Below, one piece after another: positions 1 through 64,000 of a stretch of 64,000 bases of DNA. The notes beneath the pieces are model-generated. The model had not been told where the DNA came from. It saw only the letters and a program-made list of their open reading frames with translations, and ran no database searches. Within the stretch, counting starts at the first letter, position 1. Each line of letters opens with the position of its first letter. This stretch comes from Sphingobacterium humi (GTDB lineage Bacteria > Bacteroidota > Bacteroidia > Sphingobacteriales > Sphingobacteriaceae): assembly GCF_009768885.1 (NCBI RefSeq), contig NZ_WSQA01000012.1, positions 1 through 64,000 of the forward strand, in the 5' to 3' direction. Made by a program: the position numbers and the translations under genes.

Positions 1-66
1 GATCTTTAGGCTATCACTATGAACAGCTTGTCCTCCTGTTTTACGTTTCTTCTCCGGATTTCTCAT
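1..66 (-). CDS. Unidentified protein, N-terminal fragment
   Basis: An ATG on the minus strand at 66 opens a frame that stays open to the window edge, giving 22 residues that begin MRNPEKKRKTGGQAVHSDSL. The fragment is hydrophilic and Lys/Arg-rich, with no signal peptide. It is too short to assign a family. It reads away from the repeat-rich gap at 67-635, so its promoter probably lies there. The start could be further upstream and the frame could be spurious. Confidence 0.35.
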   Translation of the reverse strand, partial: MRNPEKKRKTGGQAVHSDSLKI

Positions 67-635
67 AACTATTAAAGTTAATTCTTAATGTCCGCTTTTT
101 GTAAACCATTTTTAGGAATGGACAAGGAGATATGAGATATGAGAGTAGGGCTGTCATCGGGAGTTGTCATCGTGAGTTGTCATCGTGAGCGGGTAAAATG
201 TTTGCAAAATTTATTGGAAGGTGATGACATGAAGTAGCATTTCTTGTTAAGCATTGTTTACAAACTACGGCACGCTATGCTGGTAAACTGCGGCCCGCTT
301 TGTGTCGCGTTGTGGCCAGGGTTGTCATGGTGAGCGGAGTCGAACCATTGGTACGTCAGTGCAATCAGTAATACATAATACACTTATTAACAACGTGTTA
401 CAAAAACATGTCATTGGTAGCGGAGTCGAACGACTGGTACGTCAATGCAATCAGTATTGTATAACTACCTTATTAGCAATTTTTTGCGAAAGAGTTGCCA
501 TCATAAGCATGCCATCATAAGGTGTCTTGGTAAGCGGAGTAGAACCACGAACGATTGGTACGTCAATGCAATCAATAATGTATAACTTGTTTATTAACAA
601 TTGTTTACAACTACCCAATCAAAATACTATCAACC
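67..635. repeat. Intergenic gap of REP-like and other interspersed repeats
   Basis: No credible gene is seen here. From left to right: two GATATGA-type heptamers (about 127-145); a segment at about 178-302 that recurs inverted at about 48085-48205; then three direct copies of a REP-like unit at about 323-367, 409-454 and 522-574. Each unit carries GCGGAGTCGAA or a close variant, followed by GGTACGTCA and TGCAATCA, then an AT-rich tail ending near TTATTAACAA. The copies diverge most around the small AGTCG/CGACT palindrome. Short open frames here are built from repeat sequence and are not called. Confidence 0.75.
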
Positions 636-2978
636 CTACTTAATTTGAAGTTTTCTTGGCCCGGCTGGAGTATTGGGCTTTATGGCGGGTAGTTCCTTTG
701 CTGCCGGCAACGTATCTTTTACTTCCGGTTTATCCAATGCTGGCTTTTTAGCGGCTGGCGCACTAGGCTTTCCATCCTCGTCTTGCTCGGCATCTTTATC
801 CTCTCCATCCGGAACGACTGCCGTTTTAACGCGCTTTCTGTTCAGCATGTCTTCCACTGATTTCGGGCGATCCTCCGGTTTCCAACTGAAGCCCGGTAGC
901 ACCTCATTCTCTTGGGTTACCAGCTTAAAAGGATAGATTTTCTGGTCTACTTTACGGATGGATACGTAGTCGATGACCTTTTGGTTTTCCATTTTGATCT
1001 TGATGCGGCTGGAGCGATCGTGGAACATCTCGGTGATGGTATGCGTCTTATCGTTTGTAGAGAACACGAGGTTTTCGGCATTCCCATCCACAAAGAGCCT
1101 ATCGATATTGTTGTTGGCGAAGAATGCGGTAATCTTTCGCCCTTTCATTTGGTTGAATTTTAAGGTGTCCAATACGGCGTTTACCATAAAGGCATTCGCT
1201 TTCAGTAAGGCATTGTCCATCTTCCCGTTCTTGATCTGCATAAAGACCGTGTCGGCAGAGATCTGGGAGCCATCAGACCAAATCATCGGCGATCCCATAA
1301 AGCGGAACATGGAGTCTACCATGCCGTAGTATACAGAATCTGCGACGGCTTGCAAGTCTGATTTGAATAAGCGCACGTTATAATGCGCCCTGACAATACG
1401 TGTTTTGGCCGTATCGGCAAAGGTAACGGTAGAGTCTTTCATCAGGGTATCGGCCTGCTGGGCCGATTTTAAGGCATCGTCCATCAGGTCGGCATGTTCT
1501 TTACCACTTGGCATTACGGCGTTCCTACGCAGCACGCTATCGGCCTTTGTGGTCACCTGTATGTTGGTTGAGTCAGGAGCCTTCGGCTTCGGCTTGGCAG
1601 CTACCGGTTTTTTCACCGGTGCAACGGGCACATCAGCGGCCTTTTTAAGCAAGGCAGGTTCGGCCTTTTCTAATGTTTTTGGGGCGGTAATTTCGCCTGG
1701 TTCCGTGTTGTTGGGTAGGTCGAAATCCATATTCTCCTCGTCGCCATAATCCACCTCCACGGTATCCTCTAGTTGGCCACCGTTGCGATCCAGTTTGAGG
1801 TCCAGCGGATGGTAGTCGCGAACGAAAATCACTTTAGAATAGAGGGTGTCGGCCGTCATATACGCGGTATCGACGGCAGGTTTTTGCTTCAACGGCGGTA
1901 TAGAATCTGTTTTTGCCAGGTTCTTCTCAGCCAGCGTAGGGTCTTTCTTTTCCAGCTCCTCCTGTTCCTTCAGTTCTTTTTCCTTTTCTTTTTCAATTTT
2001 GCGGAGTTCCCGTTTGGAGAGTTTCTTTTGCGCTTCCAGGCTATCGGCGGCTAAGGAATCTTGCTCGTTCGTGCTGGAATCGTTTTTTACGACGTATTTC
2101 ACCAGGGGTTTCCCGGTCATTAAGATCGACTGATCGCCCTCTAGGTATTTGCCATACTGTCCACTGGAGTAGAATTTATCCAGGGTATCTACAAACAATA
2201 CATTCCGGAAGGCCTCGCCAATGCCTTTGTTCTTATCGTAAAACAAACTATCGCCTTTTAAGAAGCGGCTTCCCTCTGTATAGAGGTTGTTTTTGTTGAA
2301 CTTGGCAATTCCGAAAGCCGTGTTATAGGCTCCTTTTTCGGTATAGAGGTTTTCCCCTTTGCGACCTTTGATGTTGGTAGGGCCGAAGAAAAAGGCATCC
2401 CGATACATGGTGTTATATTGCATAGTATCGGTATAGATCACCACGCTAGGGGTTCTAACCACCACCTTCTTGTTGAAATAGGCGTCTTTCGAGGTTTCAA
2501 AATAATAGGCATTCACCGAGGTAATGGTATCGCCTTTACTTTCAATACGTCCACCGTTGCGGTAGGAACCACGTTGGCTCCCCATATTGTAGGTCAGGTA
2601 ATTGGTGGTTAAGATGGTTTCACCATCTACTACCTTCACGTTTTGCGTTAATTCGGCCAATTGTGTGCTGGCCTCGTAATGTAAATGGGTGGCATAGATT
2701 ACCGTGCCTGAAGGCTGGGTGATGACCACATTGCCATGGGCTTCGAAGAATTCCCGGCCGATATCATCCTTGTATAAATCGCCACTATCTGCGGCCAGGG
2801 TAGAACCCTTATGTTCGTACACCGGATGGTAGCTGCGTAATATTTTCTGATTGAGGGAACTGGTGGTGGAGGAAGACAATAAACGCATTTCATTTCCTGG
2901 CACGGCAGGAGATGGCGTAATCTGTCCGTAAGCGGAAAAACAGGTTAATAGCGTAATGAATAAGAGTAGCTTCCTCAC
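636..2978 (-). CDS. LptA/OstA-family LPS-transport-like protein
   Basis: This 780-residue protein has a signal peptide at about residues 1-19. A first OstA/LptA-like beta-repeat region (about 50-270) is followed by a Lys/Glu-rich charged stretch (about 310-355), a Pro/Lys-rich linker (about 440-480) and a second OstA-like region (about 530-700), with a disordered Pro/Lys tail. OstA domains form the periplasmic bridge that carries lipopolysaccharide to the outer membrane. No LptD-type barrel is present, so this is the soluble bridge or an accessory protein rather than the translocon. The start appears to be GTG at 2978; no ATG lies nearby. A TATTTTTG -7 element at 2984-2991 ends five bases before it, implying a leaderless or near-leaderless mRNA. 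It is divergent from tilS. Confidence 0.85.
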   Translation of the reverse strand: MRKLLLFITLLTCFSAYGQITPSPAVPGNEMRLLSSSTTSSLNQKILRSYHPVYEHKGSTLAADSGDLYKDDIGREFFEAHGNVVITQPSGTVIYATHLHYEASTQLAELTQNVKVVDGETILTTNYLTYNMGSQRGSYRNGGRIESKGDTITSVNAYYFETSKDAYFNKKVVVRTPSVVIYTDTMQYNTMYRDAFFFGPTNIKGRKGENLYTEKGAYNTAFGIAKFNKNNLYTEGSRFLKGDSLFYDKNKGIGEAFRNVLFVDTLDKFYSSGQYGKYLEGDQSILMTGKPLVKYVVKNDSSTNEQDSLAADSLEAQKKLSKRELRKIEKEKEKELKEQEELEKKDPTLAEKNLAKTDSIPPLKQKPAVDTAYMTADTLYSKVIFVRDYHPLDLKLDRNGGQLEDTVEVDYGDEENMDFDLPNNTEPGEITAPKTLEKAEPALLKKAADVPVAPVKKPVAAKPKPKAPDSTNIQVTTKADSVLRRNAVMPSGKEHADLMDDALKSAQQADTLMKDSTVTFADTAKTRIVRAHYNVRLFKSDLQAVADSVYYGMVDSMFRFMGSPMIWSDGSQISADTVFMQIKNGKMDNALLKANAFMVNAVLDTLKFNQMKGRKITAFFANNNIDRLFVDGNAENLVFSTNDKTHTITEMFHDRSSRIKIKMENQKVIDYVSIRKVDQKIYPFKLVTQENEVLPGFSWKPEDRPKSVEDMLNRKRVKTAVVPDGEDKDAEQDEDGKPSAPAAKKPALDKPEVKDTLPAAKELPAIKPNTPAGPRKLQIK

Positions 2979-3117
2979 AAGCGCAAAAATATATAAATAA
3001 TTAGCAAAAATTTGTTAAAGCCTAAATTTTAAATGGCTAAACCTCTTTTTTATATAGCCTAGCCAAAAGGATACCAATATTTATAGCAAAAAATAGCATC
3101 GGCAGGCTAGGAATGCT

Positions 3118-3125
3118 TATTTTTG
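3118..3125 (+). promoter_or_regulatory. -7 element of tilS promoter (TATTTTTG)
   Basis: TATTTTTG fits the Bacteroidota TAnnTTTG -7 consensus and ends three bases before the tilS ATG at 3129. Transcription would start at or within a base or two of the start codon. No clear -33 TTTG is seen at the usual distance. Confidence 0.5.
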
Positions 3126-3128
3126 AGT

Positions 3129-4454
3129 ATGGCGACGATCAATACCCTAAAGACCTTTATCAAGAAAAAGCAGCTGTTAACGGCTGCCGATAAGGTGTTG
3201 CTGGCTGTAAGTGGGGGCAAGGATTCCATGCTGATGGCCTGTTTATTTCATGACTTGGGCTACCAAGGCATTATTGCACATTGCAATTTTCAGTTGCGTG
3301 GTGAGGAATCGGATAAGGATGAGGATTTGGTAAGGCAGTATGCCGAGCGCTTGGGCTATCCTTTTTTCGTGCAATACTTCGATACAGAAGCCTATGCAAA
3401 GGAGAACAAGATTTCCATTCAAATGGCTGCACGCGAACTACGCTACGCATGGTTTGCCGAGCTGGCCAAAGCGGAGGGCTGTGTTGTGACGGCCATTGCC
3501 CAACATCAGAATGACCATATTGAAACGGCCCTATTGAACTTGACCCGCGGAACCGGTTTACAGGGCTTGCTGGGTATTTCCCCGAAAAGAGGGGACTTAA
3601 TTCGCCCTTTGTTATGCTTTACGGCAGAGGAGGTGGAGAAAACAGCCAAGGAATATGCCGTGCCATACCGGGACGATCAATCGAACTTTTCAACGAAATA
3701 TGCACGGAATAAGATCCGCTTGGAAGTGATTCCGAAGCTGAAGGAAATTCAGCCTGATTTTGAGCAGGTGATGCAGCAGAATATGCAGTATTTTGAGGAA
3801 AGCTATCGCTTTATCGAAAGGATAGTGGCCGATATCCGAAAGGCCATTATGCAGGAAGCAGAGGGGCAGGTTAAGATTAAATTAGCTGATTTGGCGGCTT
3901 ATCAAGACGATAGCTACCTGTTGTTTGAGCTTTTTAAACCCTATGGTTTTAAAAAAGAGCAATTAATGGATCTGCAGGACTGCCTAAAGCGCCCCATGGG
4001 GCAGCTGTTTAGCTCGGCAAGCACCGAAGCTTTACTGGATCGGGAGCTGCTGATATTACGCCCGATTCCTGAAGAAGCAGCTTTGCAGCTGGAGATTTCT
4101 TCCTTCGACGCGCCGATTGCTGTTCAGGGAAAGCAGCTTACAGCGCGTAAGGGTAAGAAAACGGAAATTGCCAGTTTGCCAAATAGTGTCAGCATCGATG
4201 CCGATCTCTTGGTTTATCCCTTGCAGTTACGGTATTGGCAACAAGGCGATAGCTTTGTGCCCTTTGGGATGAAAGGCCGCAAAAAGCTGAGCGATTTCTT
4301 TATTCAACAGAAGATCGATCGTTTTGCGAAGGGGCAGGTTCCTATACTAGTAAATGGGGATGGGCAAATTATTTGGTTGCTGAACCATCGCTTAGATAAT
4401 CGCTTTCGGGTGACCGAAAATACAAAGAAAGTCCTTACTTTAGTACTCAAATAG
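3129..4454 (+). CDS. tilS: tRNA(Ile)-lysidine synthase TilS
   Basis: TilS uses ATP and lysine to convert C34 of the AUA-reading tRNA-Ile into lysidine, an essential cytoplasmic modification. The PP-loop ATP-binding motif SGGKDS is at residues 28-33. The N-terminal half is the N-type ATP pyrophosphatase fold, and the C-terminal region (about 350-440) contains the usual TilS C-terminal domain with the GDSFVPFGMKGRKKLSDFF stretch. Length (441) is typical of Bacteroidota. ATG at 3129 is preferred over the in-frame TTG at 3123 because that TTG lies inside the -7 promoter element. It heads a plus-strand run to the Crp-family gene and is followed after 5 bp by a small membrane protein. Confidence 0.96.
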   Translation: MATINTLKTFIKKKQLLTAADKVLLAVSGGKDSMLMACLFHDLGYQGIIAHCNFQLRGEESDKDEDLVRQYAERLGYPFFVQYFDTEAYAKENKISIQMAARELRYAWFAELAKAEGCVVTAIAQHQNDHIETALLNLTRGTGLQGLLGISPKRGDLIRPLLCFTAEEVEKTAKEYAVPYRDDQSNFSTKYARNKIRLEVIPKLKEIQPDFEQVMQQNMQYFEESYRFIERIVADIRKAIMQEAEGQVKIKLADLAAYQDDSYLLFELFKPYGFKKEQLMDLQDCLKRPMGQLFSSASTEALLDRELLILRPIPEEAALQLEISSFDAPIAVQGKQLTARKGKKTEIASLPNSVSIDADLLVYPLQLRYWQQGDSFVPFGMKGRKKLSDFFIQQKIDRFAKGQVPILVNGDGQIIWLLNHRLDNRFRVTENTKKVLTLVLK

Positions 4455-4459
4455 CAGCT

Positions 4460-4945
4460 ATGGACGAGCAAATTCTATTTCAGGAGAAACAATATTTAGG
4501 TCGTGATATGACGTGGATTAGCGTGCGCTTGATCTTGGCCTTATTTTGTTTTGTAGCCTACTACATCAATTTAGAACATGTGCTGTCGCGGCAGTTGTTT
4601 TTTATTGTAGGGGTGGGTATTTTATTGGTGTCTATTGTGATGCTGTATTTAATTTCCTACCGCACCAAGGTGATGAGCACGCATATCTTGATGAGCGGCC
4701 TATGGACCACCTCGGTGGTAAAGATTGACCTGAGCTCCATTGTGAAGGTGGAGAAAAAAAGATATTCTACCTTTATTTTCAACAACCCGGTATACAACCT
4801 GCATAAGAATGGAAAGATTCGTTTCTATTCGGGTGGGAAAGAAGCCGTTTGGTTAACCGATCGGGACGGCTTGGTATATGTAATTGGTTCTCAGCATCCT
4901 CAGCAATTGTTTACGGCTATTGAGCAGGCCAAGGGCAAATCGTAA
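4460..4945 (+). CDS. Small membrane protein with PH-like tail
   Basis: I do not recognise this 161-residue protein by name. Two hydrophobic segments (about residues 19-37 and 45-66) are followed by a soluble half of about 90 residues with alternating beta-strand character (VVKIDLSSIVKVEKK, IRFYSGGKEAVWLTD). That layout, two membrane helices and then a small beta-rich domain, resembles bacterial PH-domain-like (bPH) membrane proteins, but this is inference from pattern only. It starts 5 bp after the tilS stop and is probably co-transcribed with it. Confidence 0.75.
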   Translation: MDEQILFQEKQYLGRDMTWISVRLILALFCFVAYYINLEHVLSRQLFFIVGVGILLVSIVMLYLISYRTKVMSTHILMSGLWTTSVVKIDLSSIVKVEKKRYSTFIFNNPVYNLHKNGKIRFYSGGKEAVWLTDRDGLVYVIGSQHPQQLFTAIEQAKGKS

Positions 4946-5027
4946 AATTTTGTTAACTGATATTTCGCTGACAAAATCATTGGAATTGGGACCAATAATT
5001 GTTTAAATTTGAGAAAAAGCATTAGAA

Positions 5028-5330
5028 ATGACATTTATCTATTTCCTGATATCCATTATTTTATTTTACTACCTTTTTAAGTTTGGTATGCGCCTGATGT
5101 TGCCTTTCTTCATGCGGAAGATGGCCGAACGCCTGATGGGCAAGCAACAGCAATATGCAAACGAAGGACCTTTTCAGCAAAGCTATGGCGATGCCTTTAA
5201 GCAGTATAGCCAGCGTGAAAAGCGTGCCGAAGGAAAAGTTCAGGTGGACTATATGCCGCCGAAAGAAAAGAAATCGAAAAAAGGAACAGCAACCGCTGGT
5301 GAATTCATCGATTTTGAGGAGGTAAAATAA
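5028..5330 (+). CDS. DUF4834 family membrane protein
   Basis: This 100-residue protein has one N-terminal hydrophobic segment (about residues 2-28), a basic juxtamembrane stretch (MRKMAERLMGKQQQ) and a short hydrophilic tail with Lys-rich KEKKSKKG ending in GEFIDFEEVK. The profile and the tail match the DUF4834 family of Bacteroidota. No function is known. It precedes recF by 36 bp. Confidence 0.8.
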   Translation: MTFIYFLISIILFYYLFKFGMRLMLPFFMRKMAERLMGKQQQYANEGPFQQSYGDAFKQYSQREKRAEGKVQVDYMPPKEKKSKKGTATAGEFIDFEEVK

Positions 5331-5351
5331 GCATAGCCAGCATAAAAAGCC

Positions 5352-5359
5352 TATCTTTG
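5352..5359 (+). promoter_or_regulatory. -7 element upstream of recF (TATCTTTG)
   Basis: An exact TAnnTTTG match ends seven bases before the recF ATG. RecF may therefore have its own short-leader promoter in addition to read-through from upstream. Confidence 0.45.
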
Positions 5360-5366
5360 TGATGCT

Positions 5367-6476
5367 ATGTGGCTTAAACACCTTTCTGTTTTAAACTTTA
5401 AGAATTATACGGAATCTTCCTTAGAATTTCTTCCCGCTACCAATGCCTTTACCGGGCAAAATGGCGCCGGAAAGACTAACCTATTGGATGCCATTCACTA
5501 CCTTTCCCTCTGTAAATCATACTTTAATCCGATTGATTCACAGCACATCAAAAAGGGTGAGGACTGGTTTATGCTGCAAGGAGATTTTGATCGGGAAGAC
5601 CTGCAGGATCAGGTTTCCTGTAGTTTGAAGCGTAATCAGAAAAAGCAGTTTAAGAAAAACAAAAAGGAATATACCCGCCTGGCAGACCATATCGGTCAAT
5701 TCCCCTTGGTGATGATTTCCCCCAACGATGCATTCTTGATTCTGGATGGAAGCGAGGAACGCCGGAAGTTTGTGGATAATGTCATCTCCCAAACGGATAT
5801 ACATTACCTGGATTTCCTGATTCAATATAACCGCATCCTGCTACAACGGAATACGCTATTGAAGAATATCCGCGAGACCGGAGTGTTTGACTTGGGCCTG
5901 TTGGAAGTGCTCAATATGCAACTTGTGGATAGTGGCGAGAAAATCTTTGCCCGCCGTAAGGAATTTATGCAGGAGTTTTTACCGGAGTTTCAACGCTATT
6001 ATCAGTTTTTATCAGAAGATGCCGAAGAGGTATCCCTGATTTATGAGTCGCAATTGCTGAGTCATAATTTCATCCAGCTATTGGAATCGCAGCTGGATAA
6101 AGACCGCGCTTTGGAACGTACGACCGTGGGTATTCATAAAGATGATCTGCAGTTCAGCATTCATGAGCAGATGCCACTGAAGAAGTTTGGCTCGCAGGGG
6201 CAGCAGAAGTCTTTTCTGATTGCCTTAAAGTTGGCGCAATATGCCTTTCTGAAAAATAGAAAGCATTTTAAACCCTTGCTGCTGCTGGATGATATCTTCG
6301 ATAAACTGGACGATAAACGCACTAAAAAGCTGATGCAATTGGTGTCGGAAGATGAGTTTGGACAGATCTTTTTAACCGATACCGACTCGGGGAGAATCCG
6401 TCGAATTTTCCAAGAAATTGATAAACCTATTCGTATCTTTGAGGTTGAAGGAGGACAAGTAAATGGCGAAATATAG
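5367..6476 (+). CDS. recF: DNA replication and repair protein RecF
   Basis: RecF is an SMC-like ATPase that, with RecO and RecR, loads RecA at single-strand gaps. Walker A (GQNGAGKT) is at residues 30-37. The ABC-type signature region is FGSQGQQKSFLIALKLA in the C-terminal third, and Walker B is LLLLDDIFDKLDD followed by a D-loop-like segment. At 369 residues it is full length. The last 14 bases overlap the next gene, a DciA-like protein, which suggests tight co-expression of two replication-associated proteins. Confidence 0.96.
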   Translation: MWLKHLSVLNFKNYTESSLEFLPATNAFTGQNGAGKTNLLDAIHYLSLCKSYFNPIDSQHIKKGEDWFMLQGDFDREDLQDQVSCSLKRNQKKQFKKNKKEYTRLADHIGQFPLVMISPNDAFLILDGSEERRKFVDNVISQTDIHYLDFLIQYNRILLQRNTLLKNIRETGVFDLGLLEVLNMQLVDSGEKIFARRKEFMQEFLPEFQRYYQFLSEDAEEVSLIYESQLLSHNFIQLLESQLDKDRALERTTVGIHKDDLQFSIHEQMPLKKFGSQGQQKSFLIALKLAQYAFLKNRKHFKPLLLLDDIFDKLDDKRTKKLMQLVSEDEFGQIFLTDTDSGRIRRIFQEIDKPIRIFEVEGGQVNGEI

Positions 6477-6777
6477 AGACGATGCATTCCGTAAATCTGA
6501 CGATATAACGATTAGGCAAGCAGTGGAAAAACTGCTGGATGCCTATCGCTTGCGCCGTAAATTTGATGAAACCTCCATTATCTCGGCTTGGCCGCAACTC
6601 ATTGGTTCGGCGATCGCTAATCGGACGCAGCAGATCTATATTCGCGATAAAAAGCTCTACGTGAAGGTAGAGTCGGCCGTGATTAAGCATGAGTTGGCTA
6701 TTATGCGTCGGCAGATTATCGGTCGCGTGAATGAGCATGTTGGCCAAGTGGTGGTCGAAGAGTTTATTATCCTGTAG
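6463..6777 (+). CDS. DUF721/DciA-like protein
   Basis: This 104-residue protein matches the DUF721 (DciA-like) family: an N-terminal helix with QAVEKLLDAYRL, the conserved W-P core in ISAWPQLIGSAIANRT, a strand pair giving YIRDKKLYVKVESAVIKHEL, and a C-terminus ending EEFIIL. DciA proteins act as loaders or operators of the replicative helicase in bacteria without DnaC/DnaI, but that role is shown for only some members, so it is inferred here. The gene overlaps recF by 14 bp, the common DUF721/recF neighbourhood. Confidence 0.85.
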   Translation: MAKYRDDAFRKSDDITIRQAVEKLLDAYRLRRKFDETSIISAWPQLIGSAIANRTQQIYIRDKKLYVKVESAVIKHELAIMRRQIIGRVNEHVGQVVVEEFIIL

Positions 6778-6793
6778 TGCATGCTTTCGGTTT

Positions 6794-7693
6794 ATGAGAT
6801 ACTATACGTCAGCCTTGCTGGGCTTTATCATATGGGGTACATTTGCTTTAGTTCTTAAGCCGCTCAGTGATTTTGCAGCCCTAGATATTCTCATTCATCG
6901 GGTTATCTTTGCAGCCCTAGCCATCGCAATTGCTTGCTTCCTATTCCGAAGAAAACAAACCCTCACTAGTATTCAATACATCAAAACCCTGGATAAGAAG
7001 ATGAAGGGGAAACTCTTGTTGAACGTGCTGGCTTCCGCCGTTTTTCTGGGTTTAAACTGGTTCCTTTTTATTTATGTGATGAATGCGGTTTCGGTGAATG
7101 CGACTTCCTTAGCCTACCTCATCTGTCCGATTGTGACGACCATTCTAGCACGTATCTTCCTAAAAGAACATTTGAATAATGGGCAATGGCTGGCCGTACT
7201 GCTGGCGATAGCAAGTTGTATTGTACTGGCTTATGGGCATTTTATGGACCTGCTGTATAGCTTAATGGTGGCCATGACCTATGCCATCTACCTCGTTTTG
7301 CAGAAGAATAGCTTTAAATTGGACAAGTTCTTTGCCCTCACGATTCATATCGTAATGAGTATGATCCTGCTCTTACCAATTGTAGGCATGGTGGATACCA
7401 GTGTGGCAAAACCGACTTCCTTCTACCAATTGATCTTTATTATCGCCGTGGGCTATACCATTATTCCGCTGTTTCTGAATAACTATGCCCTGAAGTTATT
7501 GGACTCCTCCGTGGTAGGGATCCTGATGTACTTAAACCCAATTATCAGCTTCTTTCTGGCTGTGCTCTATTATCAGGAACCTATCAATACCCAACAGATT
7601 ATCGCTTTCTCGATGATTATGCTTGCCGTGGTTATCTTTAATATCGCGTATCTTTATGAAAGGAACCGTAAGTTGGGGATAAAAACAGCCTAA
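6794..7693 (+). CDS. EamA/RarD-type permease
   Basis: This 299-residue integral membrane protein has about ten hydrophobic segments in two repeated halves, the EamA (drug/metabolite transporter) layout. The N-terminus (YYTSALLGFIIWGTFALVLKPL) and the motif NWFLFIYVMNAVSVNATSLAY resemble RarD-type permeases; the substrate is unknown. ATG at 6794 is chosen because it places the first membrane helix at residue 4. An upstream in-frame ATG at 6731 would lie inside the preceding DUF721 gene. It is followed after 1 bp by a Crp-family regulator. Confidence 0.88.
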   Translation: MRYYTSALLGFIIWGTFALVLKPLSDFAALDILIHRVIFAALAIAIACFLFRRKQTLTSIQYIKTLDKKMKGKLLLNVLASAVFLGLNWFLFIYVMNAVSVNATSLAYLICPIVTTILARIFLKEHLNNGQWLAVLLAIASCIVLAYGHFMDLLYSLMVAMTYAIYLVLQKNSFKLDKFFALTIHIVMSMILLLPIVGMVDTSVAKPTSFYQLIFIIAVGYTIIPLFLNNYALKLLDSSVVGILMYLNPIISFFLAVLYYQEPINTQQIIAFSMIMLAVVIFNIAYLYERNRKLGIKTA

Positions 7694-7694
7694 T

Positions 7695-8255
7695 ATGGAC
7701 TTTAAAGAGCAGTTATTTCAGTTATTCGAGGTAGAAGCGGAACAGGCAGGACTGATTCTGTCGAAGTTCCATAAGGAGACCCTGGATAAAAATGTGCAGC
7801 TGTTGGAAGAGGGACAATCCTGTCGTAGTCTGAGTTTTATTGCCAGTGGCTATTGCCGTGTGTATAAATGGACGGGCAGCAAGGAGGCTACCCAGTGGAT
7901 TGGCGGTGCTGGTTACTTTGTGACCGACCTGGCTTCCTTCCTATTCGATAAGCCTGCCGTCTGGTCGATCGAAACCCTGAGCCCTGTGACCCTCTGGACC
8001 TTGGATAAGGCCGATTACCAGGAGTTTGAGCAAAAGATTCCCAATTGGAATGTGTTGGAAAAGCGCTTTATCGCGAAATGCTTTATGCTGTTGGAGCAGC
8101 GTATCTTTCAGTTCATCTCCCAGAGTGCCGAAGAACGGTATCAGCAGTATTTCGAAGCGAATAAGGAGCTGTTTAATCATGTGCCGCTGCAATATATTGC
8201 TTCCGTGTTAGGTATGAGCCCCGAGACCCTTAGCCGTATCCGTAGCAAAGCCTAG
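7695..8255 (+). CDS. Crp/Fnr family transcriptional regulator
   Basis: At 186 residues it has a cyclic-nucleotide-binding-like beta-roll (about 10-115), a dimerisation helix, and a short C-terminal helix-turn-helix (about 160-185) with VPLQYIASVLGMSPETLSRIR, the standard recognition helix of this family. The roll lacks an obvious canonical cAMP-binding RxS cassette, so the ligand is unknown. It begins one base after the RarD-type permease stop and may regulate that exporter, which is inference from adjacency. Its stop faces the nucleotidyltransferase stop one base away. Confidence 0.9.
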   Translation: MDFKEQLFQLFEVEAEQAGLILSKFHKETLDKNVQLLEEGQSCRSLSFIASGYCRVYKWTGSKEATQWIGGAGYFVTDLASFLFDKPAVWSIETLSPVTLWTLDKADYQEFEQKIPNWNVLEKRFIAKCFMLLEQRIFQFISQSAEERYQQYFEANKELFNHVPLQYIASVLGMSPETLSRIRSKA

Positions 8256-8256
8256 C

Positions 8257-9081
8257 CTACTGTTTGATGATTAAGTCTTGCACATCGGCCAATAAGGATT
8301 CCAAGAGCTGTATAGGCTGATGGCTTTCCAAGTGCATCGTTTCAAAGATAGCATTCACCCTATCCCGATAGTTTACCGGTGCAAACTCAAACCGATCGAT
8401 CTGCAATAAAGCCTTCTTTTCATTGATTAAGTAGATTTTATTCTTGGCATAGACCACTTGGTTTAAGGAGGATATCGCCCTAAACAAGATACCGGAGAGG
8501 TAGTACAGATCTTCTGCACTCTTTGCCTTCTTGGCGAGCATCAGGGAGAAATCAGCCTCAAAGAGGTAATACTGAATTAGTGAGGACTGTAGTTTCTCGG
8601 GATACTGCTGCGCTAAGGTTTTTAAATCGCTAAACGATGGGTCTGCTGCATACAGTAATTTACTGAGAGCAAGCTCTCCGCGATACATGCAGCTGATGTA
8701 AGCATGCGGGTGGCCGGCATGGTAATTATTGGAATAGATACCAGCATGGGTTTCATCCATAATGTATGCGATGCGCTTGATATCTCTGAAAATGAGGTCT
8801 ACGGCAATACCATGCATCTTTAACCAGCCGCCAAAGTTTACCCATTGTCCCCAATCGCCTTCTTTCCCAATCAAGTTAAAGCGATGTTGATCGTCAAGCT
8901 GTCTTGCCTTTTCGTTTAAGGCATCGTAATCTAAATCTTCGTGGTTATAATACAATCCGATGTCGATATCGGAATCTAGACTTGCTGTTCCCGTTGCTCT
9001 CGATCCGCCCAATACAATGCCTTTAATAAAGGGCAGTTCAGAAAAGGCGGCAACAACCTCTTGTAGGATTTGCTGTTCCAT
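8257..9081 (-). CDS. Nucleotidyltransferase domain protein
   Basis: This 274-residue protein has the polymerase-beta-like nucleotidyltransferase signature GGSRATGTASLDSDIDIG at residues 25-42, with the metal-binding D38-x-D40. A third carboxylate in VDLIFRD (about 95) completes the site. The rest is helical, with no second domain I recognise. Relatives include antibiotic nucleotidyltransferases and many uncharacterised proteins, so the substrate is unknown. ATG at 9081 is chosen because the 20 residues encoded upstream are unlike the family and run into the divergent promoter of the next gene. Confidence 0.85.
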   Translation of the reverse strand: MEQQILQEVVAAFSELPFIKGIVLGGSRATGTASLDSDIDIGLYYNHEDLDYDALNEKARQLDDQHRFNLIGKEGDWGQWVNFGGWLKMHGIAVDLIFRDIKRIAYIMDETHAGIYSNNYHAGHPHAYISCMYRGELALSKLLYAADPSFSDLKTLAQQYPEKLQSSLIQYYLFEADFSLMLAKKAKSAEDLYYLSGILFRAISSLNQVVYAKNKIYLINEKKALLQIDRFEFAPVNYRDRVNAIFETMHLESHQPIQLLESLLADVQDLIIKQ

Positions 9082-9163
9082 ATATGCGTGCTGTAATGCG
9101 TGAATCCAAGTTACAAAAAAAATCTTCTTGATAAATGTCAAGTGGACTTGGACAAAGGGCTTC

Positions 9164-9171
9164 TACCTTTG
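9164..9171 (+). promoter_or_regulatory. -7 element of SRPBCC gene promoter (TACCTTTG)
   Basis: An exact TAnnTTTG element ends four bases before the ATG at 9176. A start of transcription at the usual distance would fall on the start codon, giving a leaderless mRNA. Confidence 0.5.
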
Positions 9172-9175
9172 TGTT

Positions 9176-9616
9176 ATGAAAGAACAAATAATGTCAGAAA
9201 TTGTTATCCAGGCGCCACTAGCGGCGGTATGGAAGGTGCTTGCAGACTTCGCTTACTATCCGAATTGGAGTCCGACGATCCAGCAGTTCGAGGGAATTCC
9301 GGAAGAAGGGAAACAGACGAAAGTATGGTTGCAGCAACCCGGCGGCACCCGTATCAAGATGAACCCCATATTTCTTCGGATTGCTAAAGAGCAGGAAATA
9401 CGCTGGAAGGGCAAATTATTCCTTGCTGGCCTATTCGATGGTGAGCATTACTTTGTCTTAAAGCCTTTGGCTAACGGCCAAACTTTATTGATTCAAGGAG
9501 AGCTATTTTCAGGTGTTCTAGTTCCTTTTCTCCGTAAGATGATTAAGGGTAATACCTTGGCAGGCTTTAATCTGTTCAATCAAGCCTTAAAAAAAGAAGT
9601 GGAAGGAAGCTTATAA
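9176..9616 (+). CDS. SRPBCC (START-like) family protein
   Basis: This 146-residue protein has the helix-grip fold sequence pattern: an N-terminal strand IVIQAPLAAVWKVLADFAYYPNWSP, a beta-sheet core, and a C-terminal helix FNLFNQALKKEVE. SRPBCC proteins bind hydrophobic ligands; nothing here indicates which. ATG at 9176 is preferred over 9128 because of the promoter element immediately upstream and because the family begins at this point. Its TAA and the TAA of the opposite tsaC-like gene share the palindrome TTATAA (9611-9616). Confidence 0.85.
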   Translation: MKEQIMSEIVIQAPLAAVWKVLADFAYYPNWSPTIQQFEGIPEEGKQTKVWLQQPGGTRIKMNPIFLRIAKEQEIRWKGKLFLAGLFDGEHYFVLKPLANGQTLLIQGELFSGVLVPFLRKMIKGNTLAGFNLFNQALKKEVEGSL

Positions 9617-10231
9617 GTACTGATCTAAATCGCCTTTTCCTTCCCGGATAACTTCGAAATCGCCGGACGTAAGGTCTACTACCGTAGAAGCGACGTTATC
9701 GCCGTAGCCGCCATCGATAATCAGATCGACCTTGTCTTCATACTTTTCGTAGATCAATTCCGGATCGGTGGAGTATTCGATGATCTCATCCTCATCGTGA
9801 ATGGAGGTCGTCACAATCGGATTTCCGAGCTGCTTTACAATCTCCCGGACAATATTATTATCGGGAACACGAATACCGACGGTCTTCTTTTTAGAGCTTA
9901 ACAGCTTAGGGACCTGCGAGCTTGCATTAAAGATAAACGTAAAAGGACCAGGCAAGGCTTTCTTCAACACCCGGAATACCGCTGTATCAAAGGGTTTGGT
10001 ATACTGGGAAATGTCCGTCAGGTCGTAGCAGATAAAGGATAGATTCGACTTCTCTGGTTTGATGCCACGTATGGCACAAACCCGCTCAATAGCTTTATGA
10101 TTCGTGATGTCGCAGCCTATACCATATACCGTATCTGTGGGGTAAATAATCACTCCGCCTTTGCGTAATATCTCGACGGCCTGCTCAATCGCCTTAGGAT
10201 TCGGATTGTCGTTATAAATCTTAATTAACAT
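9611..10231 (-). CDS. Threonylcarbamoyl-AMP synthase family protein (TsaC/YciO)
   Basis: At 206 residues it matches the Sua5/YciO/YrdC family: N-terminal LRKGGVIIYPTDTVYGIGCD, then PGPFTFIF and the later GIRVPDN nucleotide-binding segment. YrdC/TsaC makes threonylcarbamoyl-AMP for tRNA t6A37. The LxxGGVIxYPTDTVYGIGCD opening and the length favour the YciO branch, whose role is less certain, so no symbol is given. It lies downstream of asnS, separated by a terminator hairpin at 10274-10309. Confidence 0.9.
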   Translation of the reverse strand: MLIKIYNDNPNPKAIEQAVEILRKGGVIIYPTDTVYGIGCDITNHKAIERVCAIRGIKPEKSNLSFICYDLTDISQYTKPFDTAVFRVLKKALPGPFTFIFNASSQVPKLLSSKKKTVGIRVPDNNIVREIVKQLGNPIVTTSIHDEDEIIEYSTDPELIYEKYEDKVDLIIDGGYGDNVASTVVDLTSGDFEVIREGKGDLDQYL

Positions 10232-10273
10232 AACCTGCTCTTCTTTTCTTTAATGGTTTATCTATGGTAAAAC

Positions 10274-10309
10274 AAAAACCGCCAAAATTAGTTTGTTTTG
10301 ACGGTTTTT
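10274..10309 (-). terminator. Intrinsic terminator after asnS
   Basis: A hairpin with 14-base arms (AAAAACCGYCAAAA type, one G-T/A-C position) around an 8-base loop, flanked by T-rich sequence on the minus strand, sits 18 bp past the asnS stop. Confidence 0.75.
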
Positions 10310-10326
10310 GGGATTATCTAGTGGTA

Positions 10327-11772
10327 TTAAAATTCTGCGTTATTCGGTGTTCTTGGGAAAGGAATAACATCACGGATGTTGGTCATGCCGGTGGTAAATA
10401 ATACCAAGCGCTCGAATCCAACACCGAAACCTGAGTGTGGAACTGATCCGAAACGACGGGTATCTAAGAACCACTCCATTTCCTCTGCAGGAATACCGAC
10501 TTCTTCCATACGGGCCAGTAGTTTATCTAGGTTTTCCTCACGTTGAGAGCCACCTACCATTTCCCCGATTCCCGGGAAAAGGATATCCATGGCACGTACG
10601 GTTTCATGACCTTGGGCATCCACAGGATTTTGCTTCATGTAGAAAGATTTAATAGCACGAGGGTAGTCAGTTAAGATTACCGGCTTTTTGAAATGCTTCT
10701 CTACTAAGTAGCGTTCGTGTTCCGATTGCAAGTCCGCTCCCCAACCATCGATAACGTATTTAAACTGTTTCTTTTGGTTTGGTTTACTTTTTTGCAAGAT
10801 ATCGATCGCCTCTGTATAGGTAATACGCTCGAAGTTATTTTCTAGTACGAAGTTTAATTTATCGACTAAGTTTAATTCCGAACGTTCGTTTTGCGGTTTA
10901 GATTTTTCTTCTTCCAACAAGCGATTTTTCAGGAATTCAATCTCATCCGGACAGGTATCTAGGGCATAGCGAATCACATATTTCAGTAAGTCTTCGGCCA
11001 AGTCCATGTTATCGTCCAGTTCGTAGAAGGCCATTTCTGGTTCAATCATCCAGAATTCTGCTAAGTGGCGGGTGGTATTGGAGTTCTCTGCACGGAAGGT
11101 AGGACCAAAAGTGTAGATGTTTCCGAAAGCCATGGCAGCCAATTCGCCTTCTAATTGACCAGATACGGTTAAGTTCGTTGCTTTCCCGAAGAAGTCTTCT
11201 TTAAAGTCGATTTTCCCTTCTTCCGTACGTGGCGGGTTATTTAAATCCAATGTAGTTACCTGGAACATTTCGCCTGCACCTTCCGCATCCGAACCCGTAA
11301 TAATAGGCGTATGCATATAAACGAAATCTCTTTCGTTGAAGAATTTATGTACGGCGAATGCCAAGGCGTTTCTTACTTTGAAGATCGCATTAAAAGTACC
11401 TGTACGGAAGCGTAAGTGTGCAATCTCGCGTAGGAATTCCAAGCTGTGTTTTTTGGGTTGCAAAGGGTATTTCTCCGGGTCAGAGTCACCGATAATAGAA
11501 ACCTCTGTTGCTTTCACTTCCACGCGTTGTCCTTTACCTAAAGATTCCACCAGATTACCTTTAACACGTACGGCAGCACCTGTTGTAATGCGTTTCAATA
11601 CCTCATCATTGGTATTTTCGAAATCTACTACGGCTTGGATATTATTGATGGAAGAACCATCGTTGATTGCTATAAATTGATTATTACGGAAAGTACGAAC
11701 CCATCCTTTCACGATGATTTCCTTCCCGAACTCTTCCGATTTTAATAAGTCTTTAATGCGTGTGTGTTCCAT
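10327..11772 (-). CDS. asnS: Asparaginyl-tRNA synthetase
   Basis: This cytoplasmic class II synthetase charges tRNA-Asn. The N-terminal OB-fold anticodon-binding domain covers about residues 10-110 ([11 protein letters not shown]). The catalytic core has motif 2 around [25 protein letters not shown] and motif 3 in [16 protein letters not shown] near the C-terminus. The sequence [14 protein letters not shown], with MIEPEM following, is that of AsnRS rather than AspRS. ATG at 11772 is used; a second in-frame codon 9 bp upstream gives only MYI. A TATTTTTG -7 element lies at 11814-11821 within a stem-loop, so asnS probably has its own promoter downstream of hemB. Confidence 0.96.
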
Positions 11773-11792
11773 TATATACAAAAGAATAATAT

Positions 11793-11825
11793 TAGGCTAT
11801 TTTGTAAGCCCTACAAAAATAGCCA
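11793..11825 (-). promoter_or_regulatory. Stem-loop with embedded -7 element between hemB and asnS
   Basis: GGCTATTTTTGTA pairs with TACAAAATAGCC across a short loop, with one bulged T. The same sequence contains TATTTTTG, an exact TAnnTTTG promoter element 41 bases before asnS. It could act both as the end of the hem transcript and as the asnS promoter. Confidence 0.45.
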
Positions 11826-11844
11826 TTTAATTGATTTATTCCGT

Positions 11845-12816
11845 TTATTTTACCCAGCCTTTTTCAATAACTTCCTTAGCGTGGTAGGTTAAGATGGAAG
11901 TTGCGCCGGCGCGTTTGAAACTCATTAAGGTTTCTAAGATCACCTGCTCGTTTAGCCAGCCGTTGGCAATCGCTGCTTTCAACATGGCATATTCGCCGGA
12001 TACGTTATAGGCAGCAATCGGTAAATCGAAATTATCGTGCAATAGTTTAATCACATCGAGGTATGGCAATCCAGGTTTCACCATCAAGAAATCCGCGCCT
12101 TCTTCCATGTCCAGTTGGGCTTCGATCAGAGCTTCGCGGCTATTCGCCGGGTTCATCTGATAGGTTTTCTTGTCGCCTTTTTTTGGTGCAGAACCTAAGG
12201 CATCGCGGAATGGTCCGTAATAAGCGGAAGCATATTTCGCGGTATAAGACATTAAGGATACATTGCTAAAGCCATTTTCATCCAATACATTCCGCAGGTA
12301 GCCAATACGGCCGTCCATCATGTCGGAAGGTGCGATAATGTCGGCACCCGATTCAGCATGCGCCAAGGCCATTTTTCCTAATACCTCCAAGGTTTCATCG
12401 TTTAAGATTTCGCCATTTTCCACAATACCATCGTGGCCGTCGGAGCTGTAGGGATCCATAGCCACATCCGTAACGATGCAAGCCTCCGGAAAGCGCTGTC
12501 TTACGGCTTCAATAGCACGAAGGTATAAGGTGCCTTTGCGATAGCTTTCCGTTGCATATTTATCTTTTAGCGATTCCTCCACCGCAGGGAATAAATCGAA
12601 TGCTTTTAAGCCGATATTCATGCAGCTTTCCACTTCATGCAATAGGTTATCTACCGAATAGCGGTAGATGCCCGGCATGGAGGATACTTCTACTTTTTGG
12701 TTTTCTCCATCTACAATAAACAAGGGGAAAATCAGGTTTGCAGCGTGGATATGGTTCTCTTGGATCATATCGCGGATCACTGCTGACTTTCTGTTTCTTC
12801 TAGGACGATGTAACAT
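11845..12816 (-). CDS. hemB: Delta-aminolevulinic acid dehydratase (porphobilinogen synthase)
   Basis: HemB condenses two 5-aminolevulinates to porphobilinogen. At 323 residues it is normal length. The Schiff-base lysines lie in the SYTAKYASAYYGPF region (about 195) and in FLMVKPGLPYLD (about 248). The metal segment reads DVAMDPYSSDGHDG, with Asp where zinc enzymes have Cys, so this is the magnesium-type family by established comparison. It follows hemCD by 47 bp on the same strand and is the third haem gene of the run. Confidence 0.96.
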   Translation of the reverse strand: MLHRPRRNRKSAVIRDMIQENHIHAANLIFPLFIVDGENQKVEVSSMPGIYRYSVDNLLHEVESCMNIGLKAFDLFPAVEESLKDKYATESYRKGTLYLRAIEAVRQRFPEACIVTDVAMDPYSSDGHDGIVENGEILNDETLEVLGKMALAHAESGADIIAPSDMMDGRIGYLRNVLDENGFSNVSLMSYTAKYASAYYGPFRDALGSAPKKGDKKTYQMNPANSREALIEAQLDMEEGADFLMVKPGLPYLDVIKLLHDNFDLPIAAYNVSGEYAMLKAAIANGWLNEQVILETLMSFKRAGATSILTYHAKEVIEKGWVK

Positions 12817-12863
12817 AAGGTATATTTAATATGAAAGGGGGCTTGCCCCCTTATGTATTTTTA

Positions 12864-14450
12864 TTAATAATCTAAACCAAAGATGGCTTCCGCCAATCCG
12901 ATCTCATCGGGAGAATATGGGAGCGTGTATTTAAGTCCCATTTCTTCGATAGCTTTTGCTGTGCTGTTACCGATACAGATAATTTTCTGACCTGGGTCTA
13001 CCAGGTTCTCGCGGAAGTAAGCTTCTACATTGCTAGGGCTGGTAAACACCAACACATCGGCATTGCTTTTATCTACTTCTTCCTCAATAACCGTTTCGTA
13101 AATCGGCATATCGATTACCTTGGTGTCTTCGGTCAAGGCTTTGCGAATGGTTTGCAAAGAGCCTTCCGCACGTGGGAACAGCACCGTTTGCCCAGCCACC
13201 AACTTGGCGAATTCGGCCCCGATGCCCTCGGTATTGATGCCCAGGTGATCGCCTGTGAAATCAGCCTTACGGTTGAATTTACGCAATGTTTCCTCCGATC
13301 CACGGCCTAAAACGGCAATCTTTGTTTTCTTTAAAATCAGGGGTTCCAATTTAAAGAAATGCTCAATGGCATTCCTACTGTTAAAGAAAATCCAGTCGGC
13401 ACGTTTCAAGATGAAGGAATCTAATTTATTAATCGTCGGGAAGATGCGGATCAAGGAGCGCGCATCGGCCGTGATGTTGTGTTTCTTAAAGAATTGCGCC
13501 AGGTAAGCATTCTCGTCTAAGTCGCGGGTAATAAAAACAGAAGCAGGTAGTTTTCTATCTTTTTGGTATTTGGCGAAAATTTTCTCCGCCATGCCTTCGC
13601 TGCTTTCTGCTTCCATAAATACACGATCCGGGAAGTCTTCATTGGTATCCGCAATGGAAGTCCACGATTGGAACTTACCGTCTTTTTTGCGGCAATAGCT
13701 GCCCAGTGGCGCATGACAACCGGCATCGAATAAGTTCAATACTTTACGCTCTACCGCGATAGTTTCCGCTACGGCGGCATCGTGAATCTGCTGTAAGGTT
13801 TCGAATAATTCCTGATCGCTTTCGCGAATTTGAATGGCAAGCACCCCTTGTGCAGGCGCTGGAACCAACATAATAGGTGAGAGGTCTTCAATATGGAAAT
13901 CCGAAAGATCCATGTTGATACGGCTTACACCGGCTTTCGCCAGCATAATAGCATCGTATTTCTCATCTCTTAATTTCTGAACGCGTGTTTGTAAGTTTCC
14001 TCGCAAATCATCAAACTCCAAATCCGGACGGATAGAAAGCAATTGTGCCTTTCTACGGTTCGATGAGGTACCGATGGTCGCGGCATGTTTAATAGAAAGC
14101 TTTTTGCTGATATCCACACAGTCTTTATGAATAATCAATACTTCCGACGGATCTTCACGTTCCGATACGGCAGCAATGATTAATCCTGGCGGGTTAACGG
14201 TAGGTAAGTCTTTATGCGAATGAACGGCAAGGTCAATTTGCCCGGATAATAATTCTTCTTCCAATTCTTTGGTAAAGAATCCTTTTCCTTCCAATTTATC
14301 CAAGCGTAAATGCTGGATAATATCACCTTGTGTTTTAATAATTTTTAGTTCGGCTACGACACCTATTTCCGCTAATCGATCCTTTACGAAGTTTGCTTGC
14401 CATAAAGCTAATTCACTGCCTCGGGTACCGATAATAAGTTTTCTATTCAC
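12864..14450 (-). CDS. hemCD: Fused hydroxymethylbilane synthase / uroporphyrinogen-III synthase
   Basis: Residues 1 to about 300 are HemC (porphobilinogen deaminase): IIGTRGSELALWQA at the start, AVHSHKDLPT, and the dipyrromethane-cofactor cysteine in DAGCHAPLG (about 242). Residues about 305-528 are HemD: repeated alpha/beta halves with VFTSPSNVEAYF and an ICIGNSTAKAIEEMG segment. One polypeptide thus makes linear tetrapyrrole and closes it to uroporphyrinogen III. There is no ATG start. GTG at 14450 is chosen since it gives MNRKLIIGTRG, the usual family start; TTG at 14456 is possible but lies in an AATCTTTG promoter-like string. It sits between hemA and hemB. Confidence 0.93.
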   Translation of the reverse strand: MNRKLIIGTRGSELALWQANFVKDRLAEIGVVAELKIIKTQGDIIQHLRLDKLEGKGFFTKELEEELLSGQIDLAVHSHKDLPTVNPPGLIIAAVSEREDPSEVLIIHKDCVDISKKLSIKHAATIGTSSNRRKAQLLSIRPDLEFDDLRGNLQTRVQKLRDEKYDAIMLAKAGVSRINMDLSDFHIEDLSPIMLVPAPAQGVLAIQIRESDQELFETLQQIHDAAVAETIAVERKVLNLFDAGCHAPLGSYCRKKDGKFQSWTSIADTNEDFPDRVFMEAESSEGMAEKIFAKYQKDRKLPASVFITRDLDENAYLAQFFKKHNITADARSLIRIFPTINKLDSFILKRADWIFFNSRNAIEHFFKLEPLILKKTKIAVLGRGSEETLRKFNRKADFTGDHLGINTEGIGAEFAKLVAGQTVLFPRAEGSLQTIRKALTEDTKVIDMPIYETVIEEEVDKSNADVLVFTSPSNVEAYFRENLVDPGQKIICIGNSTAKAIEEMGLKYTLPYSPDEIGLAEAIFGLDY

Positions 14451-14556
14451 GTTCAAAGATTTACAAATGAATGATTCGGTTGCAAAGTTAAGGAAATAGG
14501 GATATACTTCCGCCCTTTTAATGTCAGAATACCGAATAAATAATGAAAATTAAGCG

Positions 14557-15798
14557 TTAATTACTTTCTGATTCCGCGGATTTTACTAAAATCTCTTTGG
14601 CCATTAACATGGGAACTTTAATGTATTTTTTCTCCATGTAATTGATCACCTTGTTCAGGATTTCACGGGCCTGCGGATCCAATTGCTCTACCTCATTGGC
14701 GAATACTTCAGTCATGGCCATGGAACGGATTTCCTTAATTTTCTCCGGCACTTGTTTCATGGCAACTTCAACACGGCGTTGCTTCAAGATCGGTAAGAAC
14801 TCTTTAATGTTCTGTGCGATAATCTTTTCGGCGTTCTCCAATTCCGCATAGCGTTCCTGGATGTTCTTCTCCGCGATTTGTTGCAGACTGGATACTTCGA
14901 TGTATTGGATAGGGTATTTCGCAATTACTGCAGCGTCGATGTCGTTTGGTACGGCAAGATCGACAATTACTTTGCGGTCTTCTTCGCCATTCAGCAAAGA
15001 AGCGTAGAGTTCTTCGTTAATGATAGCCTCAGGAGCTCCTGTGCAGGTAATCATCACGTCGAATCCTTTTTTGTAGTTCTTCAATTCGCTCAATGGGAAA
15101 GCTTTTCCTTGCAATTCATCGGCAAGTACTTCAGCATTGGCCACCGTGCGGTTAAAGATGGTAAAGTTGCTGTATTTATGTTTCTTTAAATATTTCGCTA
15201 GATTTTGGTTTGTCTCGCCCGACCCGATCACTAAGATTCTCGGGTTTTCGGTAAACTTAACCTCTCTTAATTTGCGGTAGGCTAATGACACCACCGAAAT
15301 CGGGTTCCGTGAAATATTGGTAAAGGTATATACTTCTTTGGCTGTCTTCACCAAACGATCCATCATCAAGCGAAGGAAGTCGCCGGTAAATCCTGCGGCT
15401 CTGCAGCGGTCGTAAGCACGACGAATCTGCGCTAAGATTTCCTTTTCGCCCACCACCAAGCTCTCTAAGGAACAGGATGTGCGGAAAAGGTGGTTTAGGG
15501 CATCCAGGCCTTCGTATCTGTTTACCTGACCTAGGTAGCATTGCATACGCTCGGCCGGCACACAGAAATTCATCTTGTCCAGGAATTCCACCACAAAATC
15601 ATCGTTTAGCTCGTGGGACCCATAAAAAACAAACTCCACTCGGTTACAGGTACCGATGTAGAAGATTTCCGGAATGTCTAAACTATTTTTAAGGTTAATA
15701 AGGCGGCTATCCAACTCCTCATTGCATATAACCAAATTCCCCAGGTCTTTTATATCGACATGCTTATGGGTAAACGCTATAACTTTTAAATTCTTCAA
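14557..15798 (-). CDS. hemA: Glutamyl-tRNA reductase
   Basis: HemA reduces glutamyl-tRNA to glutamate-1-semialdehyde, the committed step of C5-pathway haem synthesis. The catalytic Cys51 lies in GTCNRVEF. The NADPH-binding domain contains ILVIGSGETNQNLAKYL (about 180-196) and the C-terminal dimerisation domain is helical. Length 413 is normal. The only start that preserves the conserved N-terminus (NLKVIAFTHKHVDIKDL) is TTG at 15798; an in-frame TAG lies two codons upstream, so no ATG is possible. It is first in the hem run, with a TACATTTG -7 element at 15830-15837. Confidence 0.95.
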   Translation of the reverse strand: MKNLKVIAFTHKHVDIKDLGNLVICNEELDSRLINLKNSLDIPEIFYIGTCNRVEFVFYGSHELNDDFVVEFLDKMNFCVPAERMQCYLGQVNRYEGLDALNHLFRTSCSLESLVVGEKEILAQIRRAYDRCRAAGFTGDFLRLMMDRLVKTAKEVYTFTNISRNPISVVSLAYRKLREVKFTENPRILVIGSGETNQNLAKYLKKHKYSNFTIFNRTVANAEVLADELQGKAFPLSELKNYKKGFDVMITCTGAPEAIINEELYASLLNGEEDRKVIVDLAVPNDIDAAVIAKYPIQYIEVSSLQQIAEKNIQERYAELENAEKIIAQNIKEFLPILKQRRVEVAMKQVPEKIKEIRSMAMTEVFANEVEQLDPQAREILNKVINYMEKKYIKVPMLMAKEILVKSAESESN

Positions 15799-16126
15799 AG
15801 CCTAATATTTCGCCAACAATTTTGTTATGCAAATGTAGATGAAAACATCAGGCTTTCTGTCAAAAATCTGTCAATACAGTGAATTTAGAACGATTATAAA
15901 TAGTGTTAAAGAAATGTTAAAAGCTTGTTGTAGAGCCTGTTGTAAAACTGTTTGCGCTAAAAGTGTGATTACAATCATATCCTAGCTGGGCAATAAATGA
16001 TGAATTTCACTGTTTAAAAATAGGCTTTTCCCACAAATTCCCCTTTTTCGCTAACAAAATCTCCCGGCAATCGGGTTTTTAGGTAGCAAATAAGCGGTGA
16101 TTTTCTCATCTTTGTTAAAAAAAAGT
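15799..16126. other. Divergent intergenic region between hemA and a small membrane protein
   Basis: No gene seen. The minus strand carries TACATTTG (15830-15837), preceded 23 bases away by TTTTTG, as a hemA promoter; this would leave a leader of about 25-30 bases. On the plus strand CATCTTTG (16107-16114), one mismatch from TAnnTTTG, lies 12 bases before the ATG at 16127. The remainder is AT-rich without clear repeats. Confidence 0.5.
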
Positions 16127-16537
16127 ATGCAGGTTTTACTCAAGCCCTTGGCCCTAATCGGATTTTGTGTGGTGTTCTTTTCATCCATCTTTTGTCCGTT
16201 TCTCAATATTCCCTTAAAACGCGATTGGAATCTCTACCAAGTCGATACCGCTTTATTTATGATTAGCATGGGTATCCTTGGTTTGAATGTGCTGTTGTTC
16301 TTCATGCGCAAATTAAGAGCTTTTCAAATCAGTAGTTACGTGTTCTTGGCCTGGCTGATCATCGCCTTTATTGCGGTCTACTTTCAGATTCACAATTATT
16401 TCGGCATGAAAATGATCGATGGCCTCATTTCCAAAGCCGTAACAATGAGCTGGGGATGGGCTGTCATGTTCTTCGGTGCTTTGTTGATTTGTTTCAGCGT
16501 GCGCACGAAGAAAAATCAAAACTTACCTGAGGCCTAG
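16127..16537 (+). CDS. Small four-helix membrane protein, unknown
   Basis: This 136-residue protein has four hydrophobic segments (about residues 6-24, 41-62, 70-90 and 105-127) separated by short basic loops and a Lys-rich tail. I do not recognise a family. ATG at 16127 follows a near-consensus -7 element and starts just before the first helix; the GTG at 16097 is upstream of that element and is rejected. It converges on the MscS gene, whose stop is 3 bp away. Confidence 0.7.
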   Translation: MQVLLKPLALIGFCVVFFSSIFCPFLNIPLKRDWNLYQVDTALFMISMGILGLNVLLFFMRKLRAFQISSYVFLAWLIIAFIAVYFQIHNYFGMKMIDGLISKAVTMSWGWAVMFFGALLICFSVRTKKNQNLPEA

Positions 16538-16540
16538 CGG

Positions 16541-18220
16541 CTACTTCAATACATGGAATTCCGGCGAGAGCAGCTCAATCTCTTCGCGTTGGAACACGTA
16601 GCGTATGTTTTCCAATAGTTTGCTATAAATCATGGCCTGGGCATTGGCTTCCTTTGTATAGGCATTGATTTGATAGGAGATATTAAAATCATTAAGCTGC
16701 GTTTGCAATACGAATGGTTTAGGCTCTTGCTGTATATATGGCGTGTGTAGGGCTGCCTCAATCAATAAGGGATATACCTTTTCCCAAGGTACTTCATAGT
16801 CTAAACTTAGGGTGTAGTGCACAATTAATCCCTTACCGTCATTTTTAGTGTGGTTAGAATAGTTTACCGTGGTGCTGGAAAGGATCATGGAATTTGGAAC
16901 GGTAATATCTTCATTTTTTATCGTCTTTATCCGCGTCACCAACATCGATTTTTCCATAACATCACCTACCGAATCCCCAATTTTTACGCGGTCGCCAATA
17001 CGGAATGGGCGCATATAGGTTATCACCAGGCCGGCAACAATATTGGCAATGGCATTGGAGGAACCCAGGGATACCAGGACGCCAAGAAACACGGTTACCC
17101 CTTGAAAGGCTGGCGAGCTGGAGCCCGGCAGAAAGGGGAAGATGAGCACCAACATAAAGGCATACAGCATAAACCGCAGGATATTAAAGGTGGGCAAGGC
17201 CCAATCGGCATGAAAACCTTTTAGGTGGATATGGCCGCGCTCCATTTCCAGAAATACATAGCGTATTAAGTGAATGCCGTATTTAAAGAGAATAAAAATC
17301 AATAAAATGCGAATCAGGTTTGGCAAATAGGCGATTGCAGCCCATACCATTGATTTTATGGGGCTTAATACCCAGTCGATCAAGGTGCCTGTCCAAGCTT
17401 CTGTTTCCGGAAAAAGGCTAAAGAGCAAGGGTATGGTCAAATAGATGCTTAAGCCAATAAATATGATTTTTAATAAGCCATTGATGCGTAAGAATATGTT
17501 CTCAATATGTTCGGGTTTCACAATTTTCAAGCGCTTCAATAAACCGATATTGCCATAACGCTGTTTATTCGCAGATATATTGTGCGCTAAATATTGGAAC
17601 AAGCGATGGATGCTATAGATCAATAAGGCCGTTGTTAACAGCACCAAAGTCGAAAGACCTAACCTTTTCAAGAGGGTCAACCAGCTGTGGTTCTCCCTTT
17701 CTTTCAGAATACTCTCTTTTATAATGCTTAAATAATTGCTGGCCAGTTCTTCTTTGGAATAGCCAAGCATGCTTGCATCTAAGTTGCTGATGCTGATAAT
17801 AACTTCCTCGCCAGCGTATACAATATCCTCAGTATCCGATTGTTGTTGAATTTGGAGTTGCTCCGGTTCAAAATGGGTCGCTTGATAAAGCTGTTTAATT
17901 TTCTCGCTAATAGCTGCTGCACGTTCTTTGGGCAAAAAGGAACCCACCTTGGTATAAATGGCAAATAGACTATCTTGATTCAGGCGTACGGCATAGGAAG
18001 TTGGTAATAGCCGGACTTCAGCTGTACCGGAAGCGGGCTTTCCCAGTTTCACCGAATCGTTAGGTTCGGCATCCCCAATCTTTTCGCTGGTTTGTGTGGG
18101 CACAGCCGCAGGGCTAACGATGCTTGCCGCCAGGTTGCTGCTTGGGCTTTCCTGTATGTTTAATGCGGTAAAGAAGAAGGTATGAAGATGAAGGAAAACG
18201 AGGAGGTAATAAAATAACAT
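16541..18220 (-). CDS. MscS-family mechanosensitive channel with periplasmic N-domain
   Basis: At 559 residues it has a hydrophobic N-terminus (about 1-20), a periplasmic domain of about 160 residues, then several membrane helices (about 180-390). The MscS core is ASLGSSNAIANIVAGL-like pore helix TM3 followed by the beta-domain VITYMRPFRIGDRVKIGDSVGDV (about 395-460) and the alpha/beta C-terminal domain. Such channels open on membrane tension to release osmolytes in the inner membrane. The extra N-terminal domain makes it one of the larger MscS subfamilies; the gating signal is unknown. Confidence 0.9.
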   Translation of the reverse strand: MLFYYLLVFLHLHTFFFTALNIQESPSSNLAASIVSPAAVPTQTSEKIGDAEPNDSVKLGKPASGTAEVRLLPTSYAVRLNQDSLFAIYTKVGSFLPKERAAAISEKIKQLYQATHFEPEQLQIQQQSDTEDIVYAGEEVIISISNLDASMLGYSKEELASNYLSIIKESILKERENHSWLTLLKRLGLSTLVLLTTALLIYSIHRLFQYLAHNISANKQRYGNIGLLKRLKIVKPEHIENIFLRINGLLKIIFIGLSIYLTIPLLFSLFPETEAWTGTLIDWVLSPIKSMVWAAIAYLPNLIRILLIFILFKYGIHLIRYVFLEMERGHIHLKGFHADWALPTFNILRFMLYAFMLVLIFPFLPGSSSPAFQGVTVFLGVLVSLGSSNAIANIVAGLVITYMRPFRIGDRVKIGDSVGDVMEKSMLVTRIKTIKNEDITVPNSMILSSTTVNYSNHTKNDGKGLIVHYTLSLDYEVPWEKVYPLLIEAALHTPYIQQEPKPFVLQTQLNDFNISYQINAYTKEANAQAMIYSKLLENIRYVFQREEIELLSPEFHVLK

Positions 18221-18328
18221 ATAGTGTAACTGCTGTGCACAACAAAGTTACGTTAATTTATTTAATTTCTTTTAAAGAATAAATAGTGAATACGAGGAAA
18301 ATATGCTTGATTTCGCTTGTTTTTCAGG

Positions 18329-18370
18329 AATAAAGGCCGACCTATTCGGGAAAATAGGTCGGCCTTTATT
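18329..18370 (-). terminator. Strong hairpin after DUF2027-like gene
   Basis: Perfect 18-base arms (AATAAAGGCCGACCTATT and its complement) surround a 6-base loop just past the stop of the minus-strand DUF2027-like gene. The T-run is short on the minus strand but AT-rich on both sides. Confidence 0.75.
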
Positions 18371-18374
18371 GTTT

Positions 18375-19013
18375 TTATTTTGGACGATGGGAGATAAAAT
18401 GGGCTTTCAATTTATCGAGTCCAATGTTTTCTTCAATTTTATCCAATTCGAATAACCAGGCCTTCTCCGGTAGAACTTCCGAGTTTTCTTTGGAATTAAT
18501 CAGGTCTAGTGCTTTCACTTTAATGGTCTTTTCCAACGGCGCTACGGGGCTATGGGCTCTTCTGGATGTTCGGATGATCTGAAATTCCAGACTCGGCCAT
18601 TTATGGATGTTGGAGAAATTGGCGGTATAGATCTGATGGTATTCCCGTGCCGGAATAATATTATTGTAAATGCCGGTACACTTGCCTCCGCTCTGTTCCT
18701 TCACGGCCACCAGCAGCTCATAGCTTGTTTCATTGGCAATAAAAAACTTCACCAAGCCTTCTTTTTGCTCGCCTGTTAAGGCTAAAAAGATGCCCTTATC
18801 AATAAATTTCTGCGTGTTGTTTACCAACACAGGCTCTTCATCCTCTTCCATGCGCATATTCCCATGCACCAGGGTAATCTTATTCTGTAACACCGGGATC
18901 TCAAAACCCGTGTCGTCCGTTACGCCAACCATGCCGTTGGCCATAAAGGAGGTAATATGTCCTTCGATAGGTTCGTCTACAAAACGCACCAAATCGCCTA
19001 TTTTAAAATTCAT
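18375..19013 (-). CDS. DUF2027-like protein, no Smr domain
   Basis: This 212-residue protein opens with FKIGDLVRFVDEPIEGHITSF, a KOW/SH3-like segment like that of DUF2027 proteins of Bacteroidota, which often carry a C-terminal Smr domain. The middle is beta-rich and the C-terminus (about 165-212) ends in KLKAHFISHRPK, but no Smr motif is seen, so it would be a shortened form. Function unknown. It overlaps the upstream aminotransferase gene by 4 bp and ends at a strong hairpin. Confidence 0.7.
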   Translation of the reverse strand: MNFKIGDLVRFVDEPIEGHITSFMANGMVGVTDDTGFEIPVLQNKITLVHGNMRMEEDEEPVLVNNTQKFIDKGIFLALTGEQKEGLVKFFIANETSYELLVAVKEQSGGKCTGIYNNIIPAREYHQIYTANFSNIHKWPSLEFQIIRTSRRAHSPVAPLEKTIKVKALDLINSKENSEVLPEKAWLFELDKIEENIGLDKLKAHFISHRPK

Positions 19014-20089
19014 CTTATCTTATCTATTATGCGTATTAACGTTTGAATGTCGGATTCATTATTATATAAATGCAAGCCAATGCGGATGCCGCTCCCTCGC
19101 GGGAAGCACTTCAATCCCGCCTGTAGCAGTTCTGGGTACAGGTTCGGATCGACTTGAATATTGATTAAGGAACTTTTGTTTTTCCGTTGACTAATCAGGG
19201 GTAGCACTAGTTCTCTCTCCTCCAATTGAGGGTATAGGCTGTTGCTTAATGCCTGAATATGCTCCGCTATGGCAGTTTCATTAAATTCCTGAAATAAACT
19301 CAAGGTACTTAATAAGGTACCTTGGGCGATGGTATCGATATGGCCAGGTTCAAAGAACGTGTCCAAAACCTCTTTTTCGCGCCAGAAGTCTACCGTCGGA
19401 CGAGGTATTCCCTCCAGGTTTGCATCTAACAGTTGTTGTAAGTTTTTATTCAGCAGCAAAAAGCCATTTCCAAAACCGCTACACAGCCATTTATAGCCGC
19501 TACTGGCCATGGCATCTATGCCGGAAGCGTCGAAATCAAAAGGCTCGGTTCCTAAATATTGAGAACCATCGGCAATGATGAGTGTTTCCGGAAAATCACG
19601 CTTCAATTGTTGAAAGAAGGCAATATCTAATTTCAGCCCTGTGATGTATTGTACAATGCTGACCACAAAAACCTGCCTAGGGTTTTTGCGTAATGCTTCG
19701 TATATACTGGCCTCAATTTCCGGATGTACCGCCAGGCTATTGATCTTTCTTTTGCGCGCGATGAGGGGGTATTGGATGGAAGGATATTCGCCTTCCAGTA
19801 TTAAAAACTCCCGATCTGTAGGCAAACGATCCAGCAGACTGGCGTAAGCAAAGGAAAAGTTCGGACAGAGGTATACCTTGCTGTTTGCTGCTTGAAAATA
19901 GGTGGCAATTTTGGCGCGTACCGTATTCAGGAACTCCCCTTGTTTGTCGCGGTGATCCTCACGGGCATCAAAAAACTGTTCCTGCCAATCCTGACGCCAT
20001 TGTAAGCTACGCGCCGGCAGCAGGCCATTTCCTGCGCTATTTAAGTAGCAAATATCACTTGGAATATTAAAGTAATCGCGGAAATTCAT
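19010..20089 (-). CDS. Class V aminotransferase-like PLP enzyme
   Basis: At 359 residues it shows the fold-type I PLP pattern of class V aminotransferases (NifS/selenocysteine lyase/kynureninase group): N-terminal YLNSAGNGLLPARS, the PLP-contacting IADGSQYLG, and the internal-aldimine lysine in SSGYKWLCSGFGNGF (about 198). No desulfurase cysteine loop is evident, so an amino-acid lyase or aminotransferase role is more likely; substrate unknown. It overlaps aat by 23 bp upstream and the DUF2027-like gene by 4 bp downstream, so the three are one transcription unit with rbfA. Confidence 0.85.
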   Translation of the reverse strand: MNFRDYFNIPSDICYLNSAGNGLLPARSLQWRQDWQEQFFDAREDHRDKQGEFLNTVRAKIATYFQAANSKVYLCPNFSFAYASLLDRLPTDREFLILEGEYPSIQYPLIARKRKINSLAVHPEIEASIYEALRKNPRQVFVVSIVQYITGLKLDIAFFQQLKRDFPETLIIADGSQYLGTEPFDFDASGIDAMASSGYKWLCSGFGNGFLLLNKNLQQLLDANLEGIPRPTVDFWREKEVLDTFFEPGHIDTIAQGTLLSTLSLFQEFNETAIAEHIQALSNSLYPQLEERELVLPLISQRKNKSSLINIQVDPNLYPELLQAGLKCFPRGSGIRIGLHLYNNESDIQTLIRIIDKIR

Positions 20090-20735
20090 AAGCCTGTAAG
20101 TGTTGATTCTGTATAAAGCTAGTAAAATCTTCTTGGGCTATCAATTTTGCACCCATACTTGCTAAGTGCTCAGAATGGATCTGGCAATCGACGAGGGCGA
20201 TGCCTTCCAGTTGCACTAAATGGATAAAGGCTAATTTGGAGCTGTTGGCTTGCGTAGAAAACATGCTTTCTCCACAAAAAACGGCACCCACCTGAATACC
20301 ATATAATCCACCTACGAGCGCATCGCCATCCCATACTTCAATGCTATGGGCATAACCCAATTGATGCAGCTGCAGGTAGGCGGCCTGCATTTCCGGAAGT
20401 ATCCAAGTGCCCGATTGTCCTGCTCGTTTGCTATTCGCGCAGGCTTGAATAACGGCTTCAAAAGCCTGATCGTGCGTAATGCGGAACTTCTTTCCACGCA
20501 TCACCTGCTTCATGCTTTTGCTGATGCGCATGTCGGCACGGCTAATGACAAAGCGTTCTCTAGGAGCATACCATAAGATCGGGCTGTCTTCGTCATACCA
20601 CGGGAAAATACCATTTTGGTAGGCCAAGAGCAGTCGCTCCACGCTCAAGTCAGCACCTACCGCCAACAAGCCATCCTCATCGGCCAAACGGGGATGTGGA
20701 AAAGCCAAGGTAGCTGGATCCAATAAAAAAGCCAT
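20067..20735 (-). CDS. aat: Leucyl/phenylalanyl-tRNA-protein transferase
   Basis: Aat adds Leu or Phe from charged tRNA to N-terminal Arg/Lys of proteins for ClpS/ClpAP degradation. The 222-residue sequence has the diagnostic start FPHPRLADEDGLLAVGADLS and YQNGIFPWYDEDSPILWYAPRERFVI, and later AVFCGESMFSTQANSSKLAF and LVDCQIHSEHLASMGA. All expected blocks are present, so it should be active. rbfA ends 13 bp upstream and the aminotransferase overlaps downstream. Confidence 0.96.
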   Translation of the reverse strand: MAFLLDPATLAFPHPRLADEDGLLAVGADLSVERLLLAYQNGIFPWYDEDSPILWYAPRERFVISRADMRISKSMKQVMRGKKFRITHDQAFEAVIQACANSKRAGQSGTWILPEMQAAYLQLHQLGYAHSIEVWDGDALVGGLYGIQVGAVFCGESMFSTQANSSKLAFIHLVQLEGIALVDCQIHSEHLASMGAKLIAQEDFTSFIQNQHLQAYEFPRLL

Positions 20736-20748
20736 GAAGGAAGGCTGC

Positions 20749-21120
20749 TTATTCGGGTTGACGTGGTTCTTTGCTGATTTCGTCGAACAATTTATCCATA
20801 TGCTCTACGTATTCATTGGTATCGTCTAAGAAGAATTCCAATTGCGGTACAATCCGTGCCTGGTTCTTGATGCGTGCCCCTAATTTATAACGTATTTCAT
20901 TGGTTTTGCTACGTACATTCGTGATTGCTTCCTTAGCTGTACTGCTGTTCAAGAAGCTTAAATATACGCGGGCAATGGATAGGTCGGGTGTAACACGAAC
21001 TTTCGTTACGGTAATAAATGCACCAGGTGCCCATGAATTCCCCTCCCGCTGAAACATCTCCGCTAAATCTTGTTGAATCACACCGGCAAATCGCTGTTGT
21101 CTTTTACTTTCTGTTCCCAT
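20749..21120 (-). CDS. rbfA: Ribosome-binding factor A
   Basis: This 123-residue KH-like protein has the RbfA features: N-terminal ESKRQQRFAGVIQQDLAEMFQ, ITVTKVRVTPDLSIARVYLSF, and IRYKLGARIKNQARIVPQLEFFLDDTNEYVEHMDKLFDEI. It assists late 16S rRNA maturation of the 30S subunit. It is the first gene of the minus-strand run rbfA-aat-aminotransferase-DUF2027-like; its promoter should lie just above 21120. Confidence 0.95.
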   Translation of the reverse strand: MGTESKRQQRFAGVIQQDLAEMFQREGNSWAPGAFITVTKVRVTPDLSIARVYLSFLNSSTAKEAITNVRSKTNEIRYKLGARIKNQARIVPQLEFFLDDTNEYVEHMDKLFDEISKEPRQPE

Positions 21121-21286
21121 AATGCTATCGAATTTCGGAAAGCTGTATTACGTTTCCGATATAAGGCAAATATAAGGAATTTTGAAAATATGCTATGGCT
21201 ATTTGATTGGGCAATGCGAAGGGCATTGAAAAGACATGGGTTTTAACTTTCGTTTTTTAGCAGCTTTGCTCGTCCCTTGTTGCGGC

Positions 21287-21366
21287 CTTTGCAAAGGGGA
21301 TTGATACGGGTGATAAAGGGGTGAGTAAGGGGAGAGAAAGGGGGAAGCGGGGAAGGAGGGGGGAAG
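21287..21366 (+). repeat. Purine-rich intergenic repeat, copy 1
   Basis: Contains TTTGCAAAGGGG, then ATACGGGTG, then several AAAGGGG-like blocks. The same order of blocks appears on the other strand at about 47738-47800. In both loci it directly precedes the REP-like pair. Confidence 0.55.
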
Positions 21367-21392
21367 GTTGTCTTTTAGAAGTTAGAGTGTTT

Positions 21393-21596
21393 GTCGTCGT
21401 GCTGTCGTCGTGCTGTCATCGTGAGCGGAGTCGAACGACTGGTACGTCAATGCAATCAACCATACTTAAAACACTTGTTAACAATAAAATTTGTAAATAT
21501 AACAATGGAAATCAATCGATTACAGTTTTACACCTGTACTGACGTACCAGTCGTTCGACTCCGCTCACGATGACAGCACGACGACAGCACGATGAC
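21393..21596. repeat. 57-bp inverted repeat of REP-like units (one mismatch)
   Basis: Left arm 21393-21449 and right arm 21540-21596 are reverse complements except at one position. Each arm has two to three 11-bp units of GTCRTCGTGCT type, then GTGAGCGGAGTCGAACGACT and GGTACGTCA. The inner 35 bp match exactly. The arms flank a 90-base AT-rich spacer. Read as RNA or single-stranded DNA this would form a long hairpin. The AGTCG/CGACT pair inside each arm is itself a small hairpin, as in bacterial REP elements. Confidence 0.85.
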
Positions 21597-21666
21597 AGCA
21601 CAATGACAAAGCGATGGCAGCACGAAAACAAAAGTTTATAAAAAAGCAGAGCAAAATCTACCCCAC

Positions 21667-21839
21667 AAAAAAAGACTTGTCGTGGGCATAGTGACAAGTC
21701 TTTAATCAAAATTAGTTTATAATTGGATAGAATAATATTTTTCAAGTTTTAAGACTTTTTGGGTCTATCATGTTTAGTTTTTTAGGAGGTTATTAACGTG
21801 AGTTTACACTCACTATGGTACTCTTTTCATTCCCCTTTA
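21667..21839 (-). ncRNA. Candidate small RNA A (about 170 nt)
   Basis: On the minus strand a promoter (TTG, 20 bases, TATGTTTG at 21845-21875) is followed about 170 bases later by a perfect 11-bp hairpin and a run of seven T (21667-21703). No frame longer than nine codons lies between. An internal GTGAGT/ACTCAC hairpin (21797-21812) adds structure. The neighbour upstream on this strand is the divergent argH, so the terminator has no other gene to serve. Family unknown; transcription is inferred from signals only. Confidence 0.45.
21671..21703 (-). terminator. Intrinsic terminator of candidate RNA A
   Basis: AAAGACTTGTC and its exact complement flank an 11-base loop; on the minus strand the stem runs straight into seven T. 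It points left, away from argH. Confidence 0.8.
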
Positions 21840-21844
21840 CATCA

Positions 21845-21875
21845 CAAACATAGGGCTTTAATCTGTTCACTCCAA
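21845..21875 (-). promoter_or_regulatory. Promoter of candidate RNA A (TTG-N20-TATGTTTG)
   Basis: Both elements of the Bacteroidota primary-sigma promoter are present: TTG at 21873-21875 and TATGTTTG at 21845-21852, 20 bases apart, close to the described spacing. It is one of the best-matching promoters in the window. Confidence 0.55.
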
Positions 21876-22135
21876 GATGTTTTTGAAAAAAAAGTAAGTG
21901 GTTACTTAATTTCGGCTATTCCGGTAAATATCTATTTCTTTGGTATAGATTCGCGGTTTAATGGTATTTTTCATGTTAAACAGGGGTGAATAAATTGTTT
22001 ATAATCTGTGAATAAGGCTTGCTAAAACGCAATAGCATTTGAGCTGAGGGCTTGTTTTTTTAATTGAAAATCTCTTGTTTTTTGTGGGGTTTATTGCTTT
22101 TATAATTGGTATTTTTGTTGCACAAAAGATTGAAC

Positions 22136-23467
22136 ATGAAGATTTGGCAAAAAAATATTGATGTGGATTCCTTTGTAGAATCCTTTACGGTTGGTCGCGA
22201 CCGCGAGATGGATCTACACTTGGCTGCTGCTGATGTGCTGGGTTCTTTGGCGCATACGAAAATGTTGGAAAGCATTGGCTTAATGAGCGCGGAAGATCTT
22301 GCTGCGGTGCAACAGGAATTGAAAACCATTTACCAAGAGGTGATGGACGATAAATTCCAGATTGAGGATAGCGTAGAAGATGTGCACTCGCAGGTAGAGA
22401 TGATGCTGACCCAACGGATTGGGGAGGCAGGGAAGAAAATCCATTCCGGCCGATCGCGTAATGATCAAGTCTTGGTCGATCTGAAGTTGTATTTCCGTTC
22501 CGAAATCGAAAGCATCTTCCAGAATACCGAAACCTTATTTCAACAATTGATTCAATTAAGCAATCAATACCAACAGGTGTTGATGCCCGGATATACCCAT
22601 TTGCAAATCGCGATGCCATCGTCCTTTGGCCTTTGGTTTGGTGCCTATGCCGAGAGTTTGATCGACGATTTACAGCTTTTAAAAGCGGCTTGGTCCGTAT
22701 GCAATAAGAATCCACTGGGTTCTGCTGCAGGCTATGGCTCGTCCTTCCCTTTGAACCGGACCATGACCACCGAACTGCTGGGCTTTGAAGATTTAAACTA
22801 TAACGTGGTGTATGCGCAGATGGGGCGTGGTAAAACCGAGCGTATCTTGGCGCAGGCCATGAGTTCTATTGCCGCTACCTTGGCGAAATTTGCCATGGAT
22901 GTGACCTTGTTTATCAATCAGAATTTTGGCTTTATCTCTTTTCCGGCTCATTTGACCACCGGATCGAGCATTATGCCGCATAAGAAAAACCCAGACGTGT
23001 TCGAGTTGATCCGTTCTCGTTGTAACAAAATTCAGGCTTTACCGAATGAAATTGCTATGATGACGACGAACCTTCCGGTTGGTTACCACCGCGACTTGCA
23101 ATTGCTGAAGGAAAACCTGTTCCCAGCCTTTCAATCACTAAATGATTGTCTTGCCATCGCGACCTATATGTTGCAACACATCAGCATTAAGGAGGATATC
23201 TTAGACGATCCGAAATATGATTATTTATTTAGTGTGGAAGTGGTTAATAACGAGGTGTTAAAAGGCATTCCATTCCGTGAGGCCTACAAAAATATTGGTT
23301 TGGCGATTGAGGAAGGTACTTTTCAACCGGCCAAAGAAGTGAACCATAGCCATGAGGGTAGCATCGGCAACCTATGCAATCATCAATTAGAACGTATGTT
23401 TGCGGAAGTGAAGCAAGCCTTTGGCTTCGATAAGGTGCATCAGGCACTCGATGCGCTCGTGAAGTAA
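22136..23467 (+). CDS. argH: Argininosuccinate lyase
   Basis: ArgH splits argininosuccinate to arginine and fumarate. The family signature GSSIMPHKKNPD is in the catalytic loop (about 279-290), with HSGRSRNDQ near residue 100 and GYTHLQ near residue 150. At 443 residues it is full length. ATG at 22136 gives the usual MKIWQK start; a TTG-type start 30 bp upstream would lie in the promoter region. A TATTTTTG element is 18 bases upstream. No other arg gene is adjacent. It ends at a hairpin shared with galM. Confidence 0.95.
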   Translation: MKIWQKNIDVDSFVESFTVGRDREMDLHLAAADVLGSLAHTKMLESIGLMSAEDLAAVQQELKTIYQEVMDDKFQIEDSVEDVHSQVEMMLTQRIGEAGKKIHSGRSRNDQVLVDLKLYFRSEIESIFQNTETLFQQLIQLSNQYQQVLMPGYTHLQIAMPSSFGLWFGAYAESLIDDLQLLKAAWSVCNKNPLGSAAGYGSSFPLNRTMTTELLGFEDLNYNVVYAQMGRGKTERILAQAMSSIAATLAKFAMDVTLFINQNFGFISFPAHLTTGSSIMPHKKNPDVFELIRSRCNKIQALPNEIAMMTTNLPVGYHRDLQLLKENLFPAFQSLNDCLAIATYMLQHISIKEDILDDPKYDYLFSVEVVNNEVLKGIPFREAYKNIGLAIEEGTFQPAKEVNHSHEGSIGNLCNHQLERMFAEVKQAFGFDKVHQALDALVK

Positions 23468-23484
23468 AAAATAAAAAGAAAGGT

Positions 23485-23512
23485 AAAAAGGAGGTCTTAG
23501 GCCTCCTTTTTT
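23485..23512 (+). terminator. argH terminator overlapping the galM stop
   Basis: AAAAAGGAGG / CCTCCTTTTTT hairpin with a T-run on the plus strand. The galM stop codon (minus strand) falls in the loop, so the hairpin may serve both convergent genes. Confidence 0.8.
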
Positions 23513-24561
23513 ATGCTGAATTTATACTTAATCATGCTTTCAAACTGCTCGCCGGGTTTCAACAGCACGGGAGGGAAATGCGCCTTGTTCGGGCTATCCG
23601 GATAATGCTGTGCTTCGAAACAGAATCCACCATAGCGCAAATAACGTTGCCCCGCTTTTCCTTGATCGTCGGCAAGGAAATTCCCCGAATAAAAATGCAT
23701 CGCCGGTTCAGAGGTAAATACTTCCAACAAGATGCCGCTTTCTTTTGCATAGGCCGTCGCTGCCGGTTGGCTTGCTGCAACTTTATTCACATAGGAGTGG
23801 TCGATGCCACTGCCAAATACAATCTGCTCTTCTGTACTGCTAATGGAATCTACTAATTTGCGGGGTTCCCGAAAGTCTAATGCTGTTCCGGCAACCGGGA
23901 GCACTTCGCCTGTGGGGATTTGATTCTCATCTATCGGGATAAATTCTTCGGCAGGTACACAGAACTCATGGTTCAATACATCGCCATTGCCTTCGCCATT
24001 GAGGTTGAAAAACGCATGGTTGGTGAGGTTGACAATCGTGGGTGCATCGGTGGAGGCGCGGAAGGTCATCAGGATTTCGTTTTCATTGGTCAACTCATAA
24101 GTAATGGTTGTCTTTAACTCGCCCGGAAACCCTTCTTCTCCGTCCGGGGAAATATAATAGAAGTTAACAATCTTATTAAAGCTGACTTGTCGATCCCATA
24201 TCCGGTTATGAAAACCTGTAGGCCCACCGTGTAAACTGTTGCTGCCGTTGTTTTGGTTCAGGCAATACTCTTTTTCGTTTAAGCTGAACTTTCCTTGGGC
24301 AATTCGGTTACAATAGCGGCCGATTGTTGCGCCATGGTAAGGCTCCTTGGCATCCAGGTAGGCTTGTATACTGGGGAAGCCCAGGATGACATCGATGAGG
24401 TTACCGTGCTTGTCGGGCACCAGGGCACTCACCAAGCGAGCACCAAAGTCGGTTAAGGCAACTTCCATCCCTGCACGGTTGCGAAGGGTAATTAGGTGGG
24501 TGTTTTTCCCCTGGATGTTGCTTTCAAAATCTTTTTTCTCGGGAAGGGTATAGACAATCAT
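23497..24561 (-). CDS. galM: Aldose 1-epimerase
   Basis: GalM interconverts alpha and beta anomers of sugars such as galactose and glucose. At 354 residues it shows GATIGRYCNRIAQGKF, the catalytic His in NLTNHAFFNLNG (about 190), and the Glu base in GFCFEAQHYPDSPNK near the C-terminus. ATG at 24561 is chosen. A longer frame to 24654 would run into the divergent membrane-protein gene and adds a hydrophobic stretch typical of neither family member nor signal peptide context. No other sugar gene is adjacent. Confidence 0.93.
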   Translation of the reverse strand: MIVYTLPEKKDFESNIQGKNTHLITLRNRAGMEVALTDFGARLVSALVPDKHGNLIDVILGFPSIQAYLDAKEPYHGATIGRYCNRIAQGKFSLNEKEYCLNQNNGSNSLHGGPTGFHNRIWDRQVSFNKIVNFYYISPDGEEGFPGELKTTITYELTNENEILMTFRASTDAPTIVNLTNHAFFNLNGEGNGDVLNHEFCVPAEEFIPIDENQIPTGEVLPVAGTALDFREPRKLVDSISSTEEQIVFGSGIDHSYVNKVAASQPAATAYAKESGILLEVFTSEPAMHFYSGNFLADDQGKAGQRYLRYGGFCFEAQHYPDSPNKAHFPPVLLKPGEQFESMIKYKFSIKKEA

Positions 24562-24668
24562 TGTTAGGCATATTACTCGGTTAAAGATAGTAAATAAGGG
24601 AATGGAAGCCAAGAAGAAAAACTTTAATAAGCCCGTTGATTTTTGTAAATTCAAGGAAACGAAAAGGA

Positions 24669-25142
24669 ATGAAACCGATTTATTTTTATTTTGCCAGCTT
24701 GGCGATCCTGTTATTCTTGATCGCTATTTTTCAGGTTTCTACGGCTTCCAATTTCAGCATTCAGCCAACGAGCAGCTTTGTGCTGACTTGGCCTTTACGC
24801 CATTTGGTACTTGCCTTGGCGGGTATTTCCCTTTTGTTTGCCTTACTCTATCGTTTCAGCGAAGAGCAGCTGTATTCGCACCGTTGGTCTATCATGCATT
24901 TCATCTGTTTAACCTGCCTATGTTTAAATGTGTATACCTGGCAGTTACTCGGGCTTCGCTACCTGGATCGCTTGGCAGAATGGAAGGGCAACCCCCAGCA
25001 AATAAGTCAGTTAACGGAGACTTTCCAGCGGATACAGTCCTTTTACATCCTTTCGTTCCTCATTTTAGTAGTGATGCAAAGCCTTTATTTTCTGAATTTA
25101 GGCTTAGGCCTCTACTACCAAAAAAGCGCCGCGCAGTCCTGA
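24669..25142 (+). CDS. Four-helix membrane protein, unknown
   Basis: This 157-residue protein has four hydrophobic segments (about residues 4-24, 42-64, 75-97 and 125-150), a long polar loop with WKGNPQQISQLTETFQRIQSF before the last helix, and a short polar tail. The layout is reminiscent of DUF4293 proteins of Bacteroidota, which I offer only as a possibility. ATG at 24669 follows AAAAGG. It precedes dgt by 49 bp. Confidence 0.7.
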   Translation: MKPIYFYFASLAILLFLIAIFQVSTASNFSIQPTSSFVLTWPLRHLVLALAGISLLFALLYRFSEEQLYSHRWSIMHFICLTCLCLNVYTWQLLGLRYLDRLAEWKGNPQQISQLTETFQRIQSFYILSFLILVVMQSLYFLNLGLGLYYQKSAAQS

Positions 25143-25160
25143 GCTCCCATTTTTAAAATG

Positions 25161-25168
25161 TATATTTG
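25161..25168 (+). promoter_or_regulatory. -7 element upstream of dgt (TATATTTG)
   Basis: Exact TAnnTTTG match 23 bases before the dgt ATG, giving a leader of roughly 18 bases. Confidence 0.4.
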
Positions 25169-25191
25169 CCTAGCAAAATCTGATTGTTTTA

Positions 25192-26541
25192 ATGAATTGG
25201 AACCAACTGATATCGGCCAAGCGCTGGGGATATGAACAACGGGAGCCTAGTGAGCATTTTGATGCCCGCTCGGAGTTTCAACGCGATTATGATCGTTTGA
25301 TCTTTTCCTCACCTTTCCGCCGTTTACAAAATAAAACCCAGGTATTTCCATTGCCGGGCGTGGTGTTTGTGCATAACCGCTTAACCCATAGCTTGGAGGT
25401 GGCCTCCGTGGGGCGTTCTTTAGGACGTTTGGTGTATAACTTACTGAAGAAAAAGCATCCGAATATTGATGTGGAAGCACCATTTTTACAGGAGGTGGGT
25501 AATATTATTTCGGCAGCCTGTTTGTCGCATGACTTGGGTAATCCGGCTTTTGGCCATTCCGGGGAAGCGGCAATTTCTACGTTCTTTACCGACGGTAAGG
25601 GTATGAAATACCAAGAAATGGTGAGTAAGGAGCAATGGGCTGATTTGACGCATTTCGAAGGAAACGCCAATGCGTTACGGATTTTAACGCATGCCTTCAA
25701 TGGCAAGGATCCGAAAGGATTTGCGCTGACCTATACCAGTTTGGCGGCGATTGTTAAATACCCTTGTGCAGCGATCGACGGACATATTAAAGGTTCCCAT
25801 CACCGCAAGAAATATGGGTTCTTCGATGCCGAGAAAGCCTGCTTTGAACGCATTGCCGATGAGTTGGGGTTGAAGCGTGATCCGCAGAATCCAAAGGGCT
25901 TTTTACGCCATCCCTTGGTGTATTTGGTGGAAGCAGCCGATGATATCTGTTATAATATCATCGATCTGGAGGATGCACACCATTTAAAAATACTGTCTTA
26001 TCAGGAAGTGGAGGAATTATTATTGCCTTTGTGTGCCGGTGAAGACCTGCGTGCGCGTTTGGATAGCTTAGGCGATACCGCCAGCCGCGTGTCCTTATTG
26101 CGGGCCAAGGCCATCAATACCCTGATCAATGGCTGTGCACAAGTATTTGTGGACCATGAGGAGGACTTCTTGAACGGTAGTTTTGATAAGCCCTTGATGG
26201 ATGCCCTGAATGCCGATATCGTCGCACATATGCAACGAATTTCGAAGATTTCAGTAGCCCGCATTTACAATGCGCCAACTGTTGTGCAGATTGAAATTGC
26301 TGGTTTTAAAGTGATGAATGCCCTGCTGGAAGAATTTGTACCGGCCTATCTGAAAACCAATAAGTCGATGTTCGACAAAAAGTTGGTGGCCATGATGCCT
26401 GAGCAGTTCCATGCAGAAAATGAAGATATATATACTAAAATTCGCGCAGTACTGGACTTTGTGTCTGGCATGACCGATGTCTACGCCGTGGATTTATACC
26501 GTAAAATAAAAGGAATTTCTATAGCCTCGTTGGGGGAGTAG
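25192..26541 (+). CDS. dgt: Deoxyguanosinetriphosphate triphosphohydrolase
   Basis: Dgt hydrolyses dGTP (and often other dNTPs) to the nucleoside and triphosphate. The 449-residue protein has the HD-domain residues in NRLTHSLEVASVGRSLG (about 62-78) and LSHDLGNPAFGHSGE (about 105-119), plus the N-terminal EFQRDYDRLIFSSPFRRLQNKTQVF typical of dGTPases. It is followed immediately by a heptamer-bounded repeat element (26548-26826) and then topB. Confidence 0.95.
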   Translation: MNWNQLISAKRWGYEQREPSEHFDARSEFQRDYDRLIFSSPFRRLQNKTQVFPLPGVVFVHNRLTHSLEVASVGRSLGRLVYNLLKKKHPNIDVEAPFLQEVGNIISAACLSHDLGNPAFGHSGEAAISTFFTDGKGMKYQEMVSKEQWADLTHFEGNANALRILTHAFNGKDPKGFALTYTSLAAIVKYPCAAIDGHIKGSHHRKKYGFFDAEKACFERIADELGLKRDPQNPKGFLRHPLVYLVEAADDICYNIIDLEDAHHLKILSYQEVEELLLPLCAGEDLRARLDSLGDTASRVSLLRAKAINTLINGCAQVFVDHEEDFLNGSFDKPLMDALNADIVAHMQRISKISVARIYNAPTVVQIEIAGFKVMNALLEEFVPAYLKTNKSMFDKKLVAMMPEQFHAENEDIYTKIRAVLDFVSGMTDVYAVDLYRKIKGISIASLGE

Positions 26542-26547
26542 ATTTTA

Positions 26548-26826
26548 GATGTGAGATATGAGATATGAGATATGAGATATGAGAACGGTATTGTTCCTTA
26601 TATCGATTATCTTGTTCTTTGCTTAGTTTTCGCATGGCTGGTAGCTATGGTTCTATATCGCTATATAGTTTAATTGCTGAAACAATGATCACTTTATTGC
26701 TGAAACAAGGTTTGTTTATAATACACTTTCCTTTACGCCTAATATAAAGATCGTTTAATCAGATTGCTTAGTTGAATAGGATTAAGAAGCAAAGGTCTCA
26801 AATCTCACATCTCACATCTCATATCT
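26548..26826. repeat. Heptamer-bounded intergenic element 1
   Basis: Five heptamers of GATRTGA type (26548-26582) open the gap and an inverted array of TCTCATA/TCTCACA type (26796-26826) closes it. The arrays start 6 bp after the dgt stop and end 4 bp before the topB ATG, so the element fills the entire gap. The interior of about 210 bases has no gene; it contains a near-repeat of TTGCTGAAACAA. The arms could pair as an imperfect hairpin. Confidence 0.75.
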
Positions 26827-26830
26827 AAAT

Positions 26831-28942
26831 ATGAAAGTTGTAATTGCAGAAAAGCCTTCCGTAGCACGTGATTTGGCACGCGTAATGGGTGCGAAGGAAG
26901 TAAAAGATGGATATATTGCCGGGAATGGTTATGCCTTTACCTATGCTTTTGGGCATTTGGTGCAGCTGTGTACACCCCAAGCTTATGGTTTTCATACCTG
27001 GTCGATGAAGAATTTGCCTATTATTCCGACGCAGTTTGGATTGGAAGTGAAGAAGATTCGTCGGGATGGTAAGCAGCTGGATGATCAGGGTGCCTTAAAG
27101 CAGCTGAATACCATAAAGTACTTATTGGAACAGGCGGAAGAGATTATCGTGGCGACGGATGCTGGGCGTGAAGGGGAGTTGATTTTCAGAAATATCTATT
27201 ATTACCTGAAATCGGAGGTTCCTTTTCGGCGCTTATGGATATCCTCGCAAACGGATAAGGCTATTAAGGAGGGTTTTGCCAACTTAAAGGCCGGCACGGA
27301 ATACGATAGCTTATACATGTCGGCGCGCTCGCGTTCCGAGTCGGATTGGCTGATCGGGATTAATGCAACCCAAGCCTTAACCCTGGCCGCAGGTAATAAG
27401 GGCCTGCTATCCTTAGGACGTGTGCAGACGCCAACCTTGGCGATGATCTGCTCGCGTTATTTAGAAAATAAAGATTTTAAGCCTCAGGCTTTCTATAAAA
27501 TTCAGGCGGGTTTTGAAAAGGAGGGCATCCAGTTTAAAGCGACCTCGAATAAGATCGATAAAAAGGACCTGGCGGAGGAAACGATTGCTAAGATTCAGGT
27601 GGGTAGTAATGCCAAGGTGACCCAGGTGGAAGCCAAGGAAACCAAGGAACAACCGCCGTTATTATTCGATTTGACCTCCCTGCAGCAAGATGCCAACAAG
27701 AAGTATGGTTATTCTGCGGATCAGACCTTGAGTATTGCCCAAACCCTGTACGAGAAAAAGGTGATTACCTATCCGCGTACCGGTTCCCGCTATATTGGGG
27801 AAGATGTGTTCGAGAAAATCGAGGAGCTGTTCCAACACTTGGCAGATACCGCTACGGAGCAGATTGCCGTGATTTCTAAGAACCTCATTGGTGCTAAGCT
27901 GAACAAGCGATCGGTAGATGATAAGAAGGTAACGGATCACCATGCGTTGTTGGTGACCGAGGAGAAGCCTGGCCCCATGCCGATGGATCAGCAGAACATC
28001 TACAACATGATTGCCAAGCGCATGGTGGAGAGCTTTTCGGAGGTCTGTTTGAAGGATATCACTACGGTGACCATCGATGCGGCAGGGGTGGAGCTGATTG
28101 CGAAAGGAACGGTGATTCGCCAATACGGATGGCGTTTATCAGCCGATCAGGTGGAAGCACCCGACGAGGATAAAAACACCGACGATCAGGATAATGAAAA
28201 TGCACAGCTGCCTAAGCTTTCTGCGGAGGAGTTGTTAGAAATATTAACCTTAGAACTTGCGGAGCGCTTTACCAAAGCGCGTCCTATCCATACGGAGGCC
28301 TCGCTGTTAAAGGCGATGGAAACTTCGGGCAAGGAGATTGAGGACGATGAGATGCGGCAGGCCATGAAGGATTGTGGCTTGGGTACCCCGGCAACACGGG
28401 CCGCAACCATTGAAACGCTGTTTCAGCGCGACTATATTAAACGCGATAAAAAGAAGCTGATTCCCACCGAAAAGGGCCTGGCGGTTTATCACTTGGTGAA
28501 GGATCGTTCCATTGCGAAAGTGACCCTGACAGGGAAATGGGAGCAGAAGCTGGAGGAGATGCGCGCCAATAAGGTAAGCTATGATGTGTTTATGAAGCAC
28601 ATTAAAGATTATACGCAGAAGATTACCGGCGAGCTGCTGCAATTGCGGGTGGCGATTGCCCATGAGGAGCTGAAGCCGCAGCAAAAGGGCAAGATCAAAT
28701 GTCCGAAATGCGATGCTGGCCAAATCCAACTGTACGATAAGGTTGCCCAATGTGATCATTATGCCCGCGGTTGCGACTTCAAGATCTGGCGTAGTCTGCA
28801 TGGTGTTTTTCTGGAAGAGAAGGAAATGAAGAACTTATTGGAAAAGGGAAAAACATCGGCCTTGAAAGGCTTGAAGCATACCGATGGCCGCCTGGTTGAT
28901 GGTAGCCTCCTGTTTACTGATTTTAAAGTGAGCATAGGCTAA
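26831..28942 (+). CDS. topB: DNA topoisomerase III
   Basis: This type IA topoisomerase decatenates and relaxes DNA in the cytoplasm. The TOPRIM domain (1 to about 140) has VIAEKPSVARDLARVMGA and the acidic ATDAGREGELIFRN. The catalytic Tyr is in VITYPRTGSRYI (about 316). At the C-terminus IKCPKCDAGQIQLY and CDHYARGCDFKIW (about 620-655) form one zinc-ribbon-like module. At 703 residues it matches Bacteroidota TopB. The start lies at the edge of the heptamer array, leaving no room for a normal leader unless the element supplies the promoter. Confidence 0.95.
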   Translation: MKVVIAEKPSVARDLARVMGAKEVKDGYIAGNGYAFTYAFGHLVQLCTPQAYGFHTWSMKNLPIIPTQFGLEVKKIRRDGKQLDDQGALKQLNTIKYLLEQAEEIIVATDAGREGELIFRNIYYYLKSEVPFRRLWISSQTDKAIKEGFANLKAGTEYDSLYMSARSRSESDWLIGINATQALTLAAGNKGLLSLGRVQTPTLAMICSRYLENKDFKPQAFYKIQAGFEKEGIQFKATSNKIDKKDLAEETIAKIQVGSNAKVTQVEAKETKEQPPLLFDLTSLQQDANKKYGYSADQTLSIAQTLYEKKVITYPRTGSRYIGEDVFEKIEELFQHLADTATEQIAVISKNLIGAKLNKRSVDDKKVTDHHALLVTEEKPGPMPMDQQNIYNMIAKRMVESFSEVCLKDITTVTIDAAGVELIAKGTVIRQYGWRLSADQVEAPDEDKNTDDQDNENAQLPKLSAEELLEILTLELAERFTKARPIHTEASLLKAMETSGKEIEDDEMRQAMKDCGLGTPATRAATIETLFQRDYIKRDKKKLIPTEKGLAVYHLVKDRSIAKVTLTGKWEQKLEEMRANKVSYDVFMKHIKDYTQKITGELLQLRVAIAHEELKPQQKGKIKCPKCDAGQIQLYDKVAQCDHYARGCDFKIWRSLHGVFLEEKEMKNLLEKGKTSALKGLKHTDGRLVDGSLLFTDFKVSIG

Positions 28943-29012
28943 TACCTGTCCGCTTTCAGGTCATACCTTCGTAATATGTCGTTGAAAAAACACGTTAGCT
29001 AGTCTATTATCT

Positions 29013-29020
29013 TACCTTTG
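29013..29020 (+). promoter_or_regulatory. -7 element of orphan gene (TACCTTTG)
   Basis: Exact TAnnTTTG match seven bases before the ATG at 29028, predicting a leaderless or near-leaderless transcript. Confidence 0.5.
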
Positions 29021-29027
29021 CAAGCAT

Positions 29028-30008
29028 ATGGCAACAGAACTCTATAATCCTTTTTTGAATTTCACCTTCGATCAGAAGACATGCTTTCTAACGGGAGCAC
29101 CCCTGCAATCGGCCGACGAGCAGATTCAGGTTTTCCCGATGTGGATGATGCGCGCCTTCAACCTGGAGGAGCAACCTTTTAAGATGCTGGATGAAAGTTT
29201 TAGCACCTATAAGAAGTTGCAATTGCCTTGTTCTACAGAGGCTGCGGCTGCGGTAGAAGCCATTGACCGTCGGGTAGAATATGCGATGGAAAAAGGCTAT
29301 GAAGGGGTGAAAGAACTGGATCAGCTGACCCTGTTTCAATGGGTAGGCAAGATTCTGTATGGCGTTGTTTTCAATGAAATTCAAGCCGGTATCCGCCAAG
29401 CGGTGCTGACAGGAGAGGAGATGAACTTCTCGCAGGCTTTGGTGCATAAGTTCAAAAACTTGCATGCCATGCTGCAATCCATGGTTCGCCCGATGGAGTT
29501 TGAACATAAGAATCCATTTACGGTGGAAGTATTTCATGTGGATAATGCCGCGGAAACCTTCTTATACCGCGATGAGATCAACACCTTGGTGTTCTCCTTG
29601 CGCATGAAGAACTTTGGCTTGATAGCTACCTTACAGGATAATGGAACCAACGGTATTTACCACGAGGAAGCCATTGCCCTGATGAAGGAGCAGTTTTTAC
29701 ATCCGATTCAGTTTGAAGAAATCTGTGCTCGTTATTTTTATACAGCCTATCTGTTTAATCGTTTACCGGAATATACCTATATGCAGGTGGGCGAGAAGGT
29801 ATTTGTGGAGCCTATGCCGCTAAATGATTGGACGATGAAGCCCATCTTCGATCCTTGGCAAGCCAAGACCTATGGGCAAGTGCTGGAGAACTTCTGGAAG
29901 CCTTGGGGCTATACGCTGTTCGAGATTATTAAAGACCCGGAACATCCGATGAGTTTTATTAAGGATGCCGAGGGCAAAGCGATTACTGTAGAAAACTTAC
30001 CCCAATAA
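29028..30008 (+). CDS. Conserved-looking protein of unknown function
   Basis: I do not recognise this 326-residue protein. It is soluble, without signal peptide or membrane segment. It begins NPFLNFTFDQKTCFLTGAPL, which has a Cys near residue 19 and a strand-turn-strand feel. The centre is helical (NEIQAGIRQAVLTGEEMNF) and the C-terminal part is aromatic-rich (RLPEYTYMQVGEKVFVEPM). Codon use resembles its neighbours. It lies between topB and a terminator, with its own promoter element; no operon partner. Confidence 0.8.
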   Translation: MATELYNPFLNFTFDQKTCFLTGAPLQSADEQIQVFPMWMMRAFNLEEQPFKMLDESFSTYKKLQLPCSTEAAAAVEAIDRRVEYAMEKGYEGVKELDQLTLFQWVGKILYGVVFNEIQAGIRQAVLTGEEMNFSQALVHKFKNLHAMLQSMVRPMEFEHKNPFTVEVFHVDNAAETFLYRDEINTLVFSLRMKNFGLIATLQDNGTNGIYHEEAIALMKEQFLHPIQFEEICARYFYTAYLFNRLPEYTYMQVGEKVFVEPMPLNDWTMKPIFDPWQAKTYGQVLENFWKPWGYTLFEIIKDPEHPMSFIKDAEGKAITVENLPQ

Positions 30009-30012
30009 CAAG

Positions 30013-30040
30013 AAACGGCGGACCATCAGGTTCGCCGTTT
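30013..30040 (+). terminator. Terminator after orphan gene, shared with uvrA side
   Basis: AAACGGCG / CGCCGTTT stem with a 12-base loop followed by TTCTTTT on the plus strand, between two convergent genes. Confidence 0.75.
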
Positions 30041-30050
30041 TCTTTTATGC

Positions 30051-32909
30051 TTAGCCTTTCATTTCCAGTTTCAGGAAGCGTCCGGTTTCGGAGTTCTTCT
30101 GTTTGATAAGCTCCTCCGGTGTGCCTTGGAAGAGGACTGTTCCGCCGTTCTTACCGCCTTCAGGGCCCATATCGATCACCCAGTCGGCCGCTTTGATGAC
30201 ATCTAGGTTATGCTCGATAATCAAGATGCTATTGCCACGGTCTACCAATCGGTTAATAACACCTAGCAGCACATTGACGTCTTCAAAATGGAGTCCTGTT
30301 GTAGGCTCATCCAAGATGTAGAAGGTTTTGCCGGTATCTTTCTTGGATAGCTCGGTCGCTAACTTGACGCGCTGCGCTTCCCCACCGGATAGGGTGGTGG
30401 AGGATTGTCCTAAGGTGATATAGCCTAGTCCTACATCTTGCAGGGTTTTAATCTTGCGATAGATGGACGGGATGTTCTCGAAGAAGTCTACGGCATCATC
30501 GATGCTCATATCCAATACATCGGCGATGGACTTACCCCGATAGCGTACTTCCAGGGTTTCCCGGTTATAGCGCTTTCCGTTACAGGTTTCACAAGGAACC
30601 TGCACATCCGGCAGGAAGTTCATCTCGATAATCTTCATACCTGCACCCTGGCAGGTTTCACAACGGCCGCCTTTCACGTTGAAGGAGAATCGCCCGGGTT
30701 TGTAGCCACGGATCTTCGCCTCCGGTAATTGCACATATAAGGCGCGAATATCGGAGAAGACCCCCGTGTAGGTGGAAGGATTCGACCGCGGCGTTCTTCC
30801 AATCGGCGATTGGTCGATTTCAATGACCTTGTCGATATGTTCTAAGCCTTCAATCTTTTTATAAGGAAGGGGTTTTGCCTTCGCACGGAAGAAGTGATGG
30901 TTCAGGATGGGGTATAGGGTGTTGGTAATGACGCTGGACTTCCCAGAGCCGGATACCCCGGTTACTAATACTAGTTTCCCTAAAGGAATATCAATGCTGA
31001 CATTCTTGAGGTTATGGCCGGTCGCTCCTTGAAGGGAGAGGCTATGGCCATTGCCTTCGCGTCGCTCGCCGGGAACAACAACTTCCTTTGTGCCGTTTAA
31101 GTAGGCTGCGGTTAAGGTATCGGCTTTGAGGATCTCATCTGGCGTACCTTCTGCCACTACCTTACCACCGTAAAGACCGGCAGCTGGTCCCATATCGATT
31201 ACATGGTCGGCATGCAAGATCATATCCTTATCGTGCTCTACCACGAGCACCGAGTTACCGATGTCGCGAAGGTTCTTCAGGGCGCTGATCAAGCGTTCGT
31301 TATCGCGTTGATGTAGTCCGATACTCGGCTCATCAAGGATGTATAATACGTTTACCAGTTGGGATCCTATCTGTGTCGCTAGGCGGATACGCTGCGCCTC
31401 ACCACCGGAAAGACTCTTCGAGCTGCGGTTTAAGGTCAGGTAGTTTAAGCCTACATCCAACAGAAAGCCCAAACGGGTTCTGATTTCTTTAATAATTTCT
31501 GTAGCGATGATTACCTGGCGTTCATTCAGGCGGTTTTCTAAGCCATCGAACCATTCATTCAGTGCCACAATATCCAGGGATGCTAATTCGGCGATATTCT
31601 TATTGTCGATTTTGAAATGTAGCGATTCTACTTTCAGGCGGTCGCCATGGCAGCTCGGACAAGGTACCTGTGTCCGGAAGTCTTCCAACGCCGGGCTGTC
31701 GTCTGAGTATTTCCCACTCATCTCCTCCAGCATCTTGAAGATCCCGGCGAATTGGATTTTATATTCGCGGGCGCCGTATGAGCCGTAGGAAACGGTTAAG
31801 TGGATAGGTTCTTCTTCTCCGAAGAGCAACATATTGATAATATCGTCGGAAAGCTTTTCGACAGGGGTAGTTAAGGAGAAGTCGTACTTCTTGGCCACCG
31901 CCTTCAACACAGCGAAGTTCCAGGACTCCCGTAAAGGGCCTAACGGCACAATAGCGCCTTTTTGAATGCTTAAGGTTTTATCGGGGATTACGATGTTCTT
32001 ATCGATCTCAAAGATATAGCCTAGGCCATCGCAAGTAGGACAGGCACCATAGGGCGAGTTAAACGAAAAGGTATTCGGTTGCGGCTCATCGTAGGAAATA
32101 CCCGATTCGGCATCCATCAGATAGCGGCTAAAGAACTGTTCTTTATTTTCTTTGTTGGCAATCTTGATAATCCCTTTGGCGGTTTTTAATGCTTGCCCGA
32201 TGGAGGTATATAAGCGCTTTCGCGAATCACCATCCACCATCATGCGATCAACAACGATCTCAATGTCGTGGATCTTGTAACGGTCGACTTGCATTTTGGG
32301 TGCCAGGTCGAGGATTTCCCCATCTACCCGGACTTTGGTATAGCCTTGCTTTCTGATTTGCTCAAACAGCTCACGGTAGTGTCCTTTCCGACCCTTTACC
32401 ACGGGTGCCAGGATGTATATCGCCTCGCCATTGAAATCCTTTAGGATGCGGTCGGTGATTTCATCATCCGACATGCGCTCCATCTTCTTGCCCGATACAT
32501 AGGAAAAGGCTTCCCCGGCACGTGCAAACAACAAACGTAGGAAATCGTAGATTTCCGTAATGGTTCCTACCGTAGAGCGTGGATTCTTGGACGTCGTTTT
32601 CTGTTCGATGGAAATAACCGGACTCAAGCCGGATATCTTATCGACATCAGGACGCTCCATGCCCCCTAGAAACTGTCGGCTGTAGGCCGAGAATGTCTCC
32701 ATATAACGGCGCTGTCCCTCGGCATAAATGGTGTCAAAAGCCAGTGACGACTTGCCGCTGCCACTTAAGCCGGTGATGACTACCAATTGATTTCGAGGAA
32801 AAGAAACGTCGATGTTTTTTAGGTTATGTTCGCGAGCTCCAAATACTTCAACCTCGCTTTGATCTCCTAGATCTACTGCTTTTCGTTGGGCCATTAATCT
32901 ATCCTTCAT
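30051..32909 (-). CDS. uvrA: UvrABC excinuclease subunit A
   Basis: UvrA is the damage-sensing ATPase of nucleotide excision repair. The 952-residue protein has two ABC modules. Walker A is [14 protein letters not shown] (about 45) in the first and [11 protein letters not shown] (about 635) in the second. Signatures are [13 protein letters not shown] and [13 protein letters not shown]. Zinc modules are [15 protein letters not shown] and the C-terminal CETCQGAG...[13 protein letters not shown] at 32909 is chosen; a TTG 6 bp upstream and an ATG 15 bp downstream are alternatives. A TAACTTTG -7 element lies 10 bases upstream. Confidence 0.96.
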
Positions 32910-32919
32910 TTGCAAGATG

Positions 32920-32927
32920 CAAAGTTA
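32920..32927 (-). promoter_or_regulatory. -7 element of uvrA promoter (TAACTTTG)
   Basis: Exact TAnnTTTG match ending 10 bases before the uvrA ATG, so the leader is a few bases at most. Confidence 0.5.
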
Positions 32928-32965
32928 CAGATTTTTATAGAGACATTTTAGAGGCGCTAGCTTTA

Positions 32966-34063
32966 ATGTCTAATAATCGACGTTCTACAAAAAAGTATTA
33001 CCTTTATTCTACAAAAAAATTACACTTGAAAAAACTAGACGTTAGTAAAACCGAACGGGAAATTCTGGAAGACGCCCTAAACCATTGGCAAGAACAGCAT
33101 TTACTGGATGCTAATAAAGCTGCAGAACTGAAGGAAAACCTAGACGATAAAGGCTTTGAATGGGGAGTGCTGGCACGATATGCTTTTTGGGTAGCATTGG
33201 CGTCCTTAATCTTTTCGGTGGTCTCCTTATTCTCCGATGATTACCTCAGTAAGCTCATCGAGAACTTTTACGATACGCCGAATGTGGTGTTTTGTATTGG
33301 CTTCGCCGGATTGGCAGTGCTGTTTTACCTGCTGGGCTTCCGTAACAAACAAAAGAACCCGGATAAAGCCTTCTCCAATGAAACCCTCATGCTGGCAGGA
33401 TCGTTCTCCACTGCGGCCAGTATCGGATTTCTAGGACAGATTCTCGATCGTAATGAACATCATTTCACGATTCTCTTTCTGCTATCGATCCTGATCTATG
33501 GCTATCTTTCCGTGAAGCTGCAGTCTAAGCTGATCTGGGTCTTCACCCTGGTCGCTTTAGGGATATGGTTTGCCACAGAAACAGCCTACCATAGCAATTG
33601 GGGATTCAAATTCTGGGGCATGAACTATCCCCTACGCTTCACCATCTTTGGCATCCTCCTCACTTCCTTCGCTATCTTCCTGCAAAACAGAATAAAACCC
33701 CTACAATTCTTTCAATCGACTTCCTATGTAATCGGACTCTTGTATACCATGATCGCCTTATGGCTCCTGTCCATCTTCGGAAACTACAGCGATTTCGAGA
33801 AATGGTCTTCCATCCGGCAGTATGAAATCTTCTATTGGGGATTGCTTGGTATTGCCTTATCCTTAGGTTTGGCACTCTACGGCATGAAGAGCAAGGACAA
33901 TGTATCCCGTGATATCGGATTTGTATTCTTTATCCTAAACCTCTATACCCGCTTTGTGGAATACCTTTGGGATAATATCAACCGAACCATCTTCTTCCTC
34001 ATCCTAGCAATCTCCTTCTGGTTTGTAGGCCGCTGGGCGGAGAAGATCTGGAAAAGAAAATAA
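32966..34063 (+). CDS. DUF2157-like polytopic membrane protein
   Basis: At 365 residues it has a basic, hydrophilic N-terminal part (1 to about 70) with a helical DALNHWQEQHLLDANKAAELKENL segment, then eight to ten hydrophobic helices with short loops. An N-terminal soluble helix bundle followed by many helices is the DUF2157 layout, which I assign with moderate confidence. Function unknown. It diverges from uvrA and ends against heptamer-bounded element 2. Confidence 0.75.
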   Translation: MSNNRRSTKKYYLYSTKKLHLKKLDVSKTEREILEDALNHWQEQHLLDANKAAELKENLDDKGFEWGVLARYAFWVALASLIFSVVSLFSDDYLSKLIENFYDTPNVVFCIGFAGLAVLFYLLGFRNKQKNPDKAFSNETLMLAGSFSTAASIGFLGQILDRNEHHFTILFLLSILIYGYLSVKLQSKLIWVFTLVALGIWFATETAYHSNWGFKFWGMNYPLRFTIFGILLTSFAIFLQNRIKPLQFFQSTSYVIGLLYTMIALWLLSIFGNYSDFEKWSSIRQYEIFYWGLLGIALSLGLALYGMKSKDNVSRDIGFVFFILNLYTRFVEYLWDNINRTIFFLILAISFWFVGRWAEKIWKRK

Positions 34064-34067
34064 TTTA

Positions 34068-34334
34068 GATATGAGATTTGAGATTTGAGATATGAGATTT
34101 GAGATGTGAGAGTAGGCTGGTTGATTCTTTGCCTTTTGATTTGACAATAACATCTACGCTTTTTCTTGCTTAGCATAAATAGAATATTCCATATATACAG
34201 ATATTAAAAAGAGGAAAGCACTGCTTTCCTCTTTTTAATATCTGTATTTTAATAAACTTCTTTATTACAATAATCTAGTGAGATTTAAACCCTTATGAGC
34301 TGTTAAGTTCTCATATCTCATATCTCAAATCTCC
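34068..34334. repeat. Heptamer-bounded intergenic element 2
   Basis: Six heptamers of GATNTGA type (34068-34109) begin 5 bp after the membrane-protein stop, and an inverted TCTCATA array (about 34309-34334) ends about 9 bp before the lpdA stop. The interior holds a 26-bp perfect hairpin. The arrangement is the same as at 26548-26826 but the interior differs, and here it lies between convergent genes. Confidence 0.75.
34195..34247. terminator. Bidirectional terminator, 26-bp perfect stem
   Basis: Arms 34195-34220 and 34222-34247 are exact reverse complements around a single formal loop base (AAAGCA-C-TGCTTT at the tip). The stem includes AAAAAGAGG / CCTCTTTTT, so either strand meets T-rich sequence. 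It separates two convergent genes. Confidence 0.85.
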
Positions 34335-34342
34335 TGTCTAAA

Positions 34343-35731
34343 TTACAGATGGATTACTTCGCCGTAAGCGTCTGCTACAGCTTCCATAATCGCTTCACTC
34401 ATTGTTGGGTGTGGATGCACAGCTTTTAATACTTCGTGGCCTGTAGTTTCTAATTTACGGGCTACTACCACTTCAGCGATCATCTCTGTTACGTTGGCAC
34501 CGATCAAGTGAGCACCTAGGAATTCACCGTATTTAGCGTCGAAGATTACTTTTACAAAGCCATCTTTTGCACCTGCAGCTGATGCTTTACCAGAAGCTGA
34601 GAATGGGAATTTTCCAACTTTCACTTCGTATCCAGCGTCTTTAGCTGCTTTTTCTGTAAATCCTACAGATGCAACTTCCGGAGAACAGTAAGTACATCCA
34701 GGGATGTTGTTATAATCGATAGGATCTACGTGTAATCCTTTGATTTTTTCTACACAAGTAATACCTTCCGCAGAAGCAACGTGTGCTAAAGCCTGACCTT
34801 TCACGATATCACCGATAGCATATACGCCATCGATATTCGTTTTATAGTAGTCATCTACCAACACGCGGCCTTTGTCGGTTTTAACACCAACTTCTTCCAG
34901 ACCTAGGTTTTCGATGTTTGGCGTAATACCAACCGCAGAAAGAACAACCTCAGCTTCAATAGTCTCCACACCTTTTGCGGTTTTGATGCTTACTTTACAA
35001 AGATCAGCTTTGGTATCTACCGACTGTACTTCAGATTTCGTAAGGATATTGATACCGGCTTTCTTCAACGATTTCTCCAATTGTTTTGAGATTTCCTCAT
35101 CCTCAACCGGAACGATACGGTCCATAAACTCAACGATGGTTACTTGCGTACCGATGGCATTGTAGAAGTATGCAAACTCAACACCGATAGCACCAGAACC
35201 CACAACAACTAATGACTTAGGTTGCTTAGGTAGGTTCATCGCTTGGCGGTAGCCAATAATTTTCTTGCCATCTTGTGGTAAGTTAGGCAACTCTCTAGAG
35301 CGCGCACCTGTGGCTAAGATGGTATGTTTTGCTGTATATTCTTTCGTTGATCCATCTTCGGCTTTCACCTCGATTTTTCCACCTTTTTTAATCTTTGCGG
35401 TACCCATGATCACGTCGATCTTGTTCTTTTTCATCAAGAACTGGATTCCCTTGCTCATGCCATCGGCTACACCACGACTTCTTTTTACGATAGCGCCAAA
35501 GTCTGCTTCACCACCATTTACTTTGATACCATATTCTTCGGCATGATTTAAATATTCGAATACTTGCGCACTTTTGAGTAGTGCCTTTGTCGGAATACAA
35601 CCCCAGTTAAGGCAAATTCCTCCTAATGCTTCACGTTCGATAATGGCTGTTTTGAACCCTAATTGGGAGGCTCTGATGGCAGCTACATACCCGCCTGGAC
35701 CACTACCAATAACAATAATGTCGTAATTCAT
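34343..35731 (-). CDS. lpdA: Dihydrolipoyl dehydrogenase, paralogue 1
   Basis: This E3 flavoprotein reoxidises dihydrolipoamide of 2-oxo-acid dehydrogenase complexes using NAD+. FAD-binding GSGPGG is at residues 9-14, the redox disulfide at Cys40 and Cys45 in GGICLNWGCIPTKALL, NAD-binding GSGAIGVEF near 180, and the C-terminal catalytic His-Glu in HPHPTMSEAI. Length 462 is normal. The NWGC variant resembles the pyruvate or branched-chain complex enzyme, but assignment to a complex is inference. A second, distinct E3 lies 1 kb away. TACTTTTG (35773-35780) is a probable -7 element. Confidence 0.94.
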   Translation of the reverse strand: MNYDIIVIGSGPGGYVAAIRASQLGFKTAIIEREALGGICLNWGCIPTKALLKSAQVFEYLNHAEEYGIKVNGGEADFGAIVKRSRGVADGMSKGIQFLMKKNKIDVIMGTAKIKKGGKIEVKAEDGSTKEYTAKHTILATGARSRELPNLPQDGKKIIGYRQAMNLPKQPKSLVVVGSGAIGVEFAYFYNAIGTQVTIVEFMDRIVPVEDEEISKQLEKSLKKAGINILTKSEVQSVDTKADLCKVSIKTAKGVETIEAEVVLSAVGITPNIENLGLEEVGVKTDKGRVLVDDYYKTNIDGVYAIGDIVKGQALAHVASAEGITCVEKIKGLHVDPIDYNNIPGCTYCSPEVASVGFTEKAAKDAGYEVKVGKFPFSASGKASAAGAKDGFVKVIFDAKYGEFLGAHLIGANVTEMIAEVVVARKLETTGHEVLKAVHPHPTMSEAIMEAVADAYGEVIHL

Positions 35732-35922
35732 AAATATTAGTTGTCGTTATGTTGTTGCGTAATTCAATTATCCAAAAGTACACATTTTTTATTTACTCTT
35801 TCCATTAGTTTATCCTAATTAGGTGGAAAATAGCACAGAAGTGTCATAAATATTATTAGAAAAGAGATCGCTTTTGGAAACTGCAGTAATTGATTTATTT
35901 TGCGAATTCTAATAGATTAACT

Positions 35923-36218
35923 ATGTTACGTATATTTCAACAAGTAGCCCTTTGGGAAGCCATTTCCACTATTTTATTGTTCTTTGTCGCTATGCCTTTA
36001 AAGTACTTCGCCGGCATTCCGGAAGCCGTGCGTGTTGCAGGTTCCATCCATGGATTTCTGGTTGTTCTTTTTGTGGTGCTATTGATTGCTTGTTGGCAAA
36101 CGACAATTGGACCTTTGGCCGCGTTGTTAAGTATTTCATCCTGAGTTTGATTCCTGTGGTATCCTTCTGGGTAGAGAAAGATTTGAAGCGCGAGATCCAA
36201 GCGCAGAAAGCGGCTTAA
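35923..36218 (+). pseudogene. DUF3817-like membrane protein with a one-base frameshift
   Basis: ATG at 35923 starts MLRIFQQVALWEAISTILLF, the typical beginning of DUF3817 proteins, and runs on through GFLVVLFVVLLIACWQT. Just after, around 36104, the frame is lost: the continuation NWTFGRVVKYFILSLIPVV... is in the +1 frame and ends at TAA 36216-36218. Inserting one base between ACG and ACAATTGG restores a single protein of about 98 residues with three hydrophobic segments, the expected family length. Without it the product stops early. A sequencing deletion is as likely as a real mutation. The last bases overlap the opposite thioesterase stop. Confidence 0.8.
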
Positions 36219-36622
36219 TCGCGTTTATTGATATCCTTTTCGATACTCATATAGTCATAAGTAATCTTCGTCTTACCGTGGGGAACGGGATTCCCTGCGG
36301 GATCTAGATTGACGAAGACCAGCTTATCGATGGAAAGGATGGTTTTCCGACTGATTTTATTGCGCACTTCGCAACGCATGGTTAGGGAGCTGTTTCCGAA
36401 GTGGATCGCCTCGATACCCAGTTCGATGATATCGCCTTGCTTCGCAGAAGATACGAAGTTTATCTCCGATATATACTTGGTTACCACATGTGGGTTGCCC
36501 AGTTGCACAATCGCGTAGATTACAGCTTCTTCATCAATCCAACGCAAGAGGGTACCTCCGAATAAAGAACCGTTCGGATTGAGGTCTTCGGGTTTTACCC
36601 ATTTTCTCGTATAAAAGTTCAT
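36215..36622 (-). CDS. Hotdog-fold acyl-CoA thioesterase
   Basis: This 135-residue protein has the hotdog-fold thioesterase pattern of the YciA/BACH group: the RKWVKPEDLNPNGSLFGGTLLRWIDEEA opening with the conserved N-G-x-x-G-G and D-E, then YISEINFVSSAKQGDIIELGIEA. It should hydrolyse acyl-CoA to free acid and CoA; chain preference cannot be told. It converges on the DUF3817-like gene with a 4-bp overlap. It lies downstream of the second E3 gene but a terminator separates them. Confidence 0.88.
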   Translation of the reverse strand: MNFYTRKWVKPEDLNPNGSLFGGTLLRWIDEEAVIYAIVQLGNPHVVTKYISEINFVSSAKQGDIIELGIEAIHFGNSSLTMRCEVRNKISRKTILSIDKLVFVNLDPAGNPVPHGKTKITYDYMSIEKDINKRD

Positions 36623-36644
36623 GAAACAAATTTTGTAAATAACA

Positions 36645-36672
36645 AAGAAGGCAAACCTCGGTTTGCCTTCTT
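36645..36672 (-). terminator. Terminator after second E3 gene
   Basis: AAGAAGGCAAACC and its complement around a 2-base loop, between the E3 stop and the thioesterase start on the minus strand, with T-rich flank. Confidence 0.75.
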
Positions 36673-36681
36673 GCTGTTTTG

Positions 36682-38088
36682 TTACGCGTGAATCGCTCTA
36701 TTTGCAGTGGCTGCCAGCGCCGCTTCTTTCAAGGCCTCTGTAAAGGTAGGGTGAGCATGGCAAATACGTCCGATATCTTCGGCAGAAGCACGGTATTCCA
36801 TGGCTACAACCGCCTCAGCGATCATATCAGCCGCACGTGGGCCAATCATGTGTACACCTAATACTTCGTCAGTATCTGCATCTGCTAATACCTTAATGAA
36901 ACCATCTGTATCGCCTGATGCTTTCGCACGGCCCGATGCTTTAAAGGAGAAGCTTCCAGCTTTGTATTTTTTACCCGCTTCTTTCAATTGTTCCTCGGTA
37001 AGTCCAACGGAAGCAACCTCAGGCCATGTGTATACTACACCCGGGATTAAGTTATAATCGATATGCGGTTTCTGACCAACGATGTGTTCCGCCACATAGA
37101 TACCTTCATCTTCCGCTTTATGCGCAAGCATGGCACCACGAACCACATCACCAATAGCATAAACACCTGGTACCGAAGTTTCCATGTGCTCATTCACCGT
37201 GATTTTATTTCCTCTTTCTTCGGTTTTCAAACCGATGTTTTCTAAGCCTAAACCTTCGGTATAAGCTGTTCTACCTACAGCCACGATACAGTAATCGCCT
37301 TCTAAGGTTACGGTTTGTCCTTTAGCATCTTCAGCCGTTACGGTTACTTTTTTGCCTTTGGCAGTAGCACCAGTAACTTTATGGCTTAAGAAGAATTCCA
37401 TGCCTAAGTTTTTCTTCAATACGCGTTGCAATTCTTTACCTAATCCGCCATCCATGGTAGCGATGATAGATTTTGCATATTCCACAACCGATACTTTAGC
37501 ACCTAAGCGTGCGTATACCGATCCTAACTCTAAACCGATTACACCACCACCGATTACAATCAGGTGCTTCGGCACTTCTGTTAAGTTTAACGCTTCTGTT
37601 GAAGTAATGATGCGTTGTTTATCAACCGGTAAGAAAGGTAATGCTGTAGGTTTAGAACCTGTAGCAATAATGATGTTTTTACCTTTGATTTCTTCTGTTG
37701 AACCATCGTTCTTTGTGATTTTGATGGTGTTTTTATCAACAAATGAGCCTAACCCTTCGTATCCGTCGATTTTGTTTTTCTTGAATAGGAAAGAGATACC
37801 AGCAGTATTTTGAGCAATGACGTCGTTCTTACGAGCGATCATCTGTTTCATATCAATTTTCAATGAGCTCAAGCTGATACCGTGCGTTGCGAAGTTGTGC
37901 GCAGCGTTATGATAATGTTCAGATGAGTCTAATAGGGCTTTCGAAGGAATACAACCTACATTTAAACAGGTACCACCATAGGTGCTGTATTTTTCAATTA
38001 CCGCAGTTTTCAAACCTAATTGGGCACAACGGATAGCAGCAACATATCCACCAGGGCCACTACCGATTACAATTACGTCGTATTGCAT
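36682..38088 (-). CDS. lpdA: Dihydrolipoyl dehydrogenase, paralogue 2
   Basis: This 468-residue E3 differs clearly from the copy at 34343. FAD motif GSGPGG is at residues 9-14, redox Cys41 and Cys46 in GGTCLNVGCIPSKALLDSSEHYH, NAD-binding GGGVIGLELGSVYARLG near 185, and catalytic HAHPTFTEALKEA at the C-terminus. The NVGCIPSKALL type is that of 2-oxoglutarate dehydrogenase and mitochondrial E3, so the two paralogues probably serve different complexes; this is inference. No E1 or E2 gene is adjacent. A TAAATTTG -7 element lies at 38117-38124. Confidence 0.94.
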   Translation of the reverse strand: MQYDVIVIGSGPGGYVAAIRCAQLGLKTAVIEKYSTYGGTCLNVGCIPSKALLDSSEHYHNAAHNFATHGISLSSLKIDMKQMIARKNDVIAQNTAGISFLFKKNKIDGYEGLGSFVDKNTIKITKNDGSTEEIKGKNIIIATGSKPTALPFLPVDKQRIITSTEALNLTEVPKHLIVIGGGVIGLELGSVYARLGAKVSVVEYAKSIIATMDGGLGKELQRVLKKNLGMEFFLSHKVTGATAKGKKVTVTAEDAKGQTVTLEGDYCIVAVGRTAYTEGLGLENIGLKTEERGNKITVNEHMETSVPGVYAIGDVVRGAMLAHKAEDEGIYVAEHIVGQKPHIDYNLIPGVVYTWPEVASVGLTEEQLKEAGKKYKAGSFSFKASGRAKASGDTDGFIKVLADADTDEVLGVHMIGPRAADMIAEAVVAMEYRASAEDIGRICHAHPTFTEALKEAALAATANRAIHA

Positions 38089-38222
38089 AGCGTCTTTTTT
38101 ATATTTTTTTATGGCCCAAATTTACTATTTAAATAGCTATTTAACGAAAGCATTTCAATATTTAGGCAACTTAATTTCCGCATAAATGACGTTAAAATAA
38201 CATCTTAGCAATCATTTAAAAG

Positions 38223-38250
38223 AAAAGCCCCGACAGGCGGGGCTTTTTAT
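38223..38250 (-). terminator. Terminator after azurin gene
   Basis: AAAAGCCCCG / CGGGGCTTTT hairpin with a 5-base loop just past the azurin stop. Confidence 0.8.
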
Positions 38251-38270
38251 CTTTTCCAGTGTAGGCCGAA

Positions 38271-38807
38271 TTATTCAGCTACAATTTTACCTTGCATAAT
38301 ACCAAAGTGACCTGGGAAACTACATAAGTATGGATAAACCCCTTTTTCTAATGTAAAAGTGATTTTATCAGATTCACCTGGACCTAAAAGTTTCGTGTGA
38401 GCAACGATAGAAGTCAATGCTGATTTAGGGATATACTCATTATCAGCAGCTGAAGCAGCTTCACCACCAAACGTAGGGATATCTACACCAGGTTTTAAAA
38501 CCACAAAGTTATGACCCATAGCTTCTTTAGGCATTTTACCAACGTTGTTCAACGTCAATTCTACAGGCTCACCCGCTTTTACACGGATTAAGTTAATGTT
38601 ATACTGCATTTGATCATTCCCTTCAACGGTCCATGTGTTTGATAAAGTTACATTCTCAATACCAGGAACAGTCTCTTCAGCTGCAGCAGGGGTTTCTGCA
38701 GGGGTTGATTCGGTTGTTGTAGTCTCCTCTTTTTTCTCTGCATTGTTACCACATGAAGAGATTCCAATTGCTAGGGCAAGGGCAGGAGCTAAAAATAATT
38801 TTTTCAT
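38271..38807 (-). CDS. Azurin-family copper lipoprotein
   Basis: This 178-residue protein has a lipoprotein signal peptide with the lipobox ending at Cys19 (ISSCG), a Thr/Glu/Ala/Pro-rich spacer (24-48), and a cupredoxin domain. The type-1 copper ligands are His99 (GHNF), Cys162, His167 and Met171 in YLCSFPGHFGIMQG, all present. It should be a periplasmic or surface-anchored one-electron carrier; the redox partner is unknown. The spacer would let the domain extend from the membrane. Monocistronic, with its own terminator. Confidence 0.94.
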   Translation of the reverse strand: MKKLFLAPALALAIGISSCGNNAEKKEETTTTESTPAETPAAAEETVPGIENVTLSNTWTVEGNDQMQYNINLIRVKAGEPVELTLNNVGKMPKEAMGHNFVVLKPGVDIPTFGGEAASAADNEYIPKSALTSIVAHTKLLGPGESDKITFTLEKGVYPYLCSFPGHFGIMQGKIVAE

Positions 38808-38889
38808 AACTAAACTTTAATATAATTTATTCGAATTTACTACAAATTATTTAGTATAACGATTGTTAACCTAATAAATGCAATTATTA

Positions 38890-40497
38890 TTAGGATTTTA
38901 GCTTTGTTGTGACAGCCACAATTTTCTGATACAATTCAATCGGATCAAAGGGCTTCCCAATCACCCCATCGGCACCTGCCTGAAAGGCGGCAGCCTGCTC
39001 ATGTTCCAATACCGAAGCCGAAATCGTGATAATCGGAATACCGTGCTTCTCGGGTGTAATGTGGTTCTTGATTTCCTTGATGGCTTCAAAACCACTCATA
39101 ATAGGCATATGGGTATCCATCAAGATCAGGTCATAATGGTTGGCTTCCACCTTTTCCAAGGCCAAACGACCGTTGCGCACAATATCTACCTCACAATTCC
39201 AGCTGCGCAGCATATGCGCCAGCATAAAGGAGTTCAGGTCGTTGTCTTCGGCCACCAACACACGCATGTCTTGTAGCTTCGGAAAGGTGTTGTAAGAAGG
39301 GTCGCTGCTTTCCTTGCTTTCATCTGCCGGGCTTGTCGCCTCAAACCAGCCTTCAAAGAAAAATTCCGAACCTTCCCCATATACGCTGCTGGCACCCACC
39401 TGTCCGTTCAGCAATTTCGCCAGGCGCTTCACAATAGCTAAGCCCAATCCGGTGCCACCAAACTTCTTGGTAATGCCGTCATCGGCTTGCTCAAAGGCCA
39501 AGAAAATCTTATCTACCGATTCCTCTTTAATCCCAATGCCTGTATCTTTTACCGTATAGCGCAGCAGGAAATTGTTTTCTCGTTGCTCCAGGATATTGAT
39601 GTGCAGGGTGATGCTACCCTTTTCCGTAAACTTCAAGCTGTTGGAAATAAAGTTACTGATGATCTGCTGCAGACGCAGGGAATCGTAGCGGATGTATTGC
39701 GGCACCCCATCGTCCACCTGAATTTTAAAATCCAGCGCCTTATGGTTGGCCTTAATTTTATAGATGCGGTTAATATCCTCGATCATCTTATCCAAACTAA
39801 AATCTTCGAATTCGATCTTCAGCATGCCTGAATCAATCTTGGAAAGATCCAGAATATCGTTAATAATCAATAATAAAGATTGGGAGGCATTGTCTAGGCG
39901 TTTCAACCAGTCGCGTTGCTCGTTGGAAAGATCCGAGCTTTTAAACATATGCATAATCCCCATAATGCCATTGATCGGCGTACGGATTTCATGACTCATA
40001 TTCGCCAGGAAAATCTCCTTTGATTTTCGCGCTTGTATGGCTTCCTCCTTGGTTTGTAAAAGCTCTAACCGCGATTCTTCCAGTTCCTTGTTTTTCTCTT
40101 TTATTTCTTGCTGAATAATAATCTGCTGCACAAAAGACTTTACTTTCGCAATGGTAATCTCCGGGTTCAGCGGTTTGTAAAGGTAGTCTACGGCACCACT
40201 TTCCAGCCCCTGCAGCAAGTACTTGTCTTCTTTTGAAATGGCCGTAACCATAATCGCCATAATATGGCTGGTCTTCGGATTAGACTTGAGGATGGAAACA
40301 AACTCAAAACCATTGATCTTCGGCATCTGTACATCCACCAAGGCAATGGAGATTTCTTCCTTCCAACAGATCTTTAATGCATCGTTCGGATCGGTCGATG
40401 AAATGATGTTCACATGTTCAACATCCTGCAATAAAGCATGTAAACTGATGATGTTTTCTTCTTTATCATCAAGGAGTAAAATGTTGATCGTCTTCAT
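38890..40497 (-). CDS. Response regulator-histidine kinase-response regulator hybrid
   Basis: At 535 residues it has, in order, a receiver domain (1 to about 125, phospho-acceptor Asp55 in ALVDVQMP), a coiled coil (about 130-160), HisKA with the phospho-His in NMSHEIRTPINGIMG, a HATPase domain, and a second receiver (about 410-535, Asp in LILMDTHMP). It has no membrane segment or sensor domain, so it takes phosphate or input from a partner, plausibly the membrane hybrid kinase at 41898-45341. It starts 7 bp after the CheB stop and ends the cassette. Confidence 0.9.
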   Translation of the reverse strand: MKTINILLLDDKEENIISLHALLQDVEHVNIISSTDPNDALKICWKEEISIALVDVQMPKINGFEFVSILKSNPKTSHIMAIMVTAISKEDKYLLQGLESGAVDYLYKPLNPEITIAKVKSFVQQIIIQQEIKEKNKELEESRLELLQTKEEAIQARKSKEIFLANMSHEIRTPINGIMGIMHMFKSSDLSNEQRDWLKRLDNASQSLLLIINDILDLSKIDSGMLKIEFEDFSLDKMIEDINRIYKIKANHKALDFKIQVDDGVPQYIRYDSLRLQQIISNFISNSLKFTEKGSITLHINILEQRENNFLLRYTVKDTGIGIKEESVDKIFLAFEQADDGITKKFGGTGLGLAIVKRLAKLLNGQVGASSVYGEGSEFFFEGWFEATSPADESKESSDPSYNTFPKLQDMRVLVAEDNDLNSFMLAHMLRSWNCEVDIVRNGRLALEKVEANHYDLILMDTHMPIMSGFEAIKEIKNHITPEKHGIPIITISASVLEHEQAAAFQAGADGVIGKPFDPIELYQKIVAVTTKLKS

Positions 40498-40504
40498 TAT
40501 AGCA

Positions 40505-41077
40505 TTAAATTAGTTGACTAAAGAAATCTATGATTTCAGCGTTATTCAGTGTCTTTATTTTTTTGGAAACCGTCATGCCGCTTCTAGGCATGGTGTCTAT
40601 TTTGGCGTCCTTAGGGTCCTGTATATAACAGGTTGCCTGCATTTCCAATAGGCGTTTCAGCCCGTAGGTTCCGTCGGTGTTAGCACCCGACAGCAAGAAG
40701 GCGGTACCCTTATCTTGGTAGATGTCGGCCATCGATTCGAAGAATACATCGATAGAGGGCCTTGAAAATTGCACCGGCTCAGAGATATCCAAGGAAAAGC
40801 TAAAATGAGGCTCTATCAACAGGTGATATCCCGGCGGGGCGAAGTAAATATTATCCGGAAGGACGGTCATTTTGTCCTTCACGGAGATGACTTTCTTATT
40901 GAGTCGTTGTGATAAACTGGATTCTATTTTTGTTTCATATTTCGAATTCCGATGCAACACCACCACTATGGCCACAGAAAAATGTGCCGGTAGGCTTTCC
41001 AGGAGCTCCACGATCAATTCGTAAGCGCCTGCCGAGCCGCCAATGGCAATCATGTGGGTTGCAGGTTTCTCGATCAT
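40505..41077 (-). CDS. CheB-type protein-glutamate methylesterase, catalytic domain only
   Basis: This 190-residue protein is the CheB methylesterase domain without the N-terminal receiver. The catalytic Ser is in GGSAGAYELI, the His in VVVLHRNSKYET, and the Asp in SGANTDGTYGLK. In classical chemotaxis CheB demethylates receptors under control of CheA; here the missing receiver means control must come from elsewhere. The first base of its ATG overlaps the CheR stop (TAATG), so translation is probably coupled. Confidence 0.9.
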   Translation of the reverse strand: MIEKPATHMIAIGGSAGAYELIVELLESLPAHFSVAIVVVLHRNSKYETKIESSLSQRLNKKVISVKDKMTVLPDNIYFAPPGYHLLIEPHFSFSLDISEPVQFSRPSIDVFFESMADIYQDKGTAFLLSGANTDGTYGLKRLLEMQATCYIQDPKDAKIDTMPRSGMTVSKKIKTLNNAEIIDFFSQLI

Positions 41078-41910
41078 TATTTAATCTTTTGATAAATATT
41101 CAACTCTTTATCAACCACCTTGAAATTCTTCATGACCTCATGTCGAATCAAGGTCTCTTTGGTGCCTAGGCATAAAAAACCAAACAAGGCCAGCGACTCA
41201 TAAAAGAGGTTGATCACCCGTTCTTGAAGTTTTAAATCAAAGTAGATCAACACATTGCGGCAGGTAATCAAATGAAACTCGTTGAAAACCTGATCGCTGG
41301 CAAGGTTATGCGTAGAAAACAAAATATTCTGCCGCAGATCATGATTGATGATCGCCGCATCATAACGCGCTGTGTAATATGAAGAAAAATTCTCCTTCAA
41401 ATGAATAGCATTGAAGTTCTCGGTATACTCTTTAAACTTCTTCAAAGGATAGATGCCTTTTTTTGCTACATCCAATACCTGGCTGTTTATATCCGTGCCA
41501 TAAATAAAGGCACGCTCGTTCAATTGTTGTTCTTTTAGTAATATCGCTAAGGAATAGACCTCCTCACCCGTCGAGCAGCCCGCACTCCATATTTTGATGC
41601 GTTGAAAGCTGGAAAGGTAGGGCAGGATATCGCTATTCAGTTTCCGGTAAAAAGCAGGATCCCGGAACATCTCCGTCACATTTACCGTCACTTCCTGAAT
41701 AAAGTAGGTTTGAAAACCCGGCAAATTCACCAAAGCATTCTTCAAATCCACAATATCCATGTGCTCCAAGCCCATGATACGTTGTATCCGCCGCTTAAGC
41801 GACGAACGCGTGTACCCGGAAAGATCAAATCCGGAGATGTTCTTTAATAAGAACACCAGGTCTTCAATCTCCGCAAAGCTTAACTCATGCGTTTCGTTTA
41901 ACTCAGCCAT
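41077..41910 (-). CDS. CheR-type protein-glutamate methyltransferase
   Basis: At 277 residues it has the N-terminal all-helical CheR domain (about 5-80) and the SAM-binding methyltransferase domain with IKIWSAGCSTGEEVYSLAILL and IYGTDINSQVLDVAKKG, plus ITCRNVLIYFD. All expected substrate and cofactor motifs are visible, so it should be active. No chemoreceptor is in the window, so the methylated target is unknown. It overlaps the membrane kinase gene by 13 bp and CheB by 1 bp. Confidence 0.92.
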   Translation of the reverse strand: MAELNETHELSFAEIEDLVFLLKNISGFDLSGYTRSSLKRRIQRIMGLEHMDIVDLKNALVNLPGFQTYFIQEVTVNVTEMFRDPAFYRKLNSDILPYLSSFQRIKIWSAGCSTGEEVYSLAILLKEQQLNERAFIYGTDINSQVLDVAKKGIYPLKKFKEYTENFNAIHLKENFSSYYTARYDAAIINHDLRQNILFSTHNLASDQVFNEFHLITCRNVLIYFDLKLQERVINLFYESLALFGFLCLGTKETLIRHEVMKNFKVVDKELNIYQKIK

Positions 41911-44900
41911 ACTTGCATTAATGAAACAAGTTTATCGATGTCAATAGGCTTACTGATGTAATCACTAGCACCCAATTCGATCGATTTCTCGCGATCTCCC
42001 TTCATGGCTTTTGCCGTAACAGCGATAATAGGGAGGTTGTTGTTCTTTTTATCTTTCCGGATTTCCTGAATCGCTTCATAACCATCCATCTCCGGCATCA
42101 TAATATCCATCAGCACGATATCAATTTGCTTGCCAGTTTCGTTTACCAGTTCCACGGCTTCCTTGCCGTTGTTGGCAATCTCAATCTGCATGTTATATTG
42201 CTGCAGCGAGGAAGTCAAAGCAAAAACATTGCGCATGTCATCGTCAGCAATCAATACGCGTTTCCCTTCCAAATTAGAGGTGCCATAAGTCGCCTTGTTG
42301 GCCACTTTTTCGGCATTCTTCATCGGGTTATAACTCGGTTCGGTCAACTTGTTCAAAAAGAGGTTAACCTCATCGATTAGGCGGGTATTGGATTTACTCG
42401 ACTTCAATACCATCGATTGGGTATGGCGCATAATGCGTTCCGTCTGTTCGGTGGTCAGGTCATAGGCCGTATTGATAATCACCGGCAAGCGCTCGAATTT
42501 ATCCTTCGCTTTAATCTGATCCAACATTTCTAAACCGCTACCATCCGGCAATTTAATATCCAGAATAATGCAGTCTATATTTGGTTCCTGCTCCAGTTTC
42601 TTCAATCCCGATTCAATAGTAAAGGCCTGGATGACGTTGATCTGCTGTTCTGCGAAGGCTTTTTTGATCAAATCGCTCTGAAACTCCTGGTCTTCAATCA
42701 ACAAGATCTTTTTAACCCCTTTGTTAAGGTTTAGTTTAATATTCTCAAAGGCCGAAGCAATGCTCGATTCGGTAACCGGTTTAGACATAAAGCCGATAGC
42801 GCCGTCCTCCAGAAATTCTTTTTTATCGAAACTCGCGGCCGACATCATGTGAATAGGAATATGCTTGGTTTCCTCGGTGTTCTTCAAGGTGCGTAACACT
42901 TCCCAACCATCGGCAATCGGTAACATCACATCCAGAATAATCGCATCCGGAATTTGTGCTTTGGCCATTTGAATACCCGTTTCACCATCATAGGCTTGGT
43001 TAGCTTTAAAACCATAACCTTCAGCGAAGCTTTTCAGAATTTCCGAGAAGTTGATGTCATCCTCAATAATCAAAATATTCTTCTCGCCCGGTTCTAGTTT
43101 TAAGGCCGCCAATGGCGCTGCCGCTTTCGGTTTTTCTTTCCCTTCCTGCTTGCGGGTTTCCTTTGCTGCTTCCCGGATGGCAGGCTCCGCAACAGCATGG
43201 CTCATTTCCATGTCGCTGGCCATATAAGGAATAATCAAGGTGAATTTACTGCCTACACCCGATTCACTCTCCAACGTAATGCGGCCGCCAAGCAAGGAGG
43301 CAATTTCTTTGGAGATGGAAAGACCTAAGCCCGTACCACCATATTTACGGCTGGTGGAGCCATCTTCCTGACGGAAGGCTTCGAAAATAATCGCCTGTTT
43401 CTCTTTGGAGATACCGATCCCCGAGTCCTTCACCGTAAAATGCAGGTTGTTTTGCAAGAGCTGCACTTTCAATTCAATGTTGCCATTCTTCTCGGTAAAC
43501 TTAAAGGCATTCGATAAGAAGTTCTTGGTCACTTGTTCCAGGCGATACTCATCCGTCACAAAGCTTTCCGGTGCTTCCGTAATATCAATCTGGAAGTTGA
43601 TGTTTTTATCGCCAGCCATCTCCTTAAATAGGCTTTCCACATTCTGCGCAAAATCCGCCGTACGAATTGATTCTCTATTGATGTCGACTTTACCCGATTC
43701 TATCTTGGCCAAGTCTAACAGTTCATTGATTAATTGCAACAGATCAGATCCTGCATTATAGATTACAGAAGAATACTTGATTTGATCTTCGGTGAGGTTC
43801 TGCAGCTTATTATCTTGTAAAAGCTTCGCTAAAATCAAGATACTGTTTAATGGCGTGCGCAGTTCATGACTCATATTGGCCATAAATTCCGATTTGTATT
43901 TGCTGGCCTGCTCCACCTCGGCAATTTTCAGCTCTACCTCAGCCTGCGCCGTTTTCAAGTCATCATTGCGTTTCTCCAGCTCGCTGGCCTTTTCGTTTAA
44001 TTCCTTATTGGCCTGCGAAAGTTCTTCCTGTTGCACCCGCAATTCTTCTTCTGAAGCCTCCAAGAGGTTGGTTTTATACACCAATTCCTCATTGGTAATG
44101 CGTAATTCTTCTTGCTGTGCTTCCAGCTCCTCGGTTTGATGCTGTGTTTCTGCCAACAGATCTTCTACCAGACTTTGATCCTGACGCGATTTAATCGCCG
44201 ATCCGATGGCTCTACTTGCACGGCCTAAGAAATTCACGATGTTCTCGTGCTTCTCATCCGGGAAGCTGCCGAATACCTCAATGATACCGATGCAGTAATC
44301 TTCAAAAATAATCGGGAAGATGATGACCTCTGCCGGAAGCTCCGCAATAATGCTGGTATTTATTTTTATATCCTTTAAGTCGGAAACTTTAATAATCTGT
44401 GGCGTTTTCGATTCGGCAACTTCACCAATTATACCTTCGCCAATCATTATGTTTTTGGGCAGTTGTTTCTCGTCCAAGCCAAATGAACTGCGTAAAGCCA
44501 TTTCATACGAGTCTACTTTCCGAATGTAGATGGTGCCGGAATAACTGTTCAATACTTCTTTCACAATGGCTAAGGCATGGTTAGCAATGCTATGCTCAGA
44601 GAGGTTGCCACTAATAATGGTATGTACCTTGGCTGAATTATTTAACACCCAATTGAGTTCCTCCATCTGCTGATTCGTCTGCAAGAATTGCTCATTTAAT
44701 TCTTTTTCTTTCAGCGAAGTGCGGCGTAGGTAATCGAGGATGTTTAAAATTTGATAGATCACAAACAGAATCACGATTAAGGCCAATAATCCTAATGCGA
44801 TGCTGATGTTGCGGGTGGTATTTAGTTTATCGAGCTTCTGAAGGGTTTTCAGGGAACGCTGGCTAATCACTTCGTTCGAAAAGTCATTGCTCGCCGTCAT

Positions 44901-45341
44901 TATGAGCTCTTGCTCGTCGGCTAATACACTGGAAATGCTGTCTAAGTTGTTGGCCGACTTGCGCTCGCTATGGCTTAAGATTTGATGGGAAACCTCCTTC
45001 AACTTTACCGTATTGTGCGGAATGCTATCGAAAAGAATATTCGTTTGGGCAAGCTTATTAATGATTTCATTGATCTGGTTGCCGGCACGCTCGCGCGAAT
45101 AGGCACTCACATTATGCTCTAAGGAATTGAACTTGGAAATTTGCTGAATTTCCATTTCCCATTCTTGTAATAAGTAGAATTTCTCCTGCGCCAAATCCAG
45201 GTAATCCTTCATGGCATTGGTGTATTCCTTTTGTTTCCCCATAAAATACCAAAAGGAACCTATAATCACCAAGGTCGCCAGCACAATGCTAAACATCGCG
45301 CGCCAGCGTAAAGTATTAAGTTTCGTGATTTCAATTGTCAT
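41898..45341 (-). CDS. Membrane hybrid histidine kinase with GAF and three receivers
   Basis: This 1147-residue protein has two membrane helices (about 16-33 and 180-203) bracketing a helical periplasmic domain like CHASE3. Next come a GAF-like domain (about 235-385), a long Glu/Gln-rich coiled coil (about 390-490), HisKA (ANMSHELRTPLNSI), HATPase (G1/G2 motifs about 655-690) and three receivers (about 750-870, 885-1000 and 1025-1147; Asp in LDVMLP, LDIKLP and MDIMMP). It is the first gene of the Che-like cassette and probably its sensor. Stimulus unknown. CheR overlaps its end. Confidence 0.92.
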   Translation of the reverse strand: MTIEITKLNTLRWRAMFSIVLATLVIIGSFWYFMGKQKEYTNAMKDYLDLAQEKFYLLQEWEMEIQQISKFNSLEHNVSAYSRERAGNQINEIINKLAQTNILFDSIPHNTVKLKEVSHQILSHSERKSANNLDSISSVLADEQELIMTASNDFSNEVISQRSLKTLQKLDKLNTTRNISIALGLLALIVILFVIYQILNILDYLRRTSLKEKELNEQFLQTNQQMEELNWVLNNSAKVHTIISGNLSEHSIANHALAIVKEVLNSYSGTIYIRKVDSYEMALRSSFGLDEKQLPKNIMIGEGIIGEVAESKTPQIIKVSDLKDIKINTSIIAELPAEVIIFPIIFEDYCIGIIEVFGSFPDEKHENIVNFLGRASRAIGSAIKSRQDQSLVEDLLAETQHQTEELEAQQEELRITNEELVYKTNLLEASEEELRVQQEELSQANKELNEKASELEKRNDDLKTAQAEVELKIAEVEQASKYKSEFMANMSHELRTPLNSILILAKLLQDNKLQNLTEDQIKYSSVIYNAGSDLLQLINELLDLAKIESGKVDINRESIRTADFAQNVESLFKEMAGDKNINFQIDITEAPESFVTDEYRLEQVTKNFLSNAFKFTEKNGNIELKVQLLQNNLHFTVKDSGIGISKEKQAIIFEAFRQEDGSTSRKYGGTGLGLSISKEIASLLGGRITLESESGVGSKFTLIIPYMASDMEMSHAVAEPAIREAAKETRKQEGKEKPKAAAPLAALKLEPGEKNILIIEDDINFSEILKSFAEGYGFKANQAYDGETGIQMAKAQIPDAIILDVMLPIADGWEVLRTLKNTEETKHIPIHMMSAASFDKKEFLEDGAIGFMSKPVTESSIASAFENIKLNLNKGVKKILLIEDQEFQSDLIKKAFAEQQINVIQAFTIESGLKKLEQEPNIDCIILDIKLPDGSGLEMLDQIKAKDKFERLPVIINTAYDLTTEQTERIMRHTQSMVLKSSKSNTRLIDEVNLFLNKLTEPSYNPMKNAEKVANKATYGTSNLEGKRVLIADDDMRNVFALTSSLQQYNMQIEIANNGKEAVELVNETGKQIDIVLMDIMMPEMDGYEAIQEIRKDKKNNNLPIIAVTAKAMKGDREKSIELGASDYISKPIDIDKLVSLMQVWLS

Positions 45342-45351
45342 ATGTTAACCA

Positions 45352-46479
45352 TTAAAAGGTATATCTATACGTGCAATGTGTTTTATAGCATTCGGCATCT
45401 AATGCCTGCATTACCCGGAGCATAGGTTTATTGAAACTGCCAATCCAGTTCATTTGAATCTCCTGATAACCGCTTTTCCGTTTTTCCCGAAATTGCGAGG
45501 CGAACTTAAAAATTAGTGCGCTTTCTACCCCACGACCTTGAAAGTCGGGGTGGATGCCAAAAACGAAGCCAAGCATTGTTGGACATTGTTTCCATGTTTT
45601 TCGATACAAAAGTCTGAATTTTTGGTAAATGTTTAAACTTCCATGCCGTAAAAATTTCACAATGAGCTGGTTTAAGTCTGGAATATTCACAAAAAAACCG
45701 ATTGCTTGCCCCTTGAAGTAAGCAAACCAGATTATTTTTTTATCTAAAATAGGTTTTAATTTAGCGAGAAGCTGCTGCACTTGGGGCAAGGTTAAGGGGT
45801 TTACCCCCTCCATATGTTGCCAGGCAGCATTGTAGATGGTTAGAAATTGTTCCGCCAGGCTGTCGGTACTCAATCCGCGGCTGTCGGCAAACTGATAGTC
45901 GGGCTGCGCCATGATCCGAGCGGCCCTACGTTTCAGACTTGCACTCAGTGGGGCATGCAGCGCCCTGCGGAAGGTATACTGCCAAAACAAGGGCTGAAAG
46001 CCATACTGCTGAAATAGCGCCTGATAATAGGGCGGATGGTAGAACATGCCATATACAGGAGGGTGAAAGCCATCAATCAGTAAGCCCCACCATTGGTCGC
46101 GGTTGCCGAAATTTACCGGGCCATCCATTTGGGTCAGTCCTTGCGCTGCGAGCCAGGTTTTCGCCTGCTCGAACAGCATATCGGCCGCTTCTTGGCTGTC
46201 TATGCATTCAAAAAAGCCACAGCCTGCCTGCTGTTGTTGCTGCTGTTTGTCCATATGATGAAAGGCAGCGATTCGGCCAATACAGGTACCATCGGGATGC
46301 AGCAAAATCCATCGGCAAGCCTTGCCCTGTGAAAAAGCGGGATTCAATTTCTTATCAAAAACCGACTCGATATCCTGATTCATAGGATGGATATAAGCGG
46401 GGTTCTGTTTGTTTATCCGGGCCGGAAGGTCTAAAAAAAGTTTTATGCGTTCTGGATGGTTTACTTCCAATAGTTGCAT
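45352..46479 (-). CDS. GNAT-like acyltransferase family protein, unknown
   Basis: This 375-residue protein resembles the GNAT-like proteins that begin with a helical N-terminal half and have a FGNRDQWWGLLIDGFHPPVYGMFYHPPYY segment and a C-terminal GNAT core (MLGFVFGIHPDFQGRGVESALIFKFA, the R-x-G-x-G/A acyl-CoA loop). Substrate unknown. A run of six Gln (about 78-83) is encoded by near-identical CAG/CAA codons and may vary in length. It lies 10 bp downstream of the membrane kinase on the same strand, upstream in transcription order, so it might be co-transcribed with it. Confidence 0.8.
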   Translation of the reverse strand: MQLLEVNHPERIKLFLDLPARINKQNPAYIHPMNQDIESVFDKKLNPAFSQGKACRWILLHPDGTCIGRIAAFHHMDKQQQQQQAGCGFFECIDSQEAADMLFEQAKTWLAAQGLTQMDGPVNFGNRDQWWGLLIDGFHPPVYGMFYHPPYYQALFQQYGFQPLFWQYTFRRALHAPLSASLKRRAARIMAQPDYQFADSRGLSTDSLAEQFLTIYNAAWQHMEGVNPLTLPQVQQLLAKLKPILDKKIIWFAYFKGQAIGFFVNIPDLNQLIVKFLRHGSLNIYQKFRLLYRKTWKQCPTMLGFVFGIHPDFQGRGVESALIFKFASQFREKRKSGYQEIQMNWIGSFNKPMLRVMQALDAECYKTHCTYRYTF

Positions 46480-46557
46480 AATGTTTATATCAATTAGTCA
46501 AGAATTAAATATAGTTAATAATTCATCAGTAAATATGTTTAAACTGAAAATGGGCTC

Positions 46558-46586
46558 TTGTGTGTTAAATAAAATTTATATCTTTA
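46558..46586 (+). promoter_or_regulatory. floA promoter (TTG-N18-TATCTTTA)
   Basis: TTG at 46558-46560 and TATCTTTA at 46579-46586, 18 bases apart, match the two-part Bacteroidota promoter except for the last base of the -7 element. The leader to floA would be about 27 bases. Confidence 0.5.
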
Positions 46587-46618
46587 GTAAATTGAAGTTT
46601 TTATTAATCTTAAATTAA

Positions 46619-47596
46619 ATGGATCCAGCTTTTCAACTCGTATTAATCATTATTGGGGCAGTTATTGCCATTATTTTCCTATTGTATATCCTGCCTGTAA
46701 ACCTTTGGTTTACCGCCCAATTATCGAATGTTAAAATTAGTTTATTAAACCTCGTGTTAATGCGTCTACGGAAAGTATCTCCAGCCTTGGTGACCAATGC
46801 CATGATTACTTCCACCAAAGCCGGATTAAAAATTACCACGAACGAAATCGAAACCCACTACCTCGCCGGAGGGAATGTGAATAAAGTAATTAAAGCCTTA
46901 ATCTCTGCCGATAAGGCCAATATTCCGTTAGACTTTAAATTGGCTACTGCTATTGACCTTGCCGGTCGTGATGTGTTTGATGCTGTACAGCTGTCGGTAA
47001 ATCCGCAGGTCATCAATACGCCTCCCGTGGCGGCCGTTGCCAAAGACGGTATTCAGTTAATTGCGAAAGCCAGAGTAACGGTGCGTGCCAACATCAACCA
47101 ATTAGTGGGTGGTGCTGGTGAAGAAACAATCCTGGCCCGTGTAGGCGAGGGTATTGTAACAACCATTGGTTCTTCCGCCAACCATAAGGAGGTGTTGGAA
47201 AATCCTGACCGTATTTCTAAAACCGTATTATCTAAAGGCTTGGACTCCGGTACAGCCTTTGAAATCCTTTCCATTGATATTGCTGACATCGATATCGGTG
47301 AAAACGTAGGGGCTAAATTACAGACCGACCAAGCAGAGGCCGATTTGAAAGTAGCCAATGCGCGTGCTGAAGAACGCCGTGCCATGGCCGTAGCTTCTGA
47401 GCAAGAAATGCGCGCCAAAGCACAGGAAGCCAAAGCAAAAGTAATTGAAGCAGAATCGCAGGTGCCTTTAGCAATGGCGGAAGCCTTCAGAAACGGAAAC
47501 CTCGGTGTGATGGATTACTACAAAATGCAGAACATCCAAGCCGATACCGATATGCGCACATCCATCTCCAAGCCCAACGGCCCCGAGAAAAAGTAA
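46619..47596 (+). CDS. floA: Flotillin-like protein FloA
   Basis: At 325 residues it has one N-terminal hydrophobic hairpin-like segment (about 5-28), an SPFH/band-7 domain (about 60-230), and an Ala/Glu-rich coiled coil (about 240-300) with [25 protein letters not shown]. This is the FloA (YqfA/UPF0365) layout, an inner-membrane scaffold linked to membrane fluidity and microdomains. The usual NfeD partner is not adjacent here. It ends before a terminator hairpin. Confidence 0.92.
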
Positions 47597-47660
47597 CAAC
47601 TAACCACCTTAATAGGGCCCTTTAACCTTTTTTAAACAGGAAGAAGGTGCCCATATCTAT

Positions 47661-47700
47661 CACCCGAAGCGTAGCGATTGCTGCCTTTCGGGTGTTTTTG
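47661..47700 (+). terminator. floA terminator
   Basis: CACCCGAA / TTCGGGTG stem with an 18-base loop followed by TTTTTG. Confidence 0.75.
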
Positions 47701-47854
47701 TTTATGCACTAGCCTAGGGCAAGAACTGCTTTCTCCCTTTTTAGATCCCTTTCACTCCCCTTTCACACCCGTATTAACCCCCTTTGCAATAGGGTAAGAT
47801 AGGGGGGTGAAAGGGGAGAGGTTACTGTCGTAATTTTGCCATTATGATTTCATA

Positions 47855-48076
47855 GTGCTATCATCGTGCTGTCATCGTGCTGTCATCGTGCTGTCATCGT
47901 GAGCGGAGTCGAACGACTGGTACGTCAGTGCAGGTAGTACGCCATAATACGCATTGAAATAATGGCAATATTAAAAATAGTTGTTCATGGATGTTGGCGC
48001 AAAATGGTTTTAATAAGTTTGTTAGGTGTTGCTGATTGCACTGACGTACCAGTCGTTCGACTCCGCTCACGATGAC
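47855..48076. repeat. 11-bp tandem array and 40-bp perfect inverted REP pair
   Basis: Four units of GTGCTRTCATC (47855-47898) lead into the REP-like core. The 40 bases 47893-47932 are the exact reverse complement of 48037-48076; a spacer of about 100 bases separates them. The core shares GTGAGCGGAGTCGAACGACT and GGTACGTCA with the copies at 21415 and, with variation, 323-574. Confidence 0.85.
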
Positions 48077-48084
48077 AATACTTG

Positions 48085-48205
48085 CCGGCACGTAATATAA
48101 AGCGGGCCGCAGTTTGTAAGCAAAGCTTAACAAGCAATACTACTAAATGTCATCACTTTCCAATAAATTTTGCAAACATTTTACCCTCTCACGATGACAG
48201 CACGT
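48085..48205 (-). repeat. 125-bp interspersed repeat, copy 2
   Basis: Read on the minus strand it has GGGTAAAATGTTTGCAAAAT, TTATTGGAA, GTGATGACAT, CTTGTTAAGC and CGGCCCGCTT in the same order as 190-300 on the plus strand. The left-end copy has an internal partial duplication. Both begin with the GTCATCGTGAG head that also starts the REP units. Confidence 0.75.
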
Positions 48206-48256
48206 AATAATAAGCCTCCCCTGTTTAAAAGCACTGCCCACCTTCCCGTACCCCAC

Positions 48257-48361
48257 GAAAAAACCCTGACGATGGGCGCCAGGGTTTGATACTAACCAAT
48301 TATAAACCTAAATTATGAAAAGACAAATTTTAACTAATAATTCTACTTATCCTTCGAATTA
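48257..48361 (-). ncRNA. Candidate small RNA B (about 105 nt)
   Basis: On the minus strand a textbook promoter (TTTG, exactly 19 bases, TACCTTTG; 48367-48397) is followed about 105 bases later by a hairpin and six T. No minus-strand frame of note lies between. On the plus strand a 40-codon frame (48315-48437, MKRQILTNNSTYPSNYD at its start) overlaps it; coding is unproven. The layout matches candidate RNA A, including a TTATAATTGG/CCAATTATAA block and a GTGGGG after the T-run. Family unknown. Confidence 0.5.
48258..48288 (-). terminator. Terminator of candidate RNA B
   Basis: AAACCCTG / CAGGGTTT stem extended by wobble pairs in the loop, running into six T on the minus strand. Confidence 0.8.
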
Positions 48362-48366
48362 TGACA

Positions 48367-48397
48367 CAAAGGTAAAGCAAGAATTTAATTTTGCAAA
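48367..48397 (-). promoter_or_regulatory. Promoter of candidate RNA B (TTTG-N19-TACCTTTG)
   Basis: TTTG at 48394-48397 and TACCTTTG at 48367-48374 are 19 bases apart on the minus strand: both consensus elements and the ideal spacing. Confidence 0.6.
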
Positions 48398-48547
48398 GGA
48401 TTTGGAAGAAAAAGTTTCCCCTGCAACTAATTTCTGACAATTCTCTGATTTAACTGTTATAACAAATAAAATATTGGCAATATTAGATTAATAAGAACAA
48501 AAGGTTAATTGAAATATTCCTCTTATTTTTGAACAAAGGACAACAAA

Positions 48548-49066
48548 ATGATTTTTCAAAAGTTTTCAAAGATAAAAGCGGTGATCTTGGATGTGGATGG
48601 TGTGCTGACGGATGGTACCCTTCAAGTGACCGAAGCGGGCGAGCAATTGCGGACTTTCTATGTGAAGGATGGCTATGCCATGCAGCTTGCCGTGAAGATG
48701 GGTTTGCACTTATGGGTCATTTCCGGGGGCAAGTCGGAGGGCGTTCGCAAACGCTTGGAAGGTTTGGGTATTCAAGAGATTCACCTGGGGGTGAGCAATA
48801 AGCGGGATGTATTGGAAAGTTTGATGCAGCAGTATGAAATTGAATCGGAATACCTGCTCTATGTTGGCGATGATATGCCCGATTATGAAGTGATGCAACT
48901 GGTGGGTATTGCCGCCTGTCCGCAGGATGCCGTAGAAGATATCAAGCAGATTAGCCATTACATGTCGCCGTTTAAAGGTGGGCGTGGTGTGGTGCGCGAT
49001 ATTTTGGAGAAGATATTGAAGATTCAAGGGATGTGGGGGGTAGAAACCCAGATAAAAAGTGTTTAA
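48548..49066 (+). CDS. kdsC: KDO-8-phosphate phosphatase family HAD hydrolase
   Basis: At 172 residues it is a cap-less C0-type HAD phosphatase. The nucleophile and acid Asp15/Asp17 are in LDVDGVLTDG, ISGGKS is motif II, and VGDDMPDYE is motif IV. It fits KdsC, which removes phosphate from KDO-8-P for lipopolysaccharide inner-core synthesis. TATTTTTG lies 16 bases upstream. Its TAA overlaps the maf ATG (TAATG). Confidence 0.9.
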   Translation: MIFQKFSKIKAVILDVDGVLTDGTLQVTEAGEQLRTFYVKDGYAMQLAVKMGLHLWVISGGKSEGVRKRLEGLGIQEIHLGVSNKRDVLESLMQQYEIESEYLLYVGDDMPDYEVMQLVGIAACPQDAVEDIKQISHYMSPFKGGRGVVRDILEKILKIQGMWGVETQIKSV

Positions 49067-49656
49067 TGTTATTACAAGAAAAATTAAAAGATATCCGCAT
49101 TATTCTGGGGTCGCAATCGCCGCGGCGGAAAGAATTGCTGGCTTCCATGGATTTGGATTTTACCGTTGAAGTGAAGGAAACGGATGAAACCTTTGATGCA
49201 AACGCCTCGGCGGTAGCTATTGTGCGGGCGATTGCAGAAGCTAAATTAAATGCGTTTGATAGCGCTGCCTACCAGGATGCCTTGGTGATTTGCGCCGATA
49301 CAATTGTAGTGAATGAAGAAGGGGAGGTGCTGGGTAAGCCCCGCGATTTGGCGGAGGCAAAGGCGGTTATTGCCTCGCTATCCGGCCGTGCACATTTGGT
49401 CTATACTGCGGTGGCTTTAGCCTTTCAAGGGCAACGCTTTTCCTTTGCTGAAGAAACAAAGGTTTGGTTCAGTACCTTATCTAACGAAGAGATTGCCTAC
49501 TATGTAGATCGCTATCAACCCTTGGATAAGGCAGGTTCTTATGGTATTCAGGAATGGATAGGCAGAATCGGCATTAAACAGATTGCCGGATCGTATGAGA
49601 ACGTGATAGGGCTGCCAACAGCCCGTTTGCAACAAGAATTGAAACGACTAGTATAG
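49066..49656 (+). CDS. maf: Maf family nucleotide pyrophosphatase
   Basis: This 196-residue Maf protein hydrolyses non-canonical or pyrimidine nucleoside triphosphates to monophosphates. It has IILGSQSPRRKELL at the N-terminus, the catalytic ICADTIVVNEEGEVLGKP, and the DKAGSYGIQEW segment. ATG at 49066, overlapping the kdsC stop, is chosen over an upstream in-frame ATG inside kdsC. Terminator 49658-49680 follows. Confidence 0.93.
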   Translation: MLLQEKLKDIRIILGSQSPRRKELLASMDLDFTVEVKETDETFDANASAVAIVRAIAEAKLNAFDSAAYQDALVICADTIVVNEEGEVLGKPRDLAEAKAVIASLSGRAHLVYTAVALAFQGQRFSFAEETKVWFSTLSNEEIAYYVDRYQPLDKAGSYGIQEWIGRIGIKQIAGSYENVIGLPTARLQQELKRLV

Positions 49657-49657
49657 A

Positions 49658-49680
49658 AAAAGGGGCCTTAAGCCCCTTTT
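49658..49680. terminator. Terminator between maf and TonB receptor
   Basis: AAAAGGGGC / GCCCCTTTT hairpin between two convergent genes; T-runs on both strands. Confidence 0.8.
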
Positions 49681-49681
49681 C

Positions 49682-52384
49682 TTATTTAATATGGTAACGG
49701 ATGCCGGTATAGAACATGCGTCCTGTAATCGGTCCCCATACCAGGTTGGTATCGAAATTGGCACCGAAAGGATCATCATACGCTAAGATCGGGTCCTTTT
49801 GATAGTAGTTGGTAAAGTTCTCCGCACCTACATAGAGGTCGAAGTTTTTGTTTTTACCAAAGCTCCGACTTACCTGCGCATTCATGGTTACATAGGCATC
49901 AGATCGTGTTGCGGTTTGCTGACTAGAGGTTGATGCTGTCTGCGGTAAGCGTTTTGTGCCCACGGCGTTCAAGGTATAATCGAAACTCCAGCCTGAATGC
50001 AGGTTATAAGCCAGGTTTAAGAAACCCCGGTGTTTTGCATTCAATGGTTTTTCTAAACGGCCCGATTCGTAATCGGTTTTAACATCCAGCATCCGGTAGG
50101 CCATACGTGCCTCAAAGTGCTGCATCGGCATGAACCGGAATTCCGCCTGAATACTGTTGGAATAAGACTTGCCCTGTAGGTTATAGAAACTTACTTGTTG
50201 GCTCTCTTCCCAATCGATTACCACTTGGTTTTCGAAATTATTGTGGAAGAGCTCTACCGAAATGCCAGACTCACGACCAAATAATTGGAAGTTCTGGTCA
50301 ATGGTAATCCCGGTGTTCCAAGATACTTCGGGCTTTAAACCATAGGCATTAGGTTGTGCTGTTAGGCCGACTAAGTCCTGAATTACACGGCTGGACGCAA
50401 AGATTCCTAAGTTTTCTGCAAAGATATTGGCGGTACGTTGTCCGCGGCCCGAGCTTAAACGCAAGGTAGTACCCAAAGCCGGTTGATAGCGTAGAACCGC
50501 ACGTGGGGTGGTAAACCATCCATAGAGGTTGTTATAATCTTGACGTAAGCCTAAAACAGCGTCGAAATTCTCCGATGGGCTGAAGGTATATTCAGCAAAG
50601 GCACCGGTAGTGGTTTCTTTGCGACCAAAGTTCAAGAGGTAATCTTGTTGCTGCTGTGTTTTGCGGCCTATTTCTTCGTCCAGATTATCGTGCTGAACGG
50701 AAGCCCCTACTTTATATTTATGAGCTACCGAGCCTAAGATATCTTGGTATAGTAAGTTGGCGTAGATCGACTTCTGCTCATTGTCATAGGTGTTGTGGCC
50801 GAAGAAGCTTTCTTGCTTGTAGCGGCTGGCCGAAAGCTGCAAGCCTATACTGCGGTGCTTATTGTCTGCAAATACATAGCCTAGTTTTCCGAAACCTTCA
50901 ATACGCTGGTTATTGAAGCCTAAACCATAGCGGTTCTGCCCAAATTTGTCGGTATCTTCATTGAAATCTACTTGACCACCAATACGATCGTCGTGCAGGA
51001 ATTTCACGCCGAACTGCGCAATAACACCTTTTCCGTTTTCATAATGCCAACGGTTAATACCGGAGAATAAGTTCCCCACGGGGATATCTCGGAAACCATT
51101 ATCACTGAAGTTCATCTTCTTATTGTACATAAAGTTGTCGTGCAATAAGAGGCCTACCGACCATTTTTCGTTCAGGTGATGTGCTAAGTTTAAGTTGATA
51201 TCCGTACGGCCCATATTGTTGGCGTAGGCATTCAGGAATAACTTCTCGCTGTTATGTGGTTTTTTAAGTTCAATATTAATCTGTCCGGCCATGTTTTCAA
51301 AGCCATTGGCTACGGAGCCAATCCCTTTACTGATGTTGATGGCTTCGATCCAGGTACCGGCGATGCTGTTTAAGCCCAAGGGGGCCGAGAAAGCACGTGG
51401 TCCCGGTAAGCCTTCTACCGTTAACTGCGTATAGATGCCACTTAAGCCTAACATCTGGATTTGCTTGCTACCCGTTACGGCATCGCTACTGACCACATCC
51501 ACCGATGCGGTGGTGGTAAAGCTTTCACTCAGGTCGCAACATGCCGCTTTAAACAGTTCCTTCGCGGTTAAGGTTTCAATGCGGTTAGGCGTAAGTTTGG
51601 AGATGTAATTTGATTTCTGACGGCGGGAAATAACTATTTCCTTAAGCACATTGTTCTTGGCTTGCACCACGACTATGTCATGCAGATTTTTCACCTCTAC
51701 GGTGTCACTTTGCATGCCTGCATGGGAAATGACCAAATAACGGAAAGGTTTCACGTGCATAATTTTGAAAACGCCGTTTTCATTGGTTTTCACCTTTTTC
51801 GCAGGTTCGTCTGCCCAGTAAACGGTTACTTCCGCAATGGGTTTTAAATCGCCTTTGTCGTTTTCATCGACTACCACGCCGGTTACTTCATGGTCATGAT
51901 CGTGGTTGTGACCACCATCTTCGTCATGCTTCGCATGGTCGTGTCCGGCATGGTCATGCCCTTCATGGTTGTGGTCATGTCCTTCATGGTCATGATCGTC
52001 GTGCTTATGGCCTTCGTGATCGTGGCCCTCATGGTCGTGATCATCATCACCTAAGCGTTCGTAAAGGCAACATTCGTGTAACACTTCATAAATTTCATCT
52101 GCGGCACGATGCGTGTCGGTATCATGGCCGGCAGCTGCAATCTGCTTCTTGATATGATCGATGGATACTTTGTTTGTATCTACTTTTACGGTGGCTAGAT
52201 GGCTGTTTTGGCTCCACTCGATACTTTGTGCTCCAGCTTCTTTACCTGCTTTTTCGATGCGTTTTTTACACATGGCACAATTGCCGGTCACTTCAAAACT
52301 TACGGTGGTTAAAGCTGTTTGGGCCTGTGCTAAAGCCCCACAAAATAATAATATTAGGATTGGGAAAATTCTATATAAGTACAT
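49682..52384 (-). CDS. TonB-dependent receptor with HMA domain and His-rich segment
   Basis: This 900-residue protein has a signal peptide (1-21); a heavy-metal-associated domain (about 25-90) with the metal-binding GNCAMCKKRIEKA; a stretch of about 60 residues of HDHEGHDH-type repeats (about 115-175); a carboxypeptidase regulatory-like domain (about 178-250); a plug (about 275-385); and an outer-membrane beta-barrel to the C-terminus. TonB receptors import scarce solutes using ExbB/D-TonB. The two metal-binding segments suggest copper or zinc handling, which is inference. It lies 60 bp downstream of a small Cys/His-rich exported protein. Confidence 0.9.
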   Translation of the reverse strand: MYLYRIFPILILLFCGALAQAQTALTTVSFEVTGNCAMCKKRIEKAGKEAGAQSIEWSQNSHLATVKVDTNKVSIDHIKKQIAAAGHDTDTHRAADEIYEVLHECCLYERLGDDDHDHEGHDHEGHKHDDHDHEGHDHNHEGHDHAGHDHAKHDEDGGHNHDHDHEVTGVVVDENDKGDLKPIAEVTVYWADEPAKKVKTNENGVFKIMHVKPFRYLVISHAGMQSDTVEVKNLHDIVVVQAKNNVLKEIVISRRQKSNYISKLTPNRIETLTAKELFKAACCDLSESFTTTASVDVVSSDAVTGSKQIQMLGLSGIYTQLTVEGLPGPRAFSAPLGLNSIAGTWIEAINISKGIGSVANGFENMAGQINIELKKPHNSEKLFLNAYANNMGRTDINLNLAHHLNEKWSVGLLLHDNFMYNKKMNFSDNGFRDIPVGNLFSGINRWHYENGKGVIAQFGVKFLHDDRIGGQVDFNEDTDKFGQNRYGLGFNNQRIEGFGKLGYVFADNKHRSIGLQLSASRYKQESFFGHNTYDNEQKSIYANLLYQDILGSVAHKYKVGASVQHDNLDEEIGRKTQQQQDYLLNFGRKETTTGAFAEYTFSPSENFDAVLGLRQDYNNLYGWFTTPRAVLRYQPALGTTLRLSSGRGQRTANIFAENLGIFASSRVIQDLVGLTAQPNAYGLKPEVSWNTGITIDQNFQLFGRESGISVELFHNNFENQVVIDWEESQQVSFYNLQGKSYSNSIQAEFRFMPMQHFEARMAYRMLDVKTDYESGRLEKPLNAKHRGFLNLAYNLHSGWSFDYTLNAVGTKRLPQTASTSSQQTATRSDAYVTMNAQVSRSFGKNKNFDLYVGAENFTNYYQKDPILAYDDPFGANFDTNLVWGPITGRMFYTGIRYHIK

Positions 52385-52443
52385 GTTAATTTTATTATTG
52401 AATCAATTTTTTGAAATAAATTGGGTTGATATCAATAATAAAA

Positions 52444-52878
52444 TCAAATTCTGAAGGTGCAGTTAAGAATGTAAACAGGGTTTTCGTAGGCCCATTGGGG
52501 TGGGGTTGCCTGAATTTGTTGGGGTTTTGATTCCTCCAACCATTGGGCAATAAATGGGCTTATCCATGGTAAAACAACGATGGCCGGGTAAAAATGAAAC
52601 AATTGCTGATAGGACGACTGTTGCTGTTCGGTATCATTCTTAAGTTCTACCTGCACATCTTTGCACATGTCATTGTCGCTGCAGCAGCTGCCATCAGCTT
52701 CGCTATGGTCTTGATTGTGATGGTGTTCCACACAAAAAGGACATTGCTGATGAGTTACTTCGGCTTCATCCATCAAGGAGATCAACGTACGTTTTCCACA
52801 ATGATGCATATAGATGGTTGCTCCTGTACTGCATACAGAATAAATCATCAAAAGCATTATGGCAACTATTTTTCTCAT
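52444..52878 (-). CDS. Small exported Cys/His-rich protein (HYC_CC_PP-like)
   Basis: At 144 residues it has an N-terminal signal or membrane segment (about 3-22), then MHHCGK, QCPFCVEHHHNQDH, SCCSDNDMC and a C-terminal region with ATPPQWAYE. The order HxC, CC, PP matches the HYC_CC_PP family of Bacteroidota, here with HHC in place of HYC. The Cys/His clusters suggest metal binding. TATCTTTG lies eight bases upstream. It is the probable first gene of an operon with the HMA-TonB receptor. Confidence 0.8.
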   Translation of the reverse strand: MRKIVAIMLLMIYSVCSTGATIYMHHCGKRTLISLMDEAEVTHQQCPFCVEHHHNQDHSEADGSCCSDNDMCKDVQVELKNDTEQQQSSYQQLFHFYPAIVVLPWISPFIAQWLEESKPQQIQATPPQWAYENPVYILNCTFRI

Positions 52879-52886
52879 GGATAAAT

Positions 52887-52894
52887 CAAAGATA
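52887..52894 (-). promoter_or_regulatory. -7 element of HYC_CC_PP-like gene (TATCTTTG)
   Basis: Exact TAnnTTTG match, 8 bases before the ATG, so the leader is very short. Confidence 0.5.
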
Positions 52895-52998
52895 GAAAAG
52901 TTTGAAACAATTGTGGAAAATTTTCTTTGTAATTTTCTTGTTTAAAAGAAGCTTCGATTATATATTCGAATAACTTTTATAGTAAACCTAAAAATATT

Positions 52999-53112
52999 AT
53001 GGAACAATTAGCTGCACATCCTAGTTTGCTGTATATTGGTGTCGGGGGACTGACATTAGCGGCAGGCGTGGTCATTTTTTTATTTAATAAAATTCTCAAT
53101 AGAGTTAATTAA
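52999..53112 (+). CDS. 37-residue single-span membrane peptide
   Basis: ATG at 52999 gives MEQLAAHPSLLYIGVGGL followed by a Gly/Ala/Val/Ile/Leu/Phe helix and a basic end (NKILNRVN). The one hydrophobic segment covers about residues 10-29. A hairpin terminator (53119-53146) follows seven bases after the stop, which supports a real transcript. The gene is alone between two minus-strand genes, near the copper-type receptor genes. Function unknown; a chance frame cannot be excluded. Confidence 0.5.
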   Translation: MEQLAAHPSLLYIGVGGLTLAAGVVIFLFNKILNRVN

Positions 53113-53118
53113 GTAATT

Positions 53119-53146
53119 AAAAAAGGGGATGTGAGTCCCCTTTTTT
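53119..53146. terminator. Terminator after small peptide gene / trpA
   Basis: AAAAAAGGGGA / TCCCCTTTTTT with a 6-base loop, T-runs in both directions. It can serve the small peptide (plus) and the trp run (minus). Confidence 0.8.
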
Positions 53147-53153
53147 AATAGCC

Positions 53154-53915
53154 TTATTTTTTGTTCTTGATGCCTCGGATGAATTCCGGAATCTTCGCTA
53201 AGTAATTTTCCTCACGAAGTAATTTGACAAAGGCGGTGCCGACAATGGCACCATGTGCATATTGGGTAGCCTTCTGGAAGGTGTCCTGGTTATGAATACC
53301 AAAACCTATCACTAAAGGGCTGTTTAAATCCATCGCTTGAATACGTTTGAAATAGGCTTCCGACTGTTCCTGTATATTTAATTGCTTCCCTGTGGTGGCA
53401 TTCGAGGAGAGCAGGTAGATAAAACCGGTGGATAATTTATCGATCTTCCGGATGCGGTCCTCCGATGTTTGTGGAGTAACCAAGAAGATATTGCTGATGC
53501 CGTTTTCCTCAAAAATTGGTTGGTAGAGGGCTTCGTATTCATACATGGGTAAATCGGGAATAATCGTACCGTTAACTCCCACCTCTTTACAGGCTTTGCA
53601 AAAGGCCTCCACTCCAAATTGTAATACCGGATTGAAATAACCCATTAAGTAAACCGGAATGCTGACTTCTTTGCGTAAATCTTGGAGCTGCTGGAATAAG
53701 ACCTTGAGGGTCATTCCGTTTTTTAGGGCTTCCTCCGAACTGTGCTGGATGGTAGGGCCATCGGCCACCGGATCGGAATAAGGGAATCCGATTTCCAAGA
53801 AATCTGCACCCGCGGCTTCCAAGGCTTTCGCTATTTCCAGGGTGCTATCTATATGGGGGTATCCTGCCGTAAAATAGATGGATAATAATCCATTGGCGTG
53901 TTTTGTTATCTGCAT
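53154..53915 (-). CDS. trpA: Tryptophan synthase alpha subunit
   Basis: TrpA cleaves indole-3-glycerol phosphate to indole for TrpB. The 253-residue TIM-barrel has LLSIYFTAGYPHIDST, catalytic Glu in DFLEIGFPYSDPVADGPTIQ and Asp in TIIPDLPMYEYE, and the phosphate loop VIGFGIHNQD. ATG at 53915 is preferred; a TTG at 53930 would overlap trpB by 11 bp and only adds five residues. It is the last gene of the trp run. Confidence 0.95.
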   Translation of the reverse strand: MQITKHANGLLSIYFTAGYPHIDSTLEIAKALEAAGADFLEIGFPYSDPVADGPTIQHSSEEALKNGMTLKVLFQQLQDLRKEVSIPVYLMGYFNPVLQFGVEAFCKACKEVGVNGTIIPDLPMYEYEALYQPIFEENGISNIFLVTPQTSEDRIRKIDKLSTGFIYLLSSNATTGKQLNIQEQSEAYFKRIQAMDLNSPLVIGFGIHNQDTFQKATQYAHGAIVGTAFVKLLREENYLAKIPEFIRGIKNKK

Positions 53916-53919
53916 GCTC

Positions 53920-55104
53920 TTAAAATCCAAAATAGTTCATATAATTATCCAAATCCTTATCGCCACGTCCGGAAAGACAGATGACAACGGTCTCATCGCC
54001 TTTAAAGTTCATTTTCTCCAAATGCGCTAAGGCGTGTGAAGACTCGATAGCCGGGATGATACCTTCCAGCTTGGTCAGCAGTAGGCCGGCCTGCATGGCT
54101 TCATCATCCGTAGCACTTACATAGCTGCCGCGTCCTGACTTAAACAACCAGGCATGTTGCGGGCCGATGCCCGGATAATCTAATCCTGCGGAAATGGAAT
54201 AAGGCTCGATCACTTGTCCGTCTTCGGTTTGCATCAGGATGGAACGGCTGCCATGCAGCACGCCTTCCTTGCCCAACACGGTAGTTGCCGCAGACTCGCC
54301 GCTGTTTACCCCGTGTCCGGCAGCTTCCACAGCAATCAATTGCACGTCTTCAGCGTCTAGGAAATGATAGAACATGCCGGCGGCATTGGATCCGCCACCC
54401 ACACAGGCCATCACGATATCGGGGTTTTCTTTTCCTGTTTTCTCCAGGAGTTGCTTTTTGGTTTCTTCGGAAATAATGGATTGAAAGCGAGCTACCATAT
54501 CGGGGTAAGGGTGTGGCCCTACCACCGATCCGATGATGTAATGTGTATCTACCGGATTGTTAATCCAATCGCGTAGCGCTTCATTGGTGGCATCTTTTAA
54601 GGTTTTGCTACCCGATTGCGCCGCCACAACGGTAGCTCCCATCATCTTCATGCGGGCTACATTAGGTGCCTGTCTTTTGATGTCGATTTCGCCCATATAA
54701 ACCACACATTCTAGGCCTTTCAAGGCGCAAACTGTGGCTGTGGCAACACCATGCTGCCCGGCTCCGGTTTCGGCGATAATACGCTTCTTGCCTAAGCGCT
54801 CTGCCAATAAGATCTGGCCAATGGTATTGTTGATTTTATGGGCACCGGTATGGTTGAGGTCCTCGCGCTTGAGGTAGATGTTGGTTTTGTATTTTTCCGA
54901 AAGTCGGTTGGCCCGATATAAGGGGGATGGGCGACCTACATAATCCCGAAGGAGCTGTTCGAACTCTTGCTGAAAGGAAGGATCGGCCATAATATCGAGG
55001 TATTGCTGCTGTAGCTCTTCCACATTCGGGTATAACATTTCGGGGATATAGGCGCCACCAAATGGGCCATAATACCCTTCTTTATTTACTTGATATTTGC
55101 TCAT
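53920..55104 (-). CDS. trpB: Tryptophan synthase beta subunit
   Basis: TrpB condenses indole with serine using PLP. The 394-residue protein has the PLP lysine in [15 protein letters not shown] (about 85), the [11 protein letters not shown] loop and the phosphate-binding GGGSNA. Length is typical. It overlaps trpF by 23 bp upstream and is followed by trpA. Confidence 0.96.
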
Positions 55105-55729
55105 GGTTGATTATTTTCAATGCTTTTTTTAAGGTATCTAGATCTTTTAAGCCGGGTTCTGTTTCAAATTTCGAGTTCAGGTCTAAGCCTATTAACCGGG
55201 CATCTGCAAAGGCAGGCACTTCCTTTAGGTTTTCTAGGGAAAGTCCGCCGCTTAAAAAATAGGGTTTATCGTAAGGGTAATCTTTCAGTTTATTCCAATT
55301 AAAGGCTTTTCCTGTTCCGCCGTAAGCAGCACTTTTGCTATCGAAGAGGAAATAATCGACGTATGGTAGATAGGGCGCTAAACGATCCCAGTTGAAATCA
55401 TCGTCTATGCCGAAAGCCTTAATAATTTCTACGCCACTAGCCTGAAATGCTTGGCAGAAGGCCGCAGGCTCATCGCCATGTAATTGGATCGCATTCAGGT
55501 CGAAATCCTGGATATGCTGCTTAATCTGCTCTTGTGATTCGTTGACAAATACGCCGGTTTTCTTGACCGAGGCTGGGTAGCTGATGGCTAGCGGGCTAGC
55601 CAGATAACGAGGCGACTTCGGGTAAAAGATATGACCGATATAATCGATAGGCAATTGCAATAGCCCTTCAATATTGGCTTTCTCGCGCATACCGCATACT
55701 TTTACCAGGAGCTTTCCTTGCTTAGCCAT
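55082..55729 (-). CDS. trpF: Phosphoribosylanthranilate isomerase
   Basis: TrpF converts phosphoribosylanthranilate to CdRP. The 215-residue TIM-barrel has [15 protein letters not shown] with the catalytic Cys, the [13 protein letters not shown] segment, and the C-terminal [25 protein letters not shown] with the Asp. It lies directly after trpD (8-bp overlap). No trpC (indole-glycerol phosphate synthase) separates it from trpD, unlike the usual order. Confidence 0.94.
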
Positions 55730-56711
55730 GGATTAATTGTTTAAAGCTGTTCAAGGCTTTTAAGCCTAATAATGAAGATTCTGCTTCATAATAGCAATCG
55801 GCAAAGCTTTTCTCCGGATGGAAGGTTTTGATGCCGAAGGCTGCATTGCTTAATACGGCATTGTTCTGCGCGTCGGTACCATTTCCTTCAATAATCTGAC
55901 GGAAGATCTGTGCGGCTTCCTCTACAGTGTTACCACCAGCCAGTGCATCGGCCTGAATCGGCTCGAAGCCTAATTCCTGTACGGTATAATAGTTTTCTCC
56001 GGCATTGTTAATCACTTTGAAATCGCCGGTTAAGGAGATTTCATCATAACCATCTAAAGCGTGGATAATGCTGTATTGCTTATCACTTCCCTGATACAGG
56101 TATGCGTATAATCGGGCTAATTCTAAGCTGAAGACGCCTACCGACTGGAACTTCGGATTTGCAGGATTGGTTAAAGGCCCCAACATATTGAAAAAGGTTT
56201 TAACGGCTAATGCTTTGCGAATGGGAGCAACGGTTTTCATGGCAGGGTGGAACAGGGGCGCATGTAGGAAACAGATGTTCGCGCGCTCGAGCTGCGCTTG
56301 CAACTGCTCCTTATCGTTGCTAAAGGTATAGCCAAGGTATTCCATCACATTGGAGGAGCCACAGCCCGAGGATACCCCAACATTGCCGTGCTTAGCCACG
56401 TGGTATCCCGCTCCGGCAACCACAAAAGACGCCAAGGTGGAGATATTGAAGGTGTTTTTACCATCGCCACCCGTGCCACACATATCGATAAGATCATAGC
56501 CCTGGAAGTCTACTTTATGGCAGAGATCGTACATGGCATCCCGAAAGCCGCCAAGCTCCTCCACACGGATGCTGCGCATTCCGTAGATGGTCATGAAAGC
56601 CGCAATCTGGTGGCTGTCGTATTTTCCTGTCGCAATATTCGTCAGGATGTTGTAAGCCTCTTGTCTTGTAAAAGACTTGTACTCAAATAAATGTATTAAT
56701 ATCTCTTTCAT
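55722..56711 (-). CDS. trpD: Anthranilate phosphoribosyltransferase
   Basis: TrpD joins anthranilate to PRPP. The 329-residue protein has MCGTGGDGKNTFNIST, the PRPP loop, near residue 75, and HGNVGVSSGCGSSN-type anthranilate site residues. ATG at 56711 is used; an ATG at 56741 lies within the attenuator hairpin and encodes a sequence unlike the family. The gene is first in the trp run and directly downstream of the trpL leader. Confidence 0.95.
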   Translation of the reverse strand: MKEILIHLFEYKSFTRQEAYNILTNIATGKYDSHQIAAFMTIYGMRSIRVEELGGFRDAMYDLCHKVDFQGYDLIDMCGTGGDGKNTFNISTLASFVVAGAGYHVAKHGNVGVSSGCGSSNVMEYLGYTFSNDKEQLQAQLERANICFLHAPLFHPAMKTVAPIRKALAVKTFFNMLGPLTNPANPKFQSVGVFSLELARLYAYLYQGSDKQYSIIHALDGYDEISLTGDFKVINNAGENYYTVQELGFEPIQADALAGGNTVEEAAQIFRQIIEGNGTDAQNNAVLSNAAFGIKTFHPEKSFADCYYEAESSLLGLKALNSFKQLIHG

Positions 56712-56721
56712 AATATGGCAT

Positions 56722-56750
56722 AAAAAAAGGCTTGCCCACAAGGCAAGCCC
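56722..56750 (-). terminator. trp operon attenuator (intrinsic terminator)
   Basis: On the minus strand GGCTTGCC / GGCAAGCC form a perfect 8-bp GC-rich stem followed by seven T, ending 10 bases before the trpD ATG and 48 bases after the trpL stop. A pairing partner for the 5' arm (GGCAA then CC, around 56782-56793) lies between trpL and the hairpin and could form an antiterminator. Confidence 0.85.
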
Positions 56751-56797
56751 ACTATTTTTGTATCATTAAATTCAACGAATAGGATTTTGCCACAACA

Positions 56798-56845
56798 TTA
56801 ATTGTTGTGCCACCACCAAGCTGTATTTAAGATATTTATTGTCAT
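56798..56845 (-). CDS. trpL: trp leader peptide with three tandem Trp codons
   Basis: An ATG on the minus strand opens MTINILNTAWWWHNN and stops at TAA, 15 codons in all. Residues 10-12 are three consecutive TGG codons, in a genome where Trp is rare. It lies 18 bases downstream of a TATCTTTG -7 element, overlaps the first arm of a 7-bp hairpin (CACAACA / TGTTGTG, 56791-56809), and is followed by a terminator just before trpD. The order is that of a ribosome-stalling attenuation leader. The product itself is expected to have no function. Confidence 0.85.
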   Translation of the reverse strand: MTINILNTAWWWHNN

Positions 56846-56863
56846 TACTTATTGAACAAATAT

Positions 56864-56871
56864 CAAAGATA
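56864..56871 (-). promoter_or_regulatory. -7 element of trp operon promoter (TATCTTTG)
   Basis: Exact TAnnTTTG match 18 bases before the trpL ATG. A TTG lies 13 bases upstream, closer than usual, so the -33 element is not clear. Confidence 0.5.
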
Positions 56872-56914
56872 CTTTTGATATTTGCAAGAATTCTATTAAA
56901 AAAATGATTTTTTG

Positions 56915-57376
56915 CTAATAGGTTACGAAATGCGCCATCTCATTTCCTTTGGAAACCAAGGTAAATGATCTGATTTTATTCCCCTCCACATACAAGGCTG
57001 TTAGCAACCTGTTTTTGGAATACACAAAGACCATTTGCTCTACGTTTAAGCCTTCCGGATCGATATCCCGAACTTCTTTTTGCGGCAGTTCATGATACTT
57101 TTTAAACTGCAGTTCTTCGATTTTTTTTGTCGAGAGATTCAAGCGTATTTCCTGCAAAGAAGCTTCTAGGTAATCATACAACTCTTGGTCAGGATTCTTT
57201 ACAATAACTTGTTCACTAAGAACGATATCTAAGGCTAAATCGAGGTCGGCTAAGTCCTGTATAAAGTGCTTCGCTACAGTAAGGCTGTTCGTTAATTGCG
57301 CACTCGATTTAGGCGCTTGCGCGGAAGCAAAATAAGGTATGATAATACTTATTAGTAGGAGTAGATGTTTTCCCAT
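56915..57376 (-). CDS. Small exported protein, unknown
   Basis: At 153 residues it has a signal peptide (1-19, ending ASA-Q). The mature part is helical in its first half (LTVAKHFIQDLADLDLALDIVLSEQ) and beta-strand-like at the end. I recognise no family. It lies upstream of the trp leader on the same strand, separated by the trp promoter; read-through into trp is possible but not required. No terminator is evident after it. Confidence 0.75.
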   Translation of the reverse strand: MGKHLLLLISIIIPYFASAQAPKSSAQLTNSLTVAKHFIQDLADLDLALDIVLSEQVIVKNPDQELYDYLEASLQEIRLNLSTKKIEELQFKKYHELPQKEVRDIDPEGLNVEQMVFVYSKNRLLTALYVEGNKIRSFTLVSKGNEMAHFVTY

Positions 57377-57429
57377 AGTGTTTGTTTTCTCTTTTTGACG
57401 AAGAAATCCCCGAAAGGATTAAATAAAAA

Positions 57430-57451
57430 GCGCCTTTTTATAAAAAGGCGC
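57430..57451 (-). terminator. Terminator after DUF2795 gene
   Basis: GCGCCTTTTT / AAAAAGGCGC hairpin, followed on the minus strand by TTTTTATTT. Confidence 0.75.
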
Positions 57452-57465
57452 CTTCTATCATGTTT

Positions 57466-57687
57466 TTAGTATTCGTCTTCGTTGAAAAAGAAGTCATCCT
57501 TGGTAGGATAATCTGGCCAAATTTCCTCGATGTTCTCGTAAGGTTCACCATCGTCTTCTAAGGCTTGTAAATTCTCGATCACTTCTACCGGTGCTCCTGA
57601 ACGAATAGCATAATCAATCAATTCATCTTTGGTAGCTGGCCAAGGAGCGTCTTCTAAATGCGAAGCTAATTCAAGTGTCCAATACAT
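57466..57687 (-). CDS. DUF2795 domain protein
   Basis: This 73-residue acidic protein matches DUF2795: MYWTLELASHLEDAPWPATKDELIDYAIRSG with the conserved PWPATK-type segment and a NLQALEDDGEPYENIEEIWPDYP tail ending in FFFNEDEY. The family is common in Bacteroidota and has no established function. It stands alone with its own terminator. Confidence 0.9.
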   Translation of the reverse strand: MYWTLELASHLEDAPWPATKDELIDYAIRSGAPVEVIENLQALEDDGEPYENIEEIWPDYPTKDDFFFNEDEY

Positions 57688-57829
57688 ATCTCTTTAATTA
57701 AGTTTTACATTTTCGCAAAAATAATATATAATTTAACTAATGCAAGTAAAATAGTTGTAAATCTTTCTTAATTATTATATCTATCAGGAAGTCAGTGAAT
57801 TAATTGTTGTTAGGTGCTGATGGAAATCC

Positions 57830-58573
57830 TTATTTCTTCCAGTTTTCCACCCATACTTTGTGCATTTTTTCATAAACCTCCTGTTCAATGCTGTCATGTC
57901 CCTTTTTTTCCTGCTCGGAAAAGAAGATAGGTTTTAATACAGAAATATGGATAACACCGGGTTTTGAGCCAAAGCGACCGCCATCGTCCCACATGATATC
58001 CCAGGCATTGTGGATAATAACCGGAAGGATCGCTGTACGGTTGTCCTGCGACATCTTGAAGGCGCCAGGCTTAAATTTATGCAGGGTAGGTGGGTATTCG
58101 TTATCAATGCTTCCCTCTGGGAAAATAACCAACGACTTCCCCTCGCGTAAGAGCTCTAGCCCACGCTTAAAGGCTTTAAAAGAAGATATTTTACTCTCCC
58201 GCTTCACCGGGATATCTATAGATTGAAAGAAGATCCGGGTCACGGGGTTCTTGAGCAGTTCCATTTTTCCCATAAAGGAAAAATGTTGCGGACAAAGGTA
58301 GGTCAATGCCGTAATATCAAGAATAGAGGTATGGTTCGGACAGAGGATGTAAGGGATGTTCCAATCGATCGGCTCTTCGTAATGCACCTTAAATCGGATA
58401 CCCACAACGTGGATAGAAATCACACTGATCCACTTGCGGAACCACACGATAGCCTTATAGTGTTTCTGTGGGTTTTTAGCTAAGAAATAAAGTAGGGGAT
58501 AGCAGAGGCTAAAAAATACAAGGACGGATATAAAATAGAGGAGCCTATGGAGTTTCTTGAATAAAAGTAACAT
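57830..58573 (-). CDS. 1-acyl-sn-glycerol-3-phosphate acyltransferase (PlsC type)
   Basis: At 247 residues it has an N-terminal hydrophobic anchor (about 8-30), the acyltransferase motif I NHTSILD (H-x4-D, about 80), motif III FPEGS (about 150) and a basic patch after it. This is the PlsC family, which adds the second acyl chain to lysophosphatidate in membrane lipid synthesis; some relatives acylate other lipids, so the symbol is withheld. It follows the dipeptidase gene on the same strand. Confidence 0.88.
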   Translation of the reverse strand: MLLLFKKLHRLLYFISVLVFFSLCYPLLYFLAKNPQKHYKAIVWFRKWISVISIHVVGIRFKVHYEEPIDWNIPYILCPNHTSILDITALTYLCPQHFSFMGKMELLKNPVTRIFFQSIDIPVKRESKISSFKAFKRGLELLREGKSLVIFPEGSIDNEYPPTLHKFKPGAFKMSQDNRTAILPVIIHNAWDIMWDDGGRFGSKPGVIHISVLKPIFFSEQEKKGHDSIEQEVYEKMHKVWVENWKK

Positions 58574-58601
58574 TACCTACGTTCGTGTAAGTCGAAGATA
58601 A

Positions 58602-58633
58602 AAAAAATGCTTCACAAGCGTGAAGCATTTTTT
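58602..58633 (-). terminator. Terminator after M20 dipeptidase gene
   Basis: AAAAAATGCTTCA / TGAAGCATTTTTT hairpin; T-run on the minus strand follows the stop of the dipeptidase gene. Confidence 0.75.
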
Positions 58634-58634
58634 C

Positions 58635-60005
58635 TTATTTACTTAATTCCGCGTAATACTTGTGGAACAAAGGAATGGTTTCAATACCTTTCAAGTAATT
58701 TTCGATACCGTATTTCTCGTTTGGCGAGTGCAGGTTATCACTATCTAATCCGAAACCTAATAACACAGTTTTAATACCTAATTCTTTTTCGAATAGGGCC
58801 ACGATAGGAATAGATCCACCGCCACGCGTAGGTACAGGTTTCTTATTGAATGTTTCTTCTAAAGCTTTCTCCGCGGCTTGGTAAGCAATGCTGTCTGTCG
58901 GTGTAACTACCGGTTCGCCACCGTGATGCGGTTTAACTTCTACTTTTACAGAACTAGGCGCAATCTTTTCAAAGTGATCTTTGAATAATTTAGTAATACG
59001 CTCTGAGTTTTGGTTTGGTACTAAACGCATGGAGATCTTAGCAAAAGCTTTCGATGGCAATACAGTTTTCGCACCTTCACCGATATAACCACCCCAGATA
59101 CCATTTACCTCAAGGGTAGGGCGGATACCTGTGCGCTCAATCGATGTATAACCTTCTTCACCCCAAACTTCATTAACACCAAGGTCAGTTTTGTATTCTT
59201 CCACATCAAATGGAGCTTCGTTTAAGGCTTTACGCTCTTCCGCTGTCAATTCGATAACATCGTCGTAGAATCCAGGGATAGCGATATGGTTGTTCTCATC
59301 GTGTAAGGAAGCGATCATTTTCGCTAGGATGGTTGCAGGGTTAGCTACAGCACCACCGTATACACCTGAGTGTAAGTCGCGGTTCGGACCAGTTACTTCC
59401 ACTTCCACGTAGGATAGACCACGAAGACCTGTTTCTAGGGAAGGTGTTTCTAAGCTGATCATAGATGTGTCTGAAATGACGATAACATCAGCTTTCAAGC
59501 GTTCTTTATTGGCAGCTACAAAGATACCAAGGTTTGCAGAGCCTACCTCTTCTTCACCTTCGATCATGAACTTGATATTACATGCTAATTCGTTGTTCTT
59601 GATCATGTATTCAAAGGCTTTCACGTGCATGTAGAACTGTCCTTTATCATCGGCAGCACCACGTGCATAGATCTTGCCATCGCGTACGGTTGGTTCGAAA
59701 GGAGGAGTGTCCCATAATTCCAACGGATCGGCAGGTTGCACATCGTAGTGGCCATATACTAATACGGTTGGTAGGGAAGGGTCGAAGATTTTCTCTCCGT
59801 ATACAATAGGATATCCAGCCGTTGGGCAAATTTCAACATTGTCGGCTCCGGCATCTTTCAATTTCTGAGCTACAAATTCGGCGGTATTCAATACCCCTTC
59901 TTTAAATTGCGGATCTGCACTTACAGATGGAAAGCGCAATAATTCAAATAATTCATCTAAGAAGCGGTCTTTGTTGGCTTCTACATAGTCTTTGATTTTT
60001 TGCAT
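58635..60005 (-). CDS. M20 family dipeptidase
   Basis: This 456-residue zinc peptidase belongs to the M20A/carnosinase-like branch. Visible metal residues are the His and Asp in VYGHYDVQPADP (about 85), the GAADDKGQ Asp (about 120), and the catalytic Glu in EGEEEVGS (about 150). A lid domain follows (about 200-315). It has no signal peptide, so it should act in the cytoplasm on dipeptides or similar amides; substrate not identifiable. Confidence 0.92.
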   Translation of the reverse strand: MQKIKDYVEANKDRFLDELFELLRFPSVSADPQFKEGVLNTAEFVAQKLKDAGADNVEICPTAGYPIVYGEKIFDPSLPTVLVYGHYDVQPADPLELWDTPPFEPTVRDGKIYARGAADDKGQFYMHVKAFEYMIKNNELACNIKFMIEGEEEVGSANLGIFVAANKERLKADVIVISDTSMISLETPSLETGLRGLSYVEVEVTGPNRDLHSGVYGGAVANPATILAKMIASLHDENNHIAIPGFYDDVIELTAEERKALNEAPFDVEEYKTDLGVNEVWGEEGYTSIERTGIRPTLEVNGIWGGYIGEGAKTVLPSKAFAKISMRLVPNQNSERITKLFKDHFEKIAPSSVKVEVKPHHGGEPVVTPTDSIAYQAAEKALEETFNKKPVPTRGGGSIPIVALFEKELGIKTVLLGFGLDSDNLHSPNEKYGIENYLKGIETIPLFHKYYAELSK

Positions 60006-60213
60006 TTCAAATGGTTTTTACAAAGGTAATGAAATAAATTTTACTTAACCTGTAACTTTTCCTAGGGGGCTGCTACTTATAAATAAGTCATCATATTTTT
60101 CAGTATTTAGTGAAAAAGCTGTTAATGTATTGTTAAAAAGCAGGTTAACGTATCGGAATGTCAATATTACCTTCTAATTTCGTTCAGCCTTATACCCATA
60201 CTAATCTATTACT

Positions 60214-63015
60214 ATGAATTTTTTACGACAATTTTTATTTTTCCTCTTATTAGCCCTGCTCAGCTTGCCAAGTTATGCCCAGCGCAAGATCAGTGCTGAG
60301 GTTGTGGATGAGAGCGACAAGGCCAAGCTAAAGCAAGCTAGCGTGATGCTTTTGCAAGCGAAGGATTCTATCCTTGTCGACTTTGTACGTGTGCAGGAAA
60401 ATGGAAAGTTTCAGATCCAAGCCAGTGATACGCTGGATTACCTTTTAATTGTCAGTTATCCGAAGTTCGGCGAATACTTTCAAACCATCAAAAAAGGGAA
60501 TACCGATGTTGAATTAGGCGAGATTGCCTTGCAGAGTGCTGCCCGACTGATTGAAGAAGTATTGATTACCGGTAAGATACCAGTCGTGATTAAAGGGGAT
60601 ACCACCGAATACGATGCCTCCAGTTTTGTGACCGAGAAGAATGCCAAGGTAGAAGACCTGTTGCGCGTGCTGCCGGGGATATCTGTAGATGCCAGCGGGA
60701 AGATTACTGCGCAGGGGAAAACCGTAGAAAAAGTATTGGTGGATGGGGAAGAGTTCTTTGGTGATGACCCGACCTTAGTGACCCGTAATATCCGTTCGGA
60801 TATGGTCGATAAGGTCCAAGTGTATGAGAAGAAGTCGGAGCAGGCCGAACGTACAGGCGTTGATGATGGGCAACGGGTGCAAACCATCAATGTAAAGCTG
60901 AGGGAAGACGCCAAGAACGGTATGTTTGGTAAAGTAGATGCCGGCGGAGGCCTGGATAGTGATAATGGTTATTATGTGGGCAAGCTGCTCTTCAATAAGT
61001 TCAATGGTTCTCAGAAAATTGGCGTATACGGAATTACCTCCAATGATGGTGATTACTTCTTGAATTGGAAAGATCAAGAACGCTTAGGCATCAATGAGAG
61101 CGTTGTGTTCGGCACGGGGAGTGTGATGGTTTTCGGGAGCTCCGATCCGTTTAGCAGCTGGGATGGCCGTGGTCATCCGCAAGCCTTGACTGGCGGTGTA
61201 ACTTACCAGAACGATTGGAAGGATAAAAAACACAAGCTTAGCAGCAATTACAAATACGGACAGATCAAGAACGATACCTACGAAAATACGATTAGCCAAA
61301 ACTCGACGGCCAGCAGTATCCTGGATCAAAACACCACGAAAGAGAGTAACGTCGATGCCAATCGCCATAAAATAATGGGTAAGTACGATGTGGCGATCGA
61401 TTCCTTAACCAGCCTAACGGTGAAGATGTCGGCCGAGAAAACGCAATCAGAGCAGTTCTCCGGAGTAACGGGTGAAACCCAGCGCAATAACAGTTTAGTA
61501 TCCACGAACTTCTCCGATCAGCAGGCCAATTCTACAAAAGATGTGATGACCTACGATGCCTACCTCACTCGAAAATTACGAAAAGTAGGGCGCTCGCTTT
61601 CCTTAAGTGTACGCGGTAGCAATGAACGCGAAGATGGCGATCTGAAGTTAAACTCCGAGCTCCATAATCACTTAACCGATAGTAAGGATATTATCGATCA
61701 ATTGAAGGACTTGCAGTCCACTACAAGTAACCTAGCCACGAGCATCAGTTACACCGAGCCTCTAAGCGCGCGCTGGCGGGCCGATATTACCTATGATTTT
61801 ACACAGGGCCTTGCTAGTACAACCACCAGTTCCTATAACAAGGGTGCCGATGGGAAATATTCCGAGTTCGATGAAGAATTCTCTAATGACTTCGATTTCG
61901 AAACCCGACGCAATGCGGCTACCCTGAATGTTTTTTACAAAACCGATAAAGTCGAGCTCAATATCATGAACAGACTGCGCTATGATGATATGTTCCAAAA
62001 GAATATCCTAGAGAACAACAAGCTGAGCCGCGATTATACGACCTATAATCCGGGGTTGAGATTTCGCTATAACCTCAATAAAAACAAGAGCATACATATC
62101 AACTTAGATCGCACGAGCGACTTGCCAAACCTCAGCCAGATCCAACCCTTACGTCAGAATACCGACCAAATGAACCAGACGATCGGGAATGAGAACCTGA
62201 AGCCGTCCAGCAGGAACAACATTGGATTCAATTACACGTCCTTTGATATCCTGAAGGGTAAGTTTGTGTATATGGGCGGAAACTACAGCCTCACGGAGAA
62301 CCAGTTCTCGCAGAATGTCATTGTCTTTTCTGATGGTACGCGCGTGATGATGGCCGATAATATGGACAAAAACAGCCAATCTTTAAATTACTATTCCGGT
62401 TATGGATTCGATCTTTACAAAAAGCTACAAATCAAAAGTATGTTTGGTCTAAATGCGAGCTATAGTACCAACTACAACCGCATTCAGGAGATTGATGGAT
62501 CATATTCACATGACTTCCTATTCCAATCCCTGCGTTTCGAGGATAATAAAAATACGAATATGCTTTACGGTGCTAACTTTGGCTTTGAGCGCCAGACCAC
62601 CAAGGGTTTTGATTTCCGCATGAAGATTTCACCGAGCTGGAACCTGATGCGTTCCACCTTCACACCGGATCAAAATTCTGAAGGATTTGTATTAAATGGG
62701 ACTAGTGATTTCACCTTATACCTGCCCAAGAAATTCCAATTCTATGGAAATGCAAATTATCAATATGAGGCTCCTACCAAGGTGTATGCCGAGAAGTTTG
62801 AACGTCTTTTGTTTTCGCCAGGGCTGCGCAAAAAGTTCCTGAAGAATGAAAGCTTAACGCTAGACTTTCAGGTTAAAGACCTTTTCAATCAAAATAAGGG
62901 ATACAACCGTAGTCAATCGGCCAGTTCCTTTACCCAACAAACTTATACTACCATATCCCGTTACTTTATGTTAAAAGCATCTTGGGATTTTACCTCCATG
63001 AAAGTGTCGCAATAA
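60214..63015 (+). CDS. Outer-membrane beta-barrel family protein (TonB-receptor-like)
   Basis: At 933 residues it has a signal peptide (1-23, ending YAQ), an N-terminal beta-sandwich of carboxypeptidase-regulatory type (about 24-110), a plug-like segment with LRVLPGISVDASGKITAQGKTVEKVLVDG (about 150-185), and a long barrel with many alternating aromatic strands. It is of the outer-membrane-protein beta-barrel family typical of Bacteroidota. No TonB box or substrate clue. The GLPGLI gene follows after 1 bp, a frequent partnership. Confidence 0.88.
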   Translation: MNFLRQFLFFLLLALLSLPSYAQRKISAEVVDESDKAKLKQASVMLLQAKDSILVDFVRVQENGKFQIQASDTLDYLLIVSYPKFGEYFQTIKKGNTDVELGEIALQSAARLIEEVLITGKIPVVIKGDTTEYDASSFVTEKNAKVEDLLRVLPGISVDASGKITAQGKTVEKVLVDGEEFFGDDPTLVTRNIRSDMVDKVQVYEKKSEQAERTGVDDGQRVQTINVKLREDAKNGMFGKVDAGGGLDSDNGYYVGKLLFNKFNGSQKIGVYGITSNDGDYFLNWKDQERLGINESVVFGTGSVMVFGSSDPFSSWDGRGHPQALTGGVTYQNDWKDKKHKLSSNYKYGQIKNDTYENTISQNSTASSILDQNTTKESNVDANRHKIMGKYDVAIDSLTSLTVKMSAEKTQSEQFSGVTGETQRNNSLVSTNFSDQQANSTKDVMTYDAYLTRKLRKVGRSLSLSVRGSNEREDGDLKLNSELHNHLTDSKDIIDQLKDLQSTTSNLATSISYTEPLSARWRADITYDFTQGLASTTTSSYNKGADGKYSEFDEEFSNDFDFETRRNAATLNVFYKTDKVELNIMNRLRYDDMFQKNILENNKLSRDYTTYNPGLRFRYNLNKNKSIHINLDRTSDLPNLSQIQPLRQNTDQMNQTIGNENLKPSSRNNIGFNYTSFDILKGKFVYMGGNYSLTENQFSQNVIVFSDGTRVMMADNMDKNSQSLNYYSGYGFDLYKKLQIKSMFGLNASYSTNYNRIQEIDGSYSHDFLFQSLRFEDNKNTNMLYGANFGFERQTTKGFDFRMKISPSWNLMRSTFTPDQNSEGFVLNGTSDFTLYLPKKFQFYGNANYQYEAPTKVYAEKFERLLFSPGLRKKFLKNESLTLDFQVKDLFNQNKGYNRSQSASSFTQQTYTTISRYFMLKASWDFTSMKVSQ

Positions 63016-63016
63016 T

Positions 63017-63808
63017 ATGATGAATAGAAGCTATATCACCTTATTTTTCCTGCTTTGCTTAGGTTTAATGCAAAGCCAGGCCCAACATGCCTTTTTCCCG
63101 GAACAAGGGATTATTACCTACGATAAAACCATTCACGTTAAAAATCTATTGAAGCGACAGCTGACCCTGATACCCGAAGGTGATATGCAACGCCGATTCC
63201 TGGAAAATATGATTCCCAATGCGCCTGAAACAGCGGTATTGCAGCGGACTTTGAACTTTACCCCAACGGAAGTGTCGGTAGAACCCGTTCCGAAAAACCA
63301 TGAACCCTTTATTGCGCAGCTGATGCAATTTGGGATGCTGGATTATGGAACCAAATTCTATCAGAATTTCGCTAAAAACGAATCGCAGGTTAGTTTAGAA
63401 TTCGGAGGATCCGCCATAATGATCAAGGATAGCCTGCCCTCAGTAAAATGGAAGATTACCAATGAATACCGCAATATTGCAGGCTACGACTGCCGACGGG
63501 CCAATGGCTTAACCCAAGACTCCGTGTATGTGGTAGCCTTCTATACCGATCAGATTCCAACCCCAGGTGGGCCCAATGTGATTCAAGGATTGCCCGGCAT
63601 GATCTTAGGGCTGGTTATTCCAGAGCAGAATGTCAATATCTATGCTTCAAAGGTAGAGTTGACAGCAGCGAAGGTAAATACCGATCTGTTGAAGAAGAAA
63701 GGTGAGGTCGCCAGCCGAGAAGATACGCGGAAAAAACTGCTAGGCAGCTTAGGACGCTTTATTAAAGAAAAACAGTTCCATTACCTCTTTACGGCCATGT
63801 TCCTCTAA
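63017..63808 (+). CDS. GLPGLI family protein
   Basis: At 263 residues it has a signal peptide (1-22) and the family motif in QGLPGMILGL (about 190). Position-specific conservation like YRNIAGYDCRRA is also seen. GLPGLI proteins are Bacteroidota-specific, exported, of unknown function, and often sit beside outer-membrane barrel proteins as here. It starts immediately after the barrel protein stop. Confidence 0.93.
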   Translation: MMNRSYITLFFLLCLGLMQSQAQHAFFPEQGIITYDKTIHVKNLLKRQLTLIPEGDMQRRFLENMIPNAPETAVLQRTLNFTPTEVSVEPVPKNHEPFIAQLMQFGMLDYGTKFYQNFAKNESQVSLEFGGSAIMIKDSLPSVKWKITNEYRNIAGYDCRRANGLTQDSVYVVAFYTDQIPTPGGPNVIQGLPGMILGLVIPEQNVNIYASKVELTAAKVNTDLLKKKGEVASREDTRKKLLGSLGRFIKEKQFHYLFTAMFL

Positions 63809-63828
63809 GGCCAGCGGAGCTTATAAAA

Positions 63829-63863
63829 CATAAAAACCCGAATCATTGATTCGGGTTTTTATG
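63829..63863. terminator. Bidirectional terminator
   Basis: A 17-bp perfect stem (CATAAAAACCCGAATCA and its complement) with a one-base formal loop between the GLPGLI gene and the H1-like gene, which converge. Confidence 0.85.
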
Positions 63864-63879
63864 TTTAAAACGGGTAAAA

Positions 63880-64000
63880 TTAATTTTTACCGTCGTTTTT
63901 CTTAGCGGTGATTTCGTTACGAATATCTTGTGCTAAAGTTTTGATGTCTTGTAAACCTTTACGAACGCGAGTTCCAGCAGCAGAGTTGCCATTGTTAAAG
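63880..64000 (-). CDS. Histone H1-like protein, C-terminal part
   Basis: The minus-strand frame enters from the right edge and ends at TAA (63880-63882). The visible 39 residues include NSAAGTRVRKGLQDIKTLAQ and end RNEITAKKNDGKN, which match the Bacteroidota histone H1-like (Hup-type) DNA-binding proteins of about 60 residues. The start is outside the window. Confidence 0.85.
   Translation of the reverse strand, partial: FNNGNSAAGTRVRKGLQDIKTLAQDIRNEITAKKNDGKN

Follow-up and report, generated by a model that had tools for sequence, protein, structure and literature searches.

The trpDFBA genes and their leader region

The window (the whole 64-kb stretch of Sphingobacterium humi DNA analysed here) carries the genes trpD, trpF, trpB and trpA on its minus strand, preceded by a leader region whose named parts could all be located on that strand by direct reading of the sequence (Table 1). 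The longest ORF predicted mechanically for trpD begins at a TTG (56741) that lies within the terminator. The likely start is the ATG at 56711, since an ATG stands there in the 48 aligned relatives as well. Two neighbouring minus-strand ORFs may be mentioned. One, of 153 amino acids (56915-57376), lies just upstream of the leader, has by eye a signal-peptide-like start and gave no NCBIfam match at E<=0.001. The other, of 900 amino acids (49682-52384), resembles, on visual inspection, an outer-membrane receptor and includes near its N-terminus a long His/Asp-rich stretch, perhaps for metal binding.

Table 1. Features of the trpDFBA leader, the genes that follow it and the second leader of the same genome
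Feature	Coordinates	Strand	Basis
TATCTTTG, putative -7-type element of a Bacteroidota promoter	56864..56871	-	sequence
Leader peptide ORF MTINILNTAWWWHNN*, ATG to TAA, 15 codons	56798..56845	-	sequence and same-genus conservation
TGG TGG TGG, Trp codon triplet (putative sensor)	56810..56818	-	sequence and conservation
Segment 1, CACAACA, 5' arm of hairpin 1:2	56803..56809	-	sequence, folding, covariation
TGTTGTG, 3' arm of hairpin 1:2, where segment 2 begins	56791..56797	-	sequence, folding, covariation
Segment 2, GGCAAAATCCTATT, putative antiterminator strand	56778..56791	-	predicted pairing with segment 3 and the bases preceding it (segment 1 masked, segment 4 not yet made)
Segment 3, terminator 5' arm and putative antiterminator partner	56742..56750	-	sequence, pairing, masked folding
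Predicted intrinsic terminator, GGGCTTGCC TTGTG GGCAAGCC plus T7, stem -16.3 kcal/mol	56722..56750	-	sequence
trpD, anthranilate phosphoribosyltransferase, first gene controlled (putatively)	55722..56711	-	TIGR01245, 298.5 bits (cut-off 199)
trpF, phosphoribosylanthranilate isomerase	55082..55729	-	NF002298, 156 bits (below the 215-bit cut-off)
trpB	53920..55104	-	TIGR00263, 588 bits
trpA, ORF from first TTG (true start may be internal)	53154..53930	-	TIGR00262, 232 bits
Second Trp leader, MMTEIKYTNRWWLLT*, before trpE-trpG-trpC	about 5515-5675 of L007 (contig C2)	-	sequence

A preliminary description of this region, made from the sequence, had listed a promoter element, a 15-codon ORF with three consecutive Trp codons, a 7-bp hairpin at the end of that ORF, a GGCAA complementary to the terminator 5' arm and a perfect stem with seven T residues 10 bases before trpD. 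Each of these was found again in its place. The loop of hairpin 1:2 holds the stop codon of the leader, GGCAA (56791-56787) can pair with TTGCC (56746-56742), and the T7 run (56728-56722) is followed by 10 bases and then by the trpD ATG. The promoter element is called a -7-type element on the basis of what we take to be the Bacteroidota promoter consensus; among trpD leaders of the genus its exact form, TAnnTTTG, is infrequent (see below).

Within the window no ORF of 8-31 codons apart from the leader ORF contains three consecutive Trp codons (WWW). Ten ORFs of this size contain two (WW), and among them the leader ORF alone is followed, within 130 nt, by a perfect terminator stem (-10 kcal/mol or better). 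The predicted folding energy of the leader is -38.7 kcal/mol, compared with -26.7 kcal/mol for shuffled sequences (z -3.6; 0/200 shuffles as good).

Conservation of the trpD leader

Alignment of trpD upstream regions, proposed in the preliminary description as a check for a conserved Trp-rich leader, shows that a Trp-Trp leader ORF is present in all 48 same-genus regions (S. humi and 47 others), as WWW in 44 and as WW in 4. In one genome (G068) it exists only if a TTG start is accepted. Loss of the Trp codons with retention of the hairpin, the pattern that the same description had named as evidence against its reading, occurs in none of the 48. The 'same-genus' set is wide: two of its members (G019 and G011) have trpE leader peptides identical to those of Parapedobacter sp. 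and Rhinopithecimicrobium faecis.

Exact TAnnTTTG lies no more than 45 nt from the leader start in 4/48 trpD leaders of the genus; ATATTTG or ACATTTG is found in 41 of the other 44 (35 nt inspected, counted by eye). Before the trpE leaders described in the next section the exact form is usual (31/33).

Twenty-nine loci were read: L027, L031 and 27 loci that were new in a search of a family sample with the Rfam family RF01692 (28 were new; L108 was left out). Each has a leader with WW or WWW; TrpD is the next protein in 26 and TrpE in 2, and at the remaining locus (L087) the stretch covered includes neither.

A terminator with a T run follows the leader ORF in 48/48 trpD leaders of the genus. 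This bears on the possibility that translation of the leader controls not termination but translation of trpD, by re-initiation or by masking of its start. The short distance between the leader stop and the trpD start in S. humi (86 bases) would suit such a coupling, but the terminator is always present, and the gap between it and the gene start ranges from 15 to 84 nt where a 90-nt search found it, 4 leaders having needed a wider one. We consider translational control extremely improbable.

A second leader upstream of trpE

The S. humi genome carries trpE and trpC on another contig (C2), with an amidotransferase ORF between them which, from its place and sequence, we read as trpG. A second Trp leader stands before these genes (Table 1). 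It has the layout of the trpD leader in a different sequence: a hairpin (GACTT/AAGTC) at the stop codon is followed by GTCGGG, which is complementary to CCCGAC in the terminator GCCCGACGTAAATACGTCGGGC-T7. It is likely to be an uncatalogued twin of the trpD attenuator, judging from its layout. Compared with Rfam at E<=10, the trpE leader gave no match much over half its gathering score and RF01692 was silent; weak matches to STnc240, MicC, L10_leader and others, none scoring above roughly half of its cut-off, were rejected. The catalogue thus undercounts Trp leader elements.

Such a leader precedes trpE in 35/35 genus genomes with a usable trpE. Thirty-six were searched; in the remaining one (G032) trpE occurs in fragments only. 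Between segment 2 and the terminator of the trpE leaders (for example, L007 and L161-L203) lies a 15-nt block, AATCAACCAAAACCA, that is exact in 34/35 and differs at its last base in the other (G001). None of the 48 trpD leaders contains it. When a 20-mer containing this block was scanned over the genome contigs, 43 stretches were obtained, and in 41 of them the match is closely flanked by a WW leader on its upstream side and by trpE on its downstream side. At one of the others (L169) the WW leader is present and the stretch ends before the gene. The last, in a Prochlorococcus record (L178), has neither trpE nor a leader and is probably a chance match.

Pairing and covariation of the helices

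Pairing was examined in 43 distinct rows of trpD leaders, with the helices defined on the window copy. Helix 1:2 pairs in 294/301 cells (97.7%), with 15 two-sided changes that fall in two of its seven pairs. In helix 3:4 every cell pairs and one cell has a two-sided change. Helix 2:3 also pairs in 100% of cells (43/43 rows keep the segment-2 complement); its covariation is weak, since it includes no two-sided change in the genus. Controls in which the helices were slid reach at most 62.5%.

Whether each segment 2 is matched to its own segment 3 was assessed by permutation. A first version, using the terminator 5' arm alone in 25 leaders, gave a mixed result: shuffles were as good in 4/300 cases for the window leader, in 253/300 for G148, 242/300 for G046b and 171/300 for G049. 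Since the complement extends into the terminator loop in several lineages, the test was repeated with arm plus loop, a version chosen after the arm-only result had been seen. For 24 leaders picked by hand from 113, with kinship remaining in the statistic, the native segment 2:segment 3 duplexes average -13.1 kcal/mol compared with -9.3 kcal/mol for permuted pairs, and 0/20,000 permutations were as good. The signal comes from the trpE leaders. Their antiterminator complementarity is matched by lineage, both in the full set of 14 (0/20,000 permutations as good) and in a set of 11 that includes a single leader from the genus Sphingobacterium (1/20,000). For the 10 trpD leaders alone, whose complementarity hardly varies, the result is not significant (3,431/20,000). 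The window segment 2 gains nothing from its own segment 3 (-9.4 kcal/mol) over those of other leaders (-9.0 kcal/mol on average; rank 13 of 24).

These data also bear on a simpler view, in which the terminator is constitutive and the ORF encodes a conserved small upstream protein without any regulation. The terminator does score well by itself (-16.3 kcal/mol). However, it sits between a promoter-like element and trpD, its segment-2 complement is kept in all 43 distinct rows, and the same layout recurs with other sequences before trpE. An unregulated terminator therefore has a very slim chance of being the right explanation.

Folding with a stalled ribosome

In the stall model the RNA is masked up to a ribosome at a Trp codon and the transcript ends before segment 4. 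The competing folds are thermodynamically feasible. With the stall at the last Trp codon of the window leader, the predicted antiterminator (GGCAA/TTGCC plus CCTATT/AGTGGG) has -12.0 kcal/mol, and with the stall at the first Trp codon the antiterminator fold has -14.5 kcal/mol. When the leader is masked to its stop codon, the CCTATT/AGTGGG helix alone remains (-4.6 kcal/mol). At equilibrium the complete leader favours the terminator, and masking of segment 1 does not alter this; antitermination would therefore have to be kinetic, taking place during the passage of RNA polymerase.

The same calculation was made for the other leaders. The trpE counts cover 33 of the 35 genus leaders; two (G001 and G028) have no terminator within the limits set, although inspection by eye shows a stem in each. 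For trpD in other genera, 24 of the 28 new loci were used (L086, L104, L108 and L111 were left out) and two more (G184 and G170) were lost because of an imperfect stem, leaving 22. The trpE region of G058, which has no WW ORF, was left out of the pairing tests. With the ribosome stalled at Trp, at least six 2:3 pairs form in 46/48 trpD and 32/33 trpE leaders of the genus and in 22/22 and 10/10, respectively, of other genera, a lenient threshold given that shuffles average 5.4 to 8.1 pairs depending on the group. With the ribosome at the stop codon the figures are 2/48, 5/33, 0/22 and 2/10, a fall that must be read in the light of the masking itself, which removes segment 2 of the trpD leaders by construction and lowers the number of pairs the further it extends. 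In the stalled state, no more than 5/100 shuffles are as good as the native fold for 25/48 trpD and 22/33 trpE leaders of the genus and for 14/22 and 4/10 of those of other genera. The window leader (8/100) and its trpE twin (15/100) lie outside this limit.

Spacing provides a further view, for which the size of the ribosome footprint is the yardstick. The antiterminator core begins 17 nt past the last Trp codon in 43/47 trpD leaders (G019 was missed by the spacing motif and is outside this count) and 16 nt past it in 30/33 trpE leaders. The stop codon of the trpE leaders, by comparison, is found at positions ranging from 6 nt upstream to 29 nt downstream of the core start; it drifts, whereas the Trp codons and the antiterminator keep their distance. 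In 13/33 trpE leaders the stop is 20-29 nt beyond the core, and the rule that a ribosome at the stop masks segment 2 fails as such there. Measured on the folded structures, the distance from the last Trp codon to the first antiterminator base is 11-18 nt for 45/48 trpD and 32/33 trpE leaders of the genus, compared with 165/960 and 90/660 shuffles. In other genera this holds for 8/22 trpD leaders (shuffles 98/440), with 13 more at 21 nt, and for 8/10 trpE leaders (shuffles 43/200). The conserved spacing fits a strand that would begin right where the RNA covered by a ribosome stalled at these codons ends.

This spacing, together with the retention of the Trp ORF in 48/48 trpD leaders, also bears on a role for a trans-acting factor, in which a TRAP-like protein or an uncharged tRNA (T-box) would read the terminator and the leader ORF would be incidental. 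Neither mechanism requires the ORF or the spacing. The near-invariant block of the trpE leaders (exact in 34/35) goes beyond what an attenuator accounts for and could be a binding site, but it is missing from all 48 trpD leaders. Nor does Rfam contain a T-box match over the window at gathering scores or over the trpD leader at E<=10. We regard a trans-acting reader of the terminator as highly improbable.

Proposed mechanism

The preliminary description had read the region as a leader-peptide attenuator, and comparison supports that reading. It is based on the conserved Trp ORF, the competing helices, the second leader before trpE, the near-fixed spacing within the genus and the lineage-matched pairing of the trpE leaders. 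From its anatomy and these comparisons, the trpDFBA leader is very probably a ribosome-mediated transcription attenuator with a predicted response to tryptophan. T-box, TRAP, constitutive termination and translational control were weighed as alternatives and rejected. We infer that ribosome stalling, a tryptophan response and premature termination would take place in the cell as follows.

A ribosome would trail RNA polymerase while translating the 15-codon leader. Where charged tRNA-Trp is in short supply, this ribosome would stall on TGG TGG TGG and cover CACAACA. GGCAAAATCCTATT would then be free to pair with AGTGGGCTTGCC, which includes the terminator 5' arm, and the operon would be transcribed. 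If tryptophan is plentiful, the ribosome would reach the stop codon, segment 2 would be covered and the terminator would form. Termination would also be expected without translation, as hairpin 1:2 would hide segment 2. A leader of the same design before trpE-trpG-trpC would let the remaining half of the pathway respond to this signal too.

Other families and other leader-like ORFs

Eleven trpE upstream regions from other families of the class (two of them from one genome) were inspected, and nine have a WW or WRW leader. In the other two a short ORF with a single Trp stands before the terminator: in G037 one Trp is followed by two Cys codons, and in G058 the ORF simply has one Trp. These single-Trp ORFs (loci L157 and L150, one of them reading Trp-Cys-Cys, TGG TGC TGC) are possibly decaying or retuned sensors. 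At two trpD loci (L159 in G078 and L160 in G071) no leader adjoins trpD, which does not stand first among the genes in the stretch covered.

A His-rich short ORF, MKINRTYHHCFHHRHCGDRY*, occurs upstream of hisG on contig C1 of the S. humi genome (1212-1274 of L204). It is a possible histidine leader peptide. No terminator with a T run is obvious by eye.

A wider picture can be drawn, though we think it unlikely to hold as a whole. Leader-peptide control of trp genes would extend throughout the Bacteroidia, where many leaders would have diverged beyond the reach of RF01692; the split pathway of Sphingobacterium would have two independently evolving attenuators; and the near-invariant element of the trpE leaders, of 15 to 20 nt, would have been gained as a site at which a second regulator binds, and would not be a strand of a helix.

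Comparison with known attenuators

At gathering scores, Rfam has no match anywhere in the 64-kb window. With relaxed scores the trpD leader matches RF01692 (Bacteroid-trp, 'Bacteroidete tryptophan peptide leader RNA') at 45.5 bits (E 1.4e-4), below the gathering score of 49 bits. The alignment is full length (model 1-131, not cut off) and the genomic context is that of the family, upstream of a Bacteroidota trpDFBA. Leaders in the same position reach or exceed the gathering score in five same-genus genomes (49 to 54.5 bits) and in G213 (53.9 bits), and it is orthology with the same-genus leaders, not its own score, that assigns the window leader to RF01692. At E<=0.1 the family is found in 27/36 same-genus genomes, and the gathering score is reached in 5/59 genomes of that search; in the family sample 67/151 match, 8 of them at the gathering score. 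Two other matches were taken as chance: RsaD on the plus strand (29.7 of 50 bits) and a second RF01692 match in the S. humi genome, on contig C28 (23.1 bits, E 8.6).

This kind of element is therefore already catalogued for Bacteroidota, which answers the doubt expressed in the preliminary description as to whether it had been described in this group. RF01692 shares with the window leader the Trp codons, the terminator-arm GGCUUG and the trp gene context. Its structure line shows no pairing in the 3' part, where the terminator arm lies, and it does not match the trpE leader of S. humi. What is added here is the uncatalogued trpE twin, the conserved geometry and the near-invariant block of the trpE leaders. 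Among the papers searched for attenuation or leader peptides in Bacteroidetes, flavobacteria, Sphingobacterium or Bacteroides, no title points to an experimental test in this phylum.

The family is traced to Weinberg et al. 2010 (PMC2864571). In Flavobacterium psychrophilum, another Bacteroidota genus, the Bacteroid-trp motif lies upstream of the trp operon and has been likened to the E. coli leader; in the part of that paper drawn on here, the role, the same as that proposed for the Sphingobacterium leaders, is inferred from the motif (PMC6414381). Outside the phylum, experimental support for ribosome-mediated attenuation in Actinobacteria is cited in PMC4833913.

Two leaders of one genome with unlike sequence and alike geometry provide a clean test case for attenuation, and they do so in a phylum whose promoters differ from those of E. 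coli. It is in E. coli that ribosome-mediated attenuation was worked out. The enterobacterial trp attenuator consists of a leader peptide with Trp codons, alternative 1:2, 2:3 and 3:4 helices and an intrinsic terminator. Its Rfam family (RF00513, Trp_leader) is absent among the trpD-leader matches at E<=10 and reaches 17.9 of the 41 bits required on the trpE leader. The Sphingobacterium leaders would nevertheless share its working design, and differ from it in the division of the pathway between two transcription units, each with a leader of its own.
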